64,000 bases of DNA from Dehalococcoidia bacterium (GTDB lineage Bacteria > Chloroflexota > Dehalococcoidia > Lucifugimonadales > Lucifugimonadaceae): NCBI GenBank assembly GCA_029940375.1, contig JAPYUX010000003.1, positions 123,971 to 187,970 on the forward strand, given 5' to 3'. Numbering within the stretch: the first letter of the stretch is position 1; each line of letters opens with the position of its first letter. Under the pieces are notes generated by a model. The model was given only the letters and a program-made list of their open reading frames with translations. It had not been told where the DNA came from and ran no database searches. Of this stretch, positions 1 to 64,000 are shown piece after piece. The position numbers were made by a program, and so were the translations under genes.

Positions 1-142
1 CATTTAATTCGTTGGTATCTGGATTAAATGAAAGAATACGATTCTGAGATATGTTAGAAAAAAGTAACAGACTCCCGTTCCAACATGCTCCCTCAGTAAT
101 CGTACCTATTTTTGGAATAACTTCATTAAATGTCCAAGACAT
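1..142 (-). CDS. SMP-30/gluconolactonase-like protein, N-terminal fragment
   Basis: The gene reads leftward out of the window, so only the first 47 codons are present. The peptide has the EGACW...LLLFSNI...NRILSFNPDT pattern of the first blade of the SMP-30/gluconolactonase/LRE beta-propeller family, in which the Glu of the EG(P/A) motif (E17 here) is a metal ligand. The ATG at 142 follows an AAAGAGGT ribosome-binding site. It is divergent from thiD across 94 bases. The family hydrolyses sugar lactones or related esters. The substrate cannot be told from this piece, and another six-bladed propeller family is possible. Confidence 0.6.
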   Translation of the reverse strand, partial: MSWTFNEVIPKIGTITEGACWNGSLLLFSNISQNRILSFNPDTNELN

Positions 143-236
143 ATAACCTCTTTCAAAATAAAATATATAAAAGTATTTTACAAAGATTAAACTATTTGTA
201 AATTTAGTTTATATTTTTTATTTAAAAAGAAAAAAA

Positions 237-1046
237 ATGTTTATGAAACCTGACGGAGAAATTTTACCTATATGCTTAACTATTGCTGGCTCGGATTCAG
301 GAGGTGGAGCTGGCATTCAAGCTGATTTGAAAACTTTTGCTTCAATGGATTGTTACGGTGTGTCAGTTGTAACTTCAGTAACTGCTCAAAATACAAAAGG
401 GGTGGATGATATACATGTGATACCAACCCTTACTATTTTAAACCAATTAAAATCTATTACGAGCGATATGAAATTTAGAGCTGTAAAAACAGGAATGATT
501 CCTGAAAAATCAATTGTAGAATCGATTGTTGATAATATTTCTTATGTCTCCAATTTGAAATTAGTCGTAGATCCAGTTATAGTATCAACTTCAGGTCATA
601 AGTTAATATCTGATGAGGCTATAAATACAATAAGATCTAAATTATTTCCCATTGCCAAAATCATCACCCCTAATTTACCTGAAGCGGAAGTACTCATTTC
701 AAAGAAAATTTTGAACAAAAGAGATGTAAAAGATGCGTGTAAATATTTAATTGATTTAGGCCCAGAATCAGTAGTCATAAAAGGTGGCCATTTTTTTGAT
801 TCTAAGATTTCTGAAGATATTTTTTATGATGGACAAAATTTTGAATTTTTTTCTGAAAGGAGAATAGAAACAACTTCTACTCATGGTAGCGGATGTACAT
901 TTTCTGCTGCGATAACCAGCATGTTGGCTAAAAATTATTCTATAGTTGATTCTGTTTCTTCAGCAAAAAAATATGTGACAAAGGCAATTGATCAAGCATA
1001 CAAAATAGGAGAGGGAAATGGTCCCTTGAATCATTTCTTTTCATAA
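237..1046 (+). CDS. thiD: Hydroxymethylpyrimidine/phosphomethylpyrimidine kinase
   Basis: ThiD phosphorylates HMP and HMP-phosphate to HMP-pyrophosphate for thiamine synthesis in the cytoplasm. The 269-residue protein has the usual ribokinase-fold layout: an N-terminal TIAGSDSGGGAGIQAD substrate loop (residues 15-30), a KTGM motif near 84, DPV near 112, and the C-terminal STHGSGCTFSAAI anion hole and catalytic Cys (C220). Length is normal for the family. The ATG at 237 follows an A-rich AAAAAGAAAA stretch; a second ATG two codons on is an alternative. No other thiamine gene is nearby and no TPP riboswitch is visible upstream. Confidence 0.95.
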   Translation: MFMKPDGEILPICLTIAGSDSGGGAGIQADLKTFASMDCYGVSVVTSVTAQNTKGVDDIHVIPTLTILNQLKSITSDMKFRAVKTGMIPEKSIVESIVDNISYVSNLKLVVDPVIVSTSGHKLISDEAINTIRSKLFPIAKIITPNLPEAEVLISKKILNKRDVKDACKYLIDLGPESVVIKGGHFFDSKISEDIFYDGQNFEFFSERRIETTSTHGSGCTFSAAITSMLAKNYSIVDSVSSAKKYVTKAIDQAYKIGEGNGPLNHFFS

Positions 1047-1793
1047 TTGTATGTTACCGACTTTATAAGGATTTTTTGTAATTATCTTAATTGAATGTTT
1101 TGAAAATATTAAATTTATATTGTTGTGAAATAAAATTTTTTCAAAATATATTTTTGGATCAATAAATAAAATAGATGGATGCATAATAAGATGATTATCT
1201 GAAACAGAATTATCAAAATTGATTCTATTTAATTTGTTCTTTGCTATTGGATGTTTTGAGTTTTCTAATTTATAACTTGAAATATCTTTTTTGATTAGAA
1301 ATTCATTCATTTTTTTATGTATATCTGTTCCTGTTATTTTTTGATTTGTTTCTATAATTTCGTCTAGATATCCTATGATTGATTTTTCAGTATCAATCAA
1401 TGCATTTATACATGCTTGCTGTCTTTCATTGAAATCACAATTTATTTTAACTAATTTCGATAAAGATCCAAAATTATCAGAATCTTTATTACTTACCATA
1501 AAATTCATAGATAATAATCCTCTTCGTCTAATTATTCTTGAATTATTAACACTTGGAACATAGCTTGATATTGCATTATTTTCATTAAAGGCTATTCTTG
1601 GAATTTGTTTTGATACTAAATCGTAATCATTATATTTCCCTAATATAAACTGCATTACGTCATGTTCTGAAATTTTCCAATTGATATTTTCACTTATAAA
1701 TTCGCAAGTATCTTTGTAAATCTCAAATAAAATATTTGATATCTTGACCGATTTAGAAATATCGTTTTTATTTAATTGTTCGTACCTAATCAT
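1041..1793 (-). CDS. Unrecognised protein coupled to mocA-like and xdhC genes
   Basis: This 250-residue protein is not one I recognise. It has no signal peptide, membrane segment or Cys cluster. Its middle (about 130-170) is helical and weakly recalls the linker of M24 peptidases, but the M24 metal ligands are not identifiable. It starts with ATG one base after the mocA-like stop codon and its 3' end overlaps thiD by six bases on the opposite strand. Order is xdhC, mocA-like, this gene, which suggests translational coupling and a role with molybdenum-cofactor insertion or the same enzyme. That role is inference from position only. Confidence 0.75.
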   Translation of the reverse strand: MIRYEQLNKNDISKSVKISNILFEIYKDTCEFISENINWKISEHDVMQFILGKYNDYDLVSKQIPRIAFNENNAISSYVPSVNNSRIIRRRGLLSMNFMVSNKDSDNFGSLSKLVKINCDFNERQQACINALIDTEKSIIGYLDEIIETNQKITGTDIHKKMNEFLIKKDISSYKLENSKHPIAKNKLNRINFDNSVSDNHLIMHPSILFIDPKIYFEKILFHNNINLIFSKHSIKIITKNPYKVGNIQL

Positions 1794-1794
1794 C

Positions 1795-2394
1795 CTAAAT
1801 TAATTTTAGACCTCTTGCTTTGTCTAAACTCTCGGTAGAATTTAAATCTAAATGAGTCCATTTTGAATTGATTTTTATTGTTTGTACAATTTTGTTATTT
1901 TTTCTAAAGAAAGTTCTTAAACCATCGTCAAATTTGCCAATTTTTAAAATTTCTGGGAACATTTTCTCATTGAAAATTATCGGATGCCCTCTTTTGTTAT
2001 TATTAAAAGGTGCTGATATCATAGCATTATTTTTAAGATGAAAATGTAATAATTTTTTCAAGAATTTTTTTGGTCTAGGTTGATCAACTCCAATTATAAG
2101 TAGATTATTTGTATTTTTACTAATATTATTAATCCCTTTAATTATTGATGAAGATTTTCCTGTTTTATAATTTTCGTTATAGATAATTTTTGTATTTTCG
2201 TTTTGAATATAAGGAATGATTTTTTCTTTTTCGTGACCTAATACAATAAACACTTTATTACAACCACTATTTAACAAAGTTTCTATTTGAAATTGTATAA
2301 GTTTTTGATTATGCCAATCTACAAGGGCTTTTGTAAAACCCATTCTTGAAGATTTACCTGCAGATAGTAATAATGCATCAATCTTTTTGGTCAT
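1795..2394 (-). CDS. MobA/MocA-like nucleotidyltransferase
   Basis: This 199-residue protein belongs to the NTP_transf_3 family, which attaches CMP or GMP to molybdopterin. It opens with LLLSAGKSSRMGFTKAL, the LAAGxSxRMGxxK nucleotide-binding loop, and has IGVDQPRP near residue 100, the acidic metal-binding segment (usually D-x-P). PFNNNKRGHPIIF near 130 matches the family's GxRGHP motif, typical of the MocA (cytidylyl) branch. It lies five bases downstream of xdhC, and MocA with XdhC is a classic pairing for xanthine dehydrogenase or CO-dehydrogenase-like enzymes. No such large hydroxylase is encoded in the window, so its client is elsewhere. MobA is the alternative. Confidence 0.85.
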   Translation of the reverse strand: MTKKIDALLLSAGKSSRMGFTKALVDWHNQKLIQFQIETLLNSGCNKVFIVLGHEKEKIIPYIQNENTKIIYNENYKTGKSSSIIKGINNISKNTNNLLIIGVDQPRPKKFLKKLLHFHLKNNAMISAPFNNNKRGHPIIFNEKMFPEILKIGKFDDGLRTFFRKNNKIVQTIKINSKWTHLDLNSTESLDKARGLKLI

Positions 2395-2399
2395 ATAAT

Positions 2400-3518
2400 T
2401 TATCTGATAGTATTAGTGGCTTTAGTTCTAATTTTATCAATATATTTTTTCTCTAACATCATGGCTCTATTTGATCCACCGAGCCTAAAAGACAAAATTT
2501 CAGAAATAATAGAAATTGCTATTTCTTCTGGTGTTCTAGCTCCTATATCAATCCCAACAGGCGCTTTCAATTTTTGGAAAGATTCTTCTTCGATGCCTTC
2601 TTTTAGTAATTTTTCAATTATGAGGATAGTTTTCCTCTTAGATCCTAATAATCCGACATAAGATGCATTGGTATTTAGAGCTGCCTTTGTTGCAACATCA
2701 TCTTGTTTATGACCTCTCGTTGCTATAACAATAAATGTATTAGGGTTTATATTAAATTCATTGAATCCATTTTGATAAGAAGCAACCTTTACCTCATTGG
2801 CTTCTGGGAATCTTTTGGTATTAGCAAATTCTTTTCTATCATCAAAAATGTTTAATTCAAACCCTAAAGGTTTAGCCAAAGAAGCTATCGCTTTAGAGAC
2901 ATGTCCTCCTCCGACAATTAGTAATTTTGGTGGAGTTGTAAAAGCTTCTATATAAATCTGTTTGTTTAATATATTTATGGTTTTATTTTTTCCCATAGAC
3001 ATTAATTCTCGTGCACTTTTTATAATTTTATTATCAATTTCACTGTCTATTAAAGTTCCATTGACACTTCCATCTTCTTTGATTAGAATTTTTCCCCCTA
3101 TTTCTTTTGAGTTTTTTGATTCAAGGATTTGTGCAAGAGCAACGGGGGATCCCCCATTGTATGCTTTATCTATTTCTTCTAAAAAGAATTCAAATTCAAG
3201 TTTATTATCTATTGGATCAATCATAAAATGCATTGTGCCGCCACAAACTAAACCATCTTGTGCTGCCAAATCTTCATTTAATTCATAGGGTCTTATTTCT
3301 GCCTTTTCATTTCTTTTGATTTTTTCGCTTGAAGCAAACCAAATATCTCCTTCAACACACCCGCCTCCCAATGTCCCAACACCTGAACCATCTTCTCTGA
3401 CTAGTAATTTTGCTCCAGATTTTTGAGGGGTTGAGCCTTGAGTTCTTATTACGGTAGAAATAACAAATTTCTTGTTATTATTGATTTCTTTTATTGCTGC
3501 GTCAAATACTTCTTTCAT
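2400..3518 (-). CDS. xdhC: XdhC/CoxI family molybdenum-cofactor chaperone
   Basis: XdhC proteins bind Moco, promote its sulfuration and deliver it to xanthine-dehydrogenase-type hydroxylases. The 372-residue product shows the N-terminal XdhC/CoxI domain (TVIRTQGSTPQKSGAKLLV, then GTLGGGCVEGDIW with a conserved Cys near residue 83). The C-terminal Rossmann domain has LLIVGGGHVSKAIASLA near 200 and the YVGLLGSKRK motif near 287, followed by GIDIGARTPEEIAISI. ATG start behind GGGAGAAAAT. First gene of a three-gene operon with the mocA-like gene. A 14-base perfect palindrome 52 bases upstream of the start may be an operator. Confidence 0.93.
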   Translation of the reverse strand: MKEVFDAAIKEINNNKKFVISTVIRTQGSTPQKSGAKLLVREDGSGVGTLGGGCVEGDIWFASSEKIKRNEKAEIRPYELNEDLAAQDGLVCGGTMHFMIDPIDNKLEFEFFLEEIDKAYNGGSPVALAQILESKNSKEIGGKILIKEDGSVNGTLIDSEIDNKIIKSARELMSMGKNKTINILNKQIYIEAFTTPPKLLIVGGGHVSKAIASLAKPLGFELNIFDDRKEFANTKRFPEANEVKVASYQNGFNEFNINPNTFIVIATRGHKQDDVATKAALNTNASYVGLLGSKRKTILIIEKLLKEGIEEESFQKLKAPVGIDIGARTPEEIAISIISEILSFRLGGSNRAMMLEKKYIDKIRTKATNTIR

Positions 3519-3569
3519 ATTTTCTCCCTATGTTAAGTTTAATTGTATTCTTCAATCAAATCAATAAAT

Positions 3570-3583
3570 GGTATATATATACC
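3570..3583. promoter_or_regulatory. Perfect 14-bp palindrome upstream of xdhC, possible operator
   Basis: GGTATATATATACC is exactly self-complementary. It lies between the enolase-superfamily gene (ends 3645) and the xdhC start (3518), where an operator of the xdhC operon would be expected. Dyads of this size are typical of dimeric GntR- or TetR-type repressors, but no regulator gene is adjacent. Alternating TA is also common in A+T-rich spacers, so function is unproven. Confidence 0.3.
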
Positions 3584-3644
3584 TAAATTTGGTTACTTTA
3601 AATTCTTATCCTTATAAAATATTCAATTGAAATTATTGTAAATT

Positions 3645-4742
3645 TTAAATCCTAAAAGGTTCTAAGTCTTTCCATTTAGGATTTAATCCAAACCCTGGAA
3701 GATCAGGAGCATAAACGTATCCATCTTTCAAAACCAATTCGTTTTCCCAAATTTTTCCATGCATAGGATTTACTGTATCTCTATAATATTCAAGAATTAA
3801 TCCATTTGGAATTGCCGAGACAAGATGAATATGTACTTCTTGAGCACCATGAGGAGCAATATCTAAATCATTACTTTGAGCAAGTGCACATACCTTCATA
3901 AATTCCGTAACTCCACCAAGTATAAGACAATCTGGTTGTAATATATCAACAGCTCTGTGATTTATCATGTCTCTAAATCCATATCTAGTATATTCATTTT
4001 CACCTGCAGCTATTGGAATAGATGTAGACCTAGTAATTTCAGCTTGGCCAATATAATCATCTGGTTCAACAGGCTCTTCGAACCAAAACAAATCATATTT
4101 TTCTGCTTTTCTTGCAAATTCTATTGCTTGATAATGCCTGTAAGCATTATTTGCATCCACCATTAATTTCACGTCACTTCCTATTACTTCTCTACAAATT
4201 TTTACTCTCTCAATATCTTCGTTTATAGATAAAGCTCCAACTTTAATTTTTACTGATTTGGCCCCCATTTTTACGTTATCTTCCATCTCTTGAGCCAATT
4301 CTTTTAAACCTTTTCCTTTTTCGTAATATCCTCCAGCAATATATGTATCAACTTTATTTGTAAAACCGCCTAGTAATTTATAAACTGGCAAATTTGAGAA
4401 TTTTCCTTTTATATCCCATAATGCAATATCTATTCCAGAAATAACTCTAGTAGTAATACCTCTTCTACCAACTAATTTTGGTCTCCACATTTCATGCCAA
4501 ATTCGCTCATTGTCTAATGGGTCTAATCCAATTATTCCTTTCTTAAAATGATCTACAAGTTCTCTTGCAACATTAGGGCTAACATCTATACCTGCAGAAA
4601 TTCCTATTCCAGTAATTTCAGGATGATCAGTTTCGATTTCTACAATGTTCAAAACATTATGAGTATATGTATATAATCCATTAGTAATAGGAGTTGATCT
4701 TTCCCATCTGTATATTTTTAGATTAACATCTGTTATTTTCAT
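3645..4742 (-). CDS. Enolase-superfamily (mandelate racemase/MLE-like) enzyme
   Basis: A 365-residue member of the mandelate racemase subgroup, cytoplasmic, which abstracts the alpha proton of a carboxylate, usually to dehydrate or epimerise an acid sugar. The catalytic set is complete: a KIK pair (K165, K167), metal ligands in VDANNAY (D196), WFEEP (E222) and AAGEN (E248), and a general-base His in APHGA (H298). I chose the ATG at 4742 because GGGGTG lies six bases upstream; a GTG at 4751 falls inside that site. It is a single gene with its own spacers. Resemblance to L-rhamnonate or galactarate dehydratases is general; the substrate is unknown. Confidence 0.9.
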   Translation of the reverse strand: MKITDVNLKIYRWERSTPITNGLYTYTHNVLNIVEIETDHPEITGIGISAGIDVSPNVARELVDHFKKGIIGLDPLDNERIWHEMWRPKLVGRRGITTRVISGIDIALWDIKGKFSNLPVYKLLGGFTNKVDTYIAGGYYEKGKGLKELAQEMEDNVKMGAKSVKIKVGALSINEDIERVKICREVIGSDVKLMVDANNAYRHYQAIEFARKAEKYDLFWFEEPVEPDDYIGQAEITRSTSIPIAAGENEYTRYGFRDMINHRAVDILQPDCLILGGVTEFMKVCALAQSNDLDIAPHGAQEVHIHLVSAIPNGLILEYYRDTVNPMHGKIWENELVLKDGYVYAPDLPGFGLNPKWKDLEPFRI

Positions 4743-4824
4743 TTTTTTCACCCCAAGTTATGTTATTTATGAAATAATTGTTTTAGAAAGTTTAAACCTT
4801 TTCTTCTTCAAGGTAAACGTATAT

Positions 4825-4830
4825 TATAAT
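4825..4830 (+). promoter_or_regulatory. Candidate -10 element for tRNA-Met
   Basis: TATAAT lies 34 bases before the tRNA gene in a spacer between divergent genes. No good -35 box sits at 16-18 bases; the upstream TTCTTCTTCA stretch is a weak fit. It could drive the tRNA and the dehydrogenase operon behind it. Confidence 0.35.
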
Positions 4831-4864
4831 TTTCATTGAAGTATAGAGAGAAATTAAACCTAAA

Positions 4865-4940
4865 GGGTCCGTAGCTCAGTGGTAAGAGCAGTCGGCTCAT
4901 AACCGATTGGTCGCAGGTTCAAATCCTGCCGGACCCACCA
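4865..4940 (+). tRNA. tRNA with CAU anticodon (tRNA-Met class)
   Basis: A 76-base cloverleaf can be drawn by hand. Acceptor arms GGGTCCG and CGGACCC pair perfectly, the D-arm begins TAGCTCAGTGGTAAGAGC, the anticodon stem TCGG/CCGA holds the loop CTCATAA (anticodon CAT), and the T-arm is GCAGG-TTCAAAT-CCTGC. The CCA end is encoded. A fully paired first base pair (G-C) argues for elongator Met, or Ile2 with lysidine, rather than initiator tRNA. The dehydrogenase start codon follows 14 bases later, so the two may share a transcript. Confidence 0.95.
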
Positions 4941-4954
4941 AAAAGGAGAGATTT

Positions 4955-5947
4955 TTGAAAGTAGCTCAAATAACTGGATATAGAAAAATTGAAATTACAG
5001 ACAGTCCAGATTTAGGAAATTTAGAAGATGAGCACGTAAGATTTAAAACTGATTGCATTTCAATTTGTGGATCTGATATTCATAGTGCTTTTGATAAAGT
5101 GATTCCTGAGGAAGAGTATCCATTGCCACCCGGAATGCCAATTCATGAAGTAGCATCAGTAGTAGTAGAATCAAAAGATGAAAGATATCCAGTAGGTTCT
5201 AGAGCAATTGTTATACCTAATTATAGAAAACCAGATGGAAGCCTTGGAACAGGTGGGGCGGTGGAATATATCGACCAAACTCATGAAAGAATTATTAAAT
5301 TGCCTGATTGGGGAGAATTGGAAGATTGGTTGATGCTACAACATTCAGGGACAGTTTTATATTCTGCGAAACATTGGGGGAATATTTTTGGAAAAAAAAT
5401 AGCTGTTCTAGGTCAAGGTGGTATAGGATTATCATTTACAATGTTTGCATCTAAGCAAGGTGCAGCGGAAGTAGTGGGGATAGATAAACATGATTACAGG
5501 CTTGAGAAAAGTATTTCAATAGGCGCAACTAAAACTATGAAATTTGTTAATCTTGACGATCTGATCCAAAAAACAGAAGATCTTACCAACGGAGAACTTT
5601 TTGATATAGTTGTAGATGCTTCAGGCAATAAAGAAGGATTTAACATTTGTTTGAATTTATTAAAACCAACCGGAAAATTTATAACTTTCAGTATCGTTAC
5701 TGAAGACATGGTTGAATTCGAACATAGTCTAATGCTAAGAAAGAATTTGGATATTCATGCAACTCAGATAGCTACAACCCCTGAGCCTATATCAGAGATC
5801 AGAGAATTAGTATCTTTAGCAGAAAGAGGTTGGTGGGATCCAAAGCTTTTGAAGACTAACGTTACTTCAATAGATAATATTCAAGAAGCATGTGAAAATT
5901 ATATGAGTCAGAAAGATAATGTTATAAAAACAGTACTTAAATTTTAA
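4955..5947 (+). CDS. Zinc-type medium-chain alcohol dehydrogenase
   Basis: A 330-residue MDR enzyme that oxidises an alcohol with NAD(P). It shows the catalytic zinc Cys in ICGSDIH (C38), an IHE motif in place of the usual GHE (H64, E65), and a Rossmann loop GQGGIG (153-158) followed by the VVGID acidic strand. The four-Cys structural zinc lobe is missing, as in some sorbitol/threonine-type relatives. The TTG start at 4955 follows AAGGAG by six bases; an earlier in-frame ATG at 4907 lies inside the tRNA and is rejected. It is followed three bases later by the DAO-family oxidase, suggesting a two-gene unit. Substrate unknown. Confidence 0.88.
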   Translation: MKVAQITGYRKIEITDSPDLGNLEDEHVRFKTDCISICGSDIHSAFDKVIPEEEYPLPPGMPIHEVASVVVESKDERYPVGSRAIVIPNYRKPDGSLGTGGAVEYIDQTHERIIKLPDWGELEDWLMLQHSGTVLYSAKHWGNIFGKKIAVLGQGGIGLSFTMFASKQGAAEVVGIDKHDYRLEKSISIGATKTMKFVNLDDLIQKTEDLTNGELFDIVVDASGNKEGFNICLNLLKPTGKFITFSIVTEDMVEFEHSLMLRKNLDIHATQIATTPEPISEIRELVSLAERGWWDPKLLKTNVTSIDNIQEACENYMSQKDNVIKTVLKF

Positions 5948-5950
5948 CCA

Positions 5951-7000
5951 ATGAAATATGAAAATTTGATAATTGGATCTGGTTTGTTTGGTTTATCTAT
6001 TGCTAGAGAATTACTGAATAAAGGTGAAAAAGTATGCATTATTGATAGATACTCTGACCCAAATGAATCATCAGTCAATGCCTTAGGGAGAATTGATCCT
6101 ATACTTGGAGGTGCAGGTCATGGTAATGAAACAAAACCGATAGAGGTTGCAAAGAAGAGTTTAGAAGCCTATAAAAAATTTATTAGTTTAAATGATCAAT
6201 TTAAAGAAAGCATTGAATTTGAAATAAAACCTACTATTCATTTTTATAATGAAGAGAATCATTATCAAGCCATAAATGAACTTATAGAAATAATTGATAA
6301 TGATAGAATATTTTTTTCGATAGAAAAAAAAGATTACTCTAAAAAAATTCATTTTCTACCCAATAAGAATTTTAAATACCACTCAATTTTCAATGGAACA
6401 ATTTTTATAAACTCTAAGAAATTTAGATCAACTTTATTTGAAGAGTGTAATAATAAAGGCCTAATGTCGATCACTGATGAAATCAAAGGGATTGAGAGGT
6501 TAAACGAAGGAATAAAATTGGTAAGTAAAAACAAAGAATATTTGACCGAAAGATTAATAGTTGCGGCTGGACCATGGAGTAATCAAATCCTAGGAGATTT
6601 ATCGGATATAAATATATTCCCGTCTAAAGGACAAATAATAAAATTGTTTGATCAGAATAATAGTTTTACTGAATTTCATTTACATGGGCCATGTTCAGTC
6701 GTTAAAAAGCGTGATGGCCTTATATGGGTGGCAGCAACCGTAGAGGATATGGGTTTTGATAAAAAAATTACATCTGAAGCAGCTAAAGAATTGATTCAGA
6801 AAGCAACATTGCTTTATGATGGAATAGATAAGTTTCCCATTCATAGTCAAACTGCTTGTTTAAGGCCAAGTATCCTCGATGACCTGCCGGCTATAACTCA
6901 AATATCAAATGATCAGATCTATTTGGCAAGTGGGGGCGGAGGTTGGGGAATTATGATGTCTATAATGGTTGGAGAATTAATGACAGAACTTTTTAAATGA
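5951..7000 (+). CDS. FAD-dependent oxidoreductase (DAO family)
   Basis: A 349-residue flavoprotein of the D-amino-acid oxidase/glycine oxidase superfamily. The N-terminal GSGLFGLSIARELLNKGEKV (8-27) is the ADP-binding beta-alpha-beta unit, with the acidic end IIDR. RLIVAAGPWSNQIL near 202-215 is the second FAD motif, and ASGGGGWGIMMS near 327-338 is the C-terminal flavin loop. It begins three bases after the zinc dehydrogenase, so the two probably act on one substrate, for example an amino or hydroxy acid. Length is normal. No membrane segment is seen, so it is probably soluble. Substrate not assignable. Confidence 0.88.
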   Translation: MKYENLIIGSGLFGLSIARELLNKGEKVCIIDRYSDPNESSVNALGRIDPILGGAGHGNETKPIEVAKKSLEAYKKFISLNDQFKESIEFEIKPTIHFYNEENHYQAINELIEIIDNDRIFFSIEKKDYSKKIHFLPNKNFKYHSIFNGTIFINSKKFRSTLFEECNNKGLMSITDEIKGIERLNEGIKLVSKNKEYLTERLIVAAGPWSNQILGDLSDINIFPSKGQIIKLFDQNNSFTEFHLHGPCSVVKKRDGLIWVAATVEDMGFDKKITSEAAKELIQKATLLYDGIDKFPIHSQTACLRPSILDDLPAITQISNDQIYLASGGGGWGIMMSIMVGELMTELFK

Positions 7001-7007
7001 AAAAATG

Positions 7008-7709
7008 TTAAACATCTCCAAATCTTTCATTCAAAATCTCTCTATGAGGGAATGTTTCCTTAATTATTCCATTTACATTTTCTACAAATGTATCTGAACC
7101 ACAAATAAATATTTTATGATACAAATTTTTATTTAATTTCTCAAATGCTTTTATATTTATTCTTCCAGTTCCTTTAGACCATTTGTCTGGAATCTCTTGT
7201 GTAATATAAGGATAGTAATTTCTTTTTTCATTTTGCTTAATCAATACATCATAATCGACTAAACCACTAAAATTTTTTGACCAATGAAATAATGTTAATT
7301 GAAATTTTTTATTAGAATATCTATTTTTTATCATTGACATAAATGGGGCTATCCCAGAGCCTCCAGCTATCAAAATAACATCCTTATCTATAATAGGTAA
7401 AATGAAAAATTGTCCTAGGGGTTTTGAAACTAGTAATTCATCACCAATATCGGATATATCGTAAAAGTAGGTAGATACCTCTCCCTCAGGAATTCTCTCT
7501 ATCAGGATTTCTATATATTTATTATTTGGCTTTGAAGCAATTGAATATGGCCTATAAGCTTTATAGTCATTTTGAGCAGTTAGGCAAATTTCTACGTATT
7601 GGCCTGGTATATGTCCTTTCCATCCATCTACTGATAATCTGATCAAGCACAATTCTGCATTTATAATTTTTTTTGAAGAAATTTTTGCCTTGAAAAAATG
7701 CTGATTCAT
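7008..7709 (-). CDS. Ferredoxin-NADP reductase-family flavin reductase
   Basis: A 233-residue FAD/NAD(P)H oxidoreductase of the ferredoxin reductase superfamily. RPYSIAS (53-59) is the FAD-binding RxYS motif, AGGSGIAPFMSMI (115-127) binds pyridine nucleotide, and ICGSD near 203 is the NADPH-ring motif. No 2Fe-2S Cys cluster is present, so it needs an outside electron partner. Its ATG lies two bases after the stop of the sulfite-oxidase-like molybdoenzyme. That makes it the likely electron partner of this enzyme, which has no haem domain of its own. The pairing is inference; direct electron transfer is untested. Confidence 0.88.
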   Translation of the reverse strand: MNQHFFKAKISSKKIINAELCLIRLSVDGWKGHIPGQYVEICLTAQNDYKAYRPYSIASKPNNKYIEILIERIPEGEVSTYFYDISDIGDELLVSKPLGQFFILPIIDKDVILIAGGSGIAPFMSMIKNRYSNKKFQLTLFHWSKNFSGLVDYDVLIKQNEKRNYYPYITQEIPDKWSKGTGRINIKAFEKLNKNLYHKIFICGSDTFVENVNGIIKETFPHREILNERFGDV

Positions 7710-7711
7710 TT

Positions 7712-8311
7712 TTATGAATATCTTTGTTCTTTCCAGGGATCACCATACATGTGATAACCATAATTTTCCCAAAATCCTGGCTTGTCTTCATCTATAAAAC
7801 TAATTGAACTAACCCACTTTGCTGATTTCCAGAAATATAGATGAGGGACTAATAGCCTTATAGGACCACCATGTTCAGGAGTAATAGGTTTTTTTTCATA
7901 CTCATAAGCAATAAGTGTGAATTCTCTCAATAGATCTTCGGTTGGTAGGTTAGTAGTGTAACCAGTAGAAGCCCCAATCATAACCCAATCTGATGGTACT
8001 TCTAAATCTAGTGATTTTATTATATTTTGTACGCTAACTCCTCTCCAGTTCATATCAAATTTAGTCCATCGAGTAACACAATGAATATCTTTAGTTAGTT
8101 CAGTTGACTTTATTTTGTTTAAAGAATTCCAATCAATTTCTGCCATAATTTCATTATTATATGAAAATGATAGTTTCCAATCTAGTAAATTAATATCTGG
8201 AGTTGGTTCAGCCGATAGAACAGGGAATCTATTTTCTAAATATTGTCCAGGAGGTAATCTTTTTTTATCTAAATCATCATTACCTTTACCAAAAAAGCCT
8301 CTAGTTACCAA
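7712..8311 (-). CDS. Sulfite-oxidase-like molybdopterin oxidoreductase (soluble)
   Basis: A 199-residue protein consisting of little more than the SUOX/YedY molybdopterin fold. IHCVTRWTKF carries the Cys that ligates molybdenum (C78). WRGVSVQNII follows as in the family, and PEHGGPIRLLVPHLYFWKSAKWV matches the conserved pterin-binding stretch. No twin-arginine signal, dimerisation domain or haem b domain is seen, so it is probably cytoplasmic. The TTG start follows GGGAG by nine bases and the gene overlaps the upstream enolase-superfamily gene by seven. Likely partner is the flavin reductase downstream. Substrate (sulfite, sulfoxide or other) unknown. Confidence 0.9.
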   Translation of the reverse strand: MVTRGFFGKGNDDLDKKRLPPGQYLENRFPVLSAEPTPDINLLDWKLSFSYNNEIMAEIDWNSLNKIKSTELTKDIHCVTRWTKFDMNWRGVSVQNIIKSLDLEVPSDWVMIGASTGYTTNLPTEDLLREFTLIAYEYEKKPITPEHGGPIRLLVPHLYFWKSAKWVSSISFIDEDKPGFWENYGYHMYGDPWKEQRYS

Positions 8312-9459
8312 TTTGTGAAACTCCCATCTTCTCGCTTAAGTTGAGGTGAAAATGAAGTTGGGTTTGTTCTCATTGATTCTGCTTCATCCATGTTAATGTC
8401 AACACCTAATCCAGGTATATCAGGACACCAAGAGTATCCGTCTTCCCATTCTATTTGTTGCGGGAATAAATTATTAGCATAAGTCCCCGGAGCTTTAGGC
8501 ATCTCCTGAACTCCGACGTTACTGGATGCCATACAGAGTGCTACACAAGCAGCAGCGGATACTGGTCCTAGAGGATTATGCGGTACAATATTTATGTAAT
8601 GAGTTTCTGCCCAATGTGTTATTTTTAGAGCTTCTGTAAGTCCACCAACGATACATAAATCTATTCTTGCATAATCTATTAATTCTTTTTCAATTACCTC
8701 TCTAAATGACCACTTTGTAGCCCATTGTTCACCTGCAGCTATAGGAAGATTTATTTTATTTCTAATATTTTTGTAAGAAGCTGGATTTTCTGATCTAATT
8801 GGATCTTCTATGAAAAATGGTTTTAAAGACTCCATATCTCTGCACATTTGAATGACCTCTGGTGGATCTAATCTTGTATGAACATCAAATGTTATTTCAG
8901 GTTCAAAACCAAATTTATCTCGAACTTCACTCATAATTTCCACGGCATATTTAATTGATTTTCTTGGTTCTAAAATATTTGATTCGAAATCATCTCTTTG
9001 TGTTGGTTGATGCCATCTTAAAAATTTCCATCCTTTATTTAAGTGTTCTTCACATATATCTAAAAATTCTTTTAATGTATCTCCTTGTGTATGTGGATAG
9101 CAAACCACCTTTTCTCTATAAGGACCTCCCAATAGTTTGAATAAAGGCAAATCGACTGATTTAGCTTTAATATCCCAAAGAGCAATATCTATAGCAGAAA
9201 TAGCACAAGAATACACTTTATCTGCAGGAAAGAATGAACTTCTAAACATTACTTGCCATAATCTTTCAGTTTCCCAAGGATCGGACCCAATAACTATTTC
9301 TGAAAGATGATCTATTGCTTTTGAAATTGCTTTACCTTGTCTAGCTATTCCTACTTCACCAAGTCCATGAATTCCTTTGTCAGTATCAACTCTTACAAAG
9401 AAATATACTCGACCTTCTTCATCCATAATTGGAATGCTTGTAATTTTAGTCACTTTCAA
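8305..9459 (-). CDS. Enolase-superfamily dehydratase (mannonate/galactonate dehydratase type)
   Basis: A 384-residue acid-sugar dehydratase relative. Metal and catalytic motifs are FDVHTRLDP (D192, H194), FIEDP (E218), AAGEQW (E244) and VPHNPLGP (H294), the combination seen in the D-mannonate/D-galactonate dehydratase branch rather than the KxK mandelate racemase branch. The ALWDIKAK segment (94-101) closes the capping domain. The TTG start at 9459 follows AAGGA by about nine bases. It lies 15 bases after another enolase-superfamily gene and overlaps the molybdoenzyme gene, so all belong to one operon. Family assignment is firm; the acid-sugar substrate is unknown. Confidence 0.9.
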   Translation of the reverse strand: MKVTKITSIPIMDEEGRVYFFVRVDTDKGIHGLGEVGIARQGKAISKAIDHLSEIVIGSDPWETERLWQVMFRSSFFPADKVYSCAISAIDIALWDIKAKSVDLPLFKLLGGPYREKVVCYPHTQGDTLKEFLDICEEHLNKGWKFLRWHQPTQRDDFESNILEPRKSIKYAVEIMSEVRDKFGFEPEITFDVHTRLDPPEVIQMCRDMESLKPFFIEDPIRSENPASYKNIRNKINLPIAAGEQWATKWSFREVIEKELIDYARIDLCIVGGLTEALKITHWAETHYINIVPHNPLGPVSAAACVALCMASSNVGVQEMPKAPGTYANNLFPQQIEWEDGYSWCPDIPGLGVDINMDEAESMRTNPTSFSPQLKREDGSFTNW

Positions 9460-9474
9460 AAAGTTATTTCCTTT

Positions 9475-10641
9475 CTATTTCCATTTGACTTCTCCTTTTG
9501 CAAATCCCTTTATATATAATCCTGCACCTTTTCTTCTACCCCAAGGTGCTTTAGCTTTTCTGTTTATCTTTACTGACTGTAATTTTTTTAATTTATTCTC
9601 ATCTACTATTAATCCTAATCCAGGAGTATTGTCTAAATGGAGAAATCCATCATCTATATTGTCATTCCATTTCGAATATGCCTGTTCTCTTCCTGGATCT
9701 ACAACTTCCATCATTACATGATTTGGAATAGCAGATGCAATTTGAGCATTATAATTACCTATACAATTCATTGTAGTGACAGGTAATTCAAAGGCATATG
9801 CTATGTTAGAAATTTGTTTCAACCCGGTTACTCCAGACTGATAAGTACTAACATTCAATACATCCGCAGCTTGATTACTTATAAGTGAATAAAAGTCACC
9901 AACATTATTAAGATTTTCTCCAGTAGATACTGCTGCTTTTATATTTTCTGACACGAGTCTTAATCCTTTGTAATCCCAACGTCTTACTGGTTCTTCTGCC
10001 CAAAAGATGTCAAATTTCTCTTCAATTTTGGAAATTGTTTGGATAGCATATTTAACTGACCAATATTCATTTGAATCTACCATTATCTTAGGTCTTTTTG
10101 AAGCTTTAGAAAGTGCTTCATGAACCACTCCAATTCTTCTGATATCATCTTCTGTAGATATACCAATTTTTACCTTACCCGAGTCAACCCCTTTTTCCGC
10201 CATCCCATCAAAAAAATCAAATAAATCTTGATCTGAAAGATTATATCCAATATCTGAAGCATAAATTTTACATTTAGGATCATCACTACCTAATGTTTTC
10301 CAAAGAGGTTCTTCATAAATTTTTGATTTTAGATCCCAAAGTGCAATATCTATTGCAGAAAGGGCGCCATGTGCTTCACCTTCGTCACCAGCCTTAAATA
10401 CGTAATCAATCATATTTTTCCAATGAGAAAAAATTTCTCTGGGATCCTTACCTTCAATAAGAGGAAATAAATTTTCAACATAATCATTCCCCATAGGTGC
10501 TTGACCACTTATACCTTCATCCGTGTTGATCCATAATATTGATGAGTTGATTAAATCATCACCAGAAGGTCCATTAGAATCACCTAAAGGTCTATCCATT
10601 ATCTGTTGATATTTTTCTACTCTAAAATCAGTAATTTTCAT
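9475..10641 (-). CDS. Enolase-superfamily enzyme, noncanonical active site (paralogue A)
   Basis: A 388-residue protein with the full enolase-superfamily architecture. It has a KVK pair (K156, K158), metal ligands in VDSNEYW (D189), WAEEP (E216) and STGEN (E242), and ALWDLKSK at the end of the cap. Where relatives have a general-base His after strand seven (PHG), this protein reads TMNCIGNYN with no His. The C-terminal tail has an APWGRRKGAGLY motif shared with its upstream neighbour, so the two are tandem paralogues. Their ATGA start/stop overlap shows translational coupling. The lost His suggests lysine-only chemistry such as racemisation or elimination. Confidence 0.87.
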   Translation of the reverse strand: MKITDFRVEKYQQIMDRPLGDSNGPSGDDLINSSILWINTDEGISGQAPMGNDYVENLFPLIEGKDPREIFSHWKNMIDYVFKAGDEGEAHGALSAIDIALWDLKSKIYEEPLWKTLGSDDPKCKIYASDIGYNLSDQDLFDFFDGMAEKGVDSGKVKIGISTEDDIRRIGVVHEALSKASKRPKIMVDSNEYWSVKYAIQTISKIEEKFDIFWAEEPVRRWDYKGLRLVSENIKAAVSTGENLNNVGDFYSLISNQAADVLNVSTYQSGVTGLKQISNIAYAFELPVTTMNCIGNYNAQIASAIPNHVMMEVVDPGREQAYSKWNDNIDDGFLHLDNTPGLGLIVDENKLKKLQSVKINRKAKAPWGRRKGAGLYIKGFAKGEVKWK

Positions 10642-11831
10642 TTTGTTCTTGCCTCTTTTATTTCATCTTTTGACGGAGGAACTTCATATAAACCAGCACC
10701 TTGTCTCCTACCATAAGGACTTGGGCCTGATTTAACAGAAACGCTACCAACTTTACTTTTAGATAATTCATCATAATTAATTTCTATACCTAATCCTGGT
10801 TTATTTCCTACTTTTGCAAAACCATTAATAATTTTAACATCAGTTGAAAACACCTTTGATTCAGGTTCAGCATGTGGAACCTCTACTGTTATACAATTAG
10901 GAATAGCGTTAGCTAAATGTGCATGTATTATTCCAGTTGAACCTCCCAAAGTAACAGGTAATTCTAATGCGTAGGCTGCATCCGCAATTTGCATTGCTCC
11001 AGTAATTCCTGTCATTCCTTGACTCACCTGTATTATGTCAGCAGATCTATGATGAAAATATGGTAAAAAATCTCCAAGTGTATCAAGATTTTCACCTGCA
11101 CAAACAGGTGTTTTAAGAGAATTAGAAACTTTTTTTAATCCCAAAAAATCCCATCTTCTAGCAGGCTCTTCTATCCATCCTAGGGTAAATCTTTCTTCCA
11201 TTTCTGACACTTTTCTTATTGTTTGTTTAGGGGACCAATATTCATTAGAATCTACGTATAGAGTTGGTTCTTTTCCAGAAAGTTTTAATGCATCATACAT
11301 CAACTGTAATCTTTTCAAATCTGAATCTTGGTCAAGTCCTACTTTTAGCTTGCCAGCACTGAATCCAAATTTAGTAGACATGTTAGAATACCATTTATAA
11401 ATTTGGTCATCACTTATAGGCAAGGCTATATCAGATGCATAAACATTTACCTCTTCATTATTACCACCTAATGTTTTCCAAAGTGGTTCCTCATAGTATT
11501 TAGATTTTAAATCCCACAGTGCAACATCCAAAACTGATATAGCATCGTTGGCTATACCATCGTGCCCTCCTTTAAAAAACCTTTCAACCATTTTTTTCCA
11601 AAGACCCGTTACATTTCTCGGATCTGAACCTTTTAAGATATTTTCATATAGTAGGTTTATTTGTGGAATTGCTCCTGCACCTCCTAATGAAATGCCAGTT
11701 ATCCCTTCATCAGTTGAGATTTCTATCAGACATCCTCCAGCTTTCTTTCTACCTTTAGGAGAATTTGCATCTCCCATAGTTCTGCTGAGTGTGTGTTCAA
11801 ATAAAGTTGTTTTTAATCCTATAATTCTCAT
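10638..11831 (-). CDS. Enolase-superfamily enzyme, noncanonical active site (paralogue B)
   Basis: A 397-residue tandem paralogue of the next gene and the first gene of the operon. It has a KLK pair (K161, K163), metal ligands in VDSNEYW (D194), WIEEP (E221) and CAGEN (E247), and ALWDLKSK in the cap. The strand-seven segment is LGGSTGIIHAHLANA; the usual PHG His is absent, though H303 and H305 lie nearby. The tail SPYGRRQGAGLY matches paralogue A. No Shine-Dalgarno site is visible before the ATG at 11831, so a leaderless message is possible. The 88-base spacer is shared with the divergent surface-protein gene. Confidence 0.87.
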   Translation of the reverse strand: MRIIGLKTTLFEHTLSRTMGDANSPKGRKKAGGCLIEISTDEGITGISLGGAGAIPQINLLYENILKGSDPRNVTGLWKKMVERFFKGGHDGIANDAISVLDVALWDLKSKYYEEPLWKTLGGNNEEVNVYASDIALPISDDQIYKWYSNMSTKFGFSAGKLKVGLDQDSDLKRLQLMYDALKLSGKEPTLYVDSNEYWSPKQTIRKVSEMEERFTLGWIEEPARRWDFLGLKKVSNSLKTPVCAGENLDTLGDFLPYFHHRSADIIQVSQGMTGITGAMQIADAAYALELPVTLGGSTGIIHAHLANAIPNCITVEVPHAEPESKVFSTDVKIINGFAKVGNKPGLGIEINYDELSKSKVGSVSVKSGPSPYGRRQGAGLYEVPPSKDEIKEARTK

Positions 11832-11919
11832 AATTGACCAAAGCCATTTTTTTCAATTTTATTAATATCGTCATTTAAATATCTAGCAATCAAATCTAAA
11901 AAAATATTATCATTTAAAG

Positions 11920-13986
11920 ATGACTTATTTTGAAAAAATTATAATGCACAAATTTGTATTTTTATATAGAGTTATGATCACATCATTTCTTCTATCGTGT
12001 ATTATTGTAGTTTTTTCAAATTCTGAAGAGAAAATTTTTGCTTTAGATATAAGTAAAAATGAGAATATTGTTATAGCTGTTGATAAAGTGTCTTTAAATG
12101 ATCCTATGGAATTTTCTATTACCAAAGACCTTCTTAATCATATGGTAAATGTTTATGTTAACGATAAAAACAATGAATCAATTGAAATAATTGGCTATGG
12201 TGAACTTATCTATAAAACAGTTAACATAGATAAATCTAAAGATATAAATAGTCAAATACAGTTATTTTTAAATGAATTGTACAAAATAAATCATAGAGGA
12301 TCTTCGAACCATTATTTATCTCTATCTGAAGGATTTACTTTTTTTGCAGAAAATTCAAATATCGACAAATCTTCTTTTTATTTAATTTCACCTTTGAATC
12401 TTAATTTAGATATAGAATCTGTTGAGACAAAATTACTTAATCTTTCTGAGCTATACCAATCTTCTGGTATACAAATAAATATTATGTCTTTGCCTAGTTC
12501 TATTGTTTCTAATAGAGAATTTTTTAAGAATATAACAAATTCTACAAATGGTACTATGATTGATTTTGGCTCTGAAGATTCATTTATTCAATTCACAAAA
12601 TTATTTATGACTCAACCTACCGAACTAGTTAATGCAATTTTGACTCCTAAGCCACTTTCCAATTTTATAAATGTTCCCCCAACTTCTGAAAAATTAATCA
12701 TAGGAATTTATAGGCAGGATGTTAGTACCAAAATATCTATAATTGACCCCGGTGGTATAGAGATATCAGAAATTGATTCAATAATTTCTTGGGAACTTGA
12801 TCGTTATATTTATGTTATAGTTGATGAACCAATATCAGGGACTTGGAGTATTATAACTAATGGCTCAAAAGGAATTTTTGTTATTCTATCTGATTCTTAT
12901 AATCCTTTAACCTTATCTACAATTGGTCCAAAAGTTTTTCCAGTATCTGAAGGAATCACTCTTGAGGTCGGAGCATATTTCAAAGGAGAACTTTTTAATA
13001 TCCCAGAAGCAGAATTACAGATTAGAATAAAAGATACTAATGGGATGGAAACAATCCAAATAATGAATGACGAAGGAATAAAAGGTGATGTGAAAGAAAA
13101 TGATGGAATATATACAGTTGAATTACCTGCAATAGAAAAACAGACACTCCTAGAAACAACTTATACATTACAGTGGAAAAATGTATCAACTCCCATAAAA
13201 TTTAATGATCATGTTAAAATAGAAAATTTCCCTGAGATAGTAGTTACAGAAATAAACAATTATAAAGGCAAACCGGGTGAAGAAAAGCTAGTTGCAAATT
13301 TTGAAACTAAAATTAGTACATATCCTTATCCGATTACAATAGAGGAATTAGAAATTTCTGTTGAAGAAGATTCTAAAAAATACCATTATAGAATTGAACC
13401 TGTAGGGATAATTGAAACTAATAAAGCATACCAGTTTAGACTATTTATAAAACCTTTAATACAACTGGATCAAAATATAAGTTTGAGTGTATCTCTTAAC
13501 TCTAAAATATTTGATCAACAATATAAATCAGAGTCTTCTAAGATTGAAACCGGTGTAAATTCAAATCAGCTCTTTATTTTAGGTCTTAGATATTATTATT
13601 GGATTCCTATAATAATAATAATAATTTCAGTTATTTTTGCTGTTATAAATTATTTGAGAAAAGAGAGAATATATGGCTATTTAACTGATGTTGATGGAAA
13701 TATATTAGTTGATTTTATTAACGTAAAGAGAAACATTATTAATAAACTAATTTTTCCTAAAAGGGTAGAGTTTAATGTATTAAATTCTTTACCTTATAAT
13801 GGTGGCTATTTTGAATTTTCAAATCAGAATGTTTATATGTTAGTAAATAAACTTCGAGAAGATCCTAATATAAGAATTAACTCGGTACCAATAACAGAAA
13901 GAACAGCTATTACCAGCAATCAATGGATAGGATCTATGGGTAAACAAGTTCGGTTTTCGAAAGAGATACCTTACATAAAATTATAG
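11920..13986 (+). CDS. Membrane-anchored VWA-like surface protein, function unknown
   Basis: A 688-residue exported protein. Residues about 15-35 form a signal/anchor helix and about 557-580 a second transmembrane helix (YYYWIPIIIIIISVIFAVI), which would leave a 520-residue outer part and a cytoplasmic tail of about 105. The first third (45-230) has alternating strands and helices like a degenerate von Willebrand A domain (IVIAVDKVSLND, ending NGTMIDFGSEDSF). Residues 345-420 look like an Ig-like/extracellular sandwich (MNDEGIKGDVKENDGIYTVELPAI). The MIDAS DxSxS is not intact. Start is uncertain: ATGs at 11920, 11944 and 11974 all fit. Function unknown. Confidence 0.8.
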   Translation: MTYFEKIIMHKFVFLYRVMITSFLLSCIIVVFSNSEEKIFALDISKNENIVIAVDKVSLNDPMEFSITKDLLNHMVNVYVNDKNNESIEIIGYGELIYKTVNIDKSKDINSQIQLFLNELYKINHRGSSNHYLSLSEGFTFFAENSNIDKSSFYLISPLNLNLDIESVETKLLNLSELYQSSGIQINIMSLPSSIVSNREFFKNITNSTNGTMIDFGSEDSFIQFTKLFMTQPTELVNAILTPKPLSNFINVPPTSEKLIIGIYRQDVSTKISIIDPGGIEISEIDSIISWELDRYIYVIVDEPISGTWSIITNGSKGIFVILSDSYNPLTLSTIGPKVFPVSEGITLEVGAYFKGELFNIPEAELQIRIKDTNGMETIQIMNDEGIKGDVKENDGIYTVELPAIEKQTLLETTYTLQWKNVSTPIKFNDHVKIENFPEIVVTEINNYKGKPGEEKLVANFETKISTYPYPITIEELEISVEEDSKKYHYRIEPVGIIETNKAYQFRLFIKPLIQLDQNISLSVSLNSKIFDQQYKSESSKIETGVNSNQLFILGLRYYYWIPIIIIIISVIFAVINYLRKERIYGYLTDVDGNILVDFINVKRNIINKLIFPKRVEFNVLNSLPYNGGYFEFSNQNVYMLVNKLREDPNIRINSVPITERTAITSNQWIGSMGKQVRFSKEIPYIKL

Positions 13987-13988
13987 TT

Positions 13989-14636
13989 TCATTCTACAGA
14001 AATCATTATACTTAGTATTTTAGTTCCAGGTTTTGTATCTGTACCAGGGTCTCTAAGCCTAATTGACTTAACAATTTCCATACCATTAACTACCTTTCCG
14101 AAAACAGCATGACAGGATACTGTCATATTAATGCAATTTTTTAAATTATTATTTTCATCAAAAGCATCTAATTGTTCTAATGGTCCGAATGTAATAAAAA
14201 ATTGACTACCATTAGAATTTACTCCTGAATTAGCCATAGATAATATTCCTTCAGAATCATGTCTTAAATCAACATGAAATTCATCTGAAAATTTATATCC
14301 TGGTCCTCCCATACCTGTAGCTGTAGGGTCTCCTCCTTGTGCCATAAAATCTGGTAAAACTCTATGGAAAGTAGTGTCATTATAATAACCTGAGTTAGAT
14401 AAATTGACAAAATTTTCAACAGTATATGGAGCTAGGTCATCAAACAATTCAACTTCAAACTCCCCAATTTCAGTTTGAAAAAGGGCTTTATATTTCTTAG
14501 AAATATCTAGATTCCCTGTCGGAGCGGATAATGTAGTTAATTCATCCATTTCAACAGCTTGATTAGCCGTGTTTTCTTCAGAGCAAGATATTAATATCAT
14601 TATTATACTTATGATTAGCGATAGTTTGAACTTCAT
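13989..14636 (-). CDS. Cyclophilin-type peptidyl-prolyl isomerase, lipoprotein
   Basis: A 215-residue PPIase that speeds proline cis-trans isomerisation in exported proteins. A signal peptide ends in the lipobox ILISC (Cys18), so it is lipid-anchored outside the cytoplasmic membrane. The cyclophilin domain (about 45-215) has FHRVLPDFMAQGGDPTATG, with the catalytic Arg and the F/Q residues, and GSQFFITFGP. An insertion with two Cys (NLKNCINMTVSCHAVFG, near 168-180) may form a disulfide. ATG start behind AGGAG. It converges with the surface-protein gene, two bases apart. Confidence 0.93.
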   Translation of the reverse strand: MKFKLSLIISIIMILISCSEENTANQAVEMDELTTLSAPTGNLDISKKYKALFQTEIGEFEVELFDDLAPYTVENFVNLSNSGYYNDTTFHRVLPDFMAQGGDPTATGMGGPGYKFSDEFHVDLRHDSEGILSMANSGVNSNGSQFFITFGPLEQLDAFDENNNLKNCINMTVSCHAVFGKVVNGMEIVKSIRLRDPGTDTKPGTKILSIMISVE

Positions 14637-14688
14637 GAATTTTTTTCTCCTATAATTGTTATATATATTTTTTTATATTATTTTGTTT

Positions 14689-15417
14689 ATGACATTAGAT
14701 TCAAATATTATTTTAGCATGCTGGTTGGGTCGGTTTGACTATTTTGATGCAATGAATTTACAAAACTTATTGCATTCGAATATATTAAATCGAAAATCAA
14801 ATCATACAATTCTTTTTTTGGAACATAATGAAATATTGACATTTGGTTCTACAGAGAGAATTTCACCAAACGTCTTTAAAGATTTAAAGGAAACTTATCA
14901 AAAAAAAGGATATATGATTGCAAAAAGTTCTAGAGGTGGTCAAATTACTTTACACAATCCGGGTCAATTGGTTTGTTATCCCATATTAAATATTAAAAAA
15001 TATTTTTCAGGAATCATAGAATATGTAAATTTTCTTGAAGAAATAATTATTAAAACCTTGAATGTTTACGGTATAACTGGTCATCGTGTATCTAAAAGGA
15101 GAGGTATATGGGTTGGTGGTTTAGAAAATGAAAAATTTAATGTAAATAAAAACCCTTCAGGAGAAAAAATTGGAGCTATAGGTTTAAAGATTGTGCGGAA
15201 TGTTTCTATGCATGGTTTTTCCTTAAATATAAACAATGATTTAGAGATGTATAATTCTTTTACTCCTTGTGGAATGGAAAACCTAAATGTAACCTCTTTA
15301 GGGGAAAAAACGAAAATAAAATATGATTTATATAAAGTATCAAAGGAAATAGTGAAAAATATGGAAATTGAACTAAATGCAAAAATTAACTTTATACCTA
15401 AATCAAAAATTATATAA
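14689..15417 (+). CDS. lipB: Octanoyl-[acyl-carrier protein]:protein N-octanoyltransferase
   Basis: LipB moves octanoate from ACP to the lipoyl domains of 2-oxoacid dehydrogenases and GcvH. SSRGGQITLHNPGQLVCYPI (about 85-104) is the family signature with the catalytic-site His. KIGAIGLKI near 160 contains the catalytic Lys, MHGFSLNI follows, and the catalytic Cys is in FTPCGM (about C197). I start at the ATG at 14689, which gives 242 residues and the usual short lead into the first strand. An upstream in-frame TTG at 14656 would add only hydrophobic residues. No Shine-Dalgarno is visible. No lipA is present here. Confidence 0.92.
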   Translation: MTLDSNIILACWLGRFDYFDAMNLQNLLHSNILNRKSNHTILFLEHNEILTFGSTERISPNVFKDLKETYQKKGYMIAKSSRGGQITLHNPGQLVCYPILNIKKYFSGIIEYVNFLEEIIIKTLNVYGITGHRVSKRRGIWVGGLENEKFNVNKNPSGEKIGAIGLKIVRNVSMHGFSLNINNDLEMYNSFTPCGMENLNVTSLGEKTKIKYDLYKVSKEIVKNMEIELNAKINFIPKSKII

Positions 15418-15429
15418 AAAGGAGTTCTT

Positions 15430-16626
15430 TTGAATAAAACAAAGAGTACTTTTGAGTCTTTAGAATGTTCTTACTCTGGAGAAACTTTCTCTATTGATAA
15501 CCCCCAAAGACTCAACCCGAAAAATGGGAAACCTCTTCTAGCTAGATATAATCTCGATAAAGCTAAACAAACTTTTAATAAAGATTCGCTTAAGCAAAGA
15601 AGAAGAGACATGTGGAAATTTGAAGAATTGTTACCTGTTTTTCATTATGAAAATATTGTTAGTTTAGGAGAAGGAGATACTCCATTGTTCAACTTAAGAA
15701 ATCTTGAGCAATATATTGGAATTGATGAATTATTTATAAAAGATGAAAGCAATAATCCAACTGGTTCATTTAAGGCAAGAGGTTTGTCGGCAGCTATATC
15801 TAAAGTAAAAGAATATGGCATAAAAGGGATTGTAATGCCATCGGCTGGTAATGCAGCTGGAGCAATGGCTGCTTATGCAGCCAAAAGTAACTTGGAAGCA
15901 AAAGTTTTTATGCCAAAAGATGCTCCTATAGCTAACAAGATTGAATGTAAAGCTTTTGGAGCAGACCTTAATCTCGTTGATGGTTTTATATCAGATGCAG
16001 GAATAAAATCTGCTAAAGCCGCAGACAAATATAATCTGTTCGATATTTCTACATTGAAAGAACCGTATAGAGTCGAGGGAAAAAAAACAATGGGATTTGA
16101 AATAATTGAACAATTAAATTGGAAAGTTCCAGATGTAATTGTTTATCCAACTGGAGGAGGAACTGGAATAGTAGGAATATGGAAAGCCTTAGAAGAACTT
16201 GAAACCATGGGTTTAATAGATGATAAAAAACCTCGGATGGTTTGTGTTCAAGCTGAAGGATGTGCTCCTTTGGTTGATTCATTTGAAAAAGGAGAAAAGT
16301 TTGCTAAACCAATAAAAAATCCTAGTACGATCGCTGCGGGTATGCGAGTTCCGATGGCTGTGGGAGATTTTATTATTTTTGATATTTTATGCAAAAGCAA
16401 AGGAACAGCCTTAAGAATTTCTGATAAAGAAATGATAGAAGGAGTGAAATTGTTTTCGGAGAAAGAAGGCATCTTTTGTGCTCCTGAAGGAGGTGCTGTA
16501 TTATCGGCTACAATAAAATTAAAAGATCAAGGTTTTATTAATACTTCTGATAAAGTTGTTATTTTGAATACAGGTTCTGCTTATAAGTATCTTGACTCTT
16601 TGCGAAATTATTTTTGGAATGACTAA
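15430..16626 (+). CDS. thrC: Threonine synthase
   Basis: ThrC converts O-phosphohomoserine to threonine with PLP. The 398-residue protein is of the class with a short N-terminal zinc-ribbon-like remnant (LECSYSGETF). It then has LGEGDTPL (79-86), the PLP lysine in NPTGSFKARG (K115), the PSAGNAAGAMAAYAA loop, and a glycine-rich phosphate cradle PTGGGTGIVG near 240. TTG start at 15430, GGAG at 15421-15424. Its 3' end overlaps the acetyltransferase stop by four bases on the opposite strand. No other threonine-pathway gene is nearby. Confidence 0.95.
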   Translation: MNKTKSTFESLECSYSGETFSIDNPQRLNPKNGKPLLARYNLDKAKQTFNKDSLKQRRRDMWKFEELLPVFHYENIVSLGEGDTPLFNLRNLEQYIGIDELFIKDESNNPTGSFKARGLSAAISKVKEYGIKGIVMPSAGNAAGAMAAYAAKSNLEAKVFMPKDAPIANKIECKAFGADLNLVDGFISDAGIKSAKAADKYNLFDISTLKEPYRVEGKKTMGFEIIEQLNWKVPDVIVYPTGGGTGIVGIWKALEELETMGLIDDKKPRMVCVQAEGCAPLVDSFEKGEKFAKPIKNPSTIAAGMRVPMAVGDFIIFDILCKSKGTALRISDKEMIEGVKLFSEKEGIFCAPEGGAVLSATIKLKDQGFINTSDKVVILNTGSAYKYLDSLRNYFWND

Positions 16627-17234
16627 AGTGGATTATCCCATTCAAGAACATGGCTTTTTATATCATTAGTAGAGAATTTTTCATTATATTCATCAAGAAT
16701 AATTCCCATAATGAATGAATTATGTCTTGATCCTTTGTGAGGCCGACTCTTTCTTAAGGTTCCCTCATGGATAAATCCTAATAATTCAAACATTTTGTAG
16801 GCTTTTACATTATATTCAGGTATATCAACCCATGCTCTGTGAAGGTTTAAGTGTATAAAAATATGTTCTAATAAAGCAATAGCTGCTTGTGTTCCATACC
16901 CTTTATGCCAATTGATGGGATCTCCTATAAGAATAGAAATTTGCGCATCACCCAAAGATTCATCAATAGATAACTGTGCTTCACCTAAATGGGTATTTTC
17001 AAAATAAATTGAAAAAATTGATCTATGAGGTTCATGATGTGGGTCATGGAAAACTTCATTCCATTGATCTTCATTTGCGTTAATCATTTTTTCTGGTTCA
17101 TAACCCAAGTGCGCAGGGGTGCCATAAGTATATCTACCAAACCAATTATCTATCACTTCATCATTATTTAACCAGTTAATTATTCGAGGAATATCTTCTC
17201 TCTTAACACTCTTTAGTTCAATATACTCTTTCAT
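16623..17234 (-). CDS. GNAT-family N-acetyltransferase
   Basis: A 203-residue acetyl-CoA-dependent acyltransferase of the RimJ/RimL-like GNAT group. It has the opening IELKSVKREDIPRIINWLNNDEV, the acetyl-CoA loop WHKGYGTQAAIALLEHIF (motif A, Q/RxxGxG/A-like), and the LHRAWVDIPEYNVKAYKMFELLGF motif B, with EGTLRKS downstream. I start at the ATG at 17234; the frame extends upstream to 17342, but the added 36 residues are lysine/isoleucine-rich and lie in the promoter region of the rdx-nuo operon. Substrate is not predictable. Confidence 0.85.
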   Translation of the reverse strand: MKEYIELKSVKREDIPRIINWLNNDEVIDNWFGRYTYGTPAHLGYEPEKMINANEDQWNEVFHDPHHEPHRSIFSIYFENTHLGEAQLSIDESLGDAQISILIGDPINWHKGYGTQAAIALLEHIFIHLNLHRAWVDIPEYNVKAYKMFELLGFIHEGTLRKSRPHKGSRHNSFIMGIILDEYNEKFSTNDIKSHVLEWDNPL

Positions 17235-17293
17235 AATATCAATATTATTATCTTTATTTTCTTTACCTTTTAAAAGATTATAGTAAATTGTAA

Positions 17294-17299
17294 TATAAT
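17294..17299 (+). promoter_or_regulatory. Candidate -10 element for the rdx-nuo cluster
   Basis: TATAAT lies 41 bases before the ATG of the Rdx-family gene, with a TTTAAA stretch 19 bases upstream as a poor -35. This would be the only evident promoter before a largely unbroken 16-kb run of plus-strand genes. Confidence 0.3.
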
Positions 17300-17340
17300 G
17301 TGAGAATTTAATTATTAATCTTAAAGAAGAGAGGTGAATC

Positions 17341-17613
17341 ATGGCTGATTGGAAAATGGAAGCAGAAATAGAATATTGTGTTCCCTGCGGTTATGCTAAT
17401 TTAGCAGCATGGATGACAAGTGAACTTTTTCAAGCAGCAGGTACTGCTATAGCAATTTCTCTCAAGCCGGGAGTTGCTGGCGCGTTTAAAGTTACTGTTG
17501 ACAATCAAGTCTTGTGGGATAAGAAAGAGCAGGGGAAATCTCCAGATGTAATGGAAGCAAAAGAATTAAAGGCCAAAGTCATTAATATGCTTGAATCCCT
17601 AACAAAAGTTTAA
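17341..17613 (+). CDS. Rdx/SelW-family thioredoxin-fold redox protein
   Basis: A 90-residue protein of the SelT/SelW/SelH (Rdx) family. It has the strand-loop-helix start EIEYCVPCGYANLAAWMTSELF with a CxxC redox pair (C13, C16), and the SLKPGVAGAFKVTVDNQVLWDKK stretch that is diagnostic of the family (GxxGxFxVxxdgxxxwdkk). Selenocysteine is replaced by Cys. AGAGAGGTG is the ribosome-binding site. It heads the nuo cluster, 53 bases before nuoA. A role in protecting or repairing thiols in respiratory proteins is possible, but that is inference. Confidence 0.9.
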   Translation: MADWKMEAEIEYCVPCGYANLAAWMTSELFQAAGTAIAISLKPGVAGAFKVTVDNQVLWDKKEQGKSPDVMEAKELKAKVINMLESLTKV

Positions 17614-17666
17614 CTTTTTTCCAATTGATTTTAAACCTAAAGAAATAGAAGTTCAATTTTATCTTT

Positions 17667-18065
17667 ATGATAGAAAATTATATAAATCAATATAGCTTGT
17701 TGTTTTTGTTTGTTTTGTTATCTTGTTTGGTTCCTGCAGGGATGTTATTAACTGCTAAATTTTCTATGAAAATAGGAATCAGACCTCAAAAAAGCAATGA
17801 AGTAAAAACAACAGCATATGAGGGTGGGCATCCAGCCTTTAGTGACAAGCCATCTAGGTTTAGTTTTGGATATTTTTATTATGCTTTGTTATTTGTTGCT
17901 TTCGACGTGGAAACAATTTTAATTTTCCCTTGGGCTGTAGCTCATGGTTATATTTCTTCAGAATGGGGACTTCTTCCTTTTGTTGGAGTTTTGTTTTTAT
18001 TATTTGTATTAACTATTTCATTTATCTACGTGTGGCTGAAAGGTTGTTTAGAATGGATAAAATAG
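17667..18065 (+). CDS. nuoA: NADH-quinone oxidoreductase subunit A
   Basis: A 132-residue inner-membrane subunit of complex I with three transmembrane helices (about 10-30, 68-90, 100-122). The conserved loop YEGGHPAF (51-58) and [23 protein letters not shown] (acidic residues of TM2) identify NuoA clearly. The usual Cys of the YECG motif is Gly here (YEGG). It opens the nuoABCDHIJKLMN run and overlaps nuoB by 13 bases. Confidence 0.95.
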
Positions 18066-18661
18066 AAAAAATTCCTCTTTATACTACAACTTCCGATCTT
18101 GATAAAAATGAGGGAGAGCTAATCAATAACATGAAATCTACCCATTTGACTCCATATGATGAACCCATTTTGGATCAAGAAGACTTAGATAAAAACATAA
18201 TGATTTCTTCTATCGACCATTTAATTAATTGGGCCAGAAAATCAAGTCTCTTCCCTTTACAATTTGGTTTAGCTTGTTGTGCTTTTGAAATGATAGCTAC
18301 CGCAATGAGTAGATTTGATATCTCTAGATTTGGAATGGAAGTTTTTAGAGCAACGCCAAGACAGGCAGATTTAATGATCGTTGCAGGTACTGTAACTTGG
18401 AAAATGGCAGTTCCTTTAAGAAGGCTTTATGACCAAATGGCAGAACCAAAATGGGTAATTTCTATGGGTGTATGCGCAACATCTGGTGGACCTTACTATG
18501 AAAGTTACTCAGTTGTACCAGGGGTTAATCATATTGTTCCTGTTGATGTGTATGTTCCTGGTTGTCCTCCTCGACCTGATGCTTTGCTATATGGAATTAT
18601 GCAGTTGCACGAAAAAATAAAAAGATACAGTTTAGCTGGTAAAAAAGCTGGAGGAGTTTAG
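18053..18661 (+). CDS. nuoB: NADH-quinone oxidoreductase subunit B
   Basis: NuoB holds cluster N2, the last iron-sulfur centre before quinone. All four ligands are present: GLACCAFEM (C75, C76), [10 protein letters not shown] (C141) and VPGCPPRP (C171). Total length from the ATG at 18053 is 202 residues, including a 45-residue acidic N-terminal extension. The open frame reaches back to 17930, but that would lie within nuoA. A later ATG at 18131, behind GAGGGAGAG, is a plausible alternative start and would remove much of the extension. Confidence 0.95.
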
Positions 18662-18664
18662 ATC

Positions 18665-19156
18665 TTGAAAACTTGGAATGGGACAGTGCTATCTGATGAA
18701 ATAAGTTTGAAGATTAAAAATAGCGTTGTAGCTTCAAATGAAAAAGATGTTTATATTAATCCAGAAAGAGTATATGAAGTACTAAAATTTTTAAAAGAAA
18801 CATCTGGCTTTTCTTTTGATTTACTCTCATCAATAACAGCCGTTGATTATATTGACCATTTTGAAATTGTCTATCATTTAACTTCTATAATAACTTTGGC
18901 TAAAGCAATTATAAAAGTAAAATTGGGATATGGAAGAAAATCTACTCCTAAAATTGATAGTGTGTATAACATTTGGCGTGGAGCAGATTTTCAAGAACGT
19001 GAAATTTATGATTTAATGGGAATTGAATTTATAAATCACCCCAATTTAAAAAGAATACTTCTTTGGGAAGGATTCCCAGGGCATCCTCTAAGAAAAGACT
19101 TCATTACTAATGATCAATCATTAGTGGAAAAAAAGAGGATAAGTAATGGCAATTAG
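18665..19156 (+). CDS. nuoC: NADH-quinone oxidoreductase subunit C
   Basis: The 30-kDa subunit of the peripheral arm, 163 residues, not fused to NuoD. Family motifs are the SSITAVDY segment, PKIDSVYNIWRGADFQEREIYDLMGIEF (the NuoC signature with WxxAxxxERExxDxxGixF) and LLWEGFPGHPLRKDF near the C-terminus. TTG start at 18665, preceded by GGAGGAG that overlaps the nuoB stop region. The last 11 bases overlap nuoD, so translation is probably coupled. Confidence 0.95.
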   Translation: MKTWNGTVLSDEISLKIKNSVVASNEKDVYINPERVYEVLKFLKETSGFSFDLLSSITAVDYIDHFEIVYHLTSIITLAKAIIKVKLGYGRKSTPKIDSVYNIWRGADFQEREIYDLMGIEFINHPNLKRILLWEGFPGHPLRKDFITNDQSLVEKKRISNGN

Positions 19157-20258
19157 AAGTGAACCAATAACTATTAATTTAGGCCCTCAACATCCTTCAA
19201 CACACGGGGTTTTTCGTATGAGAGTTACTTTTGATGGAGAAACAATAATAGATGTTGAACCGATATTTGGTTATCTTCATAGAGGGAGTGAAAAATTAGC
19301 TGAAGAAAGAACGTATACTCAAGTAGTTACATTAACAGATCGAATGGATTATGTTTCTTCAATGCTTAACAATCAAGGATATATTTTAGCAGTCGAAAAA
19401 TTGTGTGATATTAATCCAAAGCCTAGAGGAGTTTGGCTTAGAATGATAGCTTCTGAATTGCAACGTATTGCTAGTCATTTAGTGGCTATAGGATTCTTAA
19501 TACAAGATCTTGGAGCGTGGGGAACCCCTTTAACTTACGCTATGAGAGAAAGAGAAAAAATTTTACAAATGTTTGAAATGTTGTGCGGAGCAAGAATAAC
19601 AAACTCTTATCTTCGCCCAGGAGGTGTTTTTATGGATGCACCTTCAGTGTTCTGGGATGTTCTTGATTCTTTTATAGCTTCTTTCCCAAAATCGATTGAT
19701 GAACTAGAAAAATTAATAACTTCTAATGAGATAATATTTTCAAGAACAAAAGGGGTAGCAGTCTTATCATCAAAGGATGCAATTGATGCATCTATAACTG
19801 GTCCTATATTAAGATCCACAGGAGTAGATTGGGATTTGAGAAAAAGAGATTCTTATGATTATTATGATGATGTAGAATTTGATATCCCAATTCATGAAGC
19901 AGGGGATAATTATGCTAGATATTTGCTGAGGGTACAAGAAATTCGTGAAAGTTTAAAAATTGTTGAACAATGTAAGAAAAATATTCAACCTGGATTGGTT
20001 AGGCCACATCATGATGAAGTCCCAGACCTATTAAAACCTCCTTCGGGTGATTGTTATGTTGCCATTGAAGGTTCAAAAGGTGAACTAGGGTTTTATTTAG
20101 TATCTGATGGCTCTATAGCACCTTATCGATGGCATGTAAGGTCATCATCTTTGATCAATTTAACACTTTTAAAAGATATGCTTGTTGGAACTCTCTTTGG
20201 GGATTTATTTGTTACCTTTGGAAGCATTGATATAAATATGGGAGAAGTGGATAGATAA
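19146..20258 (+). CDS. nuoD: NADH-quinone oxidoreductase subunit D
   Basis: The 49-kDa quinone-site subunit, 370 residues. It starts with LGPQHPSTHGVFR, which contains the quinone-pocket His pair, then YLHRGSEKLAE and the YTQVVTLTDRMDYVS stretch. SELQRIASHLV and the C-terminal FVTFGSIDINMGEVDR are the classic NuoD motifs. The C-terminal end is complete. Start at ATG 19146 within nuoC; the stop codon shares a base with the nuoH start. Confidence 0.96.
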   Translation: MAIRSEPITINLGPQHPSTHGVFRMRVTFDGETIIDVEPIFGYLHRGSEKLAEERTYTQVVTLTDRMDYVSSMLNNQGYILAVEKLCDINPKPRGVWLRMIASELQRIASHLVAIGFLIQDLGAWGTPLTYAMREREKILQMFEMLCGARITNSYLRPGGVFMDAPSVFWDVLDSFIASFPKSIDELEKLITSNEIIFSRTKGVAVLSSKDAIDASITGPILRSTGVDWDLRKRDSYDYYDDVEFDIPIHEAGDNYARYLLRVQEIRESLKIVEQCKKNIQPGLVRPHHDEVPDLLKPPSGDCYVAIEGSKGELGFYLVSDGSIAPYRWHVRSSSLINLTLLKDMLVGTLFGDLFVTFGSIDINMGEVDR

Positions 20259-21457
20259 TGTTGAATTTTGTTTATGAAAATTTATATAAAACTCTAGAAT
20301 TTTTCCTCCCAGATTCTTTTTTGATAAAGGAAATTATTTTTGTGTTTTCAGGTTTAATTATTGCATTTATCATTATCAATGCAGTTTTGGTTGGTGTGCT
20401 GTTATTAATATGGGGTGAAAGAAGATTGTTAGGTAGATTTCAACAACGTTCTGGACCTAATCGATGGGGCCCTAGAGGATTACTGGTATCTACAGCTGAC
20501 GCAATAAAGGTTATGTTCAAAGAAGACATAGTTCCAGAGGAGGCTGACAAGTATATTTTTAATTTAGCGCCATTACTTCTCTTGATACCTGTTTTTATAA
20601 TTTTTTCTGTAATCCCTTTTGCTGTTGGATTATATGCTGTTAACATAAACGTAAGTTTGCTTTTCATTTTGGCCGTAACTTCTATAAGTGGATTATCAAT
20701 AATTTGTGCTGCCTGGGCATCTGCAAATCGTATAGCGATTTTTTCCGCTCTTAGATCGGTTGCAATGCTTATTTCTTATGAGATACCTGTAGGATTATCA
20801 TTAGTAGGGATCCTTTTAATTACTGAATCAATGTCCGTTTTAGACATAGTATCCTATCAAAAAATACCTTTTATTATTATTCAACCTGTAGCTGCTTTTG
20901 TCTTCTTTCTAGGATCTTTAGCAGAAATAAATAGAACTCCTTTTGATTTAACTGAAGCAGAGTCAGAATTAGCTGCGGGATACCAAAATGATTATTCAGG
21001 AATGAAATGGGGATTATTTTACTTAGGAGAATTTGCTGCTGCTATAGCTACTGCATCCGTTTTCACGACATTATTTTTAGGTGGACCAAATGGTCCAGTT
21101 TTACCTTCTATTGTTTGGTTTACAGTTAAGGTTGTCTTAGTTTTATTTATGATCATCTGGATTAGAGCTACCTGGCCACGATTTAGAATAGATCAAGTAT
21201 TAAATCTTGCATGGAAAGGTTTATTCGAATTGACATTGATTAATATAGTTGTAACTTCAATTGTAGTTATAATTTGGCCAGAAGGGTCTGATAACAGATT
21301 GATATATATAACTATAGCTAATTGGATATTTGTAGTACCATTTATTTTCATTGTTGCAAAAGTTTTAAAAACTAGTGATTATAAAGTGACTAATTTTAAT
21401 AATCAAAATTATCCAGTTGGGTCAGCAAAGCCTAAATTTGAAAAGGAAGGATCTTAA
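20258..21457 (+). CDS. nuoH: NADH-quinone oxidoreductase subunit H
   Basis: The membrane subunit at the junction with the peripheral arm, 399 residues, about eight helices. WGERRLLGRFQQRSGPNRWGPRGLL (53-77) and the quinone-channel loop AEINRTPFDLTEAESELAAGY near 225 are hallmark sequences, with the conserved acidic residues intact. RATWPRFRIDQ near 298 is also typical. The tail after the last helix is about 35 residues long and charged. It overlaps nuoD and nuoI by one base each. Confidence 0.96.
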   Translation: MLNFVYENLYKTLEFFLPDSFLIKEIIFVFSGLIIAFIIINAVLVGVLLLIWGERRLLGRFQQRSGPNRWGPRGLLVSTADAIKVMFKEDIVPEEADKYIFNLAPLLLLIPVFIIFSVIPFAVGLYAVNINVSLLFILAVTSISGLSIICAAWASANRIAIFSALRSVAMLISYEIPVGLSLVGILLITESMSVLDIVSYQKIPFIIIQPVAAFVFFLGSLAEINRTPFDLTEAESELAAGYQNDYSGMKWGLFYLGEFAAAIATASVFTTLFLGGPNGPVLPSIVWFTVKVVLVLFMIIWIRATWPRFRIDQVLNLAWKGLFELTLINIVVTSIVVIIWPEGSDNRLIYITIANWIFVVPFIFIVAKVLKTSDYKVTNFNNQNYPVGSAKPKFEKEGS

Positions 21458-22134
21458 TGATTGGTTTTGGATTAATAAAAGGTTTGCTCGTCACACTAAG
21501 GAATCTATTTGGACCAATTTTTACCGTACAGTACCCAGATAAAAGAGCTGGTATATTTGAATATGCAAAATTCAGGAACAAATCAATATCAAGGATATTT
21601 TTAGATGAAAGAAAGAATTTCTTTTTAGCAATACTTAATTATGTAAAAATACCTGTTAGGAATGAACAATTTTCACGTTTTAGAGGTAACGAGTTTGTTT
21701 GGTACGATGATAGATGTACCGCTTGTGCATCATGCGCTAAATATTGTCCTTTAGGAATTATAGAAATTGAAACTCACCCAGGTGGAGAAAATTTACAAGC
21801 AGGTGAAAATTATGAAATAGATAAATTTTCAATAGATACAGGAAGATGTATGTTTTGTGGATTATGTGTAGAAGCATGTCCCTACGATGCTCTACATATG
21901 GGTACTGATTTTGAAAAAGGAACTTATATAAGAGATGATTTGGTTTTAGATAAAGAAACTTTAATATCTCAGAAAAAAAATCCAAGTAGTTGGTTCAGGC
22001 CTCAGTTTGAATCTTCTGAATATGATCCTTGGAAAGAATCGTTACCTGATTCCAAAAAGGCGGGAAGGCATGAAAAACCTACTGATGAAGATATAAAGAG
22101 GAATTGGGTAAATAAGAGGAGTAAAAGTGAGTAG
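21457..22134 (+). CDS. nuoI: NADH-quinone oxidoreductase subunit I
   Basis: A 225-residue ferredoxin-like subunit carrying clusters N6a and N6b. Two 4Fe-4S motifs are present: C87-x2-C90-x2-C93-x3-CP and C131-x2-C134-x2-C137-x3-CP. An amphipathic N-terminal helix with YPDKR precedes them. The C-terminal 55 residues are charged and longer than in most NuoI. It overlaps nuoH by one base and nuoJ by eight. With no nuoEFG in the cluster, these are the entry clusters encoded here. Confidence 0.96.
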   Translation: MIGFGLIKGLLVTLRNLFGPIFTVQYPDKRAGIFEYAKFRNKSISRIFLDERKNFFLAILNYVKIPVRNEQFSRFRGNEFVWYDDRCTACASCAKYCPLGIIEIETHPGGENLQAGENYEIDKFSIDTGRCMFCGLCVEACPYDALHMGTDFEKGTYIRDDLVLDKETLISQKKNPSSWFRPQFESSEYDPWKESLPDSKKAGRHEKPTDEDIKRNWVNKRSKSE

Positions 22135-22765
22135 TTCTTTTATAAATATTTTTTTGATAGTAATTGCAAGTTTAGGAACCATTTGTTCTTTAATAGTTGT
22201 TATGCAATCGAATGTGTTCAGATCTGCTATTGCATTATCTTTTAATTTTTTATGTATTGCAGTGGTTTATTTTGCAATTAATGCTGAATTTTTAGGTACT
22301 GTTCAAATTTTGGTTTATGTTGGTGCTGTTTCTGTTTTGATGGCTTTTTCAGTTTTATTAGTTAAGGATTTACAAACTGGTTCTACTTCAATTATAGGAG
22401 TAAATTTTTTTGTTTCAGGTTTCATTTCTTTGTTGACTTTTTTTGTGTTATTATTTGTAATTTTTACAACCGATTGGCAGACTGTCGATAAATTAAATGA
22501 ACCAAAAATAAAAGCTGCGCTATTTGAAGAGTATAGTTTGAATGAAAACAAAGATATTATGATCGTTTCAAAAGAAACTCCCGCTATGGAAATTCATAGT
22601 GGAGTTTATAATAATTCGATTATTCCTATAGGCACTTTATTAACTACCAAATACTTTATTTCTTTGCAGCTTATAGGATTAATAATTGTTTCATGTGTAG
22701 TTGGATCTATTGCAATCACAAAGAATACTATTGAAAATGATGATGAAATGGAGGAATTACTATGA
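22127..22765 (+). CDS. nuoJ: NADH-quinone oxidoreductase subunit J
   Basis: A 212-residue membrane subunit with five predicted helices. The conserved TM3 region TVQILVYVGAVSVLMAFSVLL (about 57-77), with its pi-bulge YVGAVSVL motif, identifies it. The loop after helix four (about 122-165) is long and charged, and carries the divergent part of the protein. GTG start at 22127 inside the nuoI end, behind AAGAGGAG. Overlaps nuoK by four bases. Confidence 0.94.
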   Translation: MSSSFINIFLIVIASLGTICSLIVVMQSNVFRSAIALSFNFLCIAVVYFAINAEFLGTVQILVYVGAVSVLMAFSVLLVKDLQTGSTSIIGVNFFVSGFISLLTFFVLLFVIFTTDWQTVDKLNEPKIKAALFEEYSLNENKDIMIVSKETPAMEIHSGVYNNSIIPIGTLLTTKYFISLQLIGLIIVSCVVGSIAITKNTIENDDEMEELL

Positions 22766-23109
22766 CTTTAACTATTATTTTAATTTTTTCTTCAGCCCTT
22801 TTCTCAATAGGTATATTTGGATTATTAACTAGAAAAAATATTGTTATCACTTTAATGTCTCTAGAGTTAATATTTAACTCTGTTGTTCTGGCACTTATAG
22901 CATTTTCAAGGTATACAATCTACTACACATTATCGTTTAGTGAGCTTTCTTTAGAAGGCTTATATTCAATTTTCTCAGGACACATTCTTGGAATATTTAT
23001 TATTAGTGTAGCTGCTGCTGAAACAGCTCTTGCTTTGGCATTGGTATTAGCTCTAGGAAAATTTAAATCAACGATAGAACTGAATGATCTATCAGAAATG
23101 AAGAATTAG
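22762..23109 (+). CDS. nuoK: NADH-quinone oxidoreductase subunit K
   Basis: A 115-residue, three-helix membrane subunit, homologue of MrpC. SLELIFNSVVLALIAFSR carries the first conserved membrane Glu and ISVAAAETALALALVLAL the second, both needed for proton coupling in known NuoK. The loop between helices two and three is a little longer than in E. coli. Start ATG overlaps the nuoJ stop (ATGA-type coupling) behind GGAGG. Confidence 0.94.
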   Translation: MTLTIILIFSSALFSIGIFGLLTRKNIVITLMSLELIFNSVVLALIAFSRYTIYYTLSFSELSLEGLYSIFSGHILGIFIISVAAAETALALALVLALGKFKSTIELNDLSEMKN

Positions 23110-23111
23110 AA

Positions 23112-23306
23112 ATGTGGATTGATTATAAAAAAGTAAAAAATTTGTCTATTGCTGAATCTTGGAAAAACTTGTTGGAATCAGAAGGTCTTCCTACTAAAAT
23201 CATACCTGAAGAAGGTTTGATTAGTTGGTCTGAATTCTCCATGTTTAGAATTTTGGTCCCCAAGGGTAGAGAGCATGTGGCAGATGAAATCATAAGAAAA
23301 ATATAA
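23112..23306 (+). CDS. Small DUF2007-like protein between nuoK and nuoL
   Basis: A 64-residue soluble protein. The pattern SIAESWKNLLESEGLPTKIIPEE...FRILVPKGREHVADEIIRKI matches the ferredoxin-like fold of the DUF2007 (putative signal-transducing) group: a helix, 'EGIP', a strand, then a strand ending in VP and a final helix. It begins two bases after nuoK stops and ends 16 bases before nuoL, so it is plainly part of the operon, yet no such protein is a known complex I subunit. Similarity is by pattern only. An accessory or assembly role is possible. Confidence 0.75.
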   Translation: MWIDYKKVKNLSIAESWKNLLESEGLPTKIIPEEGLISWSEFSMFRILVPKGREHVADEIIRKI

Positions 23307-23322
23307 TTTACGAGGTGATTTT

Positions 23323-25284
23323 TTGATAGAACTAATGGCATTAATTGTTTTAACTGTTCCTTTCATAGGATTTTTTATTAATTCCACAATAGTTAGAATT
23401 TTATTTGGTTCTGAGAGTATAATTTCTGGATATATTAATTCTTTCTTTATCGGAATTTCTCTTATACTCTCACTTATTATTTTGTTTAATCCAAGTGATG
23501 TTACCAATCAAATAAATTTAACGTGGTTAAATTTATTTGATTTAAATATAACATTTGGGTTATTAATTGATCCTTTGACCAGCATTATGTTGGTAATAGT
23601 ATCAGGAATTTCGTTTTTGGTTCAAATTTATTCGCTTGGGTATATGCACGGAGATAAAAGTTATACTAGATATTTTGCATATATGTCTTTATTTACTGGC
23701 TCTATGCTAGGTCTTGTTATGTCTAGAAATATACTACAACTTTTTATATTTTGGGAATTGGTGGGAGTTTCTTCATATTTATTGATAGGATTTTGGTTTA
23801 ACAGATCATCCGCTGTAGTAGCCGCCAAAAAAGCATTTATTATGACCAGGTTTGGTGATTTTGGATTTCTTTTTTCTATTATTTATCTTTTCAATTTTAA
23901 CCCAGCTTCACTAGATATTGTAGAACTTTATAAAATGATTGCAGCGGGAACTGTTCCAACAAAAATTGCTACTATTGCGTCGCTGGGATTTTTGTTTGGT
24001 GCAATTGGAAAATCTGCTCAATTTCCTTTACATAGTTGGCTTCCAGATGCTATGGAAGGTCCAACTTCCGTTTCAGCCTTGATTCATTCAGCAACTATGG
24101 TAACTGCAGGAGTTTTTCTTATAGCTAGGTTGTTCCCATTATTTGATCATTCTCAGATAATGATTTTAATTGCCTCGATTGGTGCTATAACTTCCTTGAT
24201 AGCAGCGACTATGGGATTAACTTCTACAGATATAAAAAGAGTTCTAGCTTATTCTACAATTTCCCAATTAGGATATATGGTTATGGCCTTAGGATTGGGT
24301 GCTTATTCTGCTGCAATATTTCATTTATTTACCCATGCATTTTTTAAAGCGGGATTATTTTTATGTGCTGGTTCAGTCCATCATGCAAGTGGTACATTTA
24401 ATATGAAATTTATGGGAGGGCTACAATCTAAAATGAAATTAACATATTATTCAATGTTAATTTGTGGAGTTTCACTCGCTGGAATTTTCCCTTTATCAGG
24501 ATTTTGGTCCAAAGATGAAATTATTCTTTCTACGTTTAATTATGGAGGTTTCTTTGGTTATTTGTGTTTGTTGATAGGATTGATTGTTGCTTTTATGACC
24601 GCATTTTATATGTTTAGAACAATTTCATTGACATTCTATGGATCATTTAGAGGAGGAGGAGATGAGGAGAGAAAAATCCTAAAATCGAATAATATTGAAG
24701 TTCCTGAAACAGTTCAAAACGTACATTTAGAAGAATCTCCGAAATTTATGACATACCCATTAATTGTTTTGTCATTTTTTGCTATTTTTATAGGATATGC
24801 TGCCAATCCTGTTTTTTTTGATTTGATATTTATTAATAAACATGCTTTTTCTGAATTTGTAGAAAAAAGCTTAGAAATTTATCATTACCATGGTACACAT
24901 AGTTTTAACTTTACCATTGCTTTATTATCTACTTTTATGGCAATAATAGGATCGTTATTTGCATTAAATACCTATAAATCGAAAACTGAAATTTATAAAA
25001 ATACCTTAATTAAAAACATAAATTATTTACTAGATAAAAAATATTTCATTGATTATTTATATGAAAAAGTTATCGTTGAAAATATATTTTATGAAACTAT
25101 TTGTAGGTCTTTTGCTTGGATTGATAATAATATATTTGATCAAATAAATATATTACTATCAAGATTCAGTTATAGGTTTGGATTAAATTCTTTAAAATTA
25201 CAGAATGGACAAATACACTCTTATGGTCTTGCTATGATTTTGAGTGGTATTGTTTCTGTACTAATATTGATACTTTTAGGATGA
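23323..25284 (+). CDS. nuoL: NADH-quinone oxidoreductase subunit L
   Basis: The distal antiporter-like subunit, 653 residues, with about 16 membrane helices and the long lateral helix HL region near the C-terminus. Motifs include LFIFWELVGVSSYLLIGFW (TM5 Glu), GAIGKSAQFPLHSWLPDAMEGPTSVSALIHSATMVTAG (catalytic Lys/His region) and DIKRVLAYSTISQLGYM. TTG start at 23323 behind CGAGGTG. The C-terminal 100 residues vary, as is usual. It follows the small inserted gene rather than nuoK directly. Confidence 0.95.
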   Translation: MIELMALIVLTVPFIGFFINSTIVRILFGSESIISGYINSFFIGISLILSLIILFNPSDVTNQINLTWLNLFDLNITFGLLIDPLTSIMLVIVSGISFLVQIYSLGYMHGDKSYTRYFAYMSLFTGSMLGLVMSRNILQLFIFWELVGVSSYLLIGFWFNRSSAVVAAKKAFIMTRFGDFGFLFSIIYLFNFNPASLDIVELYKMIAAGTVPTKIATIASLGFLFGAIGKSAQFPLHSWLPDAMEGPTSVSALIHSATMVTAGVFLIARLFPLFDHSQIMILIASIGAITSLIAATMGLTSTDIKRVLAYSTISQLGYMVMALGLGAYSAAIFHLFTHAFFKAGLFLCAGSVHHASGTFNMKFMGGLQSKMKLTYYSMLICGVSLAGIFPLSGFWSKDEIILSTFNYGGFFGYLCLLIGLIVAFMTAFYMFRTISLTFYGSFRGGGDEERKILKSNNIEVPETVQNVHLEESPKFMTYPLIVLSFFAIFIGYAANPVFFDLIFINKHAFSEFVEKSLEIYHYHGTHSFNFTIALLSTFMAIIGSLFALNTYKSKTEIYKNTLIKNINYLLDKKYFIDYLYEKVIVENIFYETICRSFAWIDNNIFDQINILLSRFSYRFGLNSLKLQNGQIHSYGLAMILSGIVSVLILILLG

Positions 25285-25288
25285 ATGT

Positions 25289-26824
25289 ATGTTTGACTAT
25301 TTTTTAACATTAATTGTGTTTTTACCTGCATTTACTGCAGTAATACTATTATTCTTTAAATCCAGAAATAAAATAATTAATATTTCCATATTTTCCTCAG
25401 TAATTACGTTTATAATGTCTGTCTATTTATTTATTACCTATGATAAAAATTTAGGTGGTATTCAATTTGTAGATCACTTTGAATGGATCAGCTCGATTAA
25501 TATTAAGTCCTCTTATATTTTAGGAATAGATGGTTTGTCTTTACCTTTAGTTTTATTGACTGGACTCTTATCTATGGTGGCTGTTATTTCATCATTTCGT
25601 ATAACGAAAAGAGTAAAAGAATATTTTATATGGCTTTTATTATTAGAAACTAGTGTTCTAGGTGTTTTCACATCTTTAGATTTGCTTCTATTTTTTATTT
25701 TTTTTGAATTTGAATTGATCCCAATGTATATGTTGATTGGAATATGGGGTTCGGGTAGAAAAGAGTATTCTGCCATTAAATTTGTTATTTTTACTCTTGC
25801 AGGTGGAGCTTTTATGCTACTAGCTATTTTGGCTTTATTTGCATCAGATTCTATTAGTAGCTTATCTATGGTTTCCATTCCAGATTTAAACATAATTGGC
25901 ATTCCTGATTTGATATCTGGGAAAAATTTGATAGTTCCTGCATCCATCATTTTCTTTTTCTTTTTTATTGCGTTTGCAGTAAAATTGCCACTCTGGCCAT
26001 TACATAATTGGTTACCAGATGCTCATACCGATGCACCTACAGCAGTTTCTGTAATGCTTGCAGGTGTACTTTTGAAAATGGCTGGGTATGGATTATTCAG
26101 AATAAATCTAGGATTTTTTCAACAAACTAAAGGTTTTACTATTTTCGATGCTTCTCATTTACTAGCAATTTTAGGAACGATCTCAATAATTTACGGAGCT
26201 ATTGTAACTTTGAGACAAACTGATTTAAAACGATTAATTGCATATTCATCTATAAGTCATATGGGATATGTTCTATTAGGTTTTTCTGCAATAGGGAATG
26301 GAATTAATTTTTCTAATGCCGCTTTAAATGGTTCAGCGTTGCAAATGTTTACTCATGGAACCATAACTGGACTATCTTTTTTGACTGTAGGGCTTATATA
26401 CGATAGAACTCATACAAGAGATATTAACAAATTGGGATCTTTAACAAATAAAATGCCTATCATTGCAGTTTTCTTTATGATTTCTGGTTTAGCATCTCTA
26501 GGACTTCCAGGATTATCAGGATTTGTTTCTGAGATAATTATTTTTATTGGAACATTTAAAATTTTCCCTATTTACACTATCATTTCTGCTTTCGGAGTAG
26601 TTTTGGCTGCTGGATATATTCTATGGATGATTCAAAGATCATTATTCGGTAAAAATAAATTATTAAATAAAGATCAAACTTATAAATATGAAGAATTATC
26701 GGATGGTACATTACTTGATTTGTTACCTGCATTTATTTTGACAATACCTATATTTTTGATTGGTATTTGGCCAAGATTATTTTTAAGTCTTTTTGATTTG
26801 GGAATTAAGGAGATTATAAAATAA
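25289..26824 (+). CDS. nuoM: NADH-quinone oxidoreductase subunit M
   Basis: An antiporter-like proton-pumping subunit of 511 residues and about 14 helices. FFEFELIPMYMLIGIWG holds the TM5 Glu. AVKLPLWPLHNWLPDAHTDAPTAVSVMLAGVLLKMAGYG and DLKRLIAYSSISHMGYVLLG carry the conserved Lys and His residues. ATG at 25289, four bases after nuoL; stop overlaps the nuoN start by one base. Confidence 0.95.
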   Translation: MFDYFLTLIVFLPAFTAVILLFFKSRNKIINISIFSSVITFIMSVYLFITYDKNLGGIQFVDHFEWISSINIKSSYILGIDGLSLPLVLLTGLLSMVAVISSFRITKRVKEYFIWLLLLETSVLGVFTSLDLLLFFIFFEFELIPMYMLIGIWGSGRKEYSAIKFVIFTLAGGAFMLLAILALFASDSISSLSMVSIPDLNIIGIPDLISGKNLIVPASIIFFFFFIAFAVKLPLWPLHNWLPDAHTDAPTAVSVMLAGVLLKMAGYGLFRINLGFFQQTKGFTIFDASHLLAILGTISIIYGAIVTLRQTDLKRLIAYSSISHMGYVLLGFSAIGNGINFSNAALNGSALQMFTHGTITGLSFLTVGLIYDRTHTRDINKLGSLTNKMPIIAVFFMISGLASLGLPGLSGFVSEIIIFIGTFKIFPIYTIISAFGVVLAAGYILWMIQRSLFGKNKLLNKDQTYKYEELSDGTLLDLLPAFILTIPIFLIGIWPRLFLSLFDLGIKEIIK

Positions 26825-28251
26825 TGATCTTTTCTGACTTAAACTTTATAATGTCTCCCTTGATTCTGATATTTTTAGCTTTGGCTGTTTTGATTATAGA
26901 TTTCTATTTAAAAAATAAAATTCTTCTGATTTATTTATCAAGTTTGGGTTTAGCTATTTCCTCAGCGGTCTTAGTTTTTCAGTGGATTTTTTTTGAGACT
27001 GGACAAAAAGTATTTTTTGAAACCCTTATTTTTGATAAGTTTTATATTTTATTTGCTTTGACTATGAATTTAGTATCATTAGTGATTATCCTTGCATTTT
27101 CAGATTATATCCTTAAGAAAATAAATTTCATTTCAGAATTTTTAAGTTTGTTAATATTATCACTAATAGGTTCAACCTTTGCTGTTATGTCTGTTGATTT
27201 CATTACTATTTATTTGTCATTGGAGCTAGCTTCTTTACCTATAATTGCATTGATAGCTTTTGGAAGAGGAAAATTTAGTTTGGAAGCATCTTTTAAATAT
27301 TTGATTTTAGCTTCTTTTTCAACTGGAATTTTCCTTTTTGGCCTAGTTTATTTATATGGATCTACTGGGTCCTTAGAACTAATGAACATTCAAATTTCAA
27401 CAATTTCTCCATCGCTTATTGTAGGTTTGGTATTTTTATTTATAGGTATCGCTTTTAAACTGTCCATAGCACCATGGCACATGTGGACTCCAGATACTTA
27501 TCAAGGTTCACCTATGCCAATAGTTACATATCTATCTACAGTTTCAAAAATCGCCGGATTTGCATTAATTATTAGAATATTTATGCATATTTTTTCTTAT
27601 GAATTTGATAAAAACAATATTATTATTTTTCTATCCATAATATCTGTCATATCAATGACAATAGGAAATTTTGGAGCATTGATTCAAAAAGATCTTAAAA
27701 GACTTTTGGCATATTCTACTATTGCTCACGCAGGCTATATGTTAATAGGTGTAATTGCTTTAATATCTACTTCATCTGCAGCATCTACTACAGTTTTTTA
27801 TATTCTTGGATATGCAATGAGTAATCTTACTATTTTCTTTTCATTTCAATATATGATTAACATTTCTTCTTCAACTTCTATAGATTCATTAAAAGGAATG
27901 TTTCACCAATATCCTTTAGTCTCTATTGTTTTTTCTTTGGGTATTTTAAGTTTGTTAGGTATTCCAGCAACCGCAGGATTTATGGGGAAAGTTTTGGTAT
28001 TTGGTTCAGCTATAAATAATGGGTTAATGTGGTTGGCTATTATCGGTGTAATAAACTCATTCGTCTCCGCTTATTACTATCTTGGATTACTGCGTAATAT
28101 ATTTATTTCAACGGACGAAGTAAAAAAATCTGATAATAATGGAGTCAGTTACTTGTTTTTTTCAATAATCACCTCTATTGGTGTATTAGTTTTAGGAATT
28201 TTCCCAGGAATATTGTTATCAGTGGTAGATGAAGTGATTTCAAAATTATAA
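26824..28251 (+). CDS. nuoN: NADH-quinone oxidoreductase subunit N
   Basis: The third antiporter-like subunit, 475 residues and about 14 helices. IYLSLELASLPIIALIAF (TM5 Glu), IAFKLSIAPWHMWTPDTYQGSPMPIVTYLSTVSKIAGFA and QKDLKRLLAYSTIAHAGYMLIG are diagnostic. It closes the complex I set ABCDHIJKLMN. nuoE, nuoF and nuoG are absent from this cluster, so the electron donor is not shown to be NADH. Confidence 0.95.
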   Translation: MIFSDLNFIMSPLILIFLALAVLIIDFYLKNKILLIYLSSLGLAISSAVLVFQWIFFETGQKVFFETLIFDKFYILFALTMNLVSLVIILAFSDYILKKINFISEFLSLLILSLIGSTFAVMSVDFITIYLSLELASLPIIALIAFGRGKFSLEASFKYLILASFSTGIFLFGLVYLYGSTGSLELMNIQISTISPSLIVGLVFLFIGIAFKLSIAPWHMWTPDTYQGSPMPIVTYLSTVSKIAGFALIIRIFMHIFSYEFDKNNIIIFLSIISVISMTIGNFGALIQKDLKRLLAYSTIAHAGYMLIGVIALISTSSAASTTVFYILGYAMSNLTIFFSFQYMINISSSTSIDSLKGMFHQYPLVSIVFSLGILSLLGIPATAGFMGKVLVFGSAINNGLMWLAIIGVINSFVSAYYYLGLLRNIFISTDEVKKSDNNGVSYLFFSIITSIGVLVLGIFPGILLSVVDEVISKL

Positions 28252-28273
28252 AAAAATTTAGTACTATAAAAGT

Positions 28274-29104
28274 ATGTATAAATATATTTTCACAGTTATA
28301 AATCCAGACTCTGAGGAAGCCTTTAAATTGGCAGATTCTTTATCAGAAAAATATAGTAATTTAAATTGGAAGAAAATTGATAATTTAGATTGCAATGATA
28401 GTTCCGATGTTGATCTTGTTGTTGCGATCGGTGGTGATGGAACGATTCTTCGTGCAGTTTCTTTAGCTATTAAGTATGATGTACCAGTTTTAGGTATAAA
28501 CATGGGAAGAGTAGGGTTCATGACAGATATTGAAGGAAATGACGCCTTAAAAGATTTTGAATTATATTTGGATGAAAAAATTAGAATCGAAGAAAGGGCA
28601 TTGATTGAAGTAGACTTTAAAATAGGAAAAGATCATTACAATTATAAAGCTCTTAATGATATTGTTATTGCAAGAGGAACATCTACTTCGTTAATAGAAA
28701 CAATCACTGAAATAGATGGAGTCCATTTAGCTACTTATAGAGGAGATGGGGTAGTTGTTGCTTCTCCCACAGGTTCAACTGGTTATACATTAGCATTAGG
28801 TGGTCCAGTTATAGATCCTAATTCCAGTCATTATTTCATAAAGCCAATAGCGACTCATATGAGTCAATTTGGTGGAGTAATAATTAATTCTACATCTACT
28901 TGTAAAATTACATTGTCTACACAAAAAGATGCCTTGATAAGTATAGATGGATTCATAGAGCATGAATTAAAAAACAGAGATTCAGTGAATATTTTCATTT
29001 CAAAAACAAAGGCAAAATTTTTAAGGAAAAATTCAATGAACAATTATTGGGCCAACATTTCGGAAAAACTTGGAATTAAGAAGGGTAATCAGTTAGAATC
29101 TTGA
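28274..29104 (+). CDS. nadK: NAD kinase
   Basis: Phosphorylates NAD to NADP in the cytoplasm. The 276-residue protein has the GGDGT motif (53-57) that binds the phosphate donor and carries the catalytic Asp, then LGINMGRVGFMTDIE. LNDIVIARGTS and GDGVVVASPTGSTGYTLALGGPVIDP are the NAD-binding repeats. Length is normal. It starts 22 bases after nuoN and is followed one base later by the Nudix gene, so cofactor genes ride with the respiratory operon. Confidence 0.95.
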   Translation: MYKYIFTVINPDSEEAFKLADSLSEKYSNLNWKKIDNLDCNDSSDVDLVVAIGGDGTILRAVSLAIKYDVPVLGINMGRVGFMTDIEGNDALKDFELYLDEKIRIEERALIEVDFKIGKDHYNYKALNDIVIARGTSTSLIETITEIDGVHLATYRGDGVVVASPTGSTGYTLALGGPVIDPNSSHYFIKPIATHMSQFGGVIINSTSTCKITLSTQKDALISIDGFIEHELKNRDSVNIFISKTKAKFLRKNSMNNYWANISEKLGIKKGNQLES

Positions 29105-29105
29105 A

Positions 29106-29630
29106 ATGATTAAGTTTCCAAATCCAGATAATAAAAAGGTTTATGATTCAGATTCTATTCATATAGTAAGAGAAAAATATAATACTATTCAAAAAACAAA
29201 TATTGTAAAAGATTATGTAAATCATCCAGGTTCAGTACTTATCATTTCATTTGTAGATGAAAAGATATTATTTGTAAAACAATGGAGACAACCCGTCAAA
29301 ACCAATACCTTAGAACTTCCTTCTGGAACTTTAGAAATGAATGAAAATTCTATTGAAGCAGCCGATAGAGAATTTAGAGAGGAAACAGGATTTAGAGCAA
29401 AAAAATATTCTTCTTTGGGATCTTATCTTGTTGCTCCAGGATATAGTTCTGAAAAAACAGAATTTTTTTTGGCTGAAAATTTATTTGAATCTGCTTTAAT
29501 GCCTGATGAAGATGAGGACATTTATTTAGAGAAATATTCTTTAGATAATGCCTTAGATTTAATAACTAAACAAATAATTGTTCATCAAAGTACTATTTGT
29601 GCTTTGCTTTTGTATAAATCTCTACTTTAA
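29106..29630 (+). CDS. Nudix hydrolase, ADP-ribose pyrophosphatase type
   Basis: A 174-residue Nudix protein. The box runs from GTLEMNENSIEAADREFREETGF (about 75-97) and keeps the REFREE metal-binding core. The context VKQWRQPVKTNTLELPSGTLE and the PGYSSEKTEFFLAENL stretch after the box fit the ADP-ribose pyrophosphatase (NudF) branch. Spacing of one base after nadK suggests co-translation and a role in NAD(P) housekeeping. The exact nucleoside diphosphate substrate is not certain. Confidence 0.88.
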   Translation: MIKFPNPDNKKVYDSDSIHIVREKYNTIQKTNIVKDYVNHPGSVLIISFVDEKILFVKQWRQPVKTNTLELPSGTLEMNENSIEAADREFREETGFRAKKYSSLGSYLVAPGYSSEKTEFFLAENLFESALMPDEDEDIYLEKYSLDNALDLITKQIIVHQSTICALLLYKSLL

Positions 29631-29653
29631 AATATATTTTATAAGGAAAAAAA

Positions 29654-31336
29654 ATGTACGATCATGATTTATTAATAGTGGGAGCTGGTTTGGCTGGACT
29701 TCGTTGTGCAGTTGAAGCTCAACGAATGGGTTTGAAAGTAGCGGTTATAACAAAGGTTCATCCTGTCAGAAGTCATTCAAATGCTGCACAAGGAGGAATA
29801 AATGCACCTTTAACTGATAGAGGTGATGATTGGAAAGGACACGCTTTAGATACTATTAAAGGAAGTGATTATTTAGCTGATCAAGATGCTGTTGAAATTA
29901 TGAGTCAAGAAGCCGGAGAAGCCGTTTTAGAATTAGAAAGAATGGGCGTCATTTTTTCTAGAGGAGAAGATGGGAAACTAGGGACTAGAAGATTTGGAGG
30001 ACAGAAAGTAGCTCGAACATTTTTTGTAGGTGCAATTACTGGATCTGCTTTATTACATGTTTTGTATGAACAATCTTTAAAATTAGGATTACAAGTATAT
30101 GAAGAATGGTTTGTCACGTCATTAATTAACGAAGAAGGAGTGATTAAAGGTGTCGTTGCTCTTGATCTGAAAACTGGTGAATTGGAAGCAATCACCGCTA
30201 AAGCAGTTGTTATAGCTGCTGGCGGAGCAGGAAGAGTATTTGAGCCCTCAACTAACGCATTGATATGTACTGGTGACGGATTATCATTGGCATGGAATAA
30301 TGGTGCTGGTTTAATGGATATGGAAATGATTCAATACCACCCTACCACTTTGGCAAGAACTGGTATTTTAATGTCTGAAGCAGCTAGAGGAGAAGGTGCT
30401 TATTTGTTTAATTCTGAAGGTGATAGATTTATGGAAAAGTATGCACCAGACTATATGGAATTGGCAAGTAGAGACGTTGTTTCTAGAGCTGAACAAACTG
30501 AGATTAATGAAGGTAGGGGGATTGACGGTAATGTTTTATTAGATTTAAGGCATTTGGGGAAAGATTTTATTGAAAGCAGATTGGGATATTTACAGGAAGT
30601 TTCTGTTGAATTTTTGGGTATAGATATGGCCGAGAAACCAGTTCCAATAAGACCTGGGATGCATTATATTATGGGAGGAATTAAAACAGATGTAAATGGA
30701 GAGACTGGAGTTCCTGGCCTCTATGCAGCTGGAGAATGTGCGAACGTAAGTGTACATGGAGCTAACAGGCTTGGTGCTAATTCATTGTTAGATACTGTTG
30801 TATTTGGAAGACGTTCAGCGACTAAGGCATCAGAATATGTTAAAACGGTTAAAGACAGTAGGATTTCGACTAGTGAACATGTAGAAAAAGACCTTAATAG
30901 AATAAAGAAAATATTGAATAATAAAGGAAGATTTCGTACTTCTGAAATAAGAAATACTATGGCTACGGCAATGACGGAAGGTATCGGAGTTTTTAGAGAT
31001 CAAAAATCAATGGAATATGCAAAAAAAATTGTTGAAGAAAGTAAAATAAAATTTCGAGATTCTCTTGTAGTTGAGAATAAAGGTAAAGTTTATAACACTG
31101 ATTTATTATTTGCTCTTGAATTGGGTTATATGATAGATTGTGCCGAATCAATAGTGCATGGTGCTCTTACAAGAAAAGAAAGTAGGGGAGCTCACTTTCG
31201 AACAGATATTAAAGATAGAAATGATAAAGAATGGCTAAAACATACTTTGATTTATCGAGATAGAAGTGGTGAATTAAAAATAGAAACACCTGATGTTACA
31301 ATAACTCAATGGAAACCAGTTGAAAGAGTTTATTAA
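29654..31336 (+). CDS. sdhA: Succinate dehydrogenase/fumarate reductase flavoprotein subunit
   Basis: A 560-residue FAD subunit that oxidises succinate to fumarate. GAGLAGLRCAVEAQRMG (10-26) binds ADP and H41 in RSHSNAAQGGINA is the covalent FAD ligand. YHPTTLARTGILMSEAARGEGAYL and RPGMHYIMGGIKTD carry the active-site His and Arg residues, and RLGANSLLDTVVFGRR is the C-terminal FAD motif. AAGGAAAAAAA precedes the ATG. It is the first of three sdh genes directly after the nuo-nadK-nudix run. Confidence 0.95.
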   Translation: MYDHDLLIVGAGLAGLRCAVEAQRMGLKVAVITKVHPVRSHSNAAQGGINAPLTDRGDDWKGHALDTIKGSDYLADQDAVEIMSQEAGEAVLELERMGVIFSRGEDGKLGTRRFGGQKVARTFFVGAITGSALLHVLYEQSLKLGLQVYEEWFVTSLINEEGVIKGVVALDLKTGELEAITAKAVVIAAGGAGRVFEPSTNALICTGDGLSLAWNNGAGLMDMEMIQYHPTTLARTGILMSEAARGEGAYLFNSEGDRFMEKYAPDYMELASRDVVSRAEQTEINEGRGIDGNVLLDLRHLGKDFIESRLGYLQEVSVEFLGIDMAEKPVPIRPGMHYIMGGIKTDVNGETGVPGLYAAGECANVSVHGANRLGANSLLDTVVFGRRSATKASEYVKTVKDSRISTSEHVEKDLNRIKKILNNKGRFRTSEIRNTMATAMTEGIGVFRDQKSMEYAKKIVEESKIKFRDSLVVENKGKVYNTDLLFALELGYMIDCAESIVHGALTRKESRGAHFRTDIKDRNDKEWLKHTLIYRDRSGELKIETPDVTITQWKPVERVY

Positions 31337-31344
31337 AAGGAATT

Positions 31345-32301
31345 ATGGAAGTAAAACTTAAAGTAAAAAGATTTGATCCTGAAAAATCCAAAGATAATAT
31401 TTGGTATCAGGATTACAACATTGATATTCACCCTTCTTCAACAATTTTGGATGCATTGATAAATGTTAGAGAAGAAGTGGATGGAACGTTAGGATTAAGA
31501 TGTGCTTGTAGAGCTTCTATTTGTGGATCTTGTGGGATGAAAGTGAATGGACAGGCTAAACTTGTATGTAAAACTAGAGTAGAAGAAATTGCTCCTAAAG
31601 GAGAAATTTTGTTAATTGAACCCATGGGGAATCATACAATAATAAGAGATCTCATAGTTGATATCAGTACTTTTTTTGCAAAAATTGAACAAATAACTCC
31701 CTATTTACAACCAGATTCTGAACCTGAAACAGGAGAATTTATTGTATCAAATGAATCTATGGATAAACTTTTAACAGAAATGAATTGTATTATGTGTGGT
31801 TTATGTGTTTCTGATTGTACAGTCCTTGAAGTTGATAAAACTTTTATTGGTCCTGCAGCCTTGGCAAAAGCATCGAGATTTGTTTATGATCCAAGAGATG
31901 ATCAAACAAATCAAAGATTAAATTACTTGAATGATGAACAAGGAGGGATCTGGGATTGTACTAGGTGTATGCAATGTGTTGAAGTATGTCCTAAAGGTGT
32001 TTCTCCAATGGATAGAATTATGGATTTGAGAGAATCTGCAATTGAAATAGGAGCAAAAAAAACTCACGGCTATCATCATACTAACTCTTTTGAAAAATCT
32101 GTTACTGCAAATGGTAGACTAGATGAAACAAGGCTAGCAATAGAATCTGCGGGAATTTTTAATATTTCTAGACTAATAGATTTGATACCTGTGGGCTTGA
32201 AAGCACTTATTAGAGGTAAACTACCTCCACTATTTCCTCATAAAGCTGAAGACAATAAGAAGATACAAGAATTAGCTAAGAAAATTAAGGAAGATAAATA
32301 A
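31345..32301 (+). CDS. sdhB: Succinate dehydrogenase iron-sulfur subunit with an extra cluster Cys
   Basis: A 318-residue subunit with a plant-ferredoxin 2Fe-2S domain (C55, C60, C63, C75) and a C-terminal domain. The latter has C148-x2-C151-x2-C154-x3-C158 and C205-x2-C208-x2-C211-x3-CP. In bacterial type A-D enzymes the second motif has a non-Cys residue at the 208 position and holds a 3Fe-4S cluster. Here the extra Cys predicts a second 4Fe-4S, as described for archaeal type E enzymes. The 100-residue extension after the cluster is longer than in E. coli. It overlaps sdhE by one base. Confidence 0.93.
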   Translation: MEVKLKVKRFDPEKSKDNIWYQDYNIDIHPSSTILDALINVREEVDGTLGLRCACRASICGSCGMKVNGQAKLVCKTRVEEIAPKGEILLIEPMGNHTIIRDLIVDISTFFAKIEQITPYLQPDSEPETGEFIVSNESMDKLLTEMNCIMCGLCVSDCTVLEVDKTFIGPAALAKASRFVYDPRDDQTNQRLNYLNDEQGGIWDCTRCMQCVEVCPKGVSPMDRIMDLRESAIEIGAKKTHGYHHTNSFEKSVTANGRLDETRLAIESAGIFNISRLIDLIPVGLKALIRGKLPPLFPHKAEDNKKIQELAKKIKEDK

Positions 32302-33176
32302 TGAAATTTGCATTTTATCCTGGATGTGTTGCAAGAGGAGGAACACCTGAATTGTTGAGCTCCTCTTTGGCAGTACTAGAAAAACTTGAAATAGAAGTTG
32401 AAGAATTAACCAAAGCTGGATGTACTGGTGCTGGCGTATTACAAGAAAAAAATCCGTTACTTGGAGATACCATCAATGTTAGAACTTTAGCTATGGCTGA
32501 AGAAAAAAAGCTTCCTATAATGACTCTTTGTTCGACATGTCAAGGTGTTTTAAGTCAAGCAAATCATAAGGTAAAAAAAGATAAAGATTACTTAAAGAAA
32601 ATTAATGAATTATTAAAAGAAGAAGGTTATGAATACAAAGGTACAACTGACGTAAAACATTTGTTATGGATTTTAGTTGAAGATTATGGCTTAGATAAAC
32701 TGAAAGACCATTTTATTAAGAAACTATCAGGATTAAGTTTTGCGCCATTTTATGGTTGTTACATGGTACGTCCTTCTGAAGCTCTAGGTTTTGATGAAAA
32801 ACCAGAAAGACAAATGTATTTGGAGAAAATTATAGAATCAGTTGGTGCTACAGCGATCGAATTTCCTGGAAAATTTTCTTGTTGTGGATTTCCAGTATTA
32901 TTCATAAATCAAACTAATTCTTTAAAAATGGTTTCAAACCATACTGGTTCTGCGAAAGACCTTGGTGCTGATGCTATGGTAACCCCTTGTCCACTTTGTC
33001 ATTTGAATTTGGACGGCTATCAGGGTAAGGCACGAAAAAATAATAGGGGGGATAAAGCAGATCTTCCAATAATACATATGCCACAAATGATGGCTTTAGC
33101 TATGGGTATAGAAACAAAAGAAATAGGCCTTGCAAGGCATATAGTTTCTACAGAAGAATTTGTAAATAAAATCTAG
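32301..33176 (+). CDS. sdhE: Type E succinate dehydrogenase membrane-associated subunit (CCG domains)
   Basis: A 291-residue HdrB-like protein that replaces the haem-bearing membrane anchors in type E complex II and passes electrons to quinone. Two cysteine-rich (CCG) repeats are present: C9...C41...C77-x2-C80 and C153...C194-C195...C230-x2-C233. The second is complete; in the first the CC pair is GC (G40-C41). No transmembrane helix is seen, so membrane contact must be by amphipathic helices. The symbol follows Sulfolobus usage; do not confuse it with the FAD assembly factor SdhE. Confidence 0.88.
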   Translation: MKFAFYPGCVARGGTPELLSSSLAVLEKLEIEVEELTKAGCTGAGVLQEKNPLLGDTINVRTLAMAEEKKLPIMTLCSTCQGVLSQANHKVKKDKDYLKKINELLKEEGYEYKGTTDVKHLLWILVEDYGLDKLKDHFIKKLSGLSFAPFYGCYMVRPSEALGFDEKPERQMYLEKIIESVGATAIEFPGKFSCCGFPVLFINQTNSLKMVSNHTGSAKDLGADAMVTPCPLCHLNLDGYQGKARKNNRGDKADLPIIHMPQMMALAMGIETKEIGLARHIVSTEEFVNKI

Positions 33177-33273
33177 TCTTAGAATAAAGAATACAGAAAA
33201 TGGCCTTACATTATGTTTGTTATTTTGGGTGTAATTATAGTAATTCTAGCAATACCAGATTGGATAGATCTGA

Positions 33274-34212
33274 TCAGGAGTTGGCGTTCTTAGCCATTAT
33301 TTCTAATAATTCAATCACTGAATCTACTGATTTTGATAGAGCATTTTGTTCTTCAGTATTCAAATCTACTTCAATAACTTCTTCTATTCCTTCCGCTCCT
33401 AGTTTTACTGGAACTCCGGCATAGACGTCGTTAAATCCATACTCTCCATTTAATAAAACAGCGCAAGGAAGAATTTGTTTCTTATCTAGAAGTATTGCTT
33501 CAACCATTTGAACAATTGCTGCAGATGGTGCATAAAAAGCAGAACCTGTTTTTAGTAATGCAACGATTTCAGCTCCACCATCTCTAGTTCTTTGAACGAT
33601 AGATTCTAATTTGTTTTTTTCAATCATTTTTTCAACTGGAACTCCACCAACATTAGTTGCTCCAATCACAGGAACCATTGTATCTCCATGACCTCCTAAA
33701 ACATATGCATTCACACTTTCAACAGAGACATCTAGTTCTTCTGCTATAAAAGTACTAAATCTTGCAGTGTCTAAAATCCCTGCCATTCCAATTACTCTTT
33801 TTGAGTCAAAACCACTTATGTTATAGGCATGTTGAACCATTGCGTCTAATGGATTTGAAACAACTATTATAATTGATTCAGGAGAGTGTTTTACAACTTC
33901 TTTAGTGACACTCCCTACAATTTTCATGTTAGTGAGTAACAAATCATCTCTACTCATTCCAGGTTTTCGAGCAATACCAGCAGTAATAATAACCACATCA
34001 GAATTTGCAGTTTCTTCGTAACCATTTGAACCAGTTATTTTACTATCAGTACCTAAAACCGGACCTGATTCTAGAATATCCAAGGCTTTTCCCTGTGGCA
34101 TATCTTCTACAACATCCACTAAAACAACATCTGCATATTTTTTCTCGAAAATTCTTTGGGCTGTTGTTGCACCCACATTTCCAGCTCCAATAACTGAAAC
34201 TTTAAATTTCAT
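33274..34212 (-). CDS. mdh: Malate dehydrogenase (LDH-like)
   Basis: Oxidises malate to oxaloacetate with NAD. The 312-residue protein has [13 protein letters not shown] (9-21), the NAD acidic end [17 protein letters not shown], the substrate loop [15 protein letters not shown] and the catalytic His in [12 protein letters not shown] near 172. The loop Arg/Met pattern fits malate rather than lactate specificity. AAAGGAAAAAT precedes the ATG. It converges on sdhE with 97 bases between, so sdh and mdh are neighbours without sharing a transcript. Confidence 0.95.
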
Positions 34213-34246
34213 AATATTTTTCCTTTGCTAAATTTTTTTTATTAAA

Positions 34247-35611
34247 TTATGATCCCCAAGGTTTTATCAATTCTTTTAAAGATTTATATCCATCTAAGAA
34301 TCCTGGTCTATCTCCACTATAAACTTTATCAAATGTTTCAAGACTATTATCTAAAAATTTATGAAGCTCTTTATTTTCTGGATTTGCATCAAGGTATGCA
34401 TCTCTTATTAAAACGAAATGAATTCTTGGATCATAAGGCTGTTTTGTTCCTCCAACCCACTCATCCCCATCTAATAATCTTAGTAGCATGGCATCAGCTG
34501 ATCCAAGTGTTTGTTCATGAATTGGAGGTCCATCCATTCTATACATTACAGAAGTCATATCTCTACCATTTCCAGTAGAATAACCCATATCTGACCACAA
34601 CTTTGCTACATCGACATCTTTGCCTAGTTGGCTAGCAACAATTCCGCTAAATGATCTTAAAGGATCAGATATATCTGCTAAAAGGTCTGTTAATCTATCA
34701 CCATCTAGATCCGTTGAAATAACTATCGTATCTTGTTTATTAATAATGTCCCAGATAAGTAATCCATAATTTGTATCAGCTATATGTTGCTCTATTTGCC
34801 CTGACCAATTTTCCATGCCATCTTTAAAATCATTAGGAAGCAATTTTATAATTTTTTCTATACTCTCTTTGTGTTCTTCATATGGATCAACTGCATATTT
34901 CCTACCTACTTTAAATTTTGTATCTTTTAATAACCAAGAATGCAGACCTGCATTAATACCATCTTCCATCGCTTGTGTTGGTTTCATTGCCACTCTACCT
35001 ACATGACCAGTATCATTTACCAGTTTTAGAAACAATCTATTTGCATATGCCATTTGAACACCTGGAGTATTCATCTCAGAATGTACTATTCCTGAATTAT
35101 CTACATCAAATACATTTTTATTTTGTGAGTATGGTAAGCAAGGCATGCTTCTTACAACAGTAATTGGACCATATGGTCGTACATTACAATAAACCCCTGC
35201 TTGAGTTCTTAATGGAGCATTTCCAGATTTTCCCATTACTACAACTTTATTTCCTTTTCCATCATTAACATAGGCGTCTCCAGCAGTAGACCATTTAATT
35301 GATGTACATGGAATATTTCCAAACCATGCCAATGCTTCTAATTTGGTGTCATGTCTATATTGAGACCACATAGGAACAGCATAATAGGGAAGTCCTAAAA
35401 TATCTACTGCAGCAATTGTTCCTAGTAATGCATATGCATCAGTCAATGAATGAGCTACAGGATTAATCTTTCCGTCATGATTTCCACCCTGCCATACAAT
35501 TGCATTTGGATACCCTTCTGGTTTTATATCTGCATCAACAAATAAATCAGATAGTTTTTCAAAAAGATTACCTTCTGCTTCGGTTCTAGCAATATCCAGC
35601 AAGTCAATCAT
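34247..35611 (-). CDS. Unrecognised 454-residue protein in operon with acyl-CoA carboxylase beta
   Basis: I do not recognise this family. It is a soluble, well-conserved-looking protein without signal peptide or membrane helix. Stretches rich in Gly, Trp and charged residues suggest an enzyme (AIVWQGGNHDGKINPVAHS near 38-56, STDLDGDRLTDLLAD near 300, DGDEWVGGTKQPYDPRIHF near 390). A DLDGDR motif resembles metal or sugar-phosphate binding loops but is not proof. AGGAG precedes the ATG, 16 bases after the carboxyltransferase stop, so they form one operon. It may be tied to acyl-CoA or short-chain acid metabolism; this is inference. Confidence 0.8.
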   Translation of the reverse strand: MIDLLDIARTEAEGNLFEKLSDLFVDADIKPEGYPNAIVWQGGNHDGKINPVAHSLTDAYALLGTIAAVDILGLPYYAVPMWSQYRHDTKLEALAWFGNIPCTSIKWSTAGDAYVNDGKGNKVVVMGKSGNAPLRTQAGVYCNVRPYGPITVVRSMPCLPYSQNKNVFDVDNSGIVHSEMNTPGVQMAYANRLFLKLVNDTGHVGRVAMKPTQAMEDGINAGLHSWLLKDTKFKVGRKYAVDPYEEHKESIEKIIKLLPNDFKDGMENWSGQIEQHIADTNYGLLIWDIINKQDTIVISTDLDGDRLTDLLADISDPLRSFSGIVASQLGKDVDVAKLWSDMGYSTGNGRDMTSVMYRMDGPPIHEQTLGSADAMLLRLLDGDEWVGGTKQPYDPRIHFVLIRDAYLDANPENKELHKFLDNSLETFDKVYSGDRPGFLDGYKSLKELIKPWGS

Positions 35612-35627
35612 TTCTTCTCCTAATCAT

Positions 35628-37187
35628 TTATAGCGGTATATTCCCATGCTTTTTTGGGGGATTCTCCAAAATTTTATTAGATAAAATCTCTAAAGCATTT
35701 GCTAATTTTATTCGTGTATCTGCTGGGTCAATTACATCGTCAATATAACCTCTAGAGGCAGCAAGATATGGAGATGAGAATTTTTCTTTATATTCTTCGA
35801 CAAGTTTTTTTCTAGTTTCATCTGGATTCTCTGATTCAGATATTTCTTTTCTTGATATAACATTAACTGCACCTTCAGGACCCATAACGGCTATTTCAGC
35901 AGTAGGCCAAGCTAAGTTTAAATCTGATCTTAATTCCTTTGAATTCATCACTATGTAGGCTCCTCCATATGCTTTTCTAAGAATGACAGATAATTTTGGT
36001 ACAGTTGCCTCTGCATAAGCATAAATTAATTTAGCTCCATGTCTTATTATTCCTTGATGCTCTTGATTTACGCCTGGCATGAATCCCGGGACATCAACCA
36101 GTGTTATGATGGAAATATTAAACGCATCACAAAATCGGACGAATCTTGCAGCTTTATCTGAAGCATCTATATCAAGGTTACCAGCCATATGTGCAGGTTG
36201 ATTACCTACTATTCCTATACTTTGACCATTGATTCTTCCAAATCCTACGACTATATTTTTTGCAAAATTTGCATGAATTTCCATGAAATCATTATCATCT
36301 AAAATATTTAGAATCACATTTTTTATATCATACGGTTGTGTAGATTTTTCAGGAATAATGTTCCTCAATTCTGGAATTTGAACTATTTCTTTTTGGAATT
36401 TTTTGTTAGGAGGGTTTTCTACATTATTTGCAGGTATAAAATTTAATAGTCTCTTTACTTGATTTATGCAGTCTTTTTCATTTTCGAAGACAAAATGTGC
36501 AACTCCTGATAAAGCGGTATGGGCGCTAGCTCCTCCCAAATCTTCATGGCTTATTTCTTCTCCAGTTACGGATTTTACAACATCTGGGCCAGTTATATAC
36601 ATTTGACCAATACTTTTAACCATGAAAATAAAATCTGTAATAGCTGGAGAATAAACCGCACCTCCTGCAGAAGGGCCTGCAATAACCGTTATCTGTGGAA
36701 TTACCCCTGAATAAGTAGTGTTTCTTACAAAAACTTCACCGTAACCTGCTAACGAATCAACTCCTTCTTGAATTCTAGCTCCACCTGAATCATTGAATCC
36801 TACAATTGGAGATCCGTTTTTTGCAGCGAGATCCATAATTTTAGATATTTTTTTTCCTGCAACTAAAGATAATGAACCTCCTAAAACAGTGAAATCCTGT
36901 GCATATGCAAACATCGGCCTTCCATTAACCTTACCAAATGCAGTAATAACTGAATCTCCATCAAAAACATTTTTGTCTAAGCCTAAATCTTTTGATTGGT
37001 GACGTACAAAAGAGTCTATTTCTTCAAAATTGCCGCCATCAAAGAAAAAACTTAATCTTTCTCTAGCGGTCATTTTACCTTTGCTTTTTTGAGATTCAAT
37101 TCTTTTATCGCCACCACCTTTTTTAGCAATTTCTCTTCTTGCATTTAAATCATTCAAAAGATTATTGTTTTTATCTTTATCTGCCAA
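35628..37187 (-). CDS. pccB: Acyl-CoA carboxylase carboxyltransferase (beta) subunit
   Basis: Transfers CO2 from carboxybiotin to an acyl-CoA, most likely propionyl-CoA or acetyl-CoA. At 519 residues it has the full crotonase-like double domain: the N-half has GGGDKRIESQ, KMTARERL, GFNDSGGARIQEGVDSLAGYGEVF and GPSAGGAVYSPAITDF. The C-half has GNQPAHMAGNLDIDASDKAARFVRFCDAF, DVPGFMPGVNQEHQGIIRHGAKL and RKAYGGAYIVMNSKEL. TTG start behind AAGG. The biotin carboxylase partner is not in the window. Confidence 0.93.
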   Translation of the reverse strand: MADKDKNNNLLNDLNARREIAKKGGGDKRIESQKSKGKMTARERLSFFFDGGNFEEIDSFVRHQSKDLGLDKNVFDGDSVITAFGKVNGRPMFAYAQDFTVLGGSLSLVAGKKISKIMDLAAKNGSPIVGFNDSGGARIQEGVDSLAGYGEVFVRNTTYSGVIPQITVIAGPSAGGAVYSPAITDFIFMVKSIGQMYITGPDVVKSVTGEEISHEDLGGASAHTALSGVAHFVFENEKDCINQVKRLLNFIPANNVENPPNKKFQKEIVQIPELRNIIPEKSTQPYDIKNVILNILDDNDFMEIHANFAKNIVVGFGRINGQSIGIVGNQPAHMAGNLDIDASDKAARFVRFCDAFNISIITLVDVPGFMPGVNQEHQGIIRHGAKLIYAYAEATVPKLSVILRKAYGGAYIVMNSKELRSDLNLAWPTAEIAVMGPEGAVNVISRKEISESENPDETRKKLVEEYKEKFSSPYLAASRGYIDDVIDPADTRIKLANALEILSNKILENPPKKHGNIPL

Positions 37188-37274
37188 TTTTCAACCTTAA
37201 ATATTTTTTCTTTTTTTATACGTTCCAATGTTATAATTTTGAGATTAAATAATAAATACTAAATATAATTATTT

Positions 37275-38138
37275 ATGAAAGAAAATATCAATAAATCAAA
37301 TATGAATCCTGATAATTTACTCATAAATAATAAATCTATACTTATTATGGGGATAATAAATGCAACTCCAGATTCTTTTTCTGGTGATGGGATTTATTCT
37401 GACAAGAATAAATTTGACATTCTAAAGACTTGTCAATCAATGATTGATGCTGGGGTCGAAATCATTGATGTTGGAGGTGAATCAACAAGGCCAAAATCTA
37501 TTTATAACCAAGTCGCTGAAATTAACGAAGATGAAGAAATAGAGAGAGTGATTCCACTTATTAAAACAATAAGAAAAAACTTCAAAATCCCAATTTCGAT
37601 TGATTCCAAGAAAACAAAAGTAATAAAAGAGGCAATAAAAGAAGGAGCAAATCTAGTAAACGATATCTCGATGCTTGAAGATGAAAACCTAATTGAATTA
37701 CTAAAAAAGCATGATATCTATTATGTTCTAACACATTATAGAAAAGATGGTAATCATAAAAAAATTATGTCTGAAATGTTTGAAGATTTAAATAATAAAC
37801 TTTACATATTAACTTCTAATGGAATAAATAGGAAAAAAATTATTTTAGATCCAGGAATTGGATTTGGGAAAAAGTACTTTCATTCTGCAGAGGTTCTTTC
37901 AAAAATAAATCTGTTGAAAAAAGCTTTTAATTTACCTGTAATGATAGGAGCATCTCGTAAATCATTTATAGGAGAATATATTAACAAAGATGTAAATAAA
38001 AGAATTTTTGGAACAGCAGCGACTGTAGCATACAGTATCATGATGGGTGCAAATATTATAAGAGTTCATGATTATACTGAGATGATTGATGTTAAAAACA
38101 TCATTAAAACTTTAAAAGAATTTTCAAAAAAAGAATGA
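37275..38138 (+). CDS. folP: Dihydropteroate synthase
   Basis: Condenses para-aminobenzoate with hydroxymethyl-dihydropterin pyrophosphate. The 287-residue TIM barrel has IMGIINATPDSFSGDG (loop 1), DVGGESTRPKS (loop 2), SIDSKKTKVIKEAI, NDISM and DPGIGFGK. The GASRKSFIG and IIRVHDY motifs close the barrel. The first 20 residues before the core are longer than needed, and an ATG at 37302 is an alternative start. It overlaps folK by four bases, a typical folate-operon pair. Confidence 0.94.
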   Translation: MKENINKSNMNPDNLLINNKSILIMGIINATPDSFSGDGIYSDKNKFDILKTCQSMIDAGVEIIDVGGESTRPKSIYNQVAEINEDEEIERVIPLIKTIRKNFKIPISIDSKKTKVIKEAIKEGANLVNDISMLEDENLIELLKKHDIYYVLTHYRKDGNHKKIMSEMFEDLNNKLYILTSNGINRKKIILDPGIGFGKKYFHSAEVLSKINLLKKAFNLPVMIGASRKSFIGEYINKDVNKRIFGTAATVAYSIMMGANIIRVHDYTEMIDVKNIIKTLKEFSKKE

Positions 38139-38650
38139 GTTTTGTAAATAAAACACATATTGTATTCTTATCTATAGGTTCAAATTTAGGAGACAGAAAT
38201 CAAAACATACAAGTTTGTTTGGACAATATCAAAAGAATTGGGAAAATAATAAAGATATCTTCAATTATTGAAACCAAACCCTATGAAGTATCCATACAAC
38301 AAAATGATTTTTTTAATTTAGTTATAAAACTTACATACCAAGACTCCCCACAGAAATTATTATTGGAATTGAATGAAATTGAAGAAAAAATGGGTCGCGT
38401 AAGAAGAGGTATCAAAAACGAACCTCGTATTATAGATATTGATATTATTTTTTTTGACAAGAAAATAGTCAATGAAGTTAATTTAGAGATTCCTCACCCT
38501 AGATATTCTGATAGGCTTTTTGTATTAATTCCTATGAATGAGATAGCATCTAATTTTAAAGATCCTAAAACTAAAAAAAGAGTTTCTGAAATTTTAAAAA
38601 ATACTCAAAATAGAAGCAATAAGATAAATTATCATTGTTATAAAAATTGA
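38135..38650 (+). CDS. folK: 2-amino-4-hydroxy-6-hydroxymethyldihydropteridine pyrophosphokinase
   Basis: HPPK makes the pyrophosphate substrate that folP uses. The 171-residue protein shows LSIGSNLGDRNQNIQ, the pterin stretch PYEVSIQQNDFFNLVIKL, GRVRRGIKNEPRIIDIDIIFFD (the metal and ATP motif with DIDII) and LEIPHPRYSDRLFVLIPMNEI. The last 19 codons overlap the oppositely directed CopD-like gene, an unusually long convergent overlap. ATG start coupled to folP through ATGA. Confidence 0.94.
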   Translation: MSFVNKTHIVFLSIGSNLGDRNQNIQVCLDNIKRIGKIIKISSIIETKPYEVSIQQNDFFNLVIKLTYQDSPQKLLLELNEIEEKMGRVRRGIKNEPRIIDIDIIFFDKKIVNEVNLEIPHPRYSDRLFVLIPMNEIASNFKDPKTKKRVSEILKNTQNRSNKINYHCYKN

Positions 38651-38983
38651 TGGATTAGGATTTTCTAACTTATTTTTTAAATTTCTACTTTTCCATATAA
38701 GAAATATAACAATAAAGCTTAAAATCACCTTTGTGAGTAAGAGTATTGCAGAAACATTTGAATAATTACCATAGTTTAACTTATCAAACGATATTAGTAT
38801 TCCAGAAGCGAACAAAATTATTGTAGACACTGTAAGTACGCTATTATATTCAGATATGAAATCAGGCTTAATGGAATCTTTGTAGACCGTTGATTTAAAA
38901 AAGTATAATAATGATCCCCCTAACCAAATACCTGCACCCATACTATGTACCCAAATTAGAATTAAATATAAATAATTATTCAT
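38594..38983 (-). CDS. Small four-helix CopD-like membrane protein
   Basis: A 129-residue integral membrane protein with four predicted helices (about 4-25, 47-65, 80-97, 109-127). The first helix IWVHSMGAGIWLGGSLLYF resembles the CopD family's 'WLHxxGxxxWxGG' motif with a conserved His. CopD-type proteins handle copper or haem-like redox cofactors in the membrane. It overlaps the TlpA-like gene by eight bases, suggesting coupling, and overlaps the folK end by 57. Metal handling with a thiol-disulfide partner would make sense, but is inference. Confidence 0.7.
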   Translation of the reverse strand: MNNYLYLILIWVHSMGAGIWLGGSLLYFFKSTVYKDSIKPDFISEYNSVLTVSTIILFASGILISFDKLNYGNYSNVSAILLLTKVILSFIVIFLIWKSRNLKNKLENPNPSIFITMIIYLIASILSIF

Positions 38984-39458
38984 TTGTTTGCACGCTAGCT
39001 ATTTCTTTTTTAACTTTTTCTTTATCTATGATGCCAATCCATCTTTTGATTTCATCACCTTTTGTATCAAATAAAATCGTTGTTGGGAAAACTGTAATTT
39101 CTAAGTTTTGAACAAGATAATTTTCATTATCCACTATTGATTTGTATTGGATTTTTTTATTTTTGAACATTTTTATACCATCATCCTGTGTGTCTAAACC
39201 TAAAACTTGAACTCCTATTATTGATGTTGAATCTAATTCTTTGTTAATTTCATTTAATATTTCCAATTCATATACACATGGAGGGCAGGACGGGAACCAG
39301 AAATTTAATAATACTAAATTATTTTTATAATCATTAATGTCGAATGTTTTGTTTTCAATTGTTTCATTAGGTAATTCTATTTCAAAAATGTTGACACTTT
39401 TACTATCACAAGAAAAAAAGAGAAAAAAAATGGTAGATATTACTATAATTTTTTTCAT
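38976..39458 (-). CDS. TlpA/ResA-like thiol-disulfide lipoprotein
   Basis: A 160-residue exported thioredoxin-fold protein. The signal peptide ends at a lipobox FFSC (C17). LNFWFPSCPPCVYELEIL gives the active-site CPPC (C58, C61). ITVFPTTILFDTKGDEIKRWIG holds the cis-Pro loop, and the central insertion is typical of the TlpA/ResA/AhpC-TSA branch, which keeps haem- or copper-site thiols reduced. It starts four bases after glyS and overlaps the CopD-like gene. Partner enzyme unknown. Confidence 0.9.
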   Translation of the reverse strand: MKKIIVISTIFFLFFSCDSKSVNIFEIELPNETIENKTFDINDYKNNLVLLNFWFPSCPPCVYELEILNEINKELDSTSIIGVQVLGLDTQDDGIKMFKNKKIQYKSIVDNENYLVQNLEITVFPTTILFDTKGDEIKRWIGIIDKEKVKKEIASVQTNE

Positions 39459-39462
39459 TTTA

Positions 39463-40914
39463 TTATTGCATTTCAGTAATTGAATCTTCTATGCCTTCAA
39501 CGATTCTATCTATATTTACTCTCATTTGTTCCATAGTATCCCTGTTTCTAATCGTTACAGCATTGTCATTTTCTACACTTTCAAAATCTATAGTTACACA
39601 AATTGGAGTTCCTATTTCATCTTGTCTTCTATATCTTCTTCCTATAGATTGAGTATCGTCATATTGTGTATTATATTTACTTTTCAAAATATCATAGACT
39701 TTTTTGCTTAAGGATGATAATTTCTCATTCTTAGATAAAGGTAATATAGCTACAGTTATCGGTGCAATTTTAGGATGTAATTTCAATAAAGTCCTTGTTT
39801 CATTTTCAAGTTGTTCTTCACAATATGCATCACATAAATATGCTAAAACACTTCGGTCTGCACCCATTGAAGGCTCAATTACAAACGGAGTGTATCTTTC
39901 ATTTGTACTTTGATCAAAGTAAGTTAAATCTTTACCAGATAACTTTGCATGAGCTTTTAAATCATAATCTGTTCTATTTGAGATTGTTTCCAATTCTCCC
40001 CAACTCCAAGGAAAATTATATTCAATATCTGAACTTGCTTTTGAATAATGAGGTAATTCAGTTTTATCATGGTTTCTTAATCGCAAATTTTCTTTTCTAA
40101 TTCCGTATTGTTTGAACCACTCCATCGAAAAATTTATCCAATATTTATGCCAATTTTCATCTTCTCCTGGTTTGCAAAACCATTCCATCTCCATCTGTTC
40201 AAATTCTCTGGTTCTGAAGGTAAAATTGCTTGGAGTTATTTCATTCCGAAAAGATTTACCTTGTTGGGCAATTCCAAATGGGATTTTTTTTCTTGACGAA
40301 TTAAATACATTGATAAAATTCACAAACATAGCTTGTGCTGTTTCAGGCCTTAGGTATACGGTAGCATTTTCGTTTTCTAAAGGGCCCATAAAGGTTTTAA
40401 ACATAAGGTTAAACATTCTTGGTTCAGATAAAATTCCTCCTTCTGGAGAAGGGAGATTCTTTTCCTTATAATCTTTTAAATTCTTTATTTCTGTTGATTT
40501 ATCATTAACTAGATTTTTTGCTTCTTCAATATCATTTGCTTCAATTGAAAATAATTGTTTTTTACCCTTATCTTCTTTTTCGGCTATAAAGATATTATCC
40601 TCTCTATATCTTTTGCCTGTTTCAGAACATTCTACAAGAGGATCAGAAAATGAATCTAGGTGGCCAGATGCTTGCCAAACATTCGGATGCATTAATATAG
40701 ATGCATCGAATCCCAAAATATCTTCTCTTTCACTAACAAAGGATTTCCACCATAAATCTTTTATATTTCTCTTGATTTCCACTCCTATTGGACCATAGTC
40801 CCAAACAGATGCTAAACCTCCATATATTTCACTAGATGGAAAAATAATTCCTCTTCTTTTAGAAAGAGAAACTAATTTATCTAGATCAGTTAATTTATAA
40901 TTATTGACAGGCAT
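39463..40914 (-). CDS. glyS: Glycyl-tRNA synthetase (single-chain type)
   Basis: Class II synthetase of the eukaryote/Gram-positive-like alpha2 type, 483 residues. LVSLSKRRGIIFPSSEIYGGLASVWDYGPIGVEIKRNIK (motif 1 region), FRNEITPSNFTFRTREFEQMEMEWF (motif 2) and GADRSVLAYLCDAY (motif 3) are clear, followed by the anticodon-binding domain IAPITVAILPL...RRYRRQDEIGTPICVTIDFE. Heads the glyS-tlpA-copD run. No T-box antiterminator elements can be drawn in the 127-base leader. The symbol glyS is used here for the single-chain enzyme (also called glyQS). Confidence 0.95.
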   Translation of the reverse strand: MPVNNYKLTDLDKLVSLSKRRGIIFPSSEIYGGLASVWDYGPIGVEIKRNIKDLWWKSFVSEREDILGFDASILMHPNVWQASGHLDSFSDPLVECSETGKRYREDNIFIAEKEDKGKKQLFSIEANDIEEAKNLVNDKSTEIKNLKDYKEKNLPSPEGGILSEPRMFNLMFKTFMGPLENENATVYLRPETAQAMFVNFINVFNSSRKKIPFGIAQQGKSFRNEITPSNFTFRTREFEQMEMEWFCKPGEDENWHKYWINFSMEWFKQYGIRKENLRLRNHDKTELPHYSKASSDIEYNFPWSWGELETISNRTDYDLKAHAKLSGKDLTYFDQSTNERYTPFVIEPSMGADRSVLAYLCDAYCEEQLENETRTLLKLHPKIAPITVAILPLSKNEKLSSLSKKVYDILKSKYNTQYDDTQSIGRRYRRQDEIGTPICVTIDFESVENDNAVTIRNRDTMEQMRVNIDRIVEGIEDSITEMQ

Positions 40915-41041
40915 TCACTTCTTATCTATTTATATCACTTAAAAATTCTACCTTTAAATTGATATTAATCTCTAGGCTCCTTATACTTCATATTAATAAC
41001 TTTCTAGTTATATTTAAAAAAATTAATAGATCGGGAAAAAA

Positions 41042-41869
41042 ATGTCTAATCAGAATCTAAAAGATAAGATTGCAATAGTAACTGGAGCAGGAAGTGGAAT
41101 TGGTGCAGGGATATCAAAGATTCTTCATGATAGAGGGGCGACACTTGCTTTATGTGATTTGTTTGGAGAATCTGCTGAAAAAACAGCTAAAAACCTATCA
41201 AATGATTATCTTTTTGATTCTGTCAATGTCACAGAAAAAAGTGAAATCGAAAAATTTAGAGACAAAGTTATAGATAAACACGGGAAAATTGACATTTTAG
41301 TTTCTAATGCAGGAGTTATTGGAGCAAAAGGATTTCCTGAGAGAAAAAATTACTCTAAACAAGACTGGGATGATACTTTTGATGTCAACGTTATTGGAGT
41401 TGTAAACAGTGCTGATGCAATTGTTGATCATATGAAAAATAATAAATATGGAAAAATAATAAATATTGCTTCTCAAGGAGGTAGAAAGCCAAGAGGGCTA
41501 GGTGATATGTATAGAGGGAATGTACAAACTCCTTACTTAGTATCTAAAGCAGCTGTAATTCAATATACTCACCTACTTGCAATAGAACTTGGCAGATTCA
41601 ATATAAACGTCAATGCTGTATGTCCTGGAGTTATTTGGACTCCTATTTGGAGACAAATTGCTGAGAATCATATTGAACAAAACCCAAACCTAAAAAAGAT
41701 GTCTTCCAAAGAAATTTTTGATGAACTAGCTGTAAAAGCTAGAACTCCCTTAGGAAGAGCCCAAACTCCTGAAGATATAGGAAACACAGTTGCATTTTTT
41801 GCCTCTGAAGATTCCTCAGAAATTACTGGACAAGCTTTAAATGTTAATGGTGGAGCTACATTAGATTAG
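41042..41869 (+). CDS. Short-chain dehydrogenase/reductase (classical)
   Basis: A 275-residue NAD(P)-dependent SDR. It has TGAGSGIGAGI (14-24), NAG near 89, catalytic S144 in NIASQGG, and Y165-x3-K169. An insertion RKPRGLGDMYRGNVQ lies between Ser and Tyr, as in mycofactocin-type or carveol-type SDRs. VCPGVIWTPIW follows, and the protein ends in the usual ALNVNGGATLD. It precedes the GMC oxidoreductase by 16 bases, so it probably shares that alcohol substrate. An exact substrate cannot be named. Confidence 0.88.
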   Translation: MSNQNLKDKIAIVTGAGSGIGAGISKILHDRGATLALCDLFGESAEKTAKNLSNDYLFDSVNVTEKSEIEKFRDKVIDKHGKIDILVSNAGVIGAKGFPERKNYSKQDWDDTFDVNVIGVVNSADAIVDHMKNNKYGKIINIASQGGRKPRGLGDMYRGNVQTPYLVSKAAVIQYTHLLAIELGRFNINVNAVCPGVIWTPIWRQIAENHIEQNPNLKKMSSKEIFDELAVKARTPLGRAQTPEDIGNTVAFFASEDSSEITGQALNVNGGATLD

Positions 41870-41885
41870 AAAAAAAGGTATATAT

Positions 41886-43460
41886 TTGAAAAATACTTAT
41901 GATTATATAGTAATTGGTGCTGGATCTTCGGGTGCAGTTATTGCTTCAAGATTAAGTGAAAATCCAAATAATCAAGTATTGCTTATTGAAGCAGGTGATA
42001 CTTTTGAAAAAATAGAAGAAATTCCTGATGTTATAAAAAAAGGAATGTCTACAGGTGCAGACTGGACAGGAAACTTAGCCGTTGGAACAGAATATGATTG
42101 GAAATATAATGCACTATCTAACTCTGAATTTAAAAACATGGCTGTTCCTAGAGGTAAATTGATAGGAGGAACTAGTTCAATAAATGGACAAGTTTTTATA
42201 AGAGCAATTCCGGAAGATTTCGAAAATTGGAAAAATAGAGGTTTGGATAATTGGTCATTTGAAGAATGCTTGAAACATTTTATTAAACTTGAAAACGATC
42301 TTGATTTTAAGAATGAGTTTCATGGTAATGATGGACCAATTCCTATCAAAAGGCATAAATTAGATACCTTGTTAAAGGACCAATTGACTTTTTATGAAAC
42401 TGTTCAGGAAATGGGATTTCCTACCACAGAAGATCATAATAATCCATTTTCTGAGGGAGTAGGCCCTTTACCCCTAAACAACCCAAATGGTATTAGATGG
42501 AGTACTGGCATATGTTACGTATTGCCAGCCTTATATAGAGATAATTTTACAGTGCTTTCAAATTCAATATGTAAAAAGATTATTATTGATAATGATATTC
42601 AAATAGGAGTAATGCTTGAAAATGATGAAATCTACGAGGCAGATGAAATCATTGTATCGGCAGGAGCTGTCGAGAGCCCAAAATTACTATTGAATTCCGG
42701 GATTGGTGATAAAGAAGAAATTAATAACTATGATTATGAGCATGTACACCAACTAAAAGGAGTAGGTAAAAATTTAAGAGATCATCCTGCTGTTGAATTA
42801 GTTTGGAAATCAAGTGAAAAGCTGTTAGATGAATTGACAGATGTTGGAGCTCAAAAAGTAGCTTTAAGATACACATCTGAAAATTCCAAAGATAGATTGG
42901 ATATGATTTCTGTAATGAGATTTCAGCCTGGGGGCATTTCTAAAGATGACTTACATTTTCGAAGTTCTGATTTTGGTGAATCTAGAATAGCTATAACTAC
43001 GGGATTATTCTTGGCTAAAAGCTCTGGTGAACTAACCTTGAATACAAAAGATCCCTATTCTCAGCCGGTAATAAATTATAATTATTTAAGTAATGATTAT
43101 GACTTGCAGAGACTGATTGAAGGGGTAAAATTTAATTTTGAAATAGCTAGAAATAGTAACTTTGATTCTTTTAGAGGGGATTTAATTGAGCCAATCGGGC
43201 AAGCATTAGAAGACGAAAAAATATTAATTAAATGGATAAAATCCAAAGTTCATACAATGCATCATATATCTGGTACATGTAAGATGGGTATTGAATCAGA
43301 TGATTTTGCAGTAGTAGATAAACATGCTAAAGTATTTGGAATAAAAGGCCTAAGAGTGGCTGATTGTTCAATTATGCCTGATTGTGTAAGAGCAAATACA
43401 AACGCAACTGCAATAATGATTGGAGAGAAAATTTCTGATCACATATTGGATGGAGATTAA
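41886..43460 (+). CDS. GMC-family FAD alcohol oxidoreductase
   Basis: A 524-residue glucose-methanol-choline oxidoreductase. GAGSSGAVIASRLSE (about 11-25) is the ADP-binding motif; PRGKLIGGTSSINGQVFIRA is GMC signature 1 and IIVSAGAVESPKLLLNSGIG signature 2. The C-terminal HTMHHISGTCKMG and RVADCSIMPDCVRANTNATAIMIGE stretches carry the active-site His and FAD contacts. TTG start behind AAAAAGG. It overlaps the upstream extension of the DUF1445 frame and is three genes upstream in an SDR-GMC-cyclase run. Confidence 0.9.
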   Translation: MKNTYDYIVIGAGSSGAVIASRLSENPNNQVLLIEAGDTFEKIEEIPDVIKKGMSTGADWTGNLAVGTEYDWKYNALSNSEFKNMAVPRGKLIGGTSSINGQVFIRAIPEDFENWKNRGLDNWSFEECLKHFIKLENDLDFKNEFHGNDGPIPIKRHKLDTLLKDQLTFYETVQEMGFPTTEDHNNPFSEGVGPLPLNNPNGIRWSTGICYVLPALYRDNFTVLSNSICKKIIIDNDIQIGVMLENDEIYEADEIIVSAGAVESPKLLLNSGIGDKEEINNYDYEHVHQLKGVGKNLRDHPAVELVWKSSEKLLDELTDVGAQKVALRYTSENSKDRLDMISVMRFQPGGISKDDLHFRSSDFGESRIAITTGLFLAKSSGELTLNTKDPYSQPVINYNYLSNDYDLQRLIEGVKFNFEIARNSNFDSFRGDLIEPIGQALEDEKILIKWIKSKVHTMHHISGTCKMGIESDDFAVVDKHAKVFGIKGLRVADCSIMPDCVRANTNATAIMIGEKISDHILDGD

Positions 43461-43461
43461 A

Positions 43462-44235
43462 ATGAATGCAAAAGAATTAAGACAAAGAGCTAGAAACGGA
43501 GAAAATTTTACAACATCAGGATTGGCTAAGGGAAATGTTCAAACAAATGTTGTAATAATCCCAAAATCTCAGGCTTTTGATTTTATGCTTTTTTGTATAA
43601 GGAACCCAAAACCTTGTCCAATAGTTGAAGTTTTTGACCCGGGTAACTTTAGATCCAGCTATGCAAAAGATTCAGATATAAGAACTGATGTTCCCGAATA
43701 TAAAATATTTATAAATGGGAAATTTGTTGAATTTTCTACTGATATAAAATCTATTTGGCGATCAGATTTTGTGGTTTTTCTTTTAGGTTGTTCTTTTACT
43801 TTTGAGAATGAGTTAATTAAAAATGGAATAGAATTACCTTATTTTTCAAATAAAAAAAATGTTCCAATGTTTATTACATCTTTAGATACTAAACCTGTAG
43901 GGAATTTTTCTGGAAAAATGGTTGTTACTCAAAGATGGGTGAGAAAGGATAAAGTTGTCAAAGCTATACAGGCAACAAGTAGATATCCCAATCAGCATGG
44001 AGCACCAATACAAATAGATAATTCAGAAGACATTGGTATTATTGATCCATTTAAACCAGATTTTGGTGATCCATGGATTCCCGATAACACCAAAGATTAT
44101 GTTCCATTGTACTGGGCATGTGGAGTAACTCCTCAGTTAATACTTCAATCTGCAAAAGTTGATATTTCAATAACTCATTCTCCTGGTAAGATGTTTGTTA
44201 CAGATCTAAAGGATGAGGATATGGCAGTGATATAG
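43462..44235 (+). CDS. DUF1445/UPF0317 protein, N-terminal half of split D-glutamate cyclase
   Basis: A 257-residue member of the DUF1445 (YcsI-like) family. RNPKPCPIVEVFDPG (47-61), the TDVPEYKIFINGK segment, FLLGCSFTFENELI and the GNFSGKMVVTQRW loop are the family's conserved blocks. VPLYWACGVTPQ and ITHSPGKMFVTDL follow. In mammalian D-glutamate cyclase (DGLUCY) DUF1445 is fused N-terminally to DUF4392. Here the DUF4392 gene starts on the last base of this gene's stop codon. Start at ATG 43462, since the frame's earlier ATG at 43420 lies within the GMC gene. Function is established for the animal fusion and inferred here. Confidence 0.85.
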   Translation: MNAKELRQRARNGENFTTSGLAKGNVQTNVVIIPKSQAFDFMLFCIRNPKPCPIVEVFDPGNFRSSYAKDSDIRTDVPEYKIFINGKFVEFSTDIKSIWRSDFVVFLLGCSFTFENELIKNGIELPYFSNKKNVPMFITSLDTKPVGNFSGKMVVTQRWVRKDKVVKAIQATSRYPNQHGAPIQIDNSEDIGIIDPFKPDFGDPWIPDNTKDYVPLYWACGVTPQLILQSAKVDISITHSPGKMFVTDLKDEDMAVI

Positions 44236-45071
44236 TGGATTTTTTGAACATAGAAAAAATTATTTTACAAGATGATACTAGAGGTATGTCTTCTTTATAT
44301 GAACGGATAAATAAAGGTTTTATAGAACGGTCGACTGATTTGCTTTTAAATAGAAAAGGTAAAATTTTTATTTGTTCAGGATTTTATATATTAAATTCTA
44401 AATCCCCTGAAACTGATGGCCCTCCTGGAGCTATTTCTTTAGGCAAAACTTTAGAAGCTCTAGGTAATGATGTTTACTTTATTACTGATAAATATTCAAA
44501 ACCAATATTTGAAGGGATGTCAGAAAGAAATAAAGTTTTAGAATTTCCTATTACTAGTCACGTAGAATCAAGTAAAATAGCGAACGATCTTATAAAGAAT
44601 TATGACCCTCAGTTGGTTGTTTCTATTGAAAGAGCAGGTCTTTCAATAGATGGAAAATATAGGAATTTTAGAGGAGTGGATTTTTCAGATTATAATGCCA
44701 AAGTTGATTATTTATTTGAACAGTTGCCTAATTCTATTGGTATAGGAGATGGAGGTAATGAGATTGGAATGGGAAATTATAAAAAGGAAATTTTAGATTT
44801 AGGAATATATAGTAATCCATCAGTTATTACTACTACAGAAAATATAATTGCCAGTACGTCTAATTGGGGAGCTTTCGGATTAATTGCAGGAATATCAAAA
44901 AAAATTGGTAAAAACTGTTTACCTTCAGTCGAGGAAGGCAAAAAAATAATCAAACAAACAGTTGAATTAGGAGCCGTGGAAGGTATGTCTGGAGAATCTA
45001 AACCTTGGGTGGATGGGAGATCACTTGAAGAAGATCAGATTTGCTTAAGAGATCTAAACGGTTTATTTTGA
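44235..45071 (+). CDS. DUF4392 protein, C-terminal half of split D-glutamate cyclase
   Basis: A 278-residue DUF4392-family protein. ETDGPPGAISLGKTLEALG (59-77), SIERAG (131-136) and IGDGGNEIGMGN (171-182) are the recognisable blocks, with a D-rich NWGAFGLIAG near 206-216. Mammalian DGLUCY carries the same domain at its C-terminus and converts D-glutamate to 5-oxo-D-proline. GTG start at 44235, one base overlap with the DUF1445 gene. It is the last gene of the plus-strand run; the neighbouring MFS gene converges on it. Confidence 0.85.
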   Translation: MDFLNIEKIILQDDTRGMSSLYERINKGFIERSTDLLLNRKGKIFICSGFYILNSKSPETDGPPGAISLGKTLEALGNDVYFITDKYSKPIFEGMSERNKVLEFPITSHVESSKIANDLIKNYDPQLVVSIERAGLSIDGKYRNFRGVDFSDYNAKVDYLFEQLPNSIGIGDGGNEIGMGNYKKEILDLGIYSNPSVITTTENIIASTSNWGAFGLIAGISKKIGKNCLPSVEEGKKIIKQTVELGAVEGMSGESKPWVDGRSLEEDQICLRDLNGLF

Positions 45072-46280
45072 TTTTTTTTTGATTAATGTTTCTTTAGAAA
45101 GAAATCCAAGAAATACAACACCAACGATTGCTACAAATCCAGAAGATAAACTTGCTAAACCTAGTGAAAAAACATTTGCTACTACACCGATAAATGCAGG
45201 TCCTGATGCTCCTCCAGCATCAGATATTAATCTCCAGATACCCAAAAAACTAGCTGGATTCTTTTTTGGTGATAAATCTGCGCCAAGAGTTATAACCAAA
45301 CCGCTTGATAATCCGTTACCTAAACCAGCTAACAATGCTGATAATAACAAAGTATTGTAAGAATTTAAATATGGCAAAGGATTTGCGACGGTTCCCATCA
45401 ACATCAAGCTTAATCCCAATATAATATACGTTGGAACTCCAGTAAATTTTCTCCCAAATCGATCCATTACATATCCTGAAATTGGAAACATTATTGTATC
45501 TACCACATGGCTTAAAGTCACTATATAACCAATTTCGTCTTTTCTTAGATCTATATTATCCCCCCATATTGGTATAAAAAATTCTCTACTTGCACGCAAG
45601 AATTGTAATGCTACTGCAGCAATTCCAGTTGTTAAATACACTTTTTTGTGTTTAGAGAAGGTATATGTAAATTCATCTATAAACTTTCTTTTTTTATCTG
45701 GAATAGTAAGTTCAAAATTTCTTGTGGTTTTTAATATCAAAACCAAGGTGATTAAAGAAATTAAAGCTTGAATAAAGAAAGGAGATCTAATGGAGACAAA
45801 TTCGGCTAAAACTCCACCTAATAATGGTCCAATTATTGTCGCAGTTCTGCTTAGACCTCCAAATAGTGCCAATGCCTTTCCTCTTTGTTCATTTGGTATT
45901 ACCGCAGCTATATAAGAATGTCTGGATATTGACCATAATGCGAAACTCATTCCGGCTAAAAATCTTGATAAAATCAGCATCGTAAAATTTGCACTTAAAG
46001 CTGCAAAAAAAGAACTAACTGTAAATAAAATGACTCCAGCAATCATGGTTTTATTTAATCCAAATCTTCCAATCAGAACTCCTGCAGGAACATCAAACCC
46101 CATAGTACCAAAGTGTCTAGCAGATACGGCTAATCCAACTAATAAATCACCTGCACCAAAAGTTTCTCTTGCATATAAAGGTAGAACAGGTAATAACAAA
46201 CCTTGTCCCATTGCCAAAAGGAAACTTGGCGCATAGACACTCCACATTATAGATTTGATACTAAAATTGTTATTATTCAA
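45063..46280 (-). CDS. MFS transporter
   Basis: A 405-residue, 12-helix major facilitator. DVPAGVLIGRFG near residue 60 and MDRFGRKFTGVP near 275 are the A-loop motifs between helices 2-3 and 8-9. The pattern resembles drug-efflux or sugar-phosphate/general MFS (MFS_1). TTG start without a strong Shine-Dalgarno; the inner ATG at 46247 is an alternative start that trims the N-terminus by eleven residues. It follows the VOC and RidA genes by about ten bases and probably serves the same pathway. Substrate unknown. Confidence 0.85.
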   Translation of the reverse strand: MNNNNFSIKSIMWSVYAPSFLLAMGQGLLLPVLPLYARETFGAGDLLVGLAVSARHFGTMGFDVPAGVLIGRFGLNKTMIAGVILFTVSSFFAALSANFTMLILSRFLAGMSFALWSISRHSYIAAVIPNEQRGKALALFGGLSRTATIIGPLLGGVLAEFVSIRSPFFIQALISLITLVLILKTTRNFELTIPDKKRKFIDEFTYTFSKHKKVYLTTGIAAVALQFLRASREFFIPIWGDNIDLRKDEIGYIVTLSHVVDTIMFPISGYVMDRFGRKFTGVPTYIILGLSLMLMGTVANPLPYLNSYNTLLLSALLAGLGNGLSSGLVITLGADLSPKKNPASFLGIWRLISDAGGASGPAFIGVVANVFSLGLASLSSGFVAIVGVVFLGFLSKETLIKKKSK

Positions 46281-46289
46281 ATGTGTTTT

Positions 46290-46727
46290 CTATGAGTTTT
46301 TGGTATATCCCCATTCATCATTTTTTCTATTTGAATGATTTGAGTTACTATGAGTATTAAATTCCAACATATTACCATCATGATCTTGAATATACACATA
46401 TTTTTGGCCATCATATCGCTCACCTGGACCATTGATAATTTCCCACGAAGAATTTCTTAAAATTTCAACCGTTTCTTCAAAATTTTCTACTTCGAAAGCT
46501 ACATGAAAATTTGGAAGGGCATTACCTGGACCTTCTTTTGGTTCTATTAGATGAACCATTGTTCCATCTGACGTTTTTGACCAAATTACATGCTTTTCAT
46601 CTACCATTGAAGGAATAATTGTTAGACCTAAAAGATTTTTGTACAATTCAAATGATTTTTTTCTATCATTTATTGGAATTCCAACATGGTTTATTTTTTT
46701 TATTTTTATATTTGGTTTGTTAGACAT
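46290..46727 (-). CDS. VOC-superfamily (glyoxalase/epimerase-like) protein
   Basis: A 145-residue vicinal-oxygen-chelate protein. It has KINHVGIPINDRKKSFELYKNLLGL (first metal His, N-half) and then VHLIEP, FHVAFEVENFEE and YIQDHDGNMLEFN (second His and Glu ligands), close to methylmalonyl-CoA epimerase or lactoylglutathione lyase. Substrate is unknown. It lies 11 bases after RidA and nine before the MFS gene, so one operon is likely. Confidence 0.85.
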   Translation of the reverse strand: MSNKPNIKIKKINHVGIPINDRKKSFELYKNLLGLTIIPSMVDEKHVIWSKTSDGTMVHLIEPKEGPGNALPNFHVAFEVENFEETVEILRNSSWEIINGPGERYDGQKYVYIQDHDGNMLEFNTHSNSNHSNRKNDEWGYTKNS

Positions 46728-46738
46728 GTTATAAATCT

Positions 46739-47197
46739 CTATTCTATTTCTACTATTATTTCTATTTCAACAGCCATGTTATTTGGTAGAGAACCCATAC
46801 CTACAGCTGAACGTGCATGTTTACCTTTTTCTCCAAATACTTCAACAAACAAATCCGAACAACCATTTATAACTTTAGGATGGTCTGTGAAATCCTGCAC
46901 AGCATTAACCATTCCGAGTACTTTAACTATCTTAGAAACTCTGTCCAGTGAACCCAAATATGCATTCATTGCTGATAAAAGATTTATCGCAGTATTTCTA
47001 GCTAAATCATAAGCTTCTTCTGATGTTATATCACTACCAACCTTTCCAGTAATGAATTCTCCATTTTCATTTCTTGGTCCTTGACCAGATAGATATATTA
47101 AATTTCCAGTTTGTTGAACTGGGATATAATTAGCCACTGGTGAAGGTGGGGCTTTTAAACTTATTCCTAATTCTTTCAGTTTGTTATCGATAGACAT
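46739..47197 (-). CDS. RidA-family (YjgF/UK114) protein
   Basis: A 152-residue RidA-superfamily protein, a longer member of the group. LIYLSGQGPRNENG, GKVGSDITSEEAYDLARNTAINLLSAM and IVKVLGMVNAVQDFTDHPKVINGCSDLFVEVFGEKGKHARSAVGMGSLPNNMAVEIEIIVE carry the fold's conserved Gly, Asn and the Arg of HARS. Classical RidA removes reactive enamine/imine from amino-acid dehydratases; the Arg fits that. AAGGAGTAAGT precedes the ATG. It is 11 bases after fumC and heads the VOC-MFS stretch. Confidence 0.88.
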   Translation of the reverse strand: MSIDNKLKELGISLKAPPSPVANYIPVQQTGNLIYLSGQGPRNENGEFITGKVGSDITSEEAYDLARNTAINLLSAMNAYLGSLDRVSKIVKVLGMVNAVQDFTDHPKVINGCSDLFVEVFGEKGKHARSAVGMGSLPNNMAVEIEIIVEIE

Positions 47198-47208
47198 TAC
47201 TTACTCCT

Positions 47209-48594
47209 TTATTTTGGTTCTGTCATACTTAATGGTTCTAATATTTTATCAATTTCTTTCTCTGTTAAACCCGTTTCTCTAAGAGCAACCACTTTTATTG
47301 TTTCATTATTTTGTGCTGCAATGTGTGCAATATTGGCCGTTTTATCATAGCCTATTATCGGTGCTAGGGCAGTGCATATTGCAAGACCTTTAGAAATCAT
47401 TTCTGGACCTTTTGAAGTAGAGACTAAATCGGCGATACATTGATCAACAAAATTATTTGAACCTGAAGATAAAATTTCAATAGATTCCAATAAGTTGTGT
47501 GCTGCAATAGGCATCATAACATTGAGTTCAAAATTTCCACTTTGTCCTGCTATAGCAATTGTTTGATCATTGCCCATAACTTGTGCGCATATCATAGTAA
47601 CTGATTCTGCGATTACTGGATTGACTTTTCCAGGCATTATAGATGAACCTGGTTGTACTTCAGGTAAAATTATTTCACCAATGCCTGCACGAGGTCCAGA
47701 ACCTAACCATCTTATATCATTTGATATTTTCATTAGGCTTACTGCGTAGCTTCTTAGACAACCTGATGCAAATACAATTGAATCAATAGTTGATTGTGCT
47801 TGAAAATGGTTTTGAGTTTCAGAAAAGTTCAGACCTGTCTTTTTACTGATCCTATCAATAACCTTTCCACAAAACTCTGGATTCATCCCGATCCCAGTTC
47901 CTACTGCTGTTCCGCCTAGAGCTAATATTGATAATGCTTTTAAAGCTGATTGTATTTTATTTATGGAATTTCTTACTTGTCCATAATAACCTTTGAATTC
48001 TTGTCCTAATCTAATTGGAGTTGCATCCTGAAGATGAGTTCTACCAGTTTTTACCACATTCCAAAACTCTTTAGATTTTTTTTCTAATTCTTTTTCTAAT
48101 TTAGTCATTGAAGGTATTAAATTATCGCTCATTGAAATAGCTGCTGCGATGTGAATGGCAGTTGGAATAACATCATTAGAAGATTGACCTTTATTTACAT
48201 GATCATTTGGATGTACTGGATTTCTTGAACCAATCTGCCCGCCAAGTTTCAATATAGCAAGATTAGAAATTACTTCATTTGCATTCATATTGGTTGAAGT
48301 GCCCGAACCAGTTTGAAAAACATCAATAACAAAGCTAGAATCATGTTTTCCATCAATTACCTCTTGAGAAGATTCTATAATAGCACCAGATATCTCAGTT
48401 GTTAAGAGATTCAACTCTTTATTTATTTCTGCTGCAGATTGTTTTATCAGGCCTATTGATTTTATAAAAGATCTGCCAAGCCTGAGGCTTGAAATTGGAA
48501 AATTTAATTGAGCACGTCGCGTATTTGCTCCGTAAAGTGCCTTTGAAGGAACTTCTAGCTCACCCATAGAGTCTTTTTCTTTTCTCATATCCAC
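47209..48594 (-). CDS. fumC: Class II fumarate hydratase
   Basis: Converts fumarate to malate in the TCA cycle. From the GTG at 48594 (behind AGGAG) it is 461 residues, the normal class II size; the frame runs open to 48687 but that would enter the CMD gene. TGSGTSTNMNANEVI, GRTHLQDATPIRLGQE with the catalytic His, and PGSSIMPGKVNPV (catalytic Ser loop) are intact. The TGSGT/THLQDATP wording favours fumarase over aspartase. It serves with sdhABE and mdh; being in the RidA operon is unusual. Confidence 0.92.
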   Translation of the reverse strand: MDMRKEKDSMGELEVPSKALYGANTRRAQLNFPISSLRLGRSFIKSIGLIKQSAAEINKELNLLTTEISGAIIESSQEVIDGKHDSSFVIDVFQTGSGTSTNMNANEVISNLAILKLGGQIGSRNPVHPNDHVNKGQSSNDVIPTAIHIAAAISMSDNLIPSMTKLEKELEKKSKEFWNVVKTGRTHLQDATPIRLGQEFKGYYGQVRNSINKIQSALKALSILALGGTAVGTGIGMNPEFCGKVIDRISKKTGLNFSETQNHFQAQSTIDSIVFASGCLRSYAVSLMKISNDIRWLGSGPRAGIGEIILPEVQPGSSIMPGKVNPVIAESVTMICAQVMGNDQTIAIAGQSGNFELNVMMPIAAHNLLESIEILSSGSNNFVDQCIADLVSTSKGPEMISKGLAICTALAPIIGYDKTANIAHIAAQNNETIKVVALRETGLTEKEIDKILEPLSMTEPK

Positions 48595-48604
48595 AAGAAT
48601 TCTC

Positions 48605-48991
48605 CTATTTATTATGTCTTTCGTCATATTCTGCAAATGTTTTTGCAGCTGCTCCAAGTGAGTTGACTGCTGTTGGATAACCTCCATAAAAAAGCATTTG
48701 TGTGATTAATTCTACTATTTCTTCTTTTGACCACCCATAATTTAATGCTCCAGTGATATGTCCCGGCAATTGGTTGGGTTTATCAAGAACTATTAAGGCT
48801 GCAATTGTACATAAAGATCTTATTTTGCCATCTAATTTTGGTCTTTGATAAATATGACCGAAAAGAGTGGCGTTTATTAGTTCAAAAGCTTCCTCAGTAG
48901 ATTTTGCAACTTCAGGCACTTTTGGTGCTCCATCATAATACCATTCTCTCCATTCCTCAGCTTTTTTCTTTAGTTCTTCAAAATCACTCAT
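48605..48991 (-). CDS. Carboxymuconolactone decarboxylase-family protein
   Basis: A 128-residue all-helical CMD/AhpD-fold protein. FGHIYQRPKLDGKIRSLCTIAALIVLDKPNQLPGHITGALNYGWSKEEIVELITQMLFYGGYPTAVNSL matches the CMD pattern closely. The AhpD CxxC pair is absent, and the E/C-H residues of the muconolactone group (C near 67 and H near 79) are partly kept. The stop codon overlaps the RBS of fumC. Physiological substrate unknown. Confidence 0.88.
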   Translation of the reverse strand: MSDFEELKKKAEEWREWYYDGAPKVPEVAKSTEEAFELINATLFGHIYQRPKLDGKIRSLCTIAALIVLDKPNQLPGHITGALNYGWSKEEIVELITQMLFYGGYPTAVNSLGAAAKTFAEYDERHNK

Positions 48992-49009
48992 TTTTTGTTC
49001 TCCAATTTT

Positions 49010-50194
49010 TTATAAATTTGACTTATAAGGCTTATAAACACCAATAATCATAGCAATAAGTGTTATTAAGCTAGATATCCAAAATATAGCATTAATTCCA
49101 AATAAATTTACTATTAAACCAGATAAGGCAGGACCTAAAAACATCCCAATAGCGTAAAAAGCTTGATATGTACCCATAGCTACTCCTCTAGACTCTTTAT
49201 TAAAACTCATTAATATCAAAGTTATCGTTACTGTATAAAGTATTCCTCGTCCAAATCCAGCAACAAATTGTAAAATAGCAATAATAAAAAGATTTTCTGC
49301 GTATGCTGTCAAAATTAAACTGAAAAGCATTGAAATTGAACCTAAGAAAATTGTTGTTCGAATTCCTAGTCTGTTTATGAAAAAAGCAGATAAACTCATG
49401 CCGATTATTGCTGCTAGTTGAGATAAAGTTATTATATCTCCAATATTTGTTTTACTTCCTCCTAAATTTTCAATTATTATTGGAAGGAATCCCAAAGTTA
49501 CTCCAAAGGTTACAAAATGAAAACCAATTGCAATGATTGATACTCTTAGAAAAGTGTTGTTTTTTATTATTTGAATTAGATTTATTGTTTTATGGGTATT
49601 GTTGCGAGGCTCTTTTGAAAAAAATAAAACAAAAACACCCAATATGCTTACACATACTGAGCTATAGAATGGAGTGGAAATTCCAAACATGTCTGCCATT
49701 CTTCCACTAATTAAAGTTGCGATTGTTATTGCTATTCCATTTATACCCATCATAAAAGAAGTAGCATAATGTAAAAATTCTGTTTTGAATTGAGATGCAA
49801 ACAAAACACTTATAGCAACCCAACCGGCTCCTGCAACTCCTGTTATTGATCGTGCAAGAAATATTTCGAACGAATTATCTGCAAGTGCTAATCCAAATGA
49901 CCCAGTAGCAGAGCAAATCATTGTAAGTATAGCAAAAGGTTTTGTTCCCCATTTATCGACTGCGTATCCTAAAGGAATTCTTAGAAATATTTGTCCTATA
50001 GCATAAGAAGCAATAATATAACCAATCATAGTTGAACTAGCGCCAATTGCTTTTGCATGATTGGGTAAAATAGGGACATATAAATATAAAGATACCCAAA
50101 ATAAAAATGTACCTACAATAACAAAAATTATTGATGGGTTTTCTTTAATTTCTTTGAATAGATATTTCAATATGATATATTTTTTTTTATACAT
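49010..50194 (-). CDS. MFS transporter
   Basis: A 394-residue, 12-helix MFS protein of the MFS_1 type. PLGYAVDKWGTKPFAILTM between helices 2 and 3 is the A-loop motif, GRMADMFGIS is the internal one, and INRLGIRTTIFLG its repeat in the C-half. The gene precedes the CMD gene by 18 bases and probably starts the CMD-fumC-RidA-VOC-MFS operon. The first 15 residues (KKKYIILKYLFKEIKE) form a charged lead. Substrate unknown. Confidence 0.87.
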   Translation of the reverse strand: MYKKKYIILKYLFKEIKENPSIIFVIVGTFLFWVSLYLYVPILPNHAKAIGASSTMIGYIIASYAIGQIFLRIPLGYAVDKWGTKPFAILTMICSATGSFGLALADNSFEIFLARSITGVAGAGWVAISVLFASQFKTEFLHYATSFMMGINGIAITIATLISGRMADMFGISTPFYSSVCVSILGVFVLFFSKEPRNNTHKTINLIQIIKNNTFLRVSIIAIGFHFVTFGVTLGFLPIIIENLGGSKTNIGDIITLSQLAAIIGMSLSAFFINRLGIRTTIFLGSISMLFSLILTAYAENLFIIAILQFVAGFGRGILYTVTITLILMSFNKESRGVAMGTYQAFYAIGMFLGPALSGLIVNLFGINAIFWISSLITLIAMIIGVYKPYKSNL

Positions 50195-50243
50195 CCAAAT
50201 TACTTATAAAATGTGGTAAACTCCATAATAAAAAGGGGAAGAT

Positions 50244-51176
50244 ATGAAATATTGTTATGCTAATAGAAGAATGACGTTATATCCTAATTCAGTAGATCCA
50301 TGGGGGCTTTCTCCTGATGACTACACCAAAGAATTTTTAACTCGAGTAAAGGATATGGGATTTGAAGCTCTAGAAATGTCTACAGAAACATTAGATAGAG
50401 TCGGTGGAACCAGAGAAACGATAAGCGAATTTACAAAAAGAATTAATGGTTTTGGATTAGATATTGGAGCCATTAGAAGTGGAGGAACTTTAACTGAAGC
50501 AAAGAATGGACCTCAAAATGTTAAAAAAATGGAAAAATCAATTAATTATGGAAAATTTTGTGGAGCAGAAGTAATCAATGGAGCAATAAGTGCTCCTTCA
50601 AGATATCCAGGGAATCCATCAGGTAGTTTACCTGCTTCAGGATCAGGTTGGCCTCAAGCACAGGATTCTTCTAAGGACGCCAATATATGGATTTATGATC
50701 ATTTGGCGAAAATTTATCAGGATGCTTGTGATTCTGCTTCTGATGAAAATATAAATATTTCTGTTGAAATCCATCAAAATTCTCCAATAGATAATTCCTG
50801 GTCTGCAGTATATTTACACGAACTTGTTAACAGGGAAAATTTTGGAATTAATCCTGATTTAGGTAATGTTTTGTGGAATTATGACCAACCTGAAGAATCA
50901 TTTGAAGATTGCATAGATAATGTGGCTTCAATTTCAAAGTATTGGCATTGTAAAAATTTGCACACAGTATACCATCCGGAAAATCAAAGATCGGTATTTA
51001 TTAGGGTTCCTCTACCAGACGGCGAAATTGATTATAGATATGCTATAACTTCTATGACTAACTCTGGATATACAGGATATATGGCTATTGAAGGAGCATC
51101 AAGTGGCGATCAGTTTTATAAAGATTTTCAAAGCATAAATTACGCAAAGAGTGTAATAGAATCTTTAGATATCTAA
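50244..51176 (+). CDS. Xylose-isomerase-like TIM-barrel protein
   Basis: A 310-residue protein of the AP_endonuc_2/xylose isomerase-like TIM barrel group. A divalent-metal set is visible: Glu in ISVEIHQNSP, Asp in GINPDLGNVLWN, His in KYWHCKNLH and Glu in YMAIEGAS. Members act as sugar isomerases, epimerases or hydroxypyruvate isomerases. The ribosome-binding site AAGGGGAAG precedes the ATG. The gene converges on an MFS carrier. Substrate not assignable. Confidence 0.85.
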   Translation: MKYCYANRRMTLYPNSVDPWGLSPDDYTKEFLTRVKDMGFEALEMSTETLDRVGGTRETISEFTKRINGFGLDIGAIRSGGTLTEAKNGPQNVKKMEKSINYGKFCGAEVINGAISAPSRYPGNPSGSLPASGSGWPQAQDSSKDANIWIYDHLAKIYQDACDSASDENINISVEIHQNSPIDNSWSAVYLHELVNRENFGINPDLGNVLWNYDQPEESFEDCIDNVASISKYWHCKNLHTVYHPENQRSVFIRVPLPDGEIDYRYAITSMTNSGYTGYMAIEGASSGDQFYKDFQSINYAKSVIESLDI

Positions 51177-52400
51177 ATCTTTTGGTATTTTCCCATATTT
51201 TGAGATCCAGGTAAGTAATATTGAAAAAAGGAACAAAATTCCTATTCCAATGAATGCATTTCTATAGGAGCCAGTATTATCGTGAATTATCCCAGCAACT
51301 AGTGGTGCGATAGCCATTGTAATAGCCGATAAAAGTTGGTTTATTCCCATCATTGATCCAAGGTTTTTCATACCAAACTGTTCAACTACCATGAGTGGAA
51401 TTAAAGCACCGAATGCTCCAAATCCTAATCCATAAATGAAACATCCAAGAAATAATATATAGTTACTGCCACTAATACATAATACAAAAACTCCTATAGT
51501 TTGAAAAAAGAAACTTAAAATCAATGTTTTTCTAGCTGTATATGTTTCACTTGCTCGACCAAAAGTAATTTTTCCTATAATACCCATAAAAGCTATCATC
51601 ATTAGACAACTAGTAGCCATTTTGTAAGTCATTCCTTCATCAGAAAGATATTGAGTTAACTGAGTTAGAATTCCCTGATAAGTTAAAACTCCTAACATTA
51701 GGGATAAATTTATTGTCCAGAAACGAAAGGATTTTAGAGCTTCATTTAAAGAAAGCCCTAATTTTGCTTGTGCTTTTGCTAATGACACCAAATTTGGATC
51801 TCTATTAGTTCTAATTGTTTCTTTTTCAATAGTATCTAAAGATTCCGTAACGATAATATAAGCAAATATTGCCAAAAAAAGCATTATTATTCCAAAAATA
51901 AAATAAGCTGTTTCCCAATTAACAAAAGTAATTATAGATGCTGCTAAAGCCGGCATAGTAAAACCACCAAAATTGTTTCCAGCTGTTACTGAACCCATAA
52001 CTCTACCCTTGGTCTTTGGAAACCAAATAGGTACTATTTTTCCAGCAGCTATTTGAGTAGCGCCTGGAAATCCAGCATAAACTAATCCGCTGTATAAGTA
52101 CCATTCCCATAGACTAGAAATAGTAGGTCTTAGTAAAAATCCAATACTAATAATTAATAAAGAGATAAAAATAACCAATCTAATCCCGTGTTTATCAGCC
52201 ATCTTTCCTAGAATAGGACCTGTTATTCCCGAAACAAAAGCCAAAGATAGTGCGCCATTTAATTGAGTTTTAGTCCAACCAAACTGAGATTGTAGTGGTT
52301 CTGCAAATTGACCGAATGCATATTGAGACATTCCTATGGCTAATCCAGTAGATAAAAAGGCGACAAATGCTATCTGATATCCACGGTAGGGTATTTTCAT
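51165..52400 (-). CDS. MFS transporter, monocarboxylate/oxalate-formate-like
   Basis: A 411-residue, 12-helix MFS carrier. GQFAEPLQSQFGWTKTQLNGALSL in the first loop and GKMADKHGIRLVI after helix two resemble the oxalate:formate/monocarboxylate branch. The ATG at 52400, behind AAGGA, was preferred over the frame opening at 52436. The gene is divergent from the PAL-like quartet and shares its 129-base control region. Import of the lyases' substrate, or of the acid they release, is a reasonable guess, not shown by sequence. Confidence 0.85.
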   Translation of the reverse strand: MKIPYRGYQIAFVAFLSTGLAIGMSQYAFGQFAEPLQSQFGWTKTQLNGALSLAFVSGITGPILGKMADKHGIRLVIFISLLIISIGFLLRPTISSLWEWYLYSGLVYAGFPGATQIAAGKIVPIWFPKTKGRVMGSVTAGNNFGGFTMPALAASIITFVNWETAYFIFGIIMLFLAIFAYIIVTESLDTIEKETIRTNRDPNLVSLAKAQAKLGLSLNEALKSFRFWTINLSLMLGVLTYQGILTQLTQYLSDEGMTYKMATSCLMMIAFMGIIGKITFGRASETYTARKTLILSFFFQTIGVFVLCISGSNYILFLGCFIYGLGFGAFGALIPLMVVEQFGMKNLGSMMGINQLLSAITMAIAPLVAGIIHDNTGSYRNAFIGIGILFLFSILLTWISKYGKIPKDLDI

Positions 52401-52529
52401 TAAGAATTCCTTAAAAAAATATTTTCTTGAAAACAATGAATTTATTCTATATTATATCTTCAATAAACATAACTAAAGATTTATTATTACAGAAAGCATT
52501 TATCGTTATTGAATCGAGGTGAAATTATA
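52401..52529. promoter_or_regulatory. Divergent promoter region between MFS carrier and PAL-like quartet
   Basis: A 129-base A+T-rich spacer from which both units must be transcribed. TATATTATA near 52450 is a possible -10 element on either strand, but no convincing -35 partner or operator dyad is seen. GAGGTG at 52515-52520 is the ribosome-binding site of the first lyase-like gene. Confidence 0.35.
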
Positions 52530-53474
52530 GTGACTACTACAAATATCAATTATGAACCTATAATGAATTGGGCTAAATTACCCATGGGAATATCTTTTTA
52601 TGGAGATTGTGCAGCCGTGGCAACAGATTCCAAAGATAATGTTTATGTATTTAACAGAGGAACGGATCCAGTATGTGTTTTTGATGAATCTGGAAATTTT
52701 ATAAGATCTTTTGGCAAAGGAGATTTTGATGGAGCGCATGGTATTACATTAGATGCTGAAGATAATATATATTTGGTTGATACTGGCGGTCATTTTGTTC
52801 AAAAAAGAGATAATGACGGAAATGTTATTTTTACTATTGGGGAAAGAGGAAAACCTTCTGCATGGCAAGAAGGGGATATGTTCAATAGACCCACTGACAT
52901 AATAATTCATCCAAAAACAGGTGAATTATTTATTTCAGATGGATATGGAAATTCTAGAGTTCACAAATTATCTCCAGATGGAAAGCATATTAAAAGTTGG
53001 GGACTTCCTGGATCAGGTGATGGAGAATTTTCTTTGCCTCATAATATTTCAATGATTGGAGATGATAAAGTTATAGTTGCTGATAGAGAGAATTTCAGAT
53101 TACAAATTTTTAGTACGGAAGGTGAATATTTAGATCAATGGCACTTACATCATCCAATGTCCGTTATTCAGGGTAAAAATGGAGATAATAATTTATATAT
53201 TGGAGAAATGGGGCCTCCTTTTGTTCAAACGGATGTTCCCGATTTGGGGAATAGAATTGTAATTCTCTCGCCCACTGGCGAAAGAATTACACAATTTGGA
53301 GATGGTTTACCCGGACAAAACCCAGATCAGTTTGTTGCCCCACATGGTGTAGGAACAGATTCTAAGGGTAATGTTTATGTAGCAGAAGTGGCTTGGACTT
53401 GGTGGGGTTCTAAAAGAGTTCCGCAACCATTAGGTGAACTTATTTCTTTAAGAAAATGGGAAAAAAGTAAATGA
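52530..53474 (+). CDS. PAL-like NHL-repeat beta-propeller, copy 1
   Basis: A 314-residue NHL propeller of the peptidyl-alpha-hydroxyglycine amidating lyase (PAL) superfamily. From the GTG at 52530 (GAGGTG upstream; a TTG at 52509 is poorer) it aligns end to end with copy 2. Matches to PAL catalytic positions are R43 (FNRGTDP), H70 (GAHG), Y139 (SDGYGNSR), H171 (LPHN) and H272 (APHG). No signal peptide, so cytoplasmic. PAL cleaves a carbinolamide to an amide and glyoxylate; the substrate here is unknown and no hydroxylating PHM partner is present. Confidence 0.87.
   Translation: MTTTNINYEPIMNWAKLPMGISFYGDCAAVATDSKDNVYVFNRGTDPVCVFDESGNFIRSFGKGDFDGAHGITLDAEDNIYLVDTGGHFVQKRDNDGNVIFTIGERGKPSAWQEGDMFNRPTDIIIHPKTGELFISDGYGNSRVHKLSPDGKHIKSWGLPGSGDGEFSLPHNISMIGDDKVIVADRENFRLQIFSTEGEYLDQWHLHHPMSVIQGKNGDNNLYIGEMGPPFVQTDVPDLGNRIVILSPTGERITQFGDGLPGQNPDQFVAPHGVGTDSKGNVYVAEVAWTWWGSKRVPQPLGELISLRKWEKSK
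52932..53107 (+). repeat. Direct repeat, 176 bases identical to 53886-54061
   Basis: This stretch of copy 1 is identical base for base to 53886-54061 in copy 2. The match is bounded by single differences at 52931/53885 and 53108/54062 and runs on for 35 bases after the second. It encodes the Tyr- and second-His-bearing blades. Flanks are clearly more diverged, which fits recent gene conversion or local duplication. Confidence 0.95.
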
Positions 53475-53480
53475 GGAAAT

Positions 53481-54425
53481 ATGAGTGTTACTGTTTTGAA
53501 ATTTGAACCAGTTCCTAACTGGGCTAAATTACCTATGGGAATATCTTTCTATGGAGATTGCGGTGGAGTAGCAACAGATTCTAAAGATAATGTTTATGTA
53601 TTTAACAGAGGAACCGATCCAGTATGTGTTTTTGATGAATCAGGAAACTTTATAAGATCGTTTGGGCATGATGAATTTGATCGACCACATGGTATTGAAA
53701 TTGATAGTGAAGATAATATTTACCTAGTAGATGATGGCCCAGGAAATTTTGTACAAAAAAGAAATAACGATGGAAAAGTTATCTTTACTGTTGGAGAGAG
53801 AGGAAATGCTGCCCCGTGGCAGGGAGGAGATATGTTCAACAGACCTACAGATATAGCTATTCATCCAAGAACAGGTGAATTATTCATTTCAGATGGATAT
53901 GGAAATTCTAGAGTTCACAAATTATCTCCAGATGGAAAGCATATTAAAAGTTGGGGACTTCCTGGATCAGGTGATGGAGAATTTTCTTTGCCTCATAATA
54001 TTTCAATGATTGGAGATGATAAAGTTATAGTTGCTGATAGAGAGAATTTCAGATTACAAATCTTTAGTACGGAAGGTGAATATTTAGATCAATGGCATAT
54101 TCATCACCCAATGTCCGTCACAGAAGGTAAAAATGGTGATAAAAATCTATATGTTGGAGAAATGGGACCTCCAGAAGTACAGCAAGGTGTCCCAGGTTTA
54201 GGTAACCGAATTGTTGTTCTAACTCCTGATGGTGAAAGAATTACACATTTCGGGAATGATTTACCCGGACAAAACCCAGATCAATTTGTTGCTCCACACG
54301 GAGTTACAACAGATTCTAAAGGAAATGTATATGTGGGTGAAGTAGCTTGGACTTTTTGGTATTCGAAAAAAGATCCTCACCCTCTGGGAGAGTTGGTGTC
54401 GTTGAGAAAATGGATAAAAAAGTAA
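53481..54425 (+). CDS. PAL-like NHL-repeat beta-propeller, copy 2
   Basis: A 314-residue near-duplicate of copy 1, six bases after it. Predicted active-site residues are R43, H70 (RPHG), Y140, H172 and H273. Intermediate blades include FNRPTDIAIHP and ADRENFRLQIF, matching PAL's QPTDVAVEP and ADRENGRIQCF. A Met precedes the third His in vertebrate PAL, but Ala does here (APHG). The ATG follows GAGGAA. Function predicted as a carbinolamide lyase releasing glyoxylate, by inference from conserved residues. Confidence 0.87.
   Translation: MSVTVLKFEPVPNWAKLPMGISFYGDCGGVATDSKDNVYVFNRGTDPVCVFDESGNFIRSFGHDEFDRPHGIEIDSEDNIYLVDDGPGNFVQKRNNDGKVIFTVGERGNAAPWQGGDMFNRPTDIAIHPRTGELFISDGYGNSRVHKLSPDGKHIKSWGLPGSGDGEFSLPHNISMIGDDKVIVADRENFRLQIFSTEGEYLDQWHIHHPMSVTEGKNGDKNLYVGEMGPPEVQQGVPGLGNRIVVLTPDGERITHFGNDLPGQNPDQFVAPHGVTTDSKGNVYVGEVAWTFWYSKKDPHPLGELVSLRKWIKK
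53886..54061 (+). repeat. Direct repeat, second copy of 52932-53107
   Basis: Partner of the 176-base identical tract in copy 1, 954 bases apart. The two gene starts are 951 bases apart, so the tract lies at nearly the same place in both genes. Confidence 0.95.
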
Positions 54426-54442
54426 TTTAGGATAAAAGAAAA

Positions 54443-55387
54443 ATGAAACAAATAACTAAAGATACAGTTTTTAAACCAGTGCCAATGTGGGCTAAACTAC
54501 CACATCCAATGCGTTTTCATGAAGCTACAAGCGTAGCAACAGATTCTAAAGATAACGTTTATATATTTAATAGAGGTGAATACCCATTAATCATATTCGA
54601 TAAAGAAGGTAATTATTTATCACATTGGGGTGAAGGTGAATTTGATAGACCTCACGGTATACGAATAGATCAAAATGATGATTTATTTTTAATAGATGAT
54701 ATGGCTCATATGGTTCAAAAGAGAGATAAAAATGGGAAAATATTTTTTACTATTGGTGAACGAGGTAAAGCAGCTGAATGGCAAGGTGGTAAATTTTTCA
54801 ATAGACCAACTGATGTTGCGATAGATGAAGAATCCGGGAATATTTTTATATCAGATGGATATGGAAATTCTAGAATACATAAATTTACTTCTGAAGGTAA
54901 ACATATAAAAAGTTGGGGTCAACCAGGATCAGAAAATGGACAATTTTCATTACCTCATAATCTTTCTATTTTTGATGGCAATAAAATAGCTTTATGTGAT
55001 AGAGAAAATTTTAGAGTTCAGATATTTAATTTTGAAGGGGAATATATTGATCAATGGCATTTTCATAGACCTATAGCCATTTATTCAAAACAAGATTCAA
55101 AAAACTTGTTTATTGCAGAAGCAGGTATCTCTGGAGAATCGGGTAATAACGGAGTTCCTAATTTAGGTTTGAGGATAGTTATAGTTAATGAAAAAGGAGA
55201 AAAATTGACAACTTTTGGTAAAGGAACTCTTGGAGAAAATCCTGATCAAATTATTGGACCTCATGGCTTATCAGTGGATTCTGAAGGCTCAGTATACATT
55301 GCGGAAGTTTCATTTACCTCGTTCGGATCTAAACAAGATCCGCCTAGGGAAGTGGTATCTTTAAGAAAATGGAAAAGGAGTGAATAA
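54443..55387 (+). CDS. PAL-like NHL-repeat beta-propeller, copy 3
   Basis: A 314-residue paralogue, less similar to copies 1 and 2 but aligned along its full length. Positions corresponding to PAL's catalytic and zinc residues are R44 (FNRGEYP), H71 (RPHG), Y140 (SDGYGNSR), H172 (LPHN) and H274 (GPHG). DRENFRVQIF is retained. A loop GISGESGNNGVPN near 228-240 differs from the other copies and may alter the pocket. Separated by 17 bases from copy 2 and overlapping copy 4 by one. Confidence 0.87.
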   Translation: MKQITKDTVFKPVPMWAKLPHPMRFHEATSVATDSKDNVYIFNRGEYPLIIFDKEGNYLSHWGEGEFDRPHGIRIDQNDDLFLIDDMAHMVQKRDKNGKIFFTIGERGKAAEWQGGKFFNRPTDVAIDEESGNIFISDGYGNSRIHKFTSEGKHIKSWGQPGSENGQFSLPHNLSIFDGNKIALCDRENFRVQIFNFEGEYIDQWHFHRPIAIYSKQDSKNLFIAEAGISGESGNNGVPNLGLRIVIVNEKGEKLTTFGKGTLGENPDQIIGPHGLSVDSEGSVYIAEVSFTSFGSKQDPPREVVSLRKWKRSE

Positions 55388-56280
55388 TGATAGTTGGAGA
55401 TGGTGAATTTAGATATGAAGTTGAAGAAAATTGGCCTAAAAAGATTCCCGAATATTGGACATTAGGTCAATGTGCAGATATAGATGTAGATGCTGACGAT
55501 AACATTTGGGTGTTTTCTAGAAATTTACACCCTGTTACTAAATGGTCTAACGATGGAGAATTTCTTGGCTCATGGGGAAATTTTGGATATCAAAAAGGTG
55601 AATTTAGAGTAGCTCATGGTCTAAACATAGACTCTGATGGTTATATATGGTTAAGTGATAATCAAACTCATCAAGTAACAAAACATAAACCTGACGGAGA
55701 ATGTGTACTTGAATTAGGAGAATATGGTTTTGCAAACTTCACTCTGAGTACTGATGGTTCTCAAGGATTACCATTTAATATGCCGACTGGCTCAAGTATA
55801 GCCCCTGATGGGAAAATATTTGTTAGTGATGGATATGGGAACCGAAGGGTTCATAGATTTTCCAAAACAGGTGAGTATGAGATATCTTGGGGAGAACACG
55901 GCACTGGAGACGGACAGTTTGCAATTGTTCATAAATTGGGTGTTTCTAAAGATTCAAGAGTTTTTGTTTGTGATAGAGAAAATAATAGGATTCAGATTTT
56001 CTCTACTGAAGGAGAACTTTTAGATATATGGACTAATGGATTAGCAGGTCCAGGTGATGTGTATTTTCAAGGAGATTACGTCTATGTCGTAGAACAAGGT
56101 GGAGGTAATGGTATTTCAATTTGGAATCTAGATGGAGAACTTATCACAAGATGGAGAGGTATTCCAGAAGTGTGTGAAGCAGCTCATGGATGTGCATTAG
56201 ATTCTAGAGGAAATTTATATATTGCAGAAATTGGATTTGGTGCAGTTGGACAAAGATTTAGAAAATTGAATAAAATCTAG
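55387..56280 (+). CDS. PAL-like NHL-repeat beta-propeller, copy 4 (divergent)
   Basis: A 297-residue, most divergent member of the quartet. The key residues persist: R45 (FSRN), H77 (VAHG), Y150 (SDGYGNRR), H182 (IVHK) and H267 (AAHG), with DRENNRIQIF. The C-terminus is shorter and lacks the SLRKW tail of copies 1-3. The preceding stop codon shares a base with its ATG, so it is translated with copy 3. It converges on malate synthase with 17 bases between the stop codons. Confidence 0.86.
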   Translation: MIVGDGEFRYEVEENWPKKIPEYWTLGQCADIDVDADDNIWVFSRNLHPVTKWSNDGEFLGSWGNFGYQKGEFRVAHGLNIDSDGYIWLSDNQTHQVTKHKPDGECVLELGEYGFANFTLSTDGSQGLPFNMPTGSSIAPDGKIFVSDGYGNRRVHRFSKTGEYEISWGEHGTGDGQFAIVHKLGVSKDSRVFVCDRENNRIQIFSTEGELLDIWTNGLAGPGDVYFQGDYVYVVEQGGGNGISIWNLDGELITRWRGIPEVCEAAHGCALDSRGNLYIAEIGFGAVGQRFRKLNKI

Positions 56281-56297
56281 TTGTAAATTTATAATTT

Positions 56298-57962
56298 CTA
56301 TAAAGCATCAGAATTATTTGCTATGTGATTTAGTTCCTTTCTAGTATATGAGCCAAGTGATCTGAAATTAAATTCTGTGTAGTTTTTGATCCAATGCATA
56401 GCAATTTTAGAAGATTTATTATAATTGGTTTTTTGATCATCGGAAGCTGTTTCTCCTAATTGATCAATAATATCCTCGGTTTCTGATACGATCAATTCTT
56501 TTACTAATTCTATTGAATGAGCTTCTTCTGTATCTTCACTAATCGACTTATGTATGATTCTTTGAGCAATTTGGCCAGTGGAAATTCTTGCAGTCGCCAA
56601 ATCTTCCATTAATGCTGGTCTTTTACCAGGTTTACCCGCTAATCTATCAATTCCTTTTGCGCCACGACCATTCAACCATGCTTCCAAATATTCGATAAGA
56701 GTTCTGATATTTTGCCTTGTTCCTTCTTTTGTCAAAATACCATTAGGCTTTTCAATTTTTATTGGATAGTTATCGGGCTTTTTCATATTTTCTGTTGGTA
56801 CCCAGCCTGATTCATGAATCTTTTTAAATGGTTCAGCTGCAGGATCCATATGATAAATATGGGCTACCCAAGCTCTAATAAAACCTTGTTTTGCTTCCCA
56901 TTCTTTATCAGATTTTATAGATTTTGCAGCTTCTATATTAACTTCCTCGTCTCTTGAAGGTAGGGCAGTAGCCATTCCTCCAATTGGTACAGCATTATGT
57001 TTTAAACATATTGCTACCAAACGTCTAAAAATATTTGACATAAATTCGGTATTTTGGATTGTCACATCAAATCTATCTGGCCAAACATAATTTTCATCAT
57101 GCATTACATATTCTAAAATACTAGCTTTTAAGTCCCACCTAGCTGCATTTAATCCCGCTGCATATTTACCTAAAGAGAACAACATTTCTTCCATTTGAAA
57201 AACAGCAGGTAATGATTCGATTAATATTATTCCTTTAATAGTAGCATCAGCTAGTTCAGGTACTTTACTTTGTATTTCATGAAATAAGTTGTTATAAAAT
57301 TTTGTTTCATTTGGTGTTTCAGTTTTAGGTATATAAAAATAGATCCCTTGATTTTTTTTGTGTTGTTCTCTTCCTCCAAAATAGAGGGTTAATGCTGTAC
57401 CTAAGATTGTAGCTGATATTGGATTTCCATCTATTGCGACTTGTGGTTCGTCTAAATGGATACCTCTTTCTCTATGCATAAAAAAAGGAATTTTACCAGG
57501 TTCTAATTCATAATGCTTTCCTGTATTTTTATTATCGAATGTTAAACTGCCTAAAGTTGCTTGCATTCTGTTTCTTGTTGCTAAAATTGTATCTTCTAGA
57601 GTATGTCCAGCAGCATCTTCATCATCATCTAAATCTCCTTCAGCTCTTACTCCTCCAGGACCTGGATTTAAAGCATTAATTAACATTGAAGCTATACTCG
57701 CTGGTCCTGAAATTTCAATCCCTGGTATTCTTAGTTCTTCTGGTATTTCTTCAACCATCCAATCTGAATTTGCTTCTGAAGTTGGAAGAATGCTTGGCAT
57801 TTCTCCGTTTCGTGCTTTTTTCAAATTATCTAATCTTACTTTTCTCAAACTTTGTACTTCTTCACTAAATTTATCATGAAGGTGTACAAGTAAATTTATA
57901 AAATCCTCAGTAAATATATCTGAACACTCTATTTTTGATTCGTAAGACAGTCTTTTTACCAA
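56298..57962 (-). CDS. aceB: Malate synthase (A-like)
   Basis: Condenses glyoxylate with acetyl-CoA to malate. The 554-residue protein shows the malate synthase A core: HRERGIHLDEPQVAIDGNPI (163-182), IYFYIPKTE, IILIESLPAVFQMEEML (245-261), GLNAARWDLKASILEYV (R275, D277 region) and PIGGMATALPSRDEEVN. The N-terminal DLDDDEDAAGHT and the WVAHIYHMDPA segment depart from E. coli wording, so it is a divergent branch. TTG start behind AGGAG. No isocitrate lyase gene is in the window; the glyoxylate must come from another source. Confidence 0.85.
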   Translation of the reverse strand: MVKRLSYESKIECSDIFTEDFINLLVHLHDKFSEEVQSLRKVRLDNLKKARNGEMPSILPTSEANSDWMVEEIPEELRIPGIEISGPASIASMLINALNPGPGGVRAEGDLDDDEDAAGHTLEDTILATRNRMQATLGSLTFDNKNTGKHYELEPGKIPFFMHRERGIHLDEPQVAIDGNPISATILGTALTLYFGGREQHKKNQGIYFYIPKTETPNETKFYNNLFHEIQSKVPELADATIKGIILIESLPAVFQMEEMLFSLGKYAAGLNAARWDLKASILEYVMHDENYVWPDRFDVTIQNTEFMSNIFRRLVAICLKHNAVPIGGMATALPSRDEEVNIEAAKSIKSDKEWEAKQGFIRAWVAHIYHMDPAAEPFKKIHESGWVPTENMKKPDNYPIKIEKPNGILTKEGTRQNIRTLIEYLEAWLNGRGAKGIDRLAGKPGKRPALMEDLATARISTGQIAQRIIHKSISEDTEEAHSIELVKELIVSETEDIIDQLGETASDDQKTNYNKSSKIAMHWIKNYTEFNFRSLGSYTRKELNHIANNSDAL

Positions 57963-58069
57963 TTTAATTCTCCTAAAACATTTTTTATTTAATCAGGAAT
58001 TATAATATCATTCTATAGATAAATGTACAGTAATTTTTTGTTAGAAAGAAAAGTATAATTTTTCCAGTT

Positions 58070-59170
58070 CTAAATTTCTTTTTTAAAAACATCAAGGATT
58101 AAATCAACATACTCAGATTTACAACTTTCTCCCATCAATCCTATTCTGAAAACCTTTCCTTCAAAATTTCCAAGCCCTCTTCCAATTTCTATAGAGTAAT
58201 CATTTATTAATCTATTTCTAAACTCTACGTCATCAATATGATCTGGTTTTGTTAGAACAGTTAGTTGATCTAATCTATCTTTCTCAGAAATAGGTAAATT
58301 GATATTTAGTTCCATAAGTCCTTTTCTTAATTTATCAGCATTATGTATATGACGAGTCCAGCGTTCTTCAATACCCTCTTCTTCCAAAAGTCGTAATGAT
58401 TCATATAGCCCATAGATGGAACTTACTGCAACTGTATATTGAGGAATATGATCTTCCCCCCAATAATCATTAACGAGTGATAAATCTAAGTACCAAGATG
58501 AAGGTTTCTTAGTCCTATTTCTTATATATTCATAAGCTCTATTTGATAAAGCACATGGAGATAACCCTGGTGGACTTGCAAGGCATTTTTGTGAGCCACT
58601 ATAGGCAAAGTCAATACCCCAAGAATCAAATAATAACTCTGTTCCTGCTAATGAAGTAACGCAATCTACCATAAACATCGCATCATATTTTGAAACTATT
58701 TTTCCTAATTCTTGTATATTTTGTTTAACACCTGTACTTGTTTCTGCGTGGGTAGCAACCACTAATTTTGTATCAGGATTTTTTTTCAATGCTTCTTCTA
58801 ATAACGAAGGATCCATTTGCTTTCCCCATTCGGACCTAAGAGGTATCACATCCAATTCAAGTCGTTCTGCCATAAGTATTTGTCTTTCACAAAAGTATCC
58901 ATAACTACATATGATTACTTTATCTCCTCTTTCAGCAAGACAAGTAAGCCCAGCTTCCATTCCAGATGATCCTGATCCACTTAGAGCAAATGCATTATCA
59001 TTAGTTCTAAATAAGCTTTTAAGACTGCCTCTTACGTCGTCTAGTACTTTGAAAAACTCTGGGTCCAAATAACCTAGTATAGGATTAGACAAAGATTTGA
59101 GAACTTCTGGATTAGCAGAAGATGGCCCTGGGCCAAGAATAATTCTTTTATTTACTTTTAGAGGCTTCAA
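58070..59170 (-). CDS. Alanine-glyoxylate / serine-glyoxylate-type aminotransferase
   Basis: A 366-residue class V PLP aminotransferase of the AGXT/PucG group. ILGPGPSSANPEVL (11-24) is the substrate loop, ALSGSGSSGMEAGL binds phosphate, MVDCVTSLAGTELLFD carries the PLP Asp, and SGSQK (K195) the Schiff-base lysine, followed by CLASPPGLS. Such enzymes use glyoxylate as the amino acceptor to form glycine. TTG start behind AGGA. It lies 107 bases upstream of malate synthase on the same strand. Donor amino acid (Ala, Ser or ureidoglycine) not decidable. Confidence 0.9.
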   Translation of the reverse strand: MKPLKVNKRIILGPGPSSANPEVLKSLSNPILGYLDPEFFKVLDDVRGSLKSLFRTNDNAFALSGSGSSGMEAGLTCLAERGDKVIICSYGYFCERQILMAERLELDVIPLRSEWGKQMDPSLLEEALKKNPDTKLVVATHAETSTGVKQNIQELGKIVSKYDAMFMVDCVTSLAGTELLFDSWGIDFAYSGSQKCLASPPGLSPCALSNRAYEYIRNRTKKPSSWYLDLSLVNDYWGEDHIPQYTVAVSSIYGLYESLRLLEEEGIEERWTRHIHNADKLRKGLMELNINLPISEKDRLDQLTVLTKPDHIDDVEFRNRLINDYSIEIGRGLGNFEGKVFRIGLMGESCKSEYVDLILDVFKKEI

Positions 59171-59189
59171 AGAGAATTCCTGTTCATAT

Positions 59190-59201
59190 ATTCTTAAGAA
59201 T
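59190..59201. promoter_or_regulatory. 12-bp palindrome in divergent spacer
   Basis: ATTCTTAAGAAT is perfectly self-complementary and lies between the aminotransferase (start 59170, minus) and the SDR gene (start 59230, plus). It could be an operator shared by both units, but short A+T palindromes arise by chance often in such spacers. Confidence 0.25.
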
Positions 59202-59229
59202 TAATTCATTATAACTGAAAGGAATTTAT

Positions 59230-60021
59230 ATGGATTTAGGTTTAAATGGTAAAAATGCAATAATTACAGGTGGAAGCGATGGAATCGGGTTAGCAGCAGC
59301 TATCTCTTTATCTAAAGAAGGAGCTAATGTTGCTATACTGGCAAGAACTCAAGGTAAATTAGATTCAGCCGTTAAAGAAATTCAAAAAGAATCAAAAGGA
59401 AAAGTTATAGCAATCTCTACAGATGTAAGAGACGAATCTTCAGTTGTAACTTCAATAAAAAAAGTAAGAGAAGAACTTGGGAAAATAGATATCTTAGTTA
59501 ATAATGCTGGAACATCTTCAGCTTATCCACTTGAAGAAATGACCAATGAACAACTAACTGAAGATCTTAATCTAAAAGTTTATGGTGCAATATATTGTGC
59601 TAGGTCGGTTATAAAAGATATGAAAGAGAGTGGCTCCGGAAGTATCATTAATATTACTACTCCTGGAGGGAAAGCAACAGCAGGAGGGAGTCAACCTACT
59701 TCTTTGTCTAGGGCTGCAGGTATATCACTTACTAAAGCTTGGTCGAAAGAATATGCAAGTCAAAACATACGTGTTAACACAGTTTGTGTTGGACTATTAA
59801 AATCTGGTCAGCATCGAACAAAGGTAGCAAATATACAAAAAGAAAAACCTGACTACACTTTGGAAGATCACTGGGAGATAATGGGTAAGAATGTTCCCAT
59901 GGGAAGAGTAGGAGAAGCACTAGAAGTAGGGAACGTAATTTGTTTCTTATCATCATCAAAAGCTAGTTATGTAACAGGCACAGCTATTAATGTTGACGGA
60001 GGGACTTCTCCAGTAGTCTAA
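59230..60021 (+). CDS. SDR-fold protein with degenerate catalytic tetrad
   Basis: A 263-residue Rossmann SDR with intact cofactor motifs TGGSDGIGLAAAISL (13-27) and NNAGTS (91-96). The catalytic positions do not match. The Y-x3-K motif reads T157-S-L-S-R161, the usual Ser is T143 (NITTPGG), and the usual Asn is K116. The C-terminal GTAINVDGGTSPVV is typical of fatty-acid/acetoacetyl reductase relatives. It may bind NAD(P)H but use different chemistry, or be a binding protein. ATG at 59230 with AAAGGA upstream. It converges with the amidohydrolase with four bases of overlap. Confidence 0.85.
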   Translation: MDLGLNGKNAIITGGSDGIGLAAAISLSKEGANVAILARTQGKLDSAVKEIQKESKGKVIAISTDVRDESSVVTSIKKVREELGKIDILVNNAGTSSAYPLEEMTNEQLTEDLNLKVYGAIYCARSVIKDMKESGSGSIINITTPGGKATAGGSQPTSLSRAAGISLTKAWSKEYASQNIRVNTVCVGLLKSGQHRTKVANIQKEKPDYTLEDHWEIMGKNVPMGRVGEALEVGNVICFLSSSKASYVTGTAINVDGGTSPVV

Positions 60022-61190
60022 CTATCCAAAAAATCAATGGTGCAACTCAAAAAAACTTTTACTCCATTTATCATAGCTTTTTCATCAAAATCAAACTTTG
60101 AATTATGGTGAGGAAATTTGCCATCTCCTATTTTTGCTCCCAATAAAAAATAAACTCCGGGAATTCTGTTGATAAATTCGGCGACATCGTCACCTACGCT
60201 AACTGGATCTACTTGACCTATTGATGATTTGTCTATAACTTTACTTGATTGATCTCTAACCCACTGAGCTACTTCTGCTTCATTAATAACTGGAGGGGTA
60301 CCAAACATTATCTCAGTATCTGCCTTCGCCCTCATTGCCTCTGCACTTAAGGAGCTTATACGTTTTAGAGAAGAAAAAATCTGTTCTCTGACTTTTGGAG
60401 AATAAGCTCTTATAGTACCTTGGATTGAAACTTTATCAGGAATAATGTTTGATGCGGTACCGGATTCAATTTTTCCAAATGTAAGAACTCCTGGATCTTG
60501 TGGTGATACTTCTCGACTTATTACTGTTTGAGCATTAGTGATTATTTGAGAAGCAGCAACTATTGGATCTACATTCAAATGGGGTAAAGCACCATGACCA
60601 CCACGTCCTCTGACTTCTAGAGAAAATGCATCAGCAGATGCAAAAACAACTGTGTCATTTACTCCTATAAATCCAGATTCTAATTGATTCCAAATGTGTA
60701 AACCGATAACTCTCTCGGGCTTATAATCATCAAATAAACCATCGTTTATCATAGCCATTGCACCTTGAACTATCTCTTCTGCCGGTTGGAAACATAGAAT
60801 TACTTCACCTTTAAATGTATTTTTTATTGACTCTATGATTCTTGCTGTTTCCAACAAAATTGAAATATGACCGTCATGTCCACAAGCATGCATGCATCCG
60901 TTTTTTGATGCAAAATCCAATTGAGTTTCTTCTGTCAAAGGTAACCCATCAATGTCTGCTCTTATCATGATTGATCTACCCTCACCAAGGCCCCCCTTTA
61001 TTACGCCAACAACACCTGTTTTTCCATAGCCAGTTTTATAAGGAATGTTTAATTTTTTTAGTTCATTTTGAATATATTTAGAGGTACTTTCTTCTTCAAA
61101 TCCTATTTCAGGAATTGAATGTAAATTCCTTCTGTGTTTGACTAAGTTATCATTGGATTCAATTAATAAATTTTTAAAACTCATTTTCAA
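60018..61190 (-). CDS. M20-family amidohydrolase (hippurate/N-acyl amino-acid hydrolase type)
   Basis: A 390-residue metal-dependent amidohydrolase. HSIPEIGFEE (near 24-33) opens the fold, SIMIRADIDGLPLTEE is the family strand, NGCMHACGHDGHISILLETAR has the two metal His ligands and a Cys, and FQPAEEIVQGAMAMI carries the catalytic Glu pair. The C-terminal PHHNSKFDFDEKAM is the last metal-ligand segment. It hydrolyses N-acyl amino acids or indole/phenyl amides. The TTG at 61190 overlaps the aldolase stop; an ATG at 61184 is equally possible. Confidence 0.9.
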   Translation of the reverse strand: MKMSFKNLLIESNDNLVKHRRNLHSIPEIGFEEESTSKYIQNELKKLNIPYKTGYGKTGVVGVIKGGLGEGRSIMIRADIDGLPLTEETQLDFASKNGCMHACGHDGHISILLETARIIESIKNTFKGEVILCFQPAEEIVQGAMAMINDGLFDDYKPERVIGLHIWNQLESGFIGVNDTVVFASADAFSLEVRGRGGHGALPHLNVDPIVAASQIITNAQTVISREVSPQDPGVLTFGKIESGTASNIIPDKVSIQGTIRAYSPKVREQIFSSLKRISSLSAEAMRAKADTEIMFGTPPVINEAEVAQWVRDQSSKVIDKSSIGQVDPVSVGDDVAEFINRIPGVYFLLGAKIGDGKFPHHNSKFDFDEKAMINGVKVFLSCTIDFLDS

Positions 61191-62191
61191 TATTTTCCTT
61201 GTCTTGCAAGTGACACTGCTATGCCTCTTTTTTCAAATTCTTTTTGTGCTTCAGAAGCATTCGTATTTTCTCCGCCCCATATTTTTAATGGTGCGCCTTG
61301 AAGACCTCTTCCATACGAGTATGATAGTTCCCAAGGGACTTTTTCCTCTGCTCCAACAATATTTATTGAATTTAGATTATCAATTGATTCTTGGTCCTCT
61401 TGTCCTCCAGATAAAAATGCAATACCTGGGACATCTGCTGGAACAGTATTTTTTAATACTTCAACTGTATATTTTGCAACCTCTTCTGTTGAAGCTCTGT
61501 TTTGTGCATCTTTCCCTGAAAGTACCATGTTCGGTTTCAAAACAATACCACTTAGATGAACATTAGCTTCTACTAAATCTTCAAATACTTTAAGTAAAGT
61601 TTTTTCAGTTGTTTCAGCACATTTTTCTATTGAGTGATCCCCATCCATTAGTACTTCAGGTTCAACAATTGGTACTAGTCCAGACTCTTGACTGAGAGAG
61701 GCATATATAGATAAAAGTGTGGAATTAACATTTATAGCAAATTCAGTAGGTAAGCTATCATTTATATTTATTACGGCTCTCCATTTGGTGAATTTTGCCC
61801 CTAATTCTCTATATTCAGCCAATCTTTCTCTTAACCCATCTAATCCTTCAGTAAGAACCTCACCTTTAGATAGGGCAAGATCATGTGTAGATTTATCAAC
61901 CTTTATTCCTGGTAAGATTCCTTTACTTGAAAGTAAGTCCACCATGCTTATACCATCAGAAGTGTTTTGTCGCAAAGTTTCGTCGTATAAGATAACGCCA
62001 CTGATATAATCAGATATTGATTTAGTCTGAAAAAGTAATTGGCGCCAGTTTCTTCTATTATCTTCTGTGGACTCAACATTTATTGTATCCAATCTTTTTT
62101 TTATTGTTCCAGTACTCTCATCTGCAGCTAAAATTCCTTTTTTTGGAGCTACCATAATTTTAGCTATTTTATTTAACTCATTAACATCCAT
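61187..62191 (-). CDS. fba: Class I fructose-bisphosphate aldolase
   Basis: Reversibly splits fructose-1,6-bisphosphate; in this window it is probably gluconeogenic. The 334-residue Schiff-base aldolase shows GILAADESTGTIKKRL (19-34), IVEPEVLMDGDHSI, the catalytic Lys in GIVLKPNMVL (K219), and AFLSGGQEDQES, with a tail ending QGKY in place of the animal-type C-terminal Tyr. Ribosome-binding site GAAGGG. It diverges from fbp across 117 bases, so the two gluconeogenic genes face each other. Confidence 0.95.
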   Translation of the reverse strand: MDVNELNKIAKIMVAPKKGILAADESTGTIKKRLDTINVESTEDNRRNWRQLLFQTKSISDYISGVILYDETLRQNTSDGISMVDLLSSKGILPGIKVDKSTHDLALSKGEVLTEGLDGLRERLAEYRELGAKFTKWRAVININDSLPTEFAINVNSTLLSIYASLSQESGLVPIVEPEVLMDGDHSIEKCAETTEKTLLKVFEDLVEANVHLSGIVLKPNMVLSGKDAQNRASTEEVAKYTVEVLKNTVPADVPGIAFLSGGQEDQESIDNLNSINIVGAEEKVPWELSYSYGRGLQGAPLKIWGGENTNASEAQKEFEKRGIAVSLARQGKY

Positions 62192-62308
62192 AACAATTTC
62201 CCTTCAATGAAGAAACTTTAGTTAATTTAATCTATATTATAATTACATTAAAATTTATTTAATTATGTTATTTATTTGTATTAATTGAAACGGTCTTTGG
62301 TGATAAAT

Positions 62309-63268
62309 ATGGTAAATAAAAGTACCAACTTAGAAGAATATATTGATTCATTTATAGAAGATTCAAATTTACTAGAAGTTATTCGAAGCATTTCTATTGC
62401 TTGTAAAACTATCTCAAATTCTGTGAGATTAGCTGGAATAAATGATTTGTTAGGAAAGACTGGTGATATAAATGTCCAAGGTGAAAAGGTTGAAAAACTT
62501 GATGAATTTGCTAACAATACTCTAATTAATGAATTATCAAAGTCTAATAAAGTATTTATGATGGGATCTGAAGAGATAGAGTCTATAATTTTACCTCAAC
62601 CAGAAAATACTGATGCAGAATATGTAGTTGTTTTTGATCCGTTGGATGGTTCATCAAATATAGATGTATCAATTTCTATAGGAACTATATTTGCAATTTA
62701 TAAAAAAATCAATTCAGATCAGCAAGATGTAGATAATTTACTTCAAAAAGGTAATCAGATTTTAGCATCAGGTTATGCCGTTTATGGTTCTTCTACTGTA
62801 TTATGTTTATCAATTATAAATAAAACATCTTTATTTACTTTAAGTGATAATCAAGAATTTTTTCTTACCACCGAAAACATCGTTCATGGTGATTCAAAAG
62901 TCTATTCTATCAATGAATCAAATTGGAATAAATTTACAGAGGAAAATAAGTTGTGGGTGAATAAATTAAGATCAGAAGAATTTGGGAAATATACAGCAAG
63001 GTACGTTGGATCATTAGTGGCAGATTTCCATCGAAATTTAATAAAAGGTGGTGTGTTTGCATATCCTGCTGATCCTAAGTCAGGAATAGGTAGACTAAGA
63101 CTAATTTATGAATGTAATCCTCTTGCGTTTATAGCTAAGCAGTCAAATGGTAGGGCAACTGATGAATCAGAAGATATTCTAGATATAAAACCCTCAACAT
63201 TGCATCAGAGAGTTGGATTATATATTGGTGGAAAAGAAGAGATAAATCTTAGAGAAAAGATTATATAA
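62309..63268 (+). CDS. fbp: Fructose-1,6-bisphosphatase, class I
   Basis: Dephosphorylates fructose-1,6-bisphosphate. Residues 109-119 are FDPLDGSSNID, the metal-binding signature, with VVVF before it. GINDLLGKTGDINVQGEKVEKLD is the N-terminal regulatory region, and RYVGSLVADFHRNLIKGGVFAYPAD carries the substrate Arg/Tyr residues. I start at the ATG at 62309 (GGTGA upstream), 319 residues; the TTG at 62285 is possible. The GGVFAYPAD/LRLIYECNPLAFI order confirms class I. Confidence 0.94.
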   Translation: MVNKSTNLEEYIDSFIEDSNLLEVIRSISIACKTISNSVRLAGINDLLGKTGDINVQGEKVEKLDEFANNTLINELSKSNKVFMMGSEEIESIILPQPENTDAEYVVVFDPLDGSSNIDVSISIGTIFAIYKKINSDQQDVDNLLQKGNQILASGYAVYGSSTVLCLSIINKTSLFTLSDNQEFFLTTENIVHGDSKVYSINESNWNKFTEENKLWVNKLRSEEFGKYTARYVGSLVADFHRNLIKGGVFAYPADPKSGIGRLRLIYECNPLAFIAKQSNGRATDESEDILDIKPSTLHQRVGLYIGGKEEINLREKII

Positions 63269-64000
63269 CTTTCATATCTTTCAAAATGGAACCTAGGCGT
63301 TTGATCCCATCATAATTTTTCTCGACACTTTCAAAAGCAAAGCATAATCTTGCCATATTTTGTCCGTCTCCATTGGGAGCAAAATTTTCTCCACTAAGAT
63401 ATCCAACACCTTTACTGAAAACTTCATCTCTAATGCTCGAAAGATTTGTCCCATTGGTAAATTCAATCCAAGTGTAACAACCTCCACTTGGAGAAGACCA
63501 TTTGGCATTTGATTTATCAAAAGTTTCCTCAAGAGCTTTCTCCATAGCTTCCTTTTTATCTTTTAAGAGTTTGTTATAGTTATTTCGTTGATTATTTAAA
63601 TTACTTCTTAAATATCCATCTATTGCATATGCAACAAACTGATTTGGGCCAGAACCAATTTTTACAGACAAAGCTCTATCAATCAATTCATCAGTTGCCG
63701 TAAAATAACCCATTCTTAAGCCAGGAGCAATTAATTTAGAAAAGGAACCAACATACGCAATCATACCTGAATCGTCCAAAGAGGCAAATGATGGTTCTGG
63801 AGAACCTTCAAAGCGATTATCTACGTAACAATCATCTTCTAAGATCATTATTCCATATTTTTTACAAATATCGATAATTTCGATTCTTCGATCCTTAGGA
63901 AGAATTGAACCAGTAGGGTTTTGATGCTCAGGAATGGTATATAGGATTTTTGGCGTCACTCCAGCTTTTTTCTTAATACTCAAAATGGTTTCTTCTAATT
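63261..64000 (-). CDS. PLP-dependent aminotransferase, class I/II (2-aminoadipate type), 5' truncated
   Basis: The right window edge cuts off the N-terminus; 246 codons remain. EHQNPTGSILPKDRR holds the conserved Asn, ILEDDCYVDNRF the PLP Asp, and YVGSFSKLIAPGLRMGYF the Schiff-base Lys (SxSK) with the Pro-Gly-Leu-Arg motif. The pattern fits the 2-aminoadipate/AroX/MocR aminotransferase group. The frame is open past the TTG at 63983 to the edge, so the true start is outside. It converges on fbp with eight bases of overlap. Substrate unknown. Confidence 0.9.
   Translation of the reverse strand, partial: LEETILSIKKKAGVTPKILYTIPEHQNPTGSILPKDRRIEIIDICKKYGIMILEDDCYVDNRFEGSPEPSFASLDDSGMIAYVGSFSKLIAPGLRMGYFTATDELIDRALSVKIGSGPNQFVAYAIDGYLRSNLNNQRNNYNKLLKDKKEAMEKALEETFDKSNAKWSSPSGGCYTWIEFTNGTNLSSIRDEVFSKGVGYLSGENFAPNGDGQNMARLCFAFESVEKNYDGIKRLGSILKDMKVI

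Follow-up and report, generated by a model that had tools for sequence, protein, structure and literature searches.

The locus lies within a 64,000-nucleotide stretch of DNA, hereafter the window, from the 93% complete genome of an uncultured marine bacterium belonging to SAR202 (Chloroflexota). This group is abundant in the deep ocean, and its presumed role is the oxidation of recalcitrant dissolved organic matter. Between positions 52509 and 56280 of the window, four genes for predicted PAL-like six-bladed propeller lyases follow one another on the forward strand, namely PAL1 (52509..53474), PAL2 (53481..54425), PAL3 (54443..55387), and PAL4 (55387..56280). The spacing is operon-like, with a 6-base gap, a 17-base gap, and then a 1-base overlap. 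An MFS carrier (51165..52436, reverse strand) diverges from the quartet, and beyond it lies a xylose-isomerase-like TIM barrel protein (50244..51176, forward strand, PF01261). On the other side, convergent with PAL4, are a malate synthase A-like gene of a divergent SAR202 type (56298..57962, reverse strand) and a class-V aminotransferase of the alanine-glyoxylate type (58070..59170, reverse strand).

The four tandem propeller genes described in the initial annotation correspond to four NHL open reading frames on the forward strand; the quartet proteins match PF01436, and their homologs bear a PAL-like family name. Four is not the ancestral number of copies, however. PAL1 is 82% identical to PAL2 and, in a tree of PAL-like proteins, is nested inside the PAL2 clade of the genus, while PAL3 forms its own clade across genera and PAL4 (39% identical to PAL2) is the most divergent lineage. 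Judged from these sequences, PAL1 is a recent, genus-level duplicate of PAL2, and there are three old lineages, those of PAL2, PAL3, and PAL4. The true start of PAL1 is likely the GTG at 52530, which is preceded by the Shine-Dalgarno-like GAGGTG, and not position 52509.

PAL2 aligns with rat PAL (PDB 3fvz) with an E value of 6.9e-29 by phmmer and 4.7e-38 in a profile search, and PAL3 with an E value of 6.5e-26 by phmmer. In the phmmer alignment, R43, H70, Y140, H172, R187, and H273 of PAL2 correspond to R533, H585, Y654, H690, R706, and H786 of the rat enzyme, which includes the Arg, the Tyr, and the three His residues originally picked out in this copy, all of them correctly. All six columns are invariant across PAL1 to PAL4, the PAL4 residues being R45, H77, Y150, H182, R197, and H267. 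The catalytic dyad of PAL has been assigned to R706 (R703 in the human enzyme) and Y654 by mutagenesis and crystallography (PMC10303134). Beyond the quartet, the six residues are intact in 99 of 99 PAL-like proteins drawn from the source family and other SAR202 families across the order, whereas at five of the six positions two further NHL proteins encoded in the source genome read C/H/W/W/T (L007) and T/H/W/W/A (L008). Because the relatives keep the set and these two proteins differ, the six-residue site is not due to chance.

An AlphaFold2 (AF2) model of PAL2 (pLDDT 86) has PAL 3fvz as its top Foldseek match (E 1.1e-21) and superposes on it by VIA with a Z score of 36.0 over 279 residues and an rmsd of 2.4. 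The AF2 model of PAL4 (pLDDT 85.6) gives a VIA Z score of 33.3 to the same structure. In the PAL2 model, blades 2, 4, and 6 have H70, H172, and H273 at the start of their inner strands, and the PAL4 model has H77, H182, and H267 at the same places. The three His residues would thus come from alternate blades of a six-bladed ring and be directed at one axis. The structure prediction proposed as a check on the annotation therefore favors PAL in the top Foldseek match of copy 2 and in the placement of the His residues of copies 2 and 4, but it does not discriminate by VIA, where plain NHL domains score level with PAL (Thin, Z 36.1). Since these domains rank equal, we do not take the fold alone as proof of PAL identity.

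Comparison with rat PALcc (PDB 3fvz/3fw0) shows a shared six-bladed propeller and the six site residues, together with the DGYxNSR and DRENxRxQ motifs and 26 to 30% identity over the fold. In contrast to the rat protein, the quartet proteins are short and separate, are not fused to PHM, and occur as tandem paralogs. They also have family-wide H146 and E287, where the rat enzyme has Val and Asp, and they lack two animal-type features, as the Ca ligand D787 and the disulfide Cys C655 are replaced by Gly (G274 and G141). No PHM domain (PF01082) was matched in the source genome and 60 relatives, a search in which the control genomes likewise gave none. The bacterial homologs from Bradyrhizobium, Mesorhizobium, and Priestia belong to the same family, with 43% identity to the Bradyrhizobium protein, and the cytosolic rhizobial members share most of the site as well as W14, H146, and E287. 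Unlike the quartet, whose genes stand in tandem within a multicopy clade, these homologs are single genes in other settings, and the Mesorhizobium protein has Asp at the R706 position. A literature search found no usable account of bacterial PAL function or of SAR202 with an amidating lyase. The N-(hydroxymethyl)guanidine lyase MgdL is alike in principle, in that it speeds the breakdown of a hydroxylated C-N intermediate (PMC12508155); a link to this methylguanidine lyase was considered and dropped, since it has, according to its authors, no sequence homology to PAL (PMC12508155). Based on sequence, fold models, and conservation, the best reading of the quartet is PAL-type (carbinolamide-lyase) chemistry.

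Of the two neighboring genes named as glyoxylate consumers, the malate synthase is genuine and the aminotransferase is of the alanine-glyoxylate type. The malate synthase (PF01274, 170 bits; PF20659) scores 302 bits against TIGR01344, under the equivalog cut-off of 594.5, and aligns end to end over ∼500 residues with the solved malate synthase A structures 3cux/3cuz. Arg, Glu, Asp, and Asp positions, which we take to be the catalytic positions of malate synthase, are in register with 3cux. The aminotransferase is closest to Nostoc 1vjo (E 2.1e-84) and falls under all NCBIfam equivalog cut-offs. The absence of isocitrate lyase likewise held, as the 93%-complete genome gave no match to PF00463, for which the positive control matched in 8 of 14 genomes; isocitrate lyase was rejected as the glyoxylate source on this basis. 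A strong match in a genus mate (G003) shares contig C49 with a standard malate synthase and appears to be a contaminant. Most other PF00463 matches are partial, at ∼50 bits in open reading frames of ∼300 residues, and are probably proteins of the PEP-mutase superfamily. Ureidoglycolate lyase (PF04115) was not found. The source genome does contain further possible sources of glyoxylate.

The initial annotation went further and joined the quartet, the malate synthase, and the aminotransferase into one dedicated pathway, in which the neighbors would consume PAL-released glyoxylate at once. The alanine-glyoxylate type of the aminotransferase and the missing isocitrate lyase are in line with this proposal. 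So is the outcome of the co-occurrence check proposed with the annotation, which is positive in one direction: of 200 PAL-bearing genomes, 103 have a malate synthase but no isocitrate lyase, a combination found in 0 of 17 genomes lacking PAL. On the other hand, 86 of the 200 PAL-bearing genomes have no malate synthase. Gene order was compared across 12 genera of the family (g1 to g12). Malate synthase adjoins PAL genes in g1, where all sampled members have the arrangement, in g8 (convergent, as in g1), and in g5 (in a different orientation), but it has a separate genomic location in g2, g3, g6, g7, g9, g10, and some of g11; none turned up in g4, g12, or the remainder of g11. Its most frequent neighbor is a sigma-70 gene, and in g6 and g12 PAL adjoins or lies near sigma-70 with no malate synthase in between. 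Adjacency of the aminotransferase is common only to the source species and its closest relative, with the g6 aminotransferase ∼7 kb off. Among the neighbor families listed in a tally against a background set, none of those beside PAL-like genes was a glyoxylate enzyme. The placement of malate synthase and aminotransferase thus looks largely like regional gene order and not a dedicated operon. What stands of the original claim is the PAL-type lyase reading, which sequence, fold, and conservation support well, while a dedicated link to the two enzymes, adjacent to PAL in few genera, is unlikely.

PAL has steadier neighbors than malate synthase, namely the TIM barrel resembling sugar isomerases along with two MFS carriers, of which the divergent one adjoins PAL2 or lies close to it in most of the family's genera. 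The divergent carrier of the window had been called monocarboxylate-like, and its top scores are indeed to L-lactate/monocarboxylate carriers, under the curated cut-off (NCBIfam SfMCT, 165 bits versus 320). Across the order, the neighbors of PAL-like genes are mixed catabolic genes, and no linked hydroxylase partner emerged from these neighborhoods. A shared Mo-hydroxylase partner was also considered and rejected; such a gene adjoins PAL in some relatives (Pfam-confirmed in L094), but the source-genome gene upstream of the second PAL is RecG.

These neighborhoods raise a second alternative, a sugar-acid route in which the propellers would be hydrolases or lactonases feeding acid-sugar dehydratases and HpcH/HpaI aldolases, the latter yielding glyoxylate or pyruvate. 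In other genera, a galactonate-dehydratase-like enolase-type enzyme, an HpcH/HpaI aldolase, and a TIM-barrel isomerase are found near PAL; MR_MLE proteins are frequent beside PAL-like genes in the order, and the source genome has up to 14 HpcH/HpaI matches. The conserved site, on the other hand, combines the His triad of PAL with its Tyr and its two Arg residues, a set not known from any lactonase. SMP-30/gluconolactonase and Vgb-lyase propellers share the general fold and give weak Pfam matches to the quartet, but they are not its top match by sequence or fold, and their active-site residues differ from those of PAL. The matches to PF08450 (SGL) are weak (9e-5 to 3e-6), with PAL4 just above the cut-off (27.3 versus 26.3), PAL1 and PAL2 under it, and PAL3 not among the matches listed. 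We consider this route improbable, to much the same degree as a dedicated pathway. Less probable still are non-enzymatic binding or scaffold propellers that keep the site for another reason: animal NHL domains do bind RNA or protein and tie with PAL in VIA, but the six catalytic residues have persisted in all 99 relatives through three old paralogs and are lost in L007 and L008.

We therefore favor, with a probability of about 0.5, PAL-like, putatively glyoxylate-releasing lyases that feed a general pool and whose adjacency to the glyoxylate enzymes is mostly regional. The analysis shows the genes, the fold, the conserved site, the old paralogy, the neighborhoods, and the co-occurrence; the metal, activity, glyoxylate product, and substrates of the quartet, and the flow to malate synthase, are inferences set out in the following model. 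The quartet would comprise four cytosolic bacterial PAL-like proteins, six-bladed NHL propellers in which three His residues from alternate blades should bind a metal, which is Zn in rat PAL, and act with Tyr and two Arg. Their most likely reaction would be cleavage of a C-N, or possibly C-O, bond in alpha-hydroxy-alpha-substituted acetates, for example ureidoglycolate or an N-acyl-alpha-hydroxyglycine. Products would be glyoxylate and an amide or similar compound; since the sequences retain the catalytic Tyr and the pair of Arg residues, glyoxylate release is a fair expectation. This glyoxylate would pass into a general pool, on which malate synthase and a glyoxylate-type aminotransferase would draw, and the lyase reaction would be one step in the scavenging of dissolved organic matter. 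The restriction of malate synthase without isocitrate lyase to PAL-bearing genomes also fits this model. As old lineages that have been kept separately, PAL2, PAL3, and PAL4 probably act on different substrates.

PAL-like matches number up to ∼39 per SAR202 genome, and the literature places them only in COG3391, which is among the most numerous SAR202 gene families and has been termed uncharacterised (PMC6946804). As a tentative extension to the whole group, SAR202 may possess an expanded set of PAL-type lyases that are cytosolic and PHM-independent and have diversified in substrate. These enzymes would remove two-carbon glyoxylate units from hydroxylated compounds, N- or O-linked, of the recalcitrant organic matter in the sea, and would thereby sustain a malate synthase without isocitrate lyase. 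If true, this would give COG3391 a concrete, testable chemistry, would explain the clade-wide oddity of malate synthase being kept without isocitrate lyase, and would mean that PAL chemistry serves catabolism beyond hormone amidation.

The four tandem NHL-propeller genes on the plus strand (PAL1-PAL4, 52509-56280) are best read as PAL-type lyases, an assignment that we hold at a probability of about 0.5. Because the ORFs run head-to-tail, separated by 6 and 17 bases at two junctions and overlapping by 1 base at the third, they are probably carried on a single transcript. PAL1 probably starts at a GTG at 52530 with GAGGTG ahead of it, and inspection of the four N-termini revealed no obvious signal peptide. 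The genome (G000; window at C6:123971-187970) is 1.47 Mb and 92.9% complete, and its closest named relatives are the SAR202/Chloroflexi MAGs OSU_BB06, SP316, TMED70, NAT118, and EAC10. In two separate searches, matches at C6:24039-24611/C14:278344-278916 and C6:42506-43039/C14:296811-297344 had equal scores and spacing, so the assembly probably contains one stretch twice, as an overlapping contig end, and gene counts for G000 are therefore slightly too high.

The initial annotation rightly saw the Arg, Tyr, and His positions of PAL in all four propellers, and the support now exceeds what the sequence alone had shown. A phmmer alignment to rat PAL (3fvz, 6.9e-29) equates PAL2 R43, H70, Y140, H172, R187, and H273 with R533, H585, Y654, H690, R706, and H786 (rat numbers counted by hand from the 3fvz chain via an offset of 491). 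The catalytic dyad of PAL consists of Y654 and R706 (human 651 and 703); in R706A, 97% of the activity is lost (PMC10303134). The six positions are unchanged across PAL1-PAL4 and kept in 99/99 proteins from the family and order, a set picked for its resemblance to PAL1-PAL4. In G000 itself, two weaker NHL homologues retain the first Arg alone. The rat Ca ligand D787 and C655 are both replaced by Gly in the family, which, unlike rat PAL, keeps H146 and E287, as do cytosolic rhizobial homologues.

Structure prediction was run for copies 2 and 4. The PAL2 model (pLDDT 86.2, pTM 0.88) has PAL as its best Foldseek match (E 1.1e-21, TM 0.79/0.76); against PAL (VIA) it scores Z 36.0 (279 residues, rmsd 2.4), level with the Thin NHL domain at Z 36.1. 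The PAL4 model (pLDDT 85.6) scores Z 33.3 against PAL (273 residues, rmsd 2.4), level with NHL domains at Z ≥ 33.2. The fold is thus not discriminating, and the PAL assignment rests on residues. In both models the predicted zinc-ligand His begin inner strands 2, 4, and 6, a placement that fits convergence on the propeller axis.

In the tree, PAL2, PAL3, and PAL4 form distinct, mostly well-supported clades, each spanning genera of the family, and PAL1 falls within the PAL2 clade of the window's genus. SAR202 genomes of the order carry from none to tens of PAL-like matches (maximum 39, 60-genome sample). These proteins presumably belong to COG3391. That COG is among the abundant ones and is given as uncharacterised (PMC6946804). 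Copy number is still changing, since the closest relative, SP316 (L064, 8892-9899 and 12856-13749), has a second PAL4 and a PAL1 match that contains one TGA as well as residues that cannot be read. In an Alphaproteobacteria bin, a 5-kb contig (JAGWAU010000094.1) has a luciferase-like monooxygenase flanked by two PAL-like genes; its PAL sits within the PAL2 clade of SAR202, which makes it either misbinned or transferred. On a Mesorhizobium plasmid (NZ_AP023251.1), a PAL-like gene whose product has Asp at the R706 position lies immediately upstream of an ectoine uptake/degradation cluster.

The quartet had also been joined to malate synthase (56298-57962, minus strand) and a class-V aminotransferase (58070-59170, minus strand) as a glyoxylate-releasing module. 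Both neighbors are real, the first by alignment and the second as an alanine-glyoxylate type, but we consider a tight module unlikely. The regular PAL companions across the family are instead a TIM barrel (50244), MFS carriers (51165, 49010), and a fumarase/aspartase-family gene (47209), joined by an HpcH/HpaI aldolase in genera g10, g11, and g12 and by an enolase-family dehydratase in several genera. Malate synthase has a sigma-70 gene as its partner in g1, g8, g2, g7, and g10; the PAL genes of g6 and g12 adjoin or lie near the same sigma-70 gene with no malate synthase in between. The aminotransferase adjoins malate synthase because a sigma-70/class-I aminotransferase pair is missing there in the window species. 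In a genus mate (L062, 11915-14905), the interval between PAL3 and malate synthase, where other members of the genus have PAL4, is occupied by four genes whose domains are those of cobalamin assembly (CobT-type phosphoribosyltransferase, CobS, CobU, and phosphatase). Large molybdenum-hydroxylase genes (aldehyde oxidase/xanthine dehydrogenase family) occur beside or near PAL-like genes in L094, L095, and L107 and possibly supply hydroxylated substrate.

Glyoxylate has other possible sources in G000: one FAD-oxidase_C protein, within a 974-aa open frame, could be a glycolate or lactate dehydrogenase, and there are up to 14 HpcH/HpaI aldolase matches, one pair being the duplicated contig end. Ureidoglycolate lyase (PF04115) was not found in G000; a PHM search gave 0 matches in G000 and 60 relatives, with controls equally silent. 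By length and score, the malate synthases of the order fall into at least three types: divergent (∼570 aa), standard A-type (∼530 aa, frequently accompanied by isocitrate lyase), and long (720-800 aa). In a genus-mate MAG (G003:C49:2759-5142), a single contig has a standard malate synthase adjoining a strong isocitrate lyase, probably as contamination; relatives of this MAG have neither.

The expected co-occurrence of PAL and malate synthase held in part among 217 genomes of the order, scored for PAL at a best-hit E < 1e-40 (every genome fell below 1e-40 or above 1e-21), malate synthase at > 90 bits, and true isocitrate lyase at > 130 bits. Of the PAL-bearing genomes, 103/200 have malate synthase but no isocitrate lyase, as against 0/17 of the PAL-lacking ones (Fisher 1e-5, for related genomes and a contrast set post hoc). 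The same contrast gives 5e-5 for genomes ≤ 1.9 Mb and medians of 2e-4 and 0.02 with one genome per genus and per family. All four PAL-lacking genomes with malate synthase also have isocitrate lyase. Yet malate synthase is absent from 86 PAL-bearing genomes and is therefore not the obligate sink. A functional link between the two enzymes is possible, since in g5 (L048, L088) PAL2 and malate synthase lie close together in another orientation and without sigma-70.
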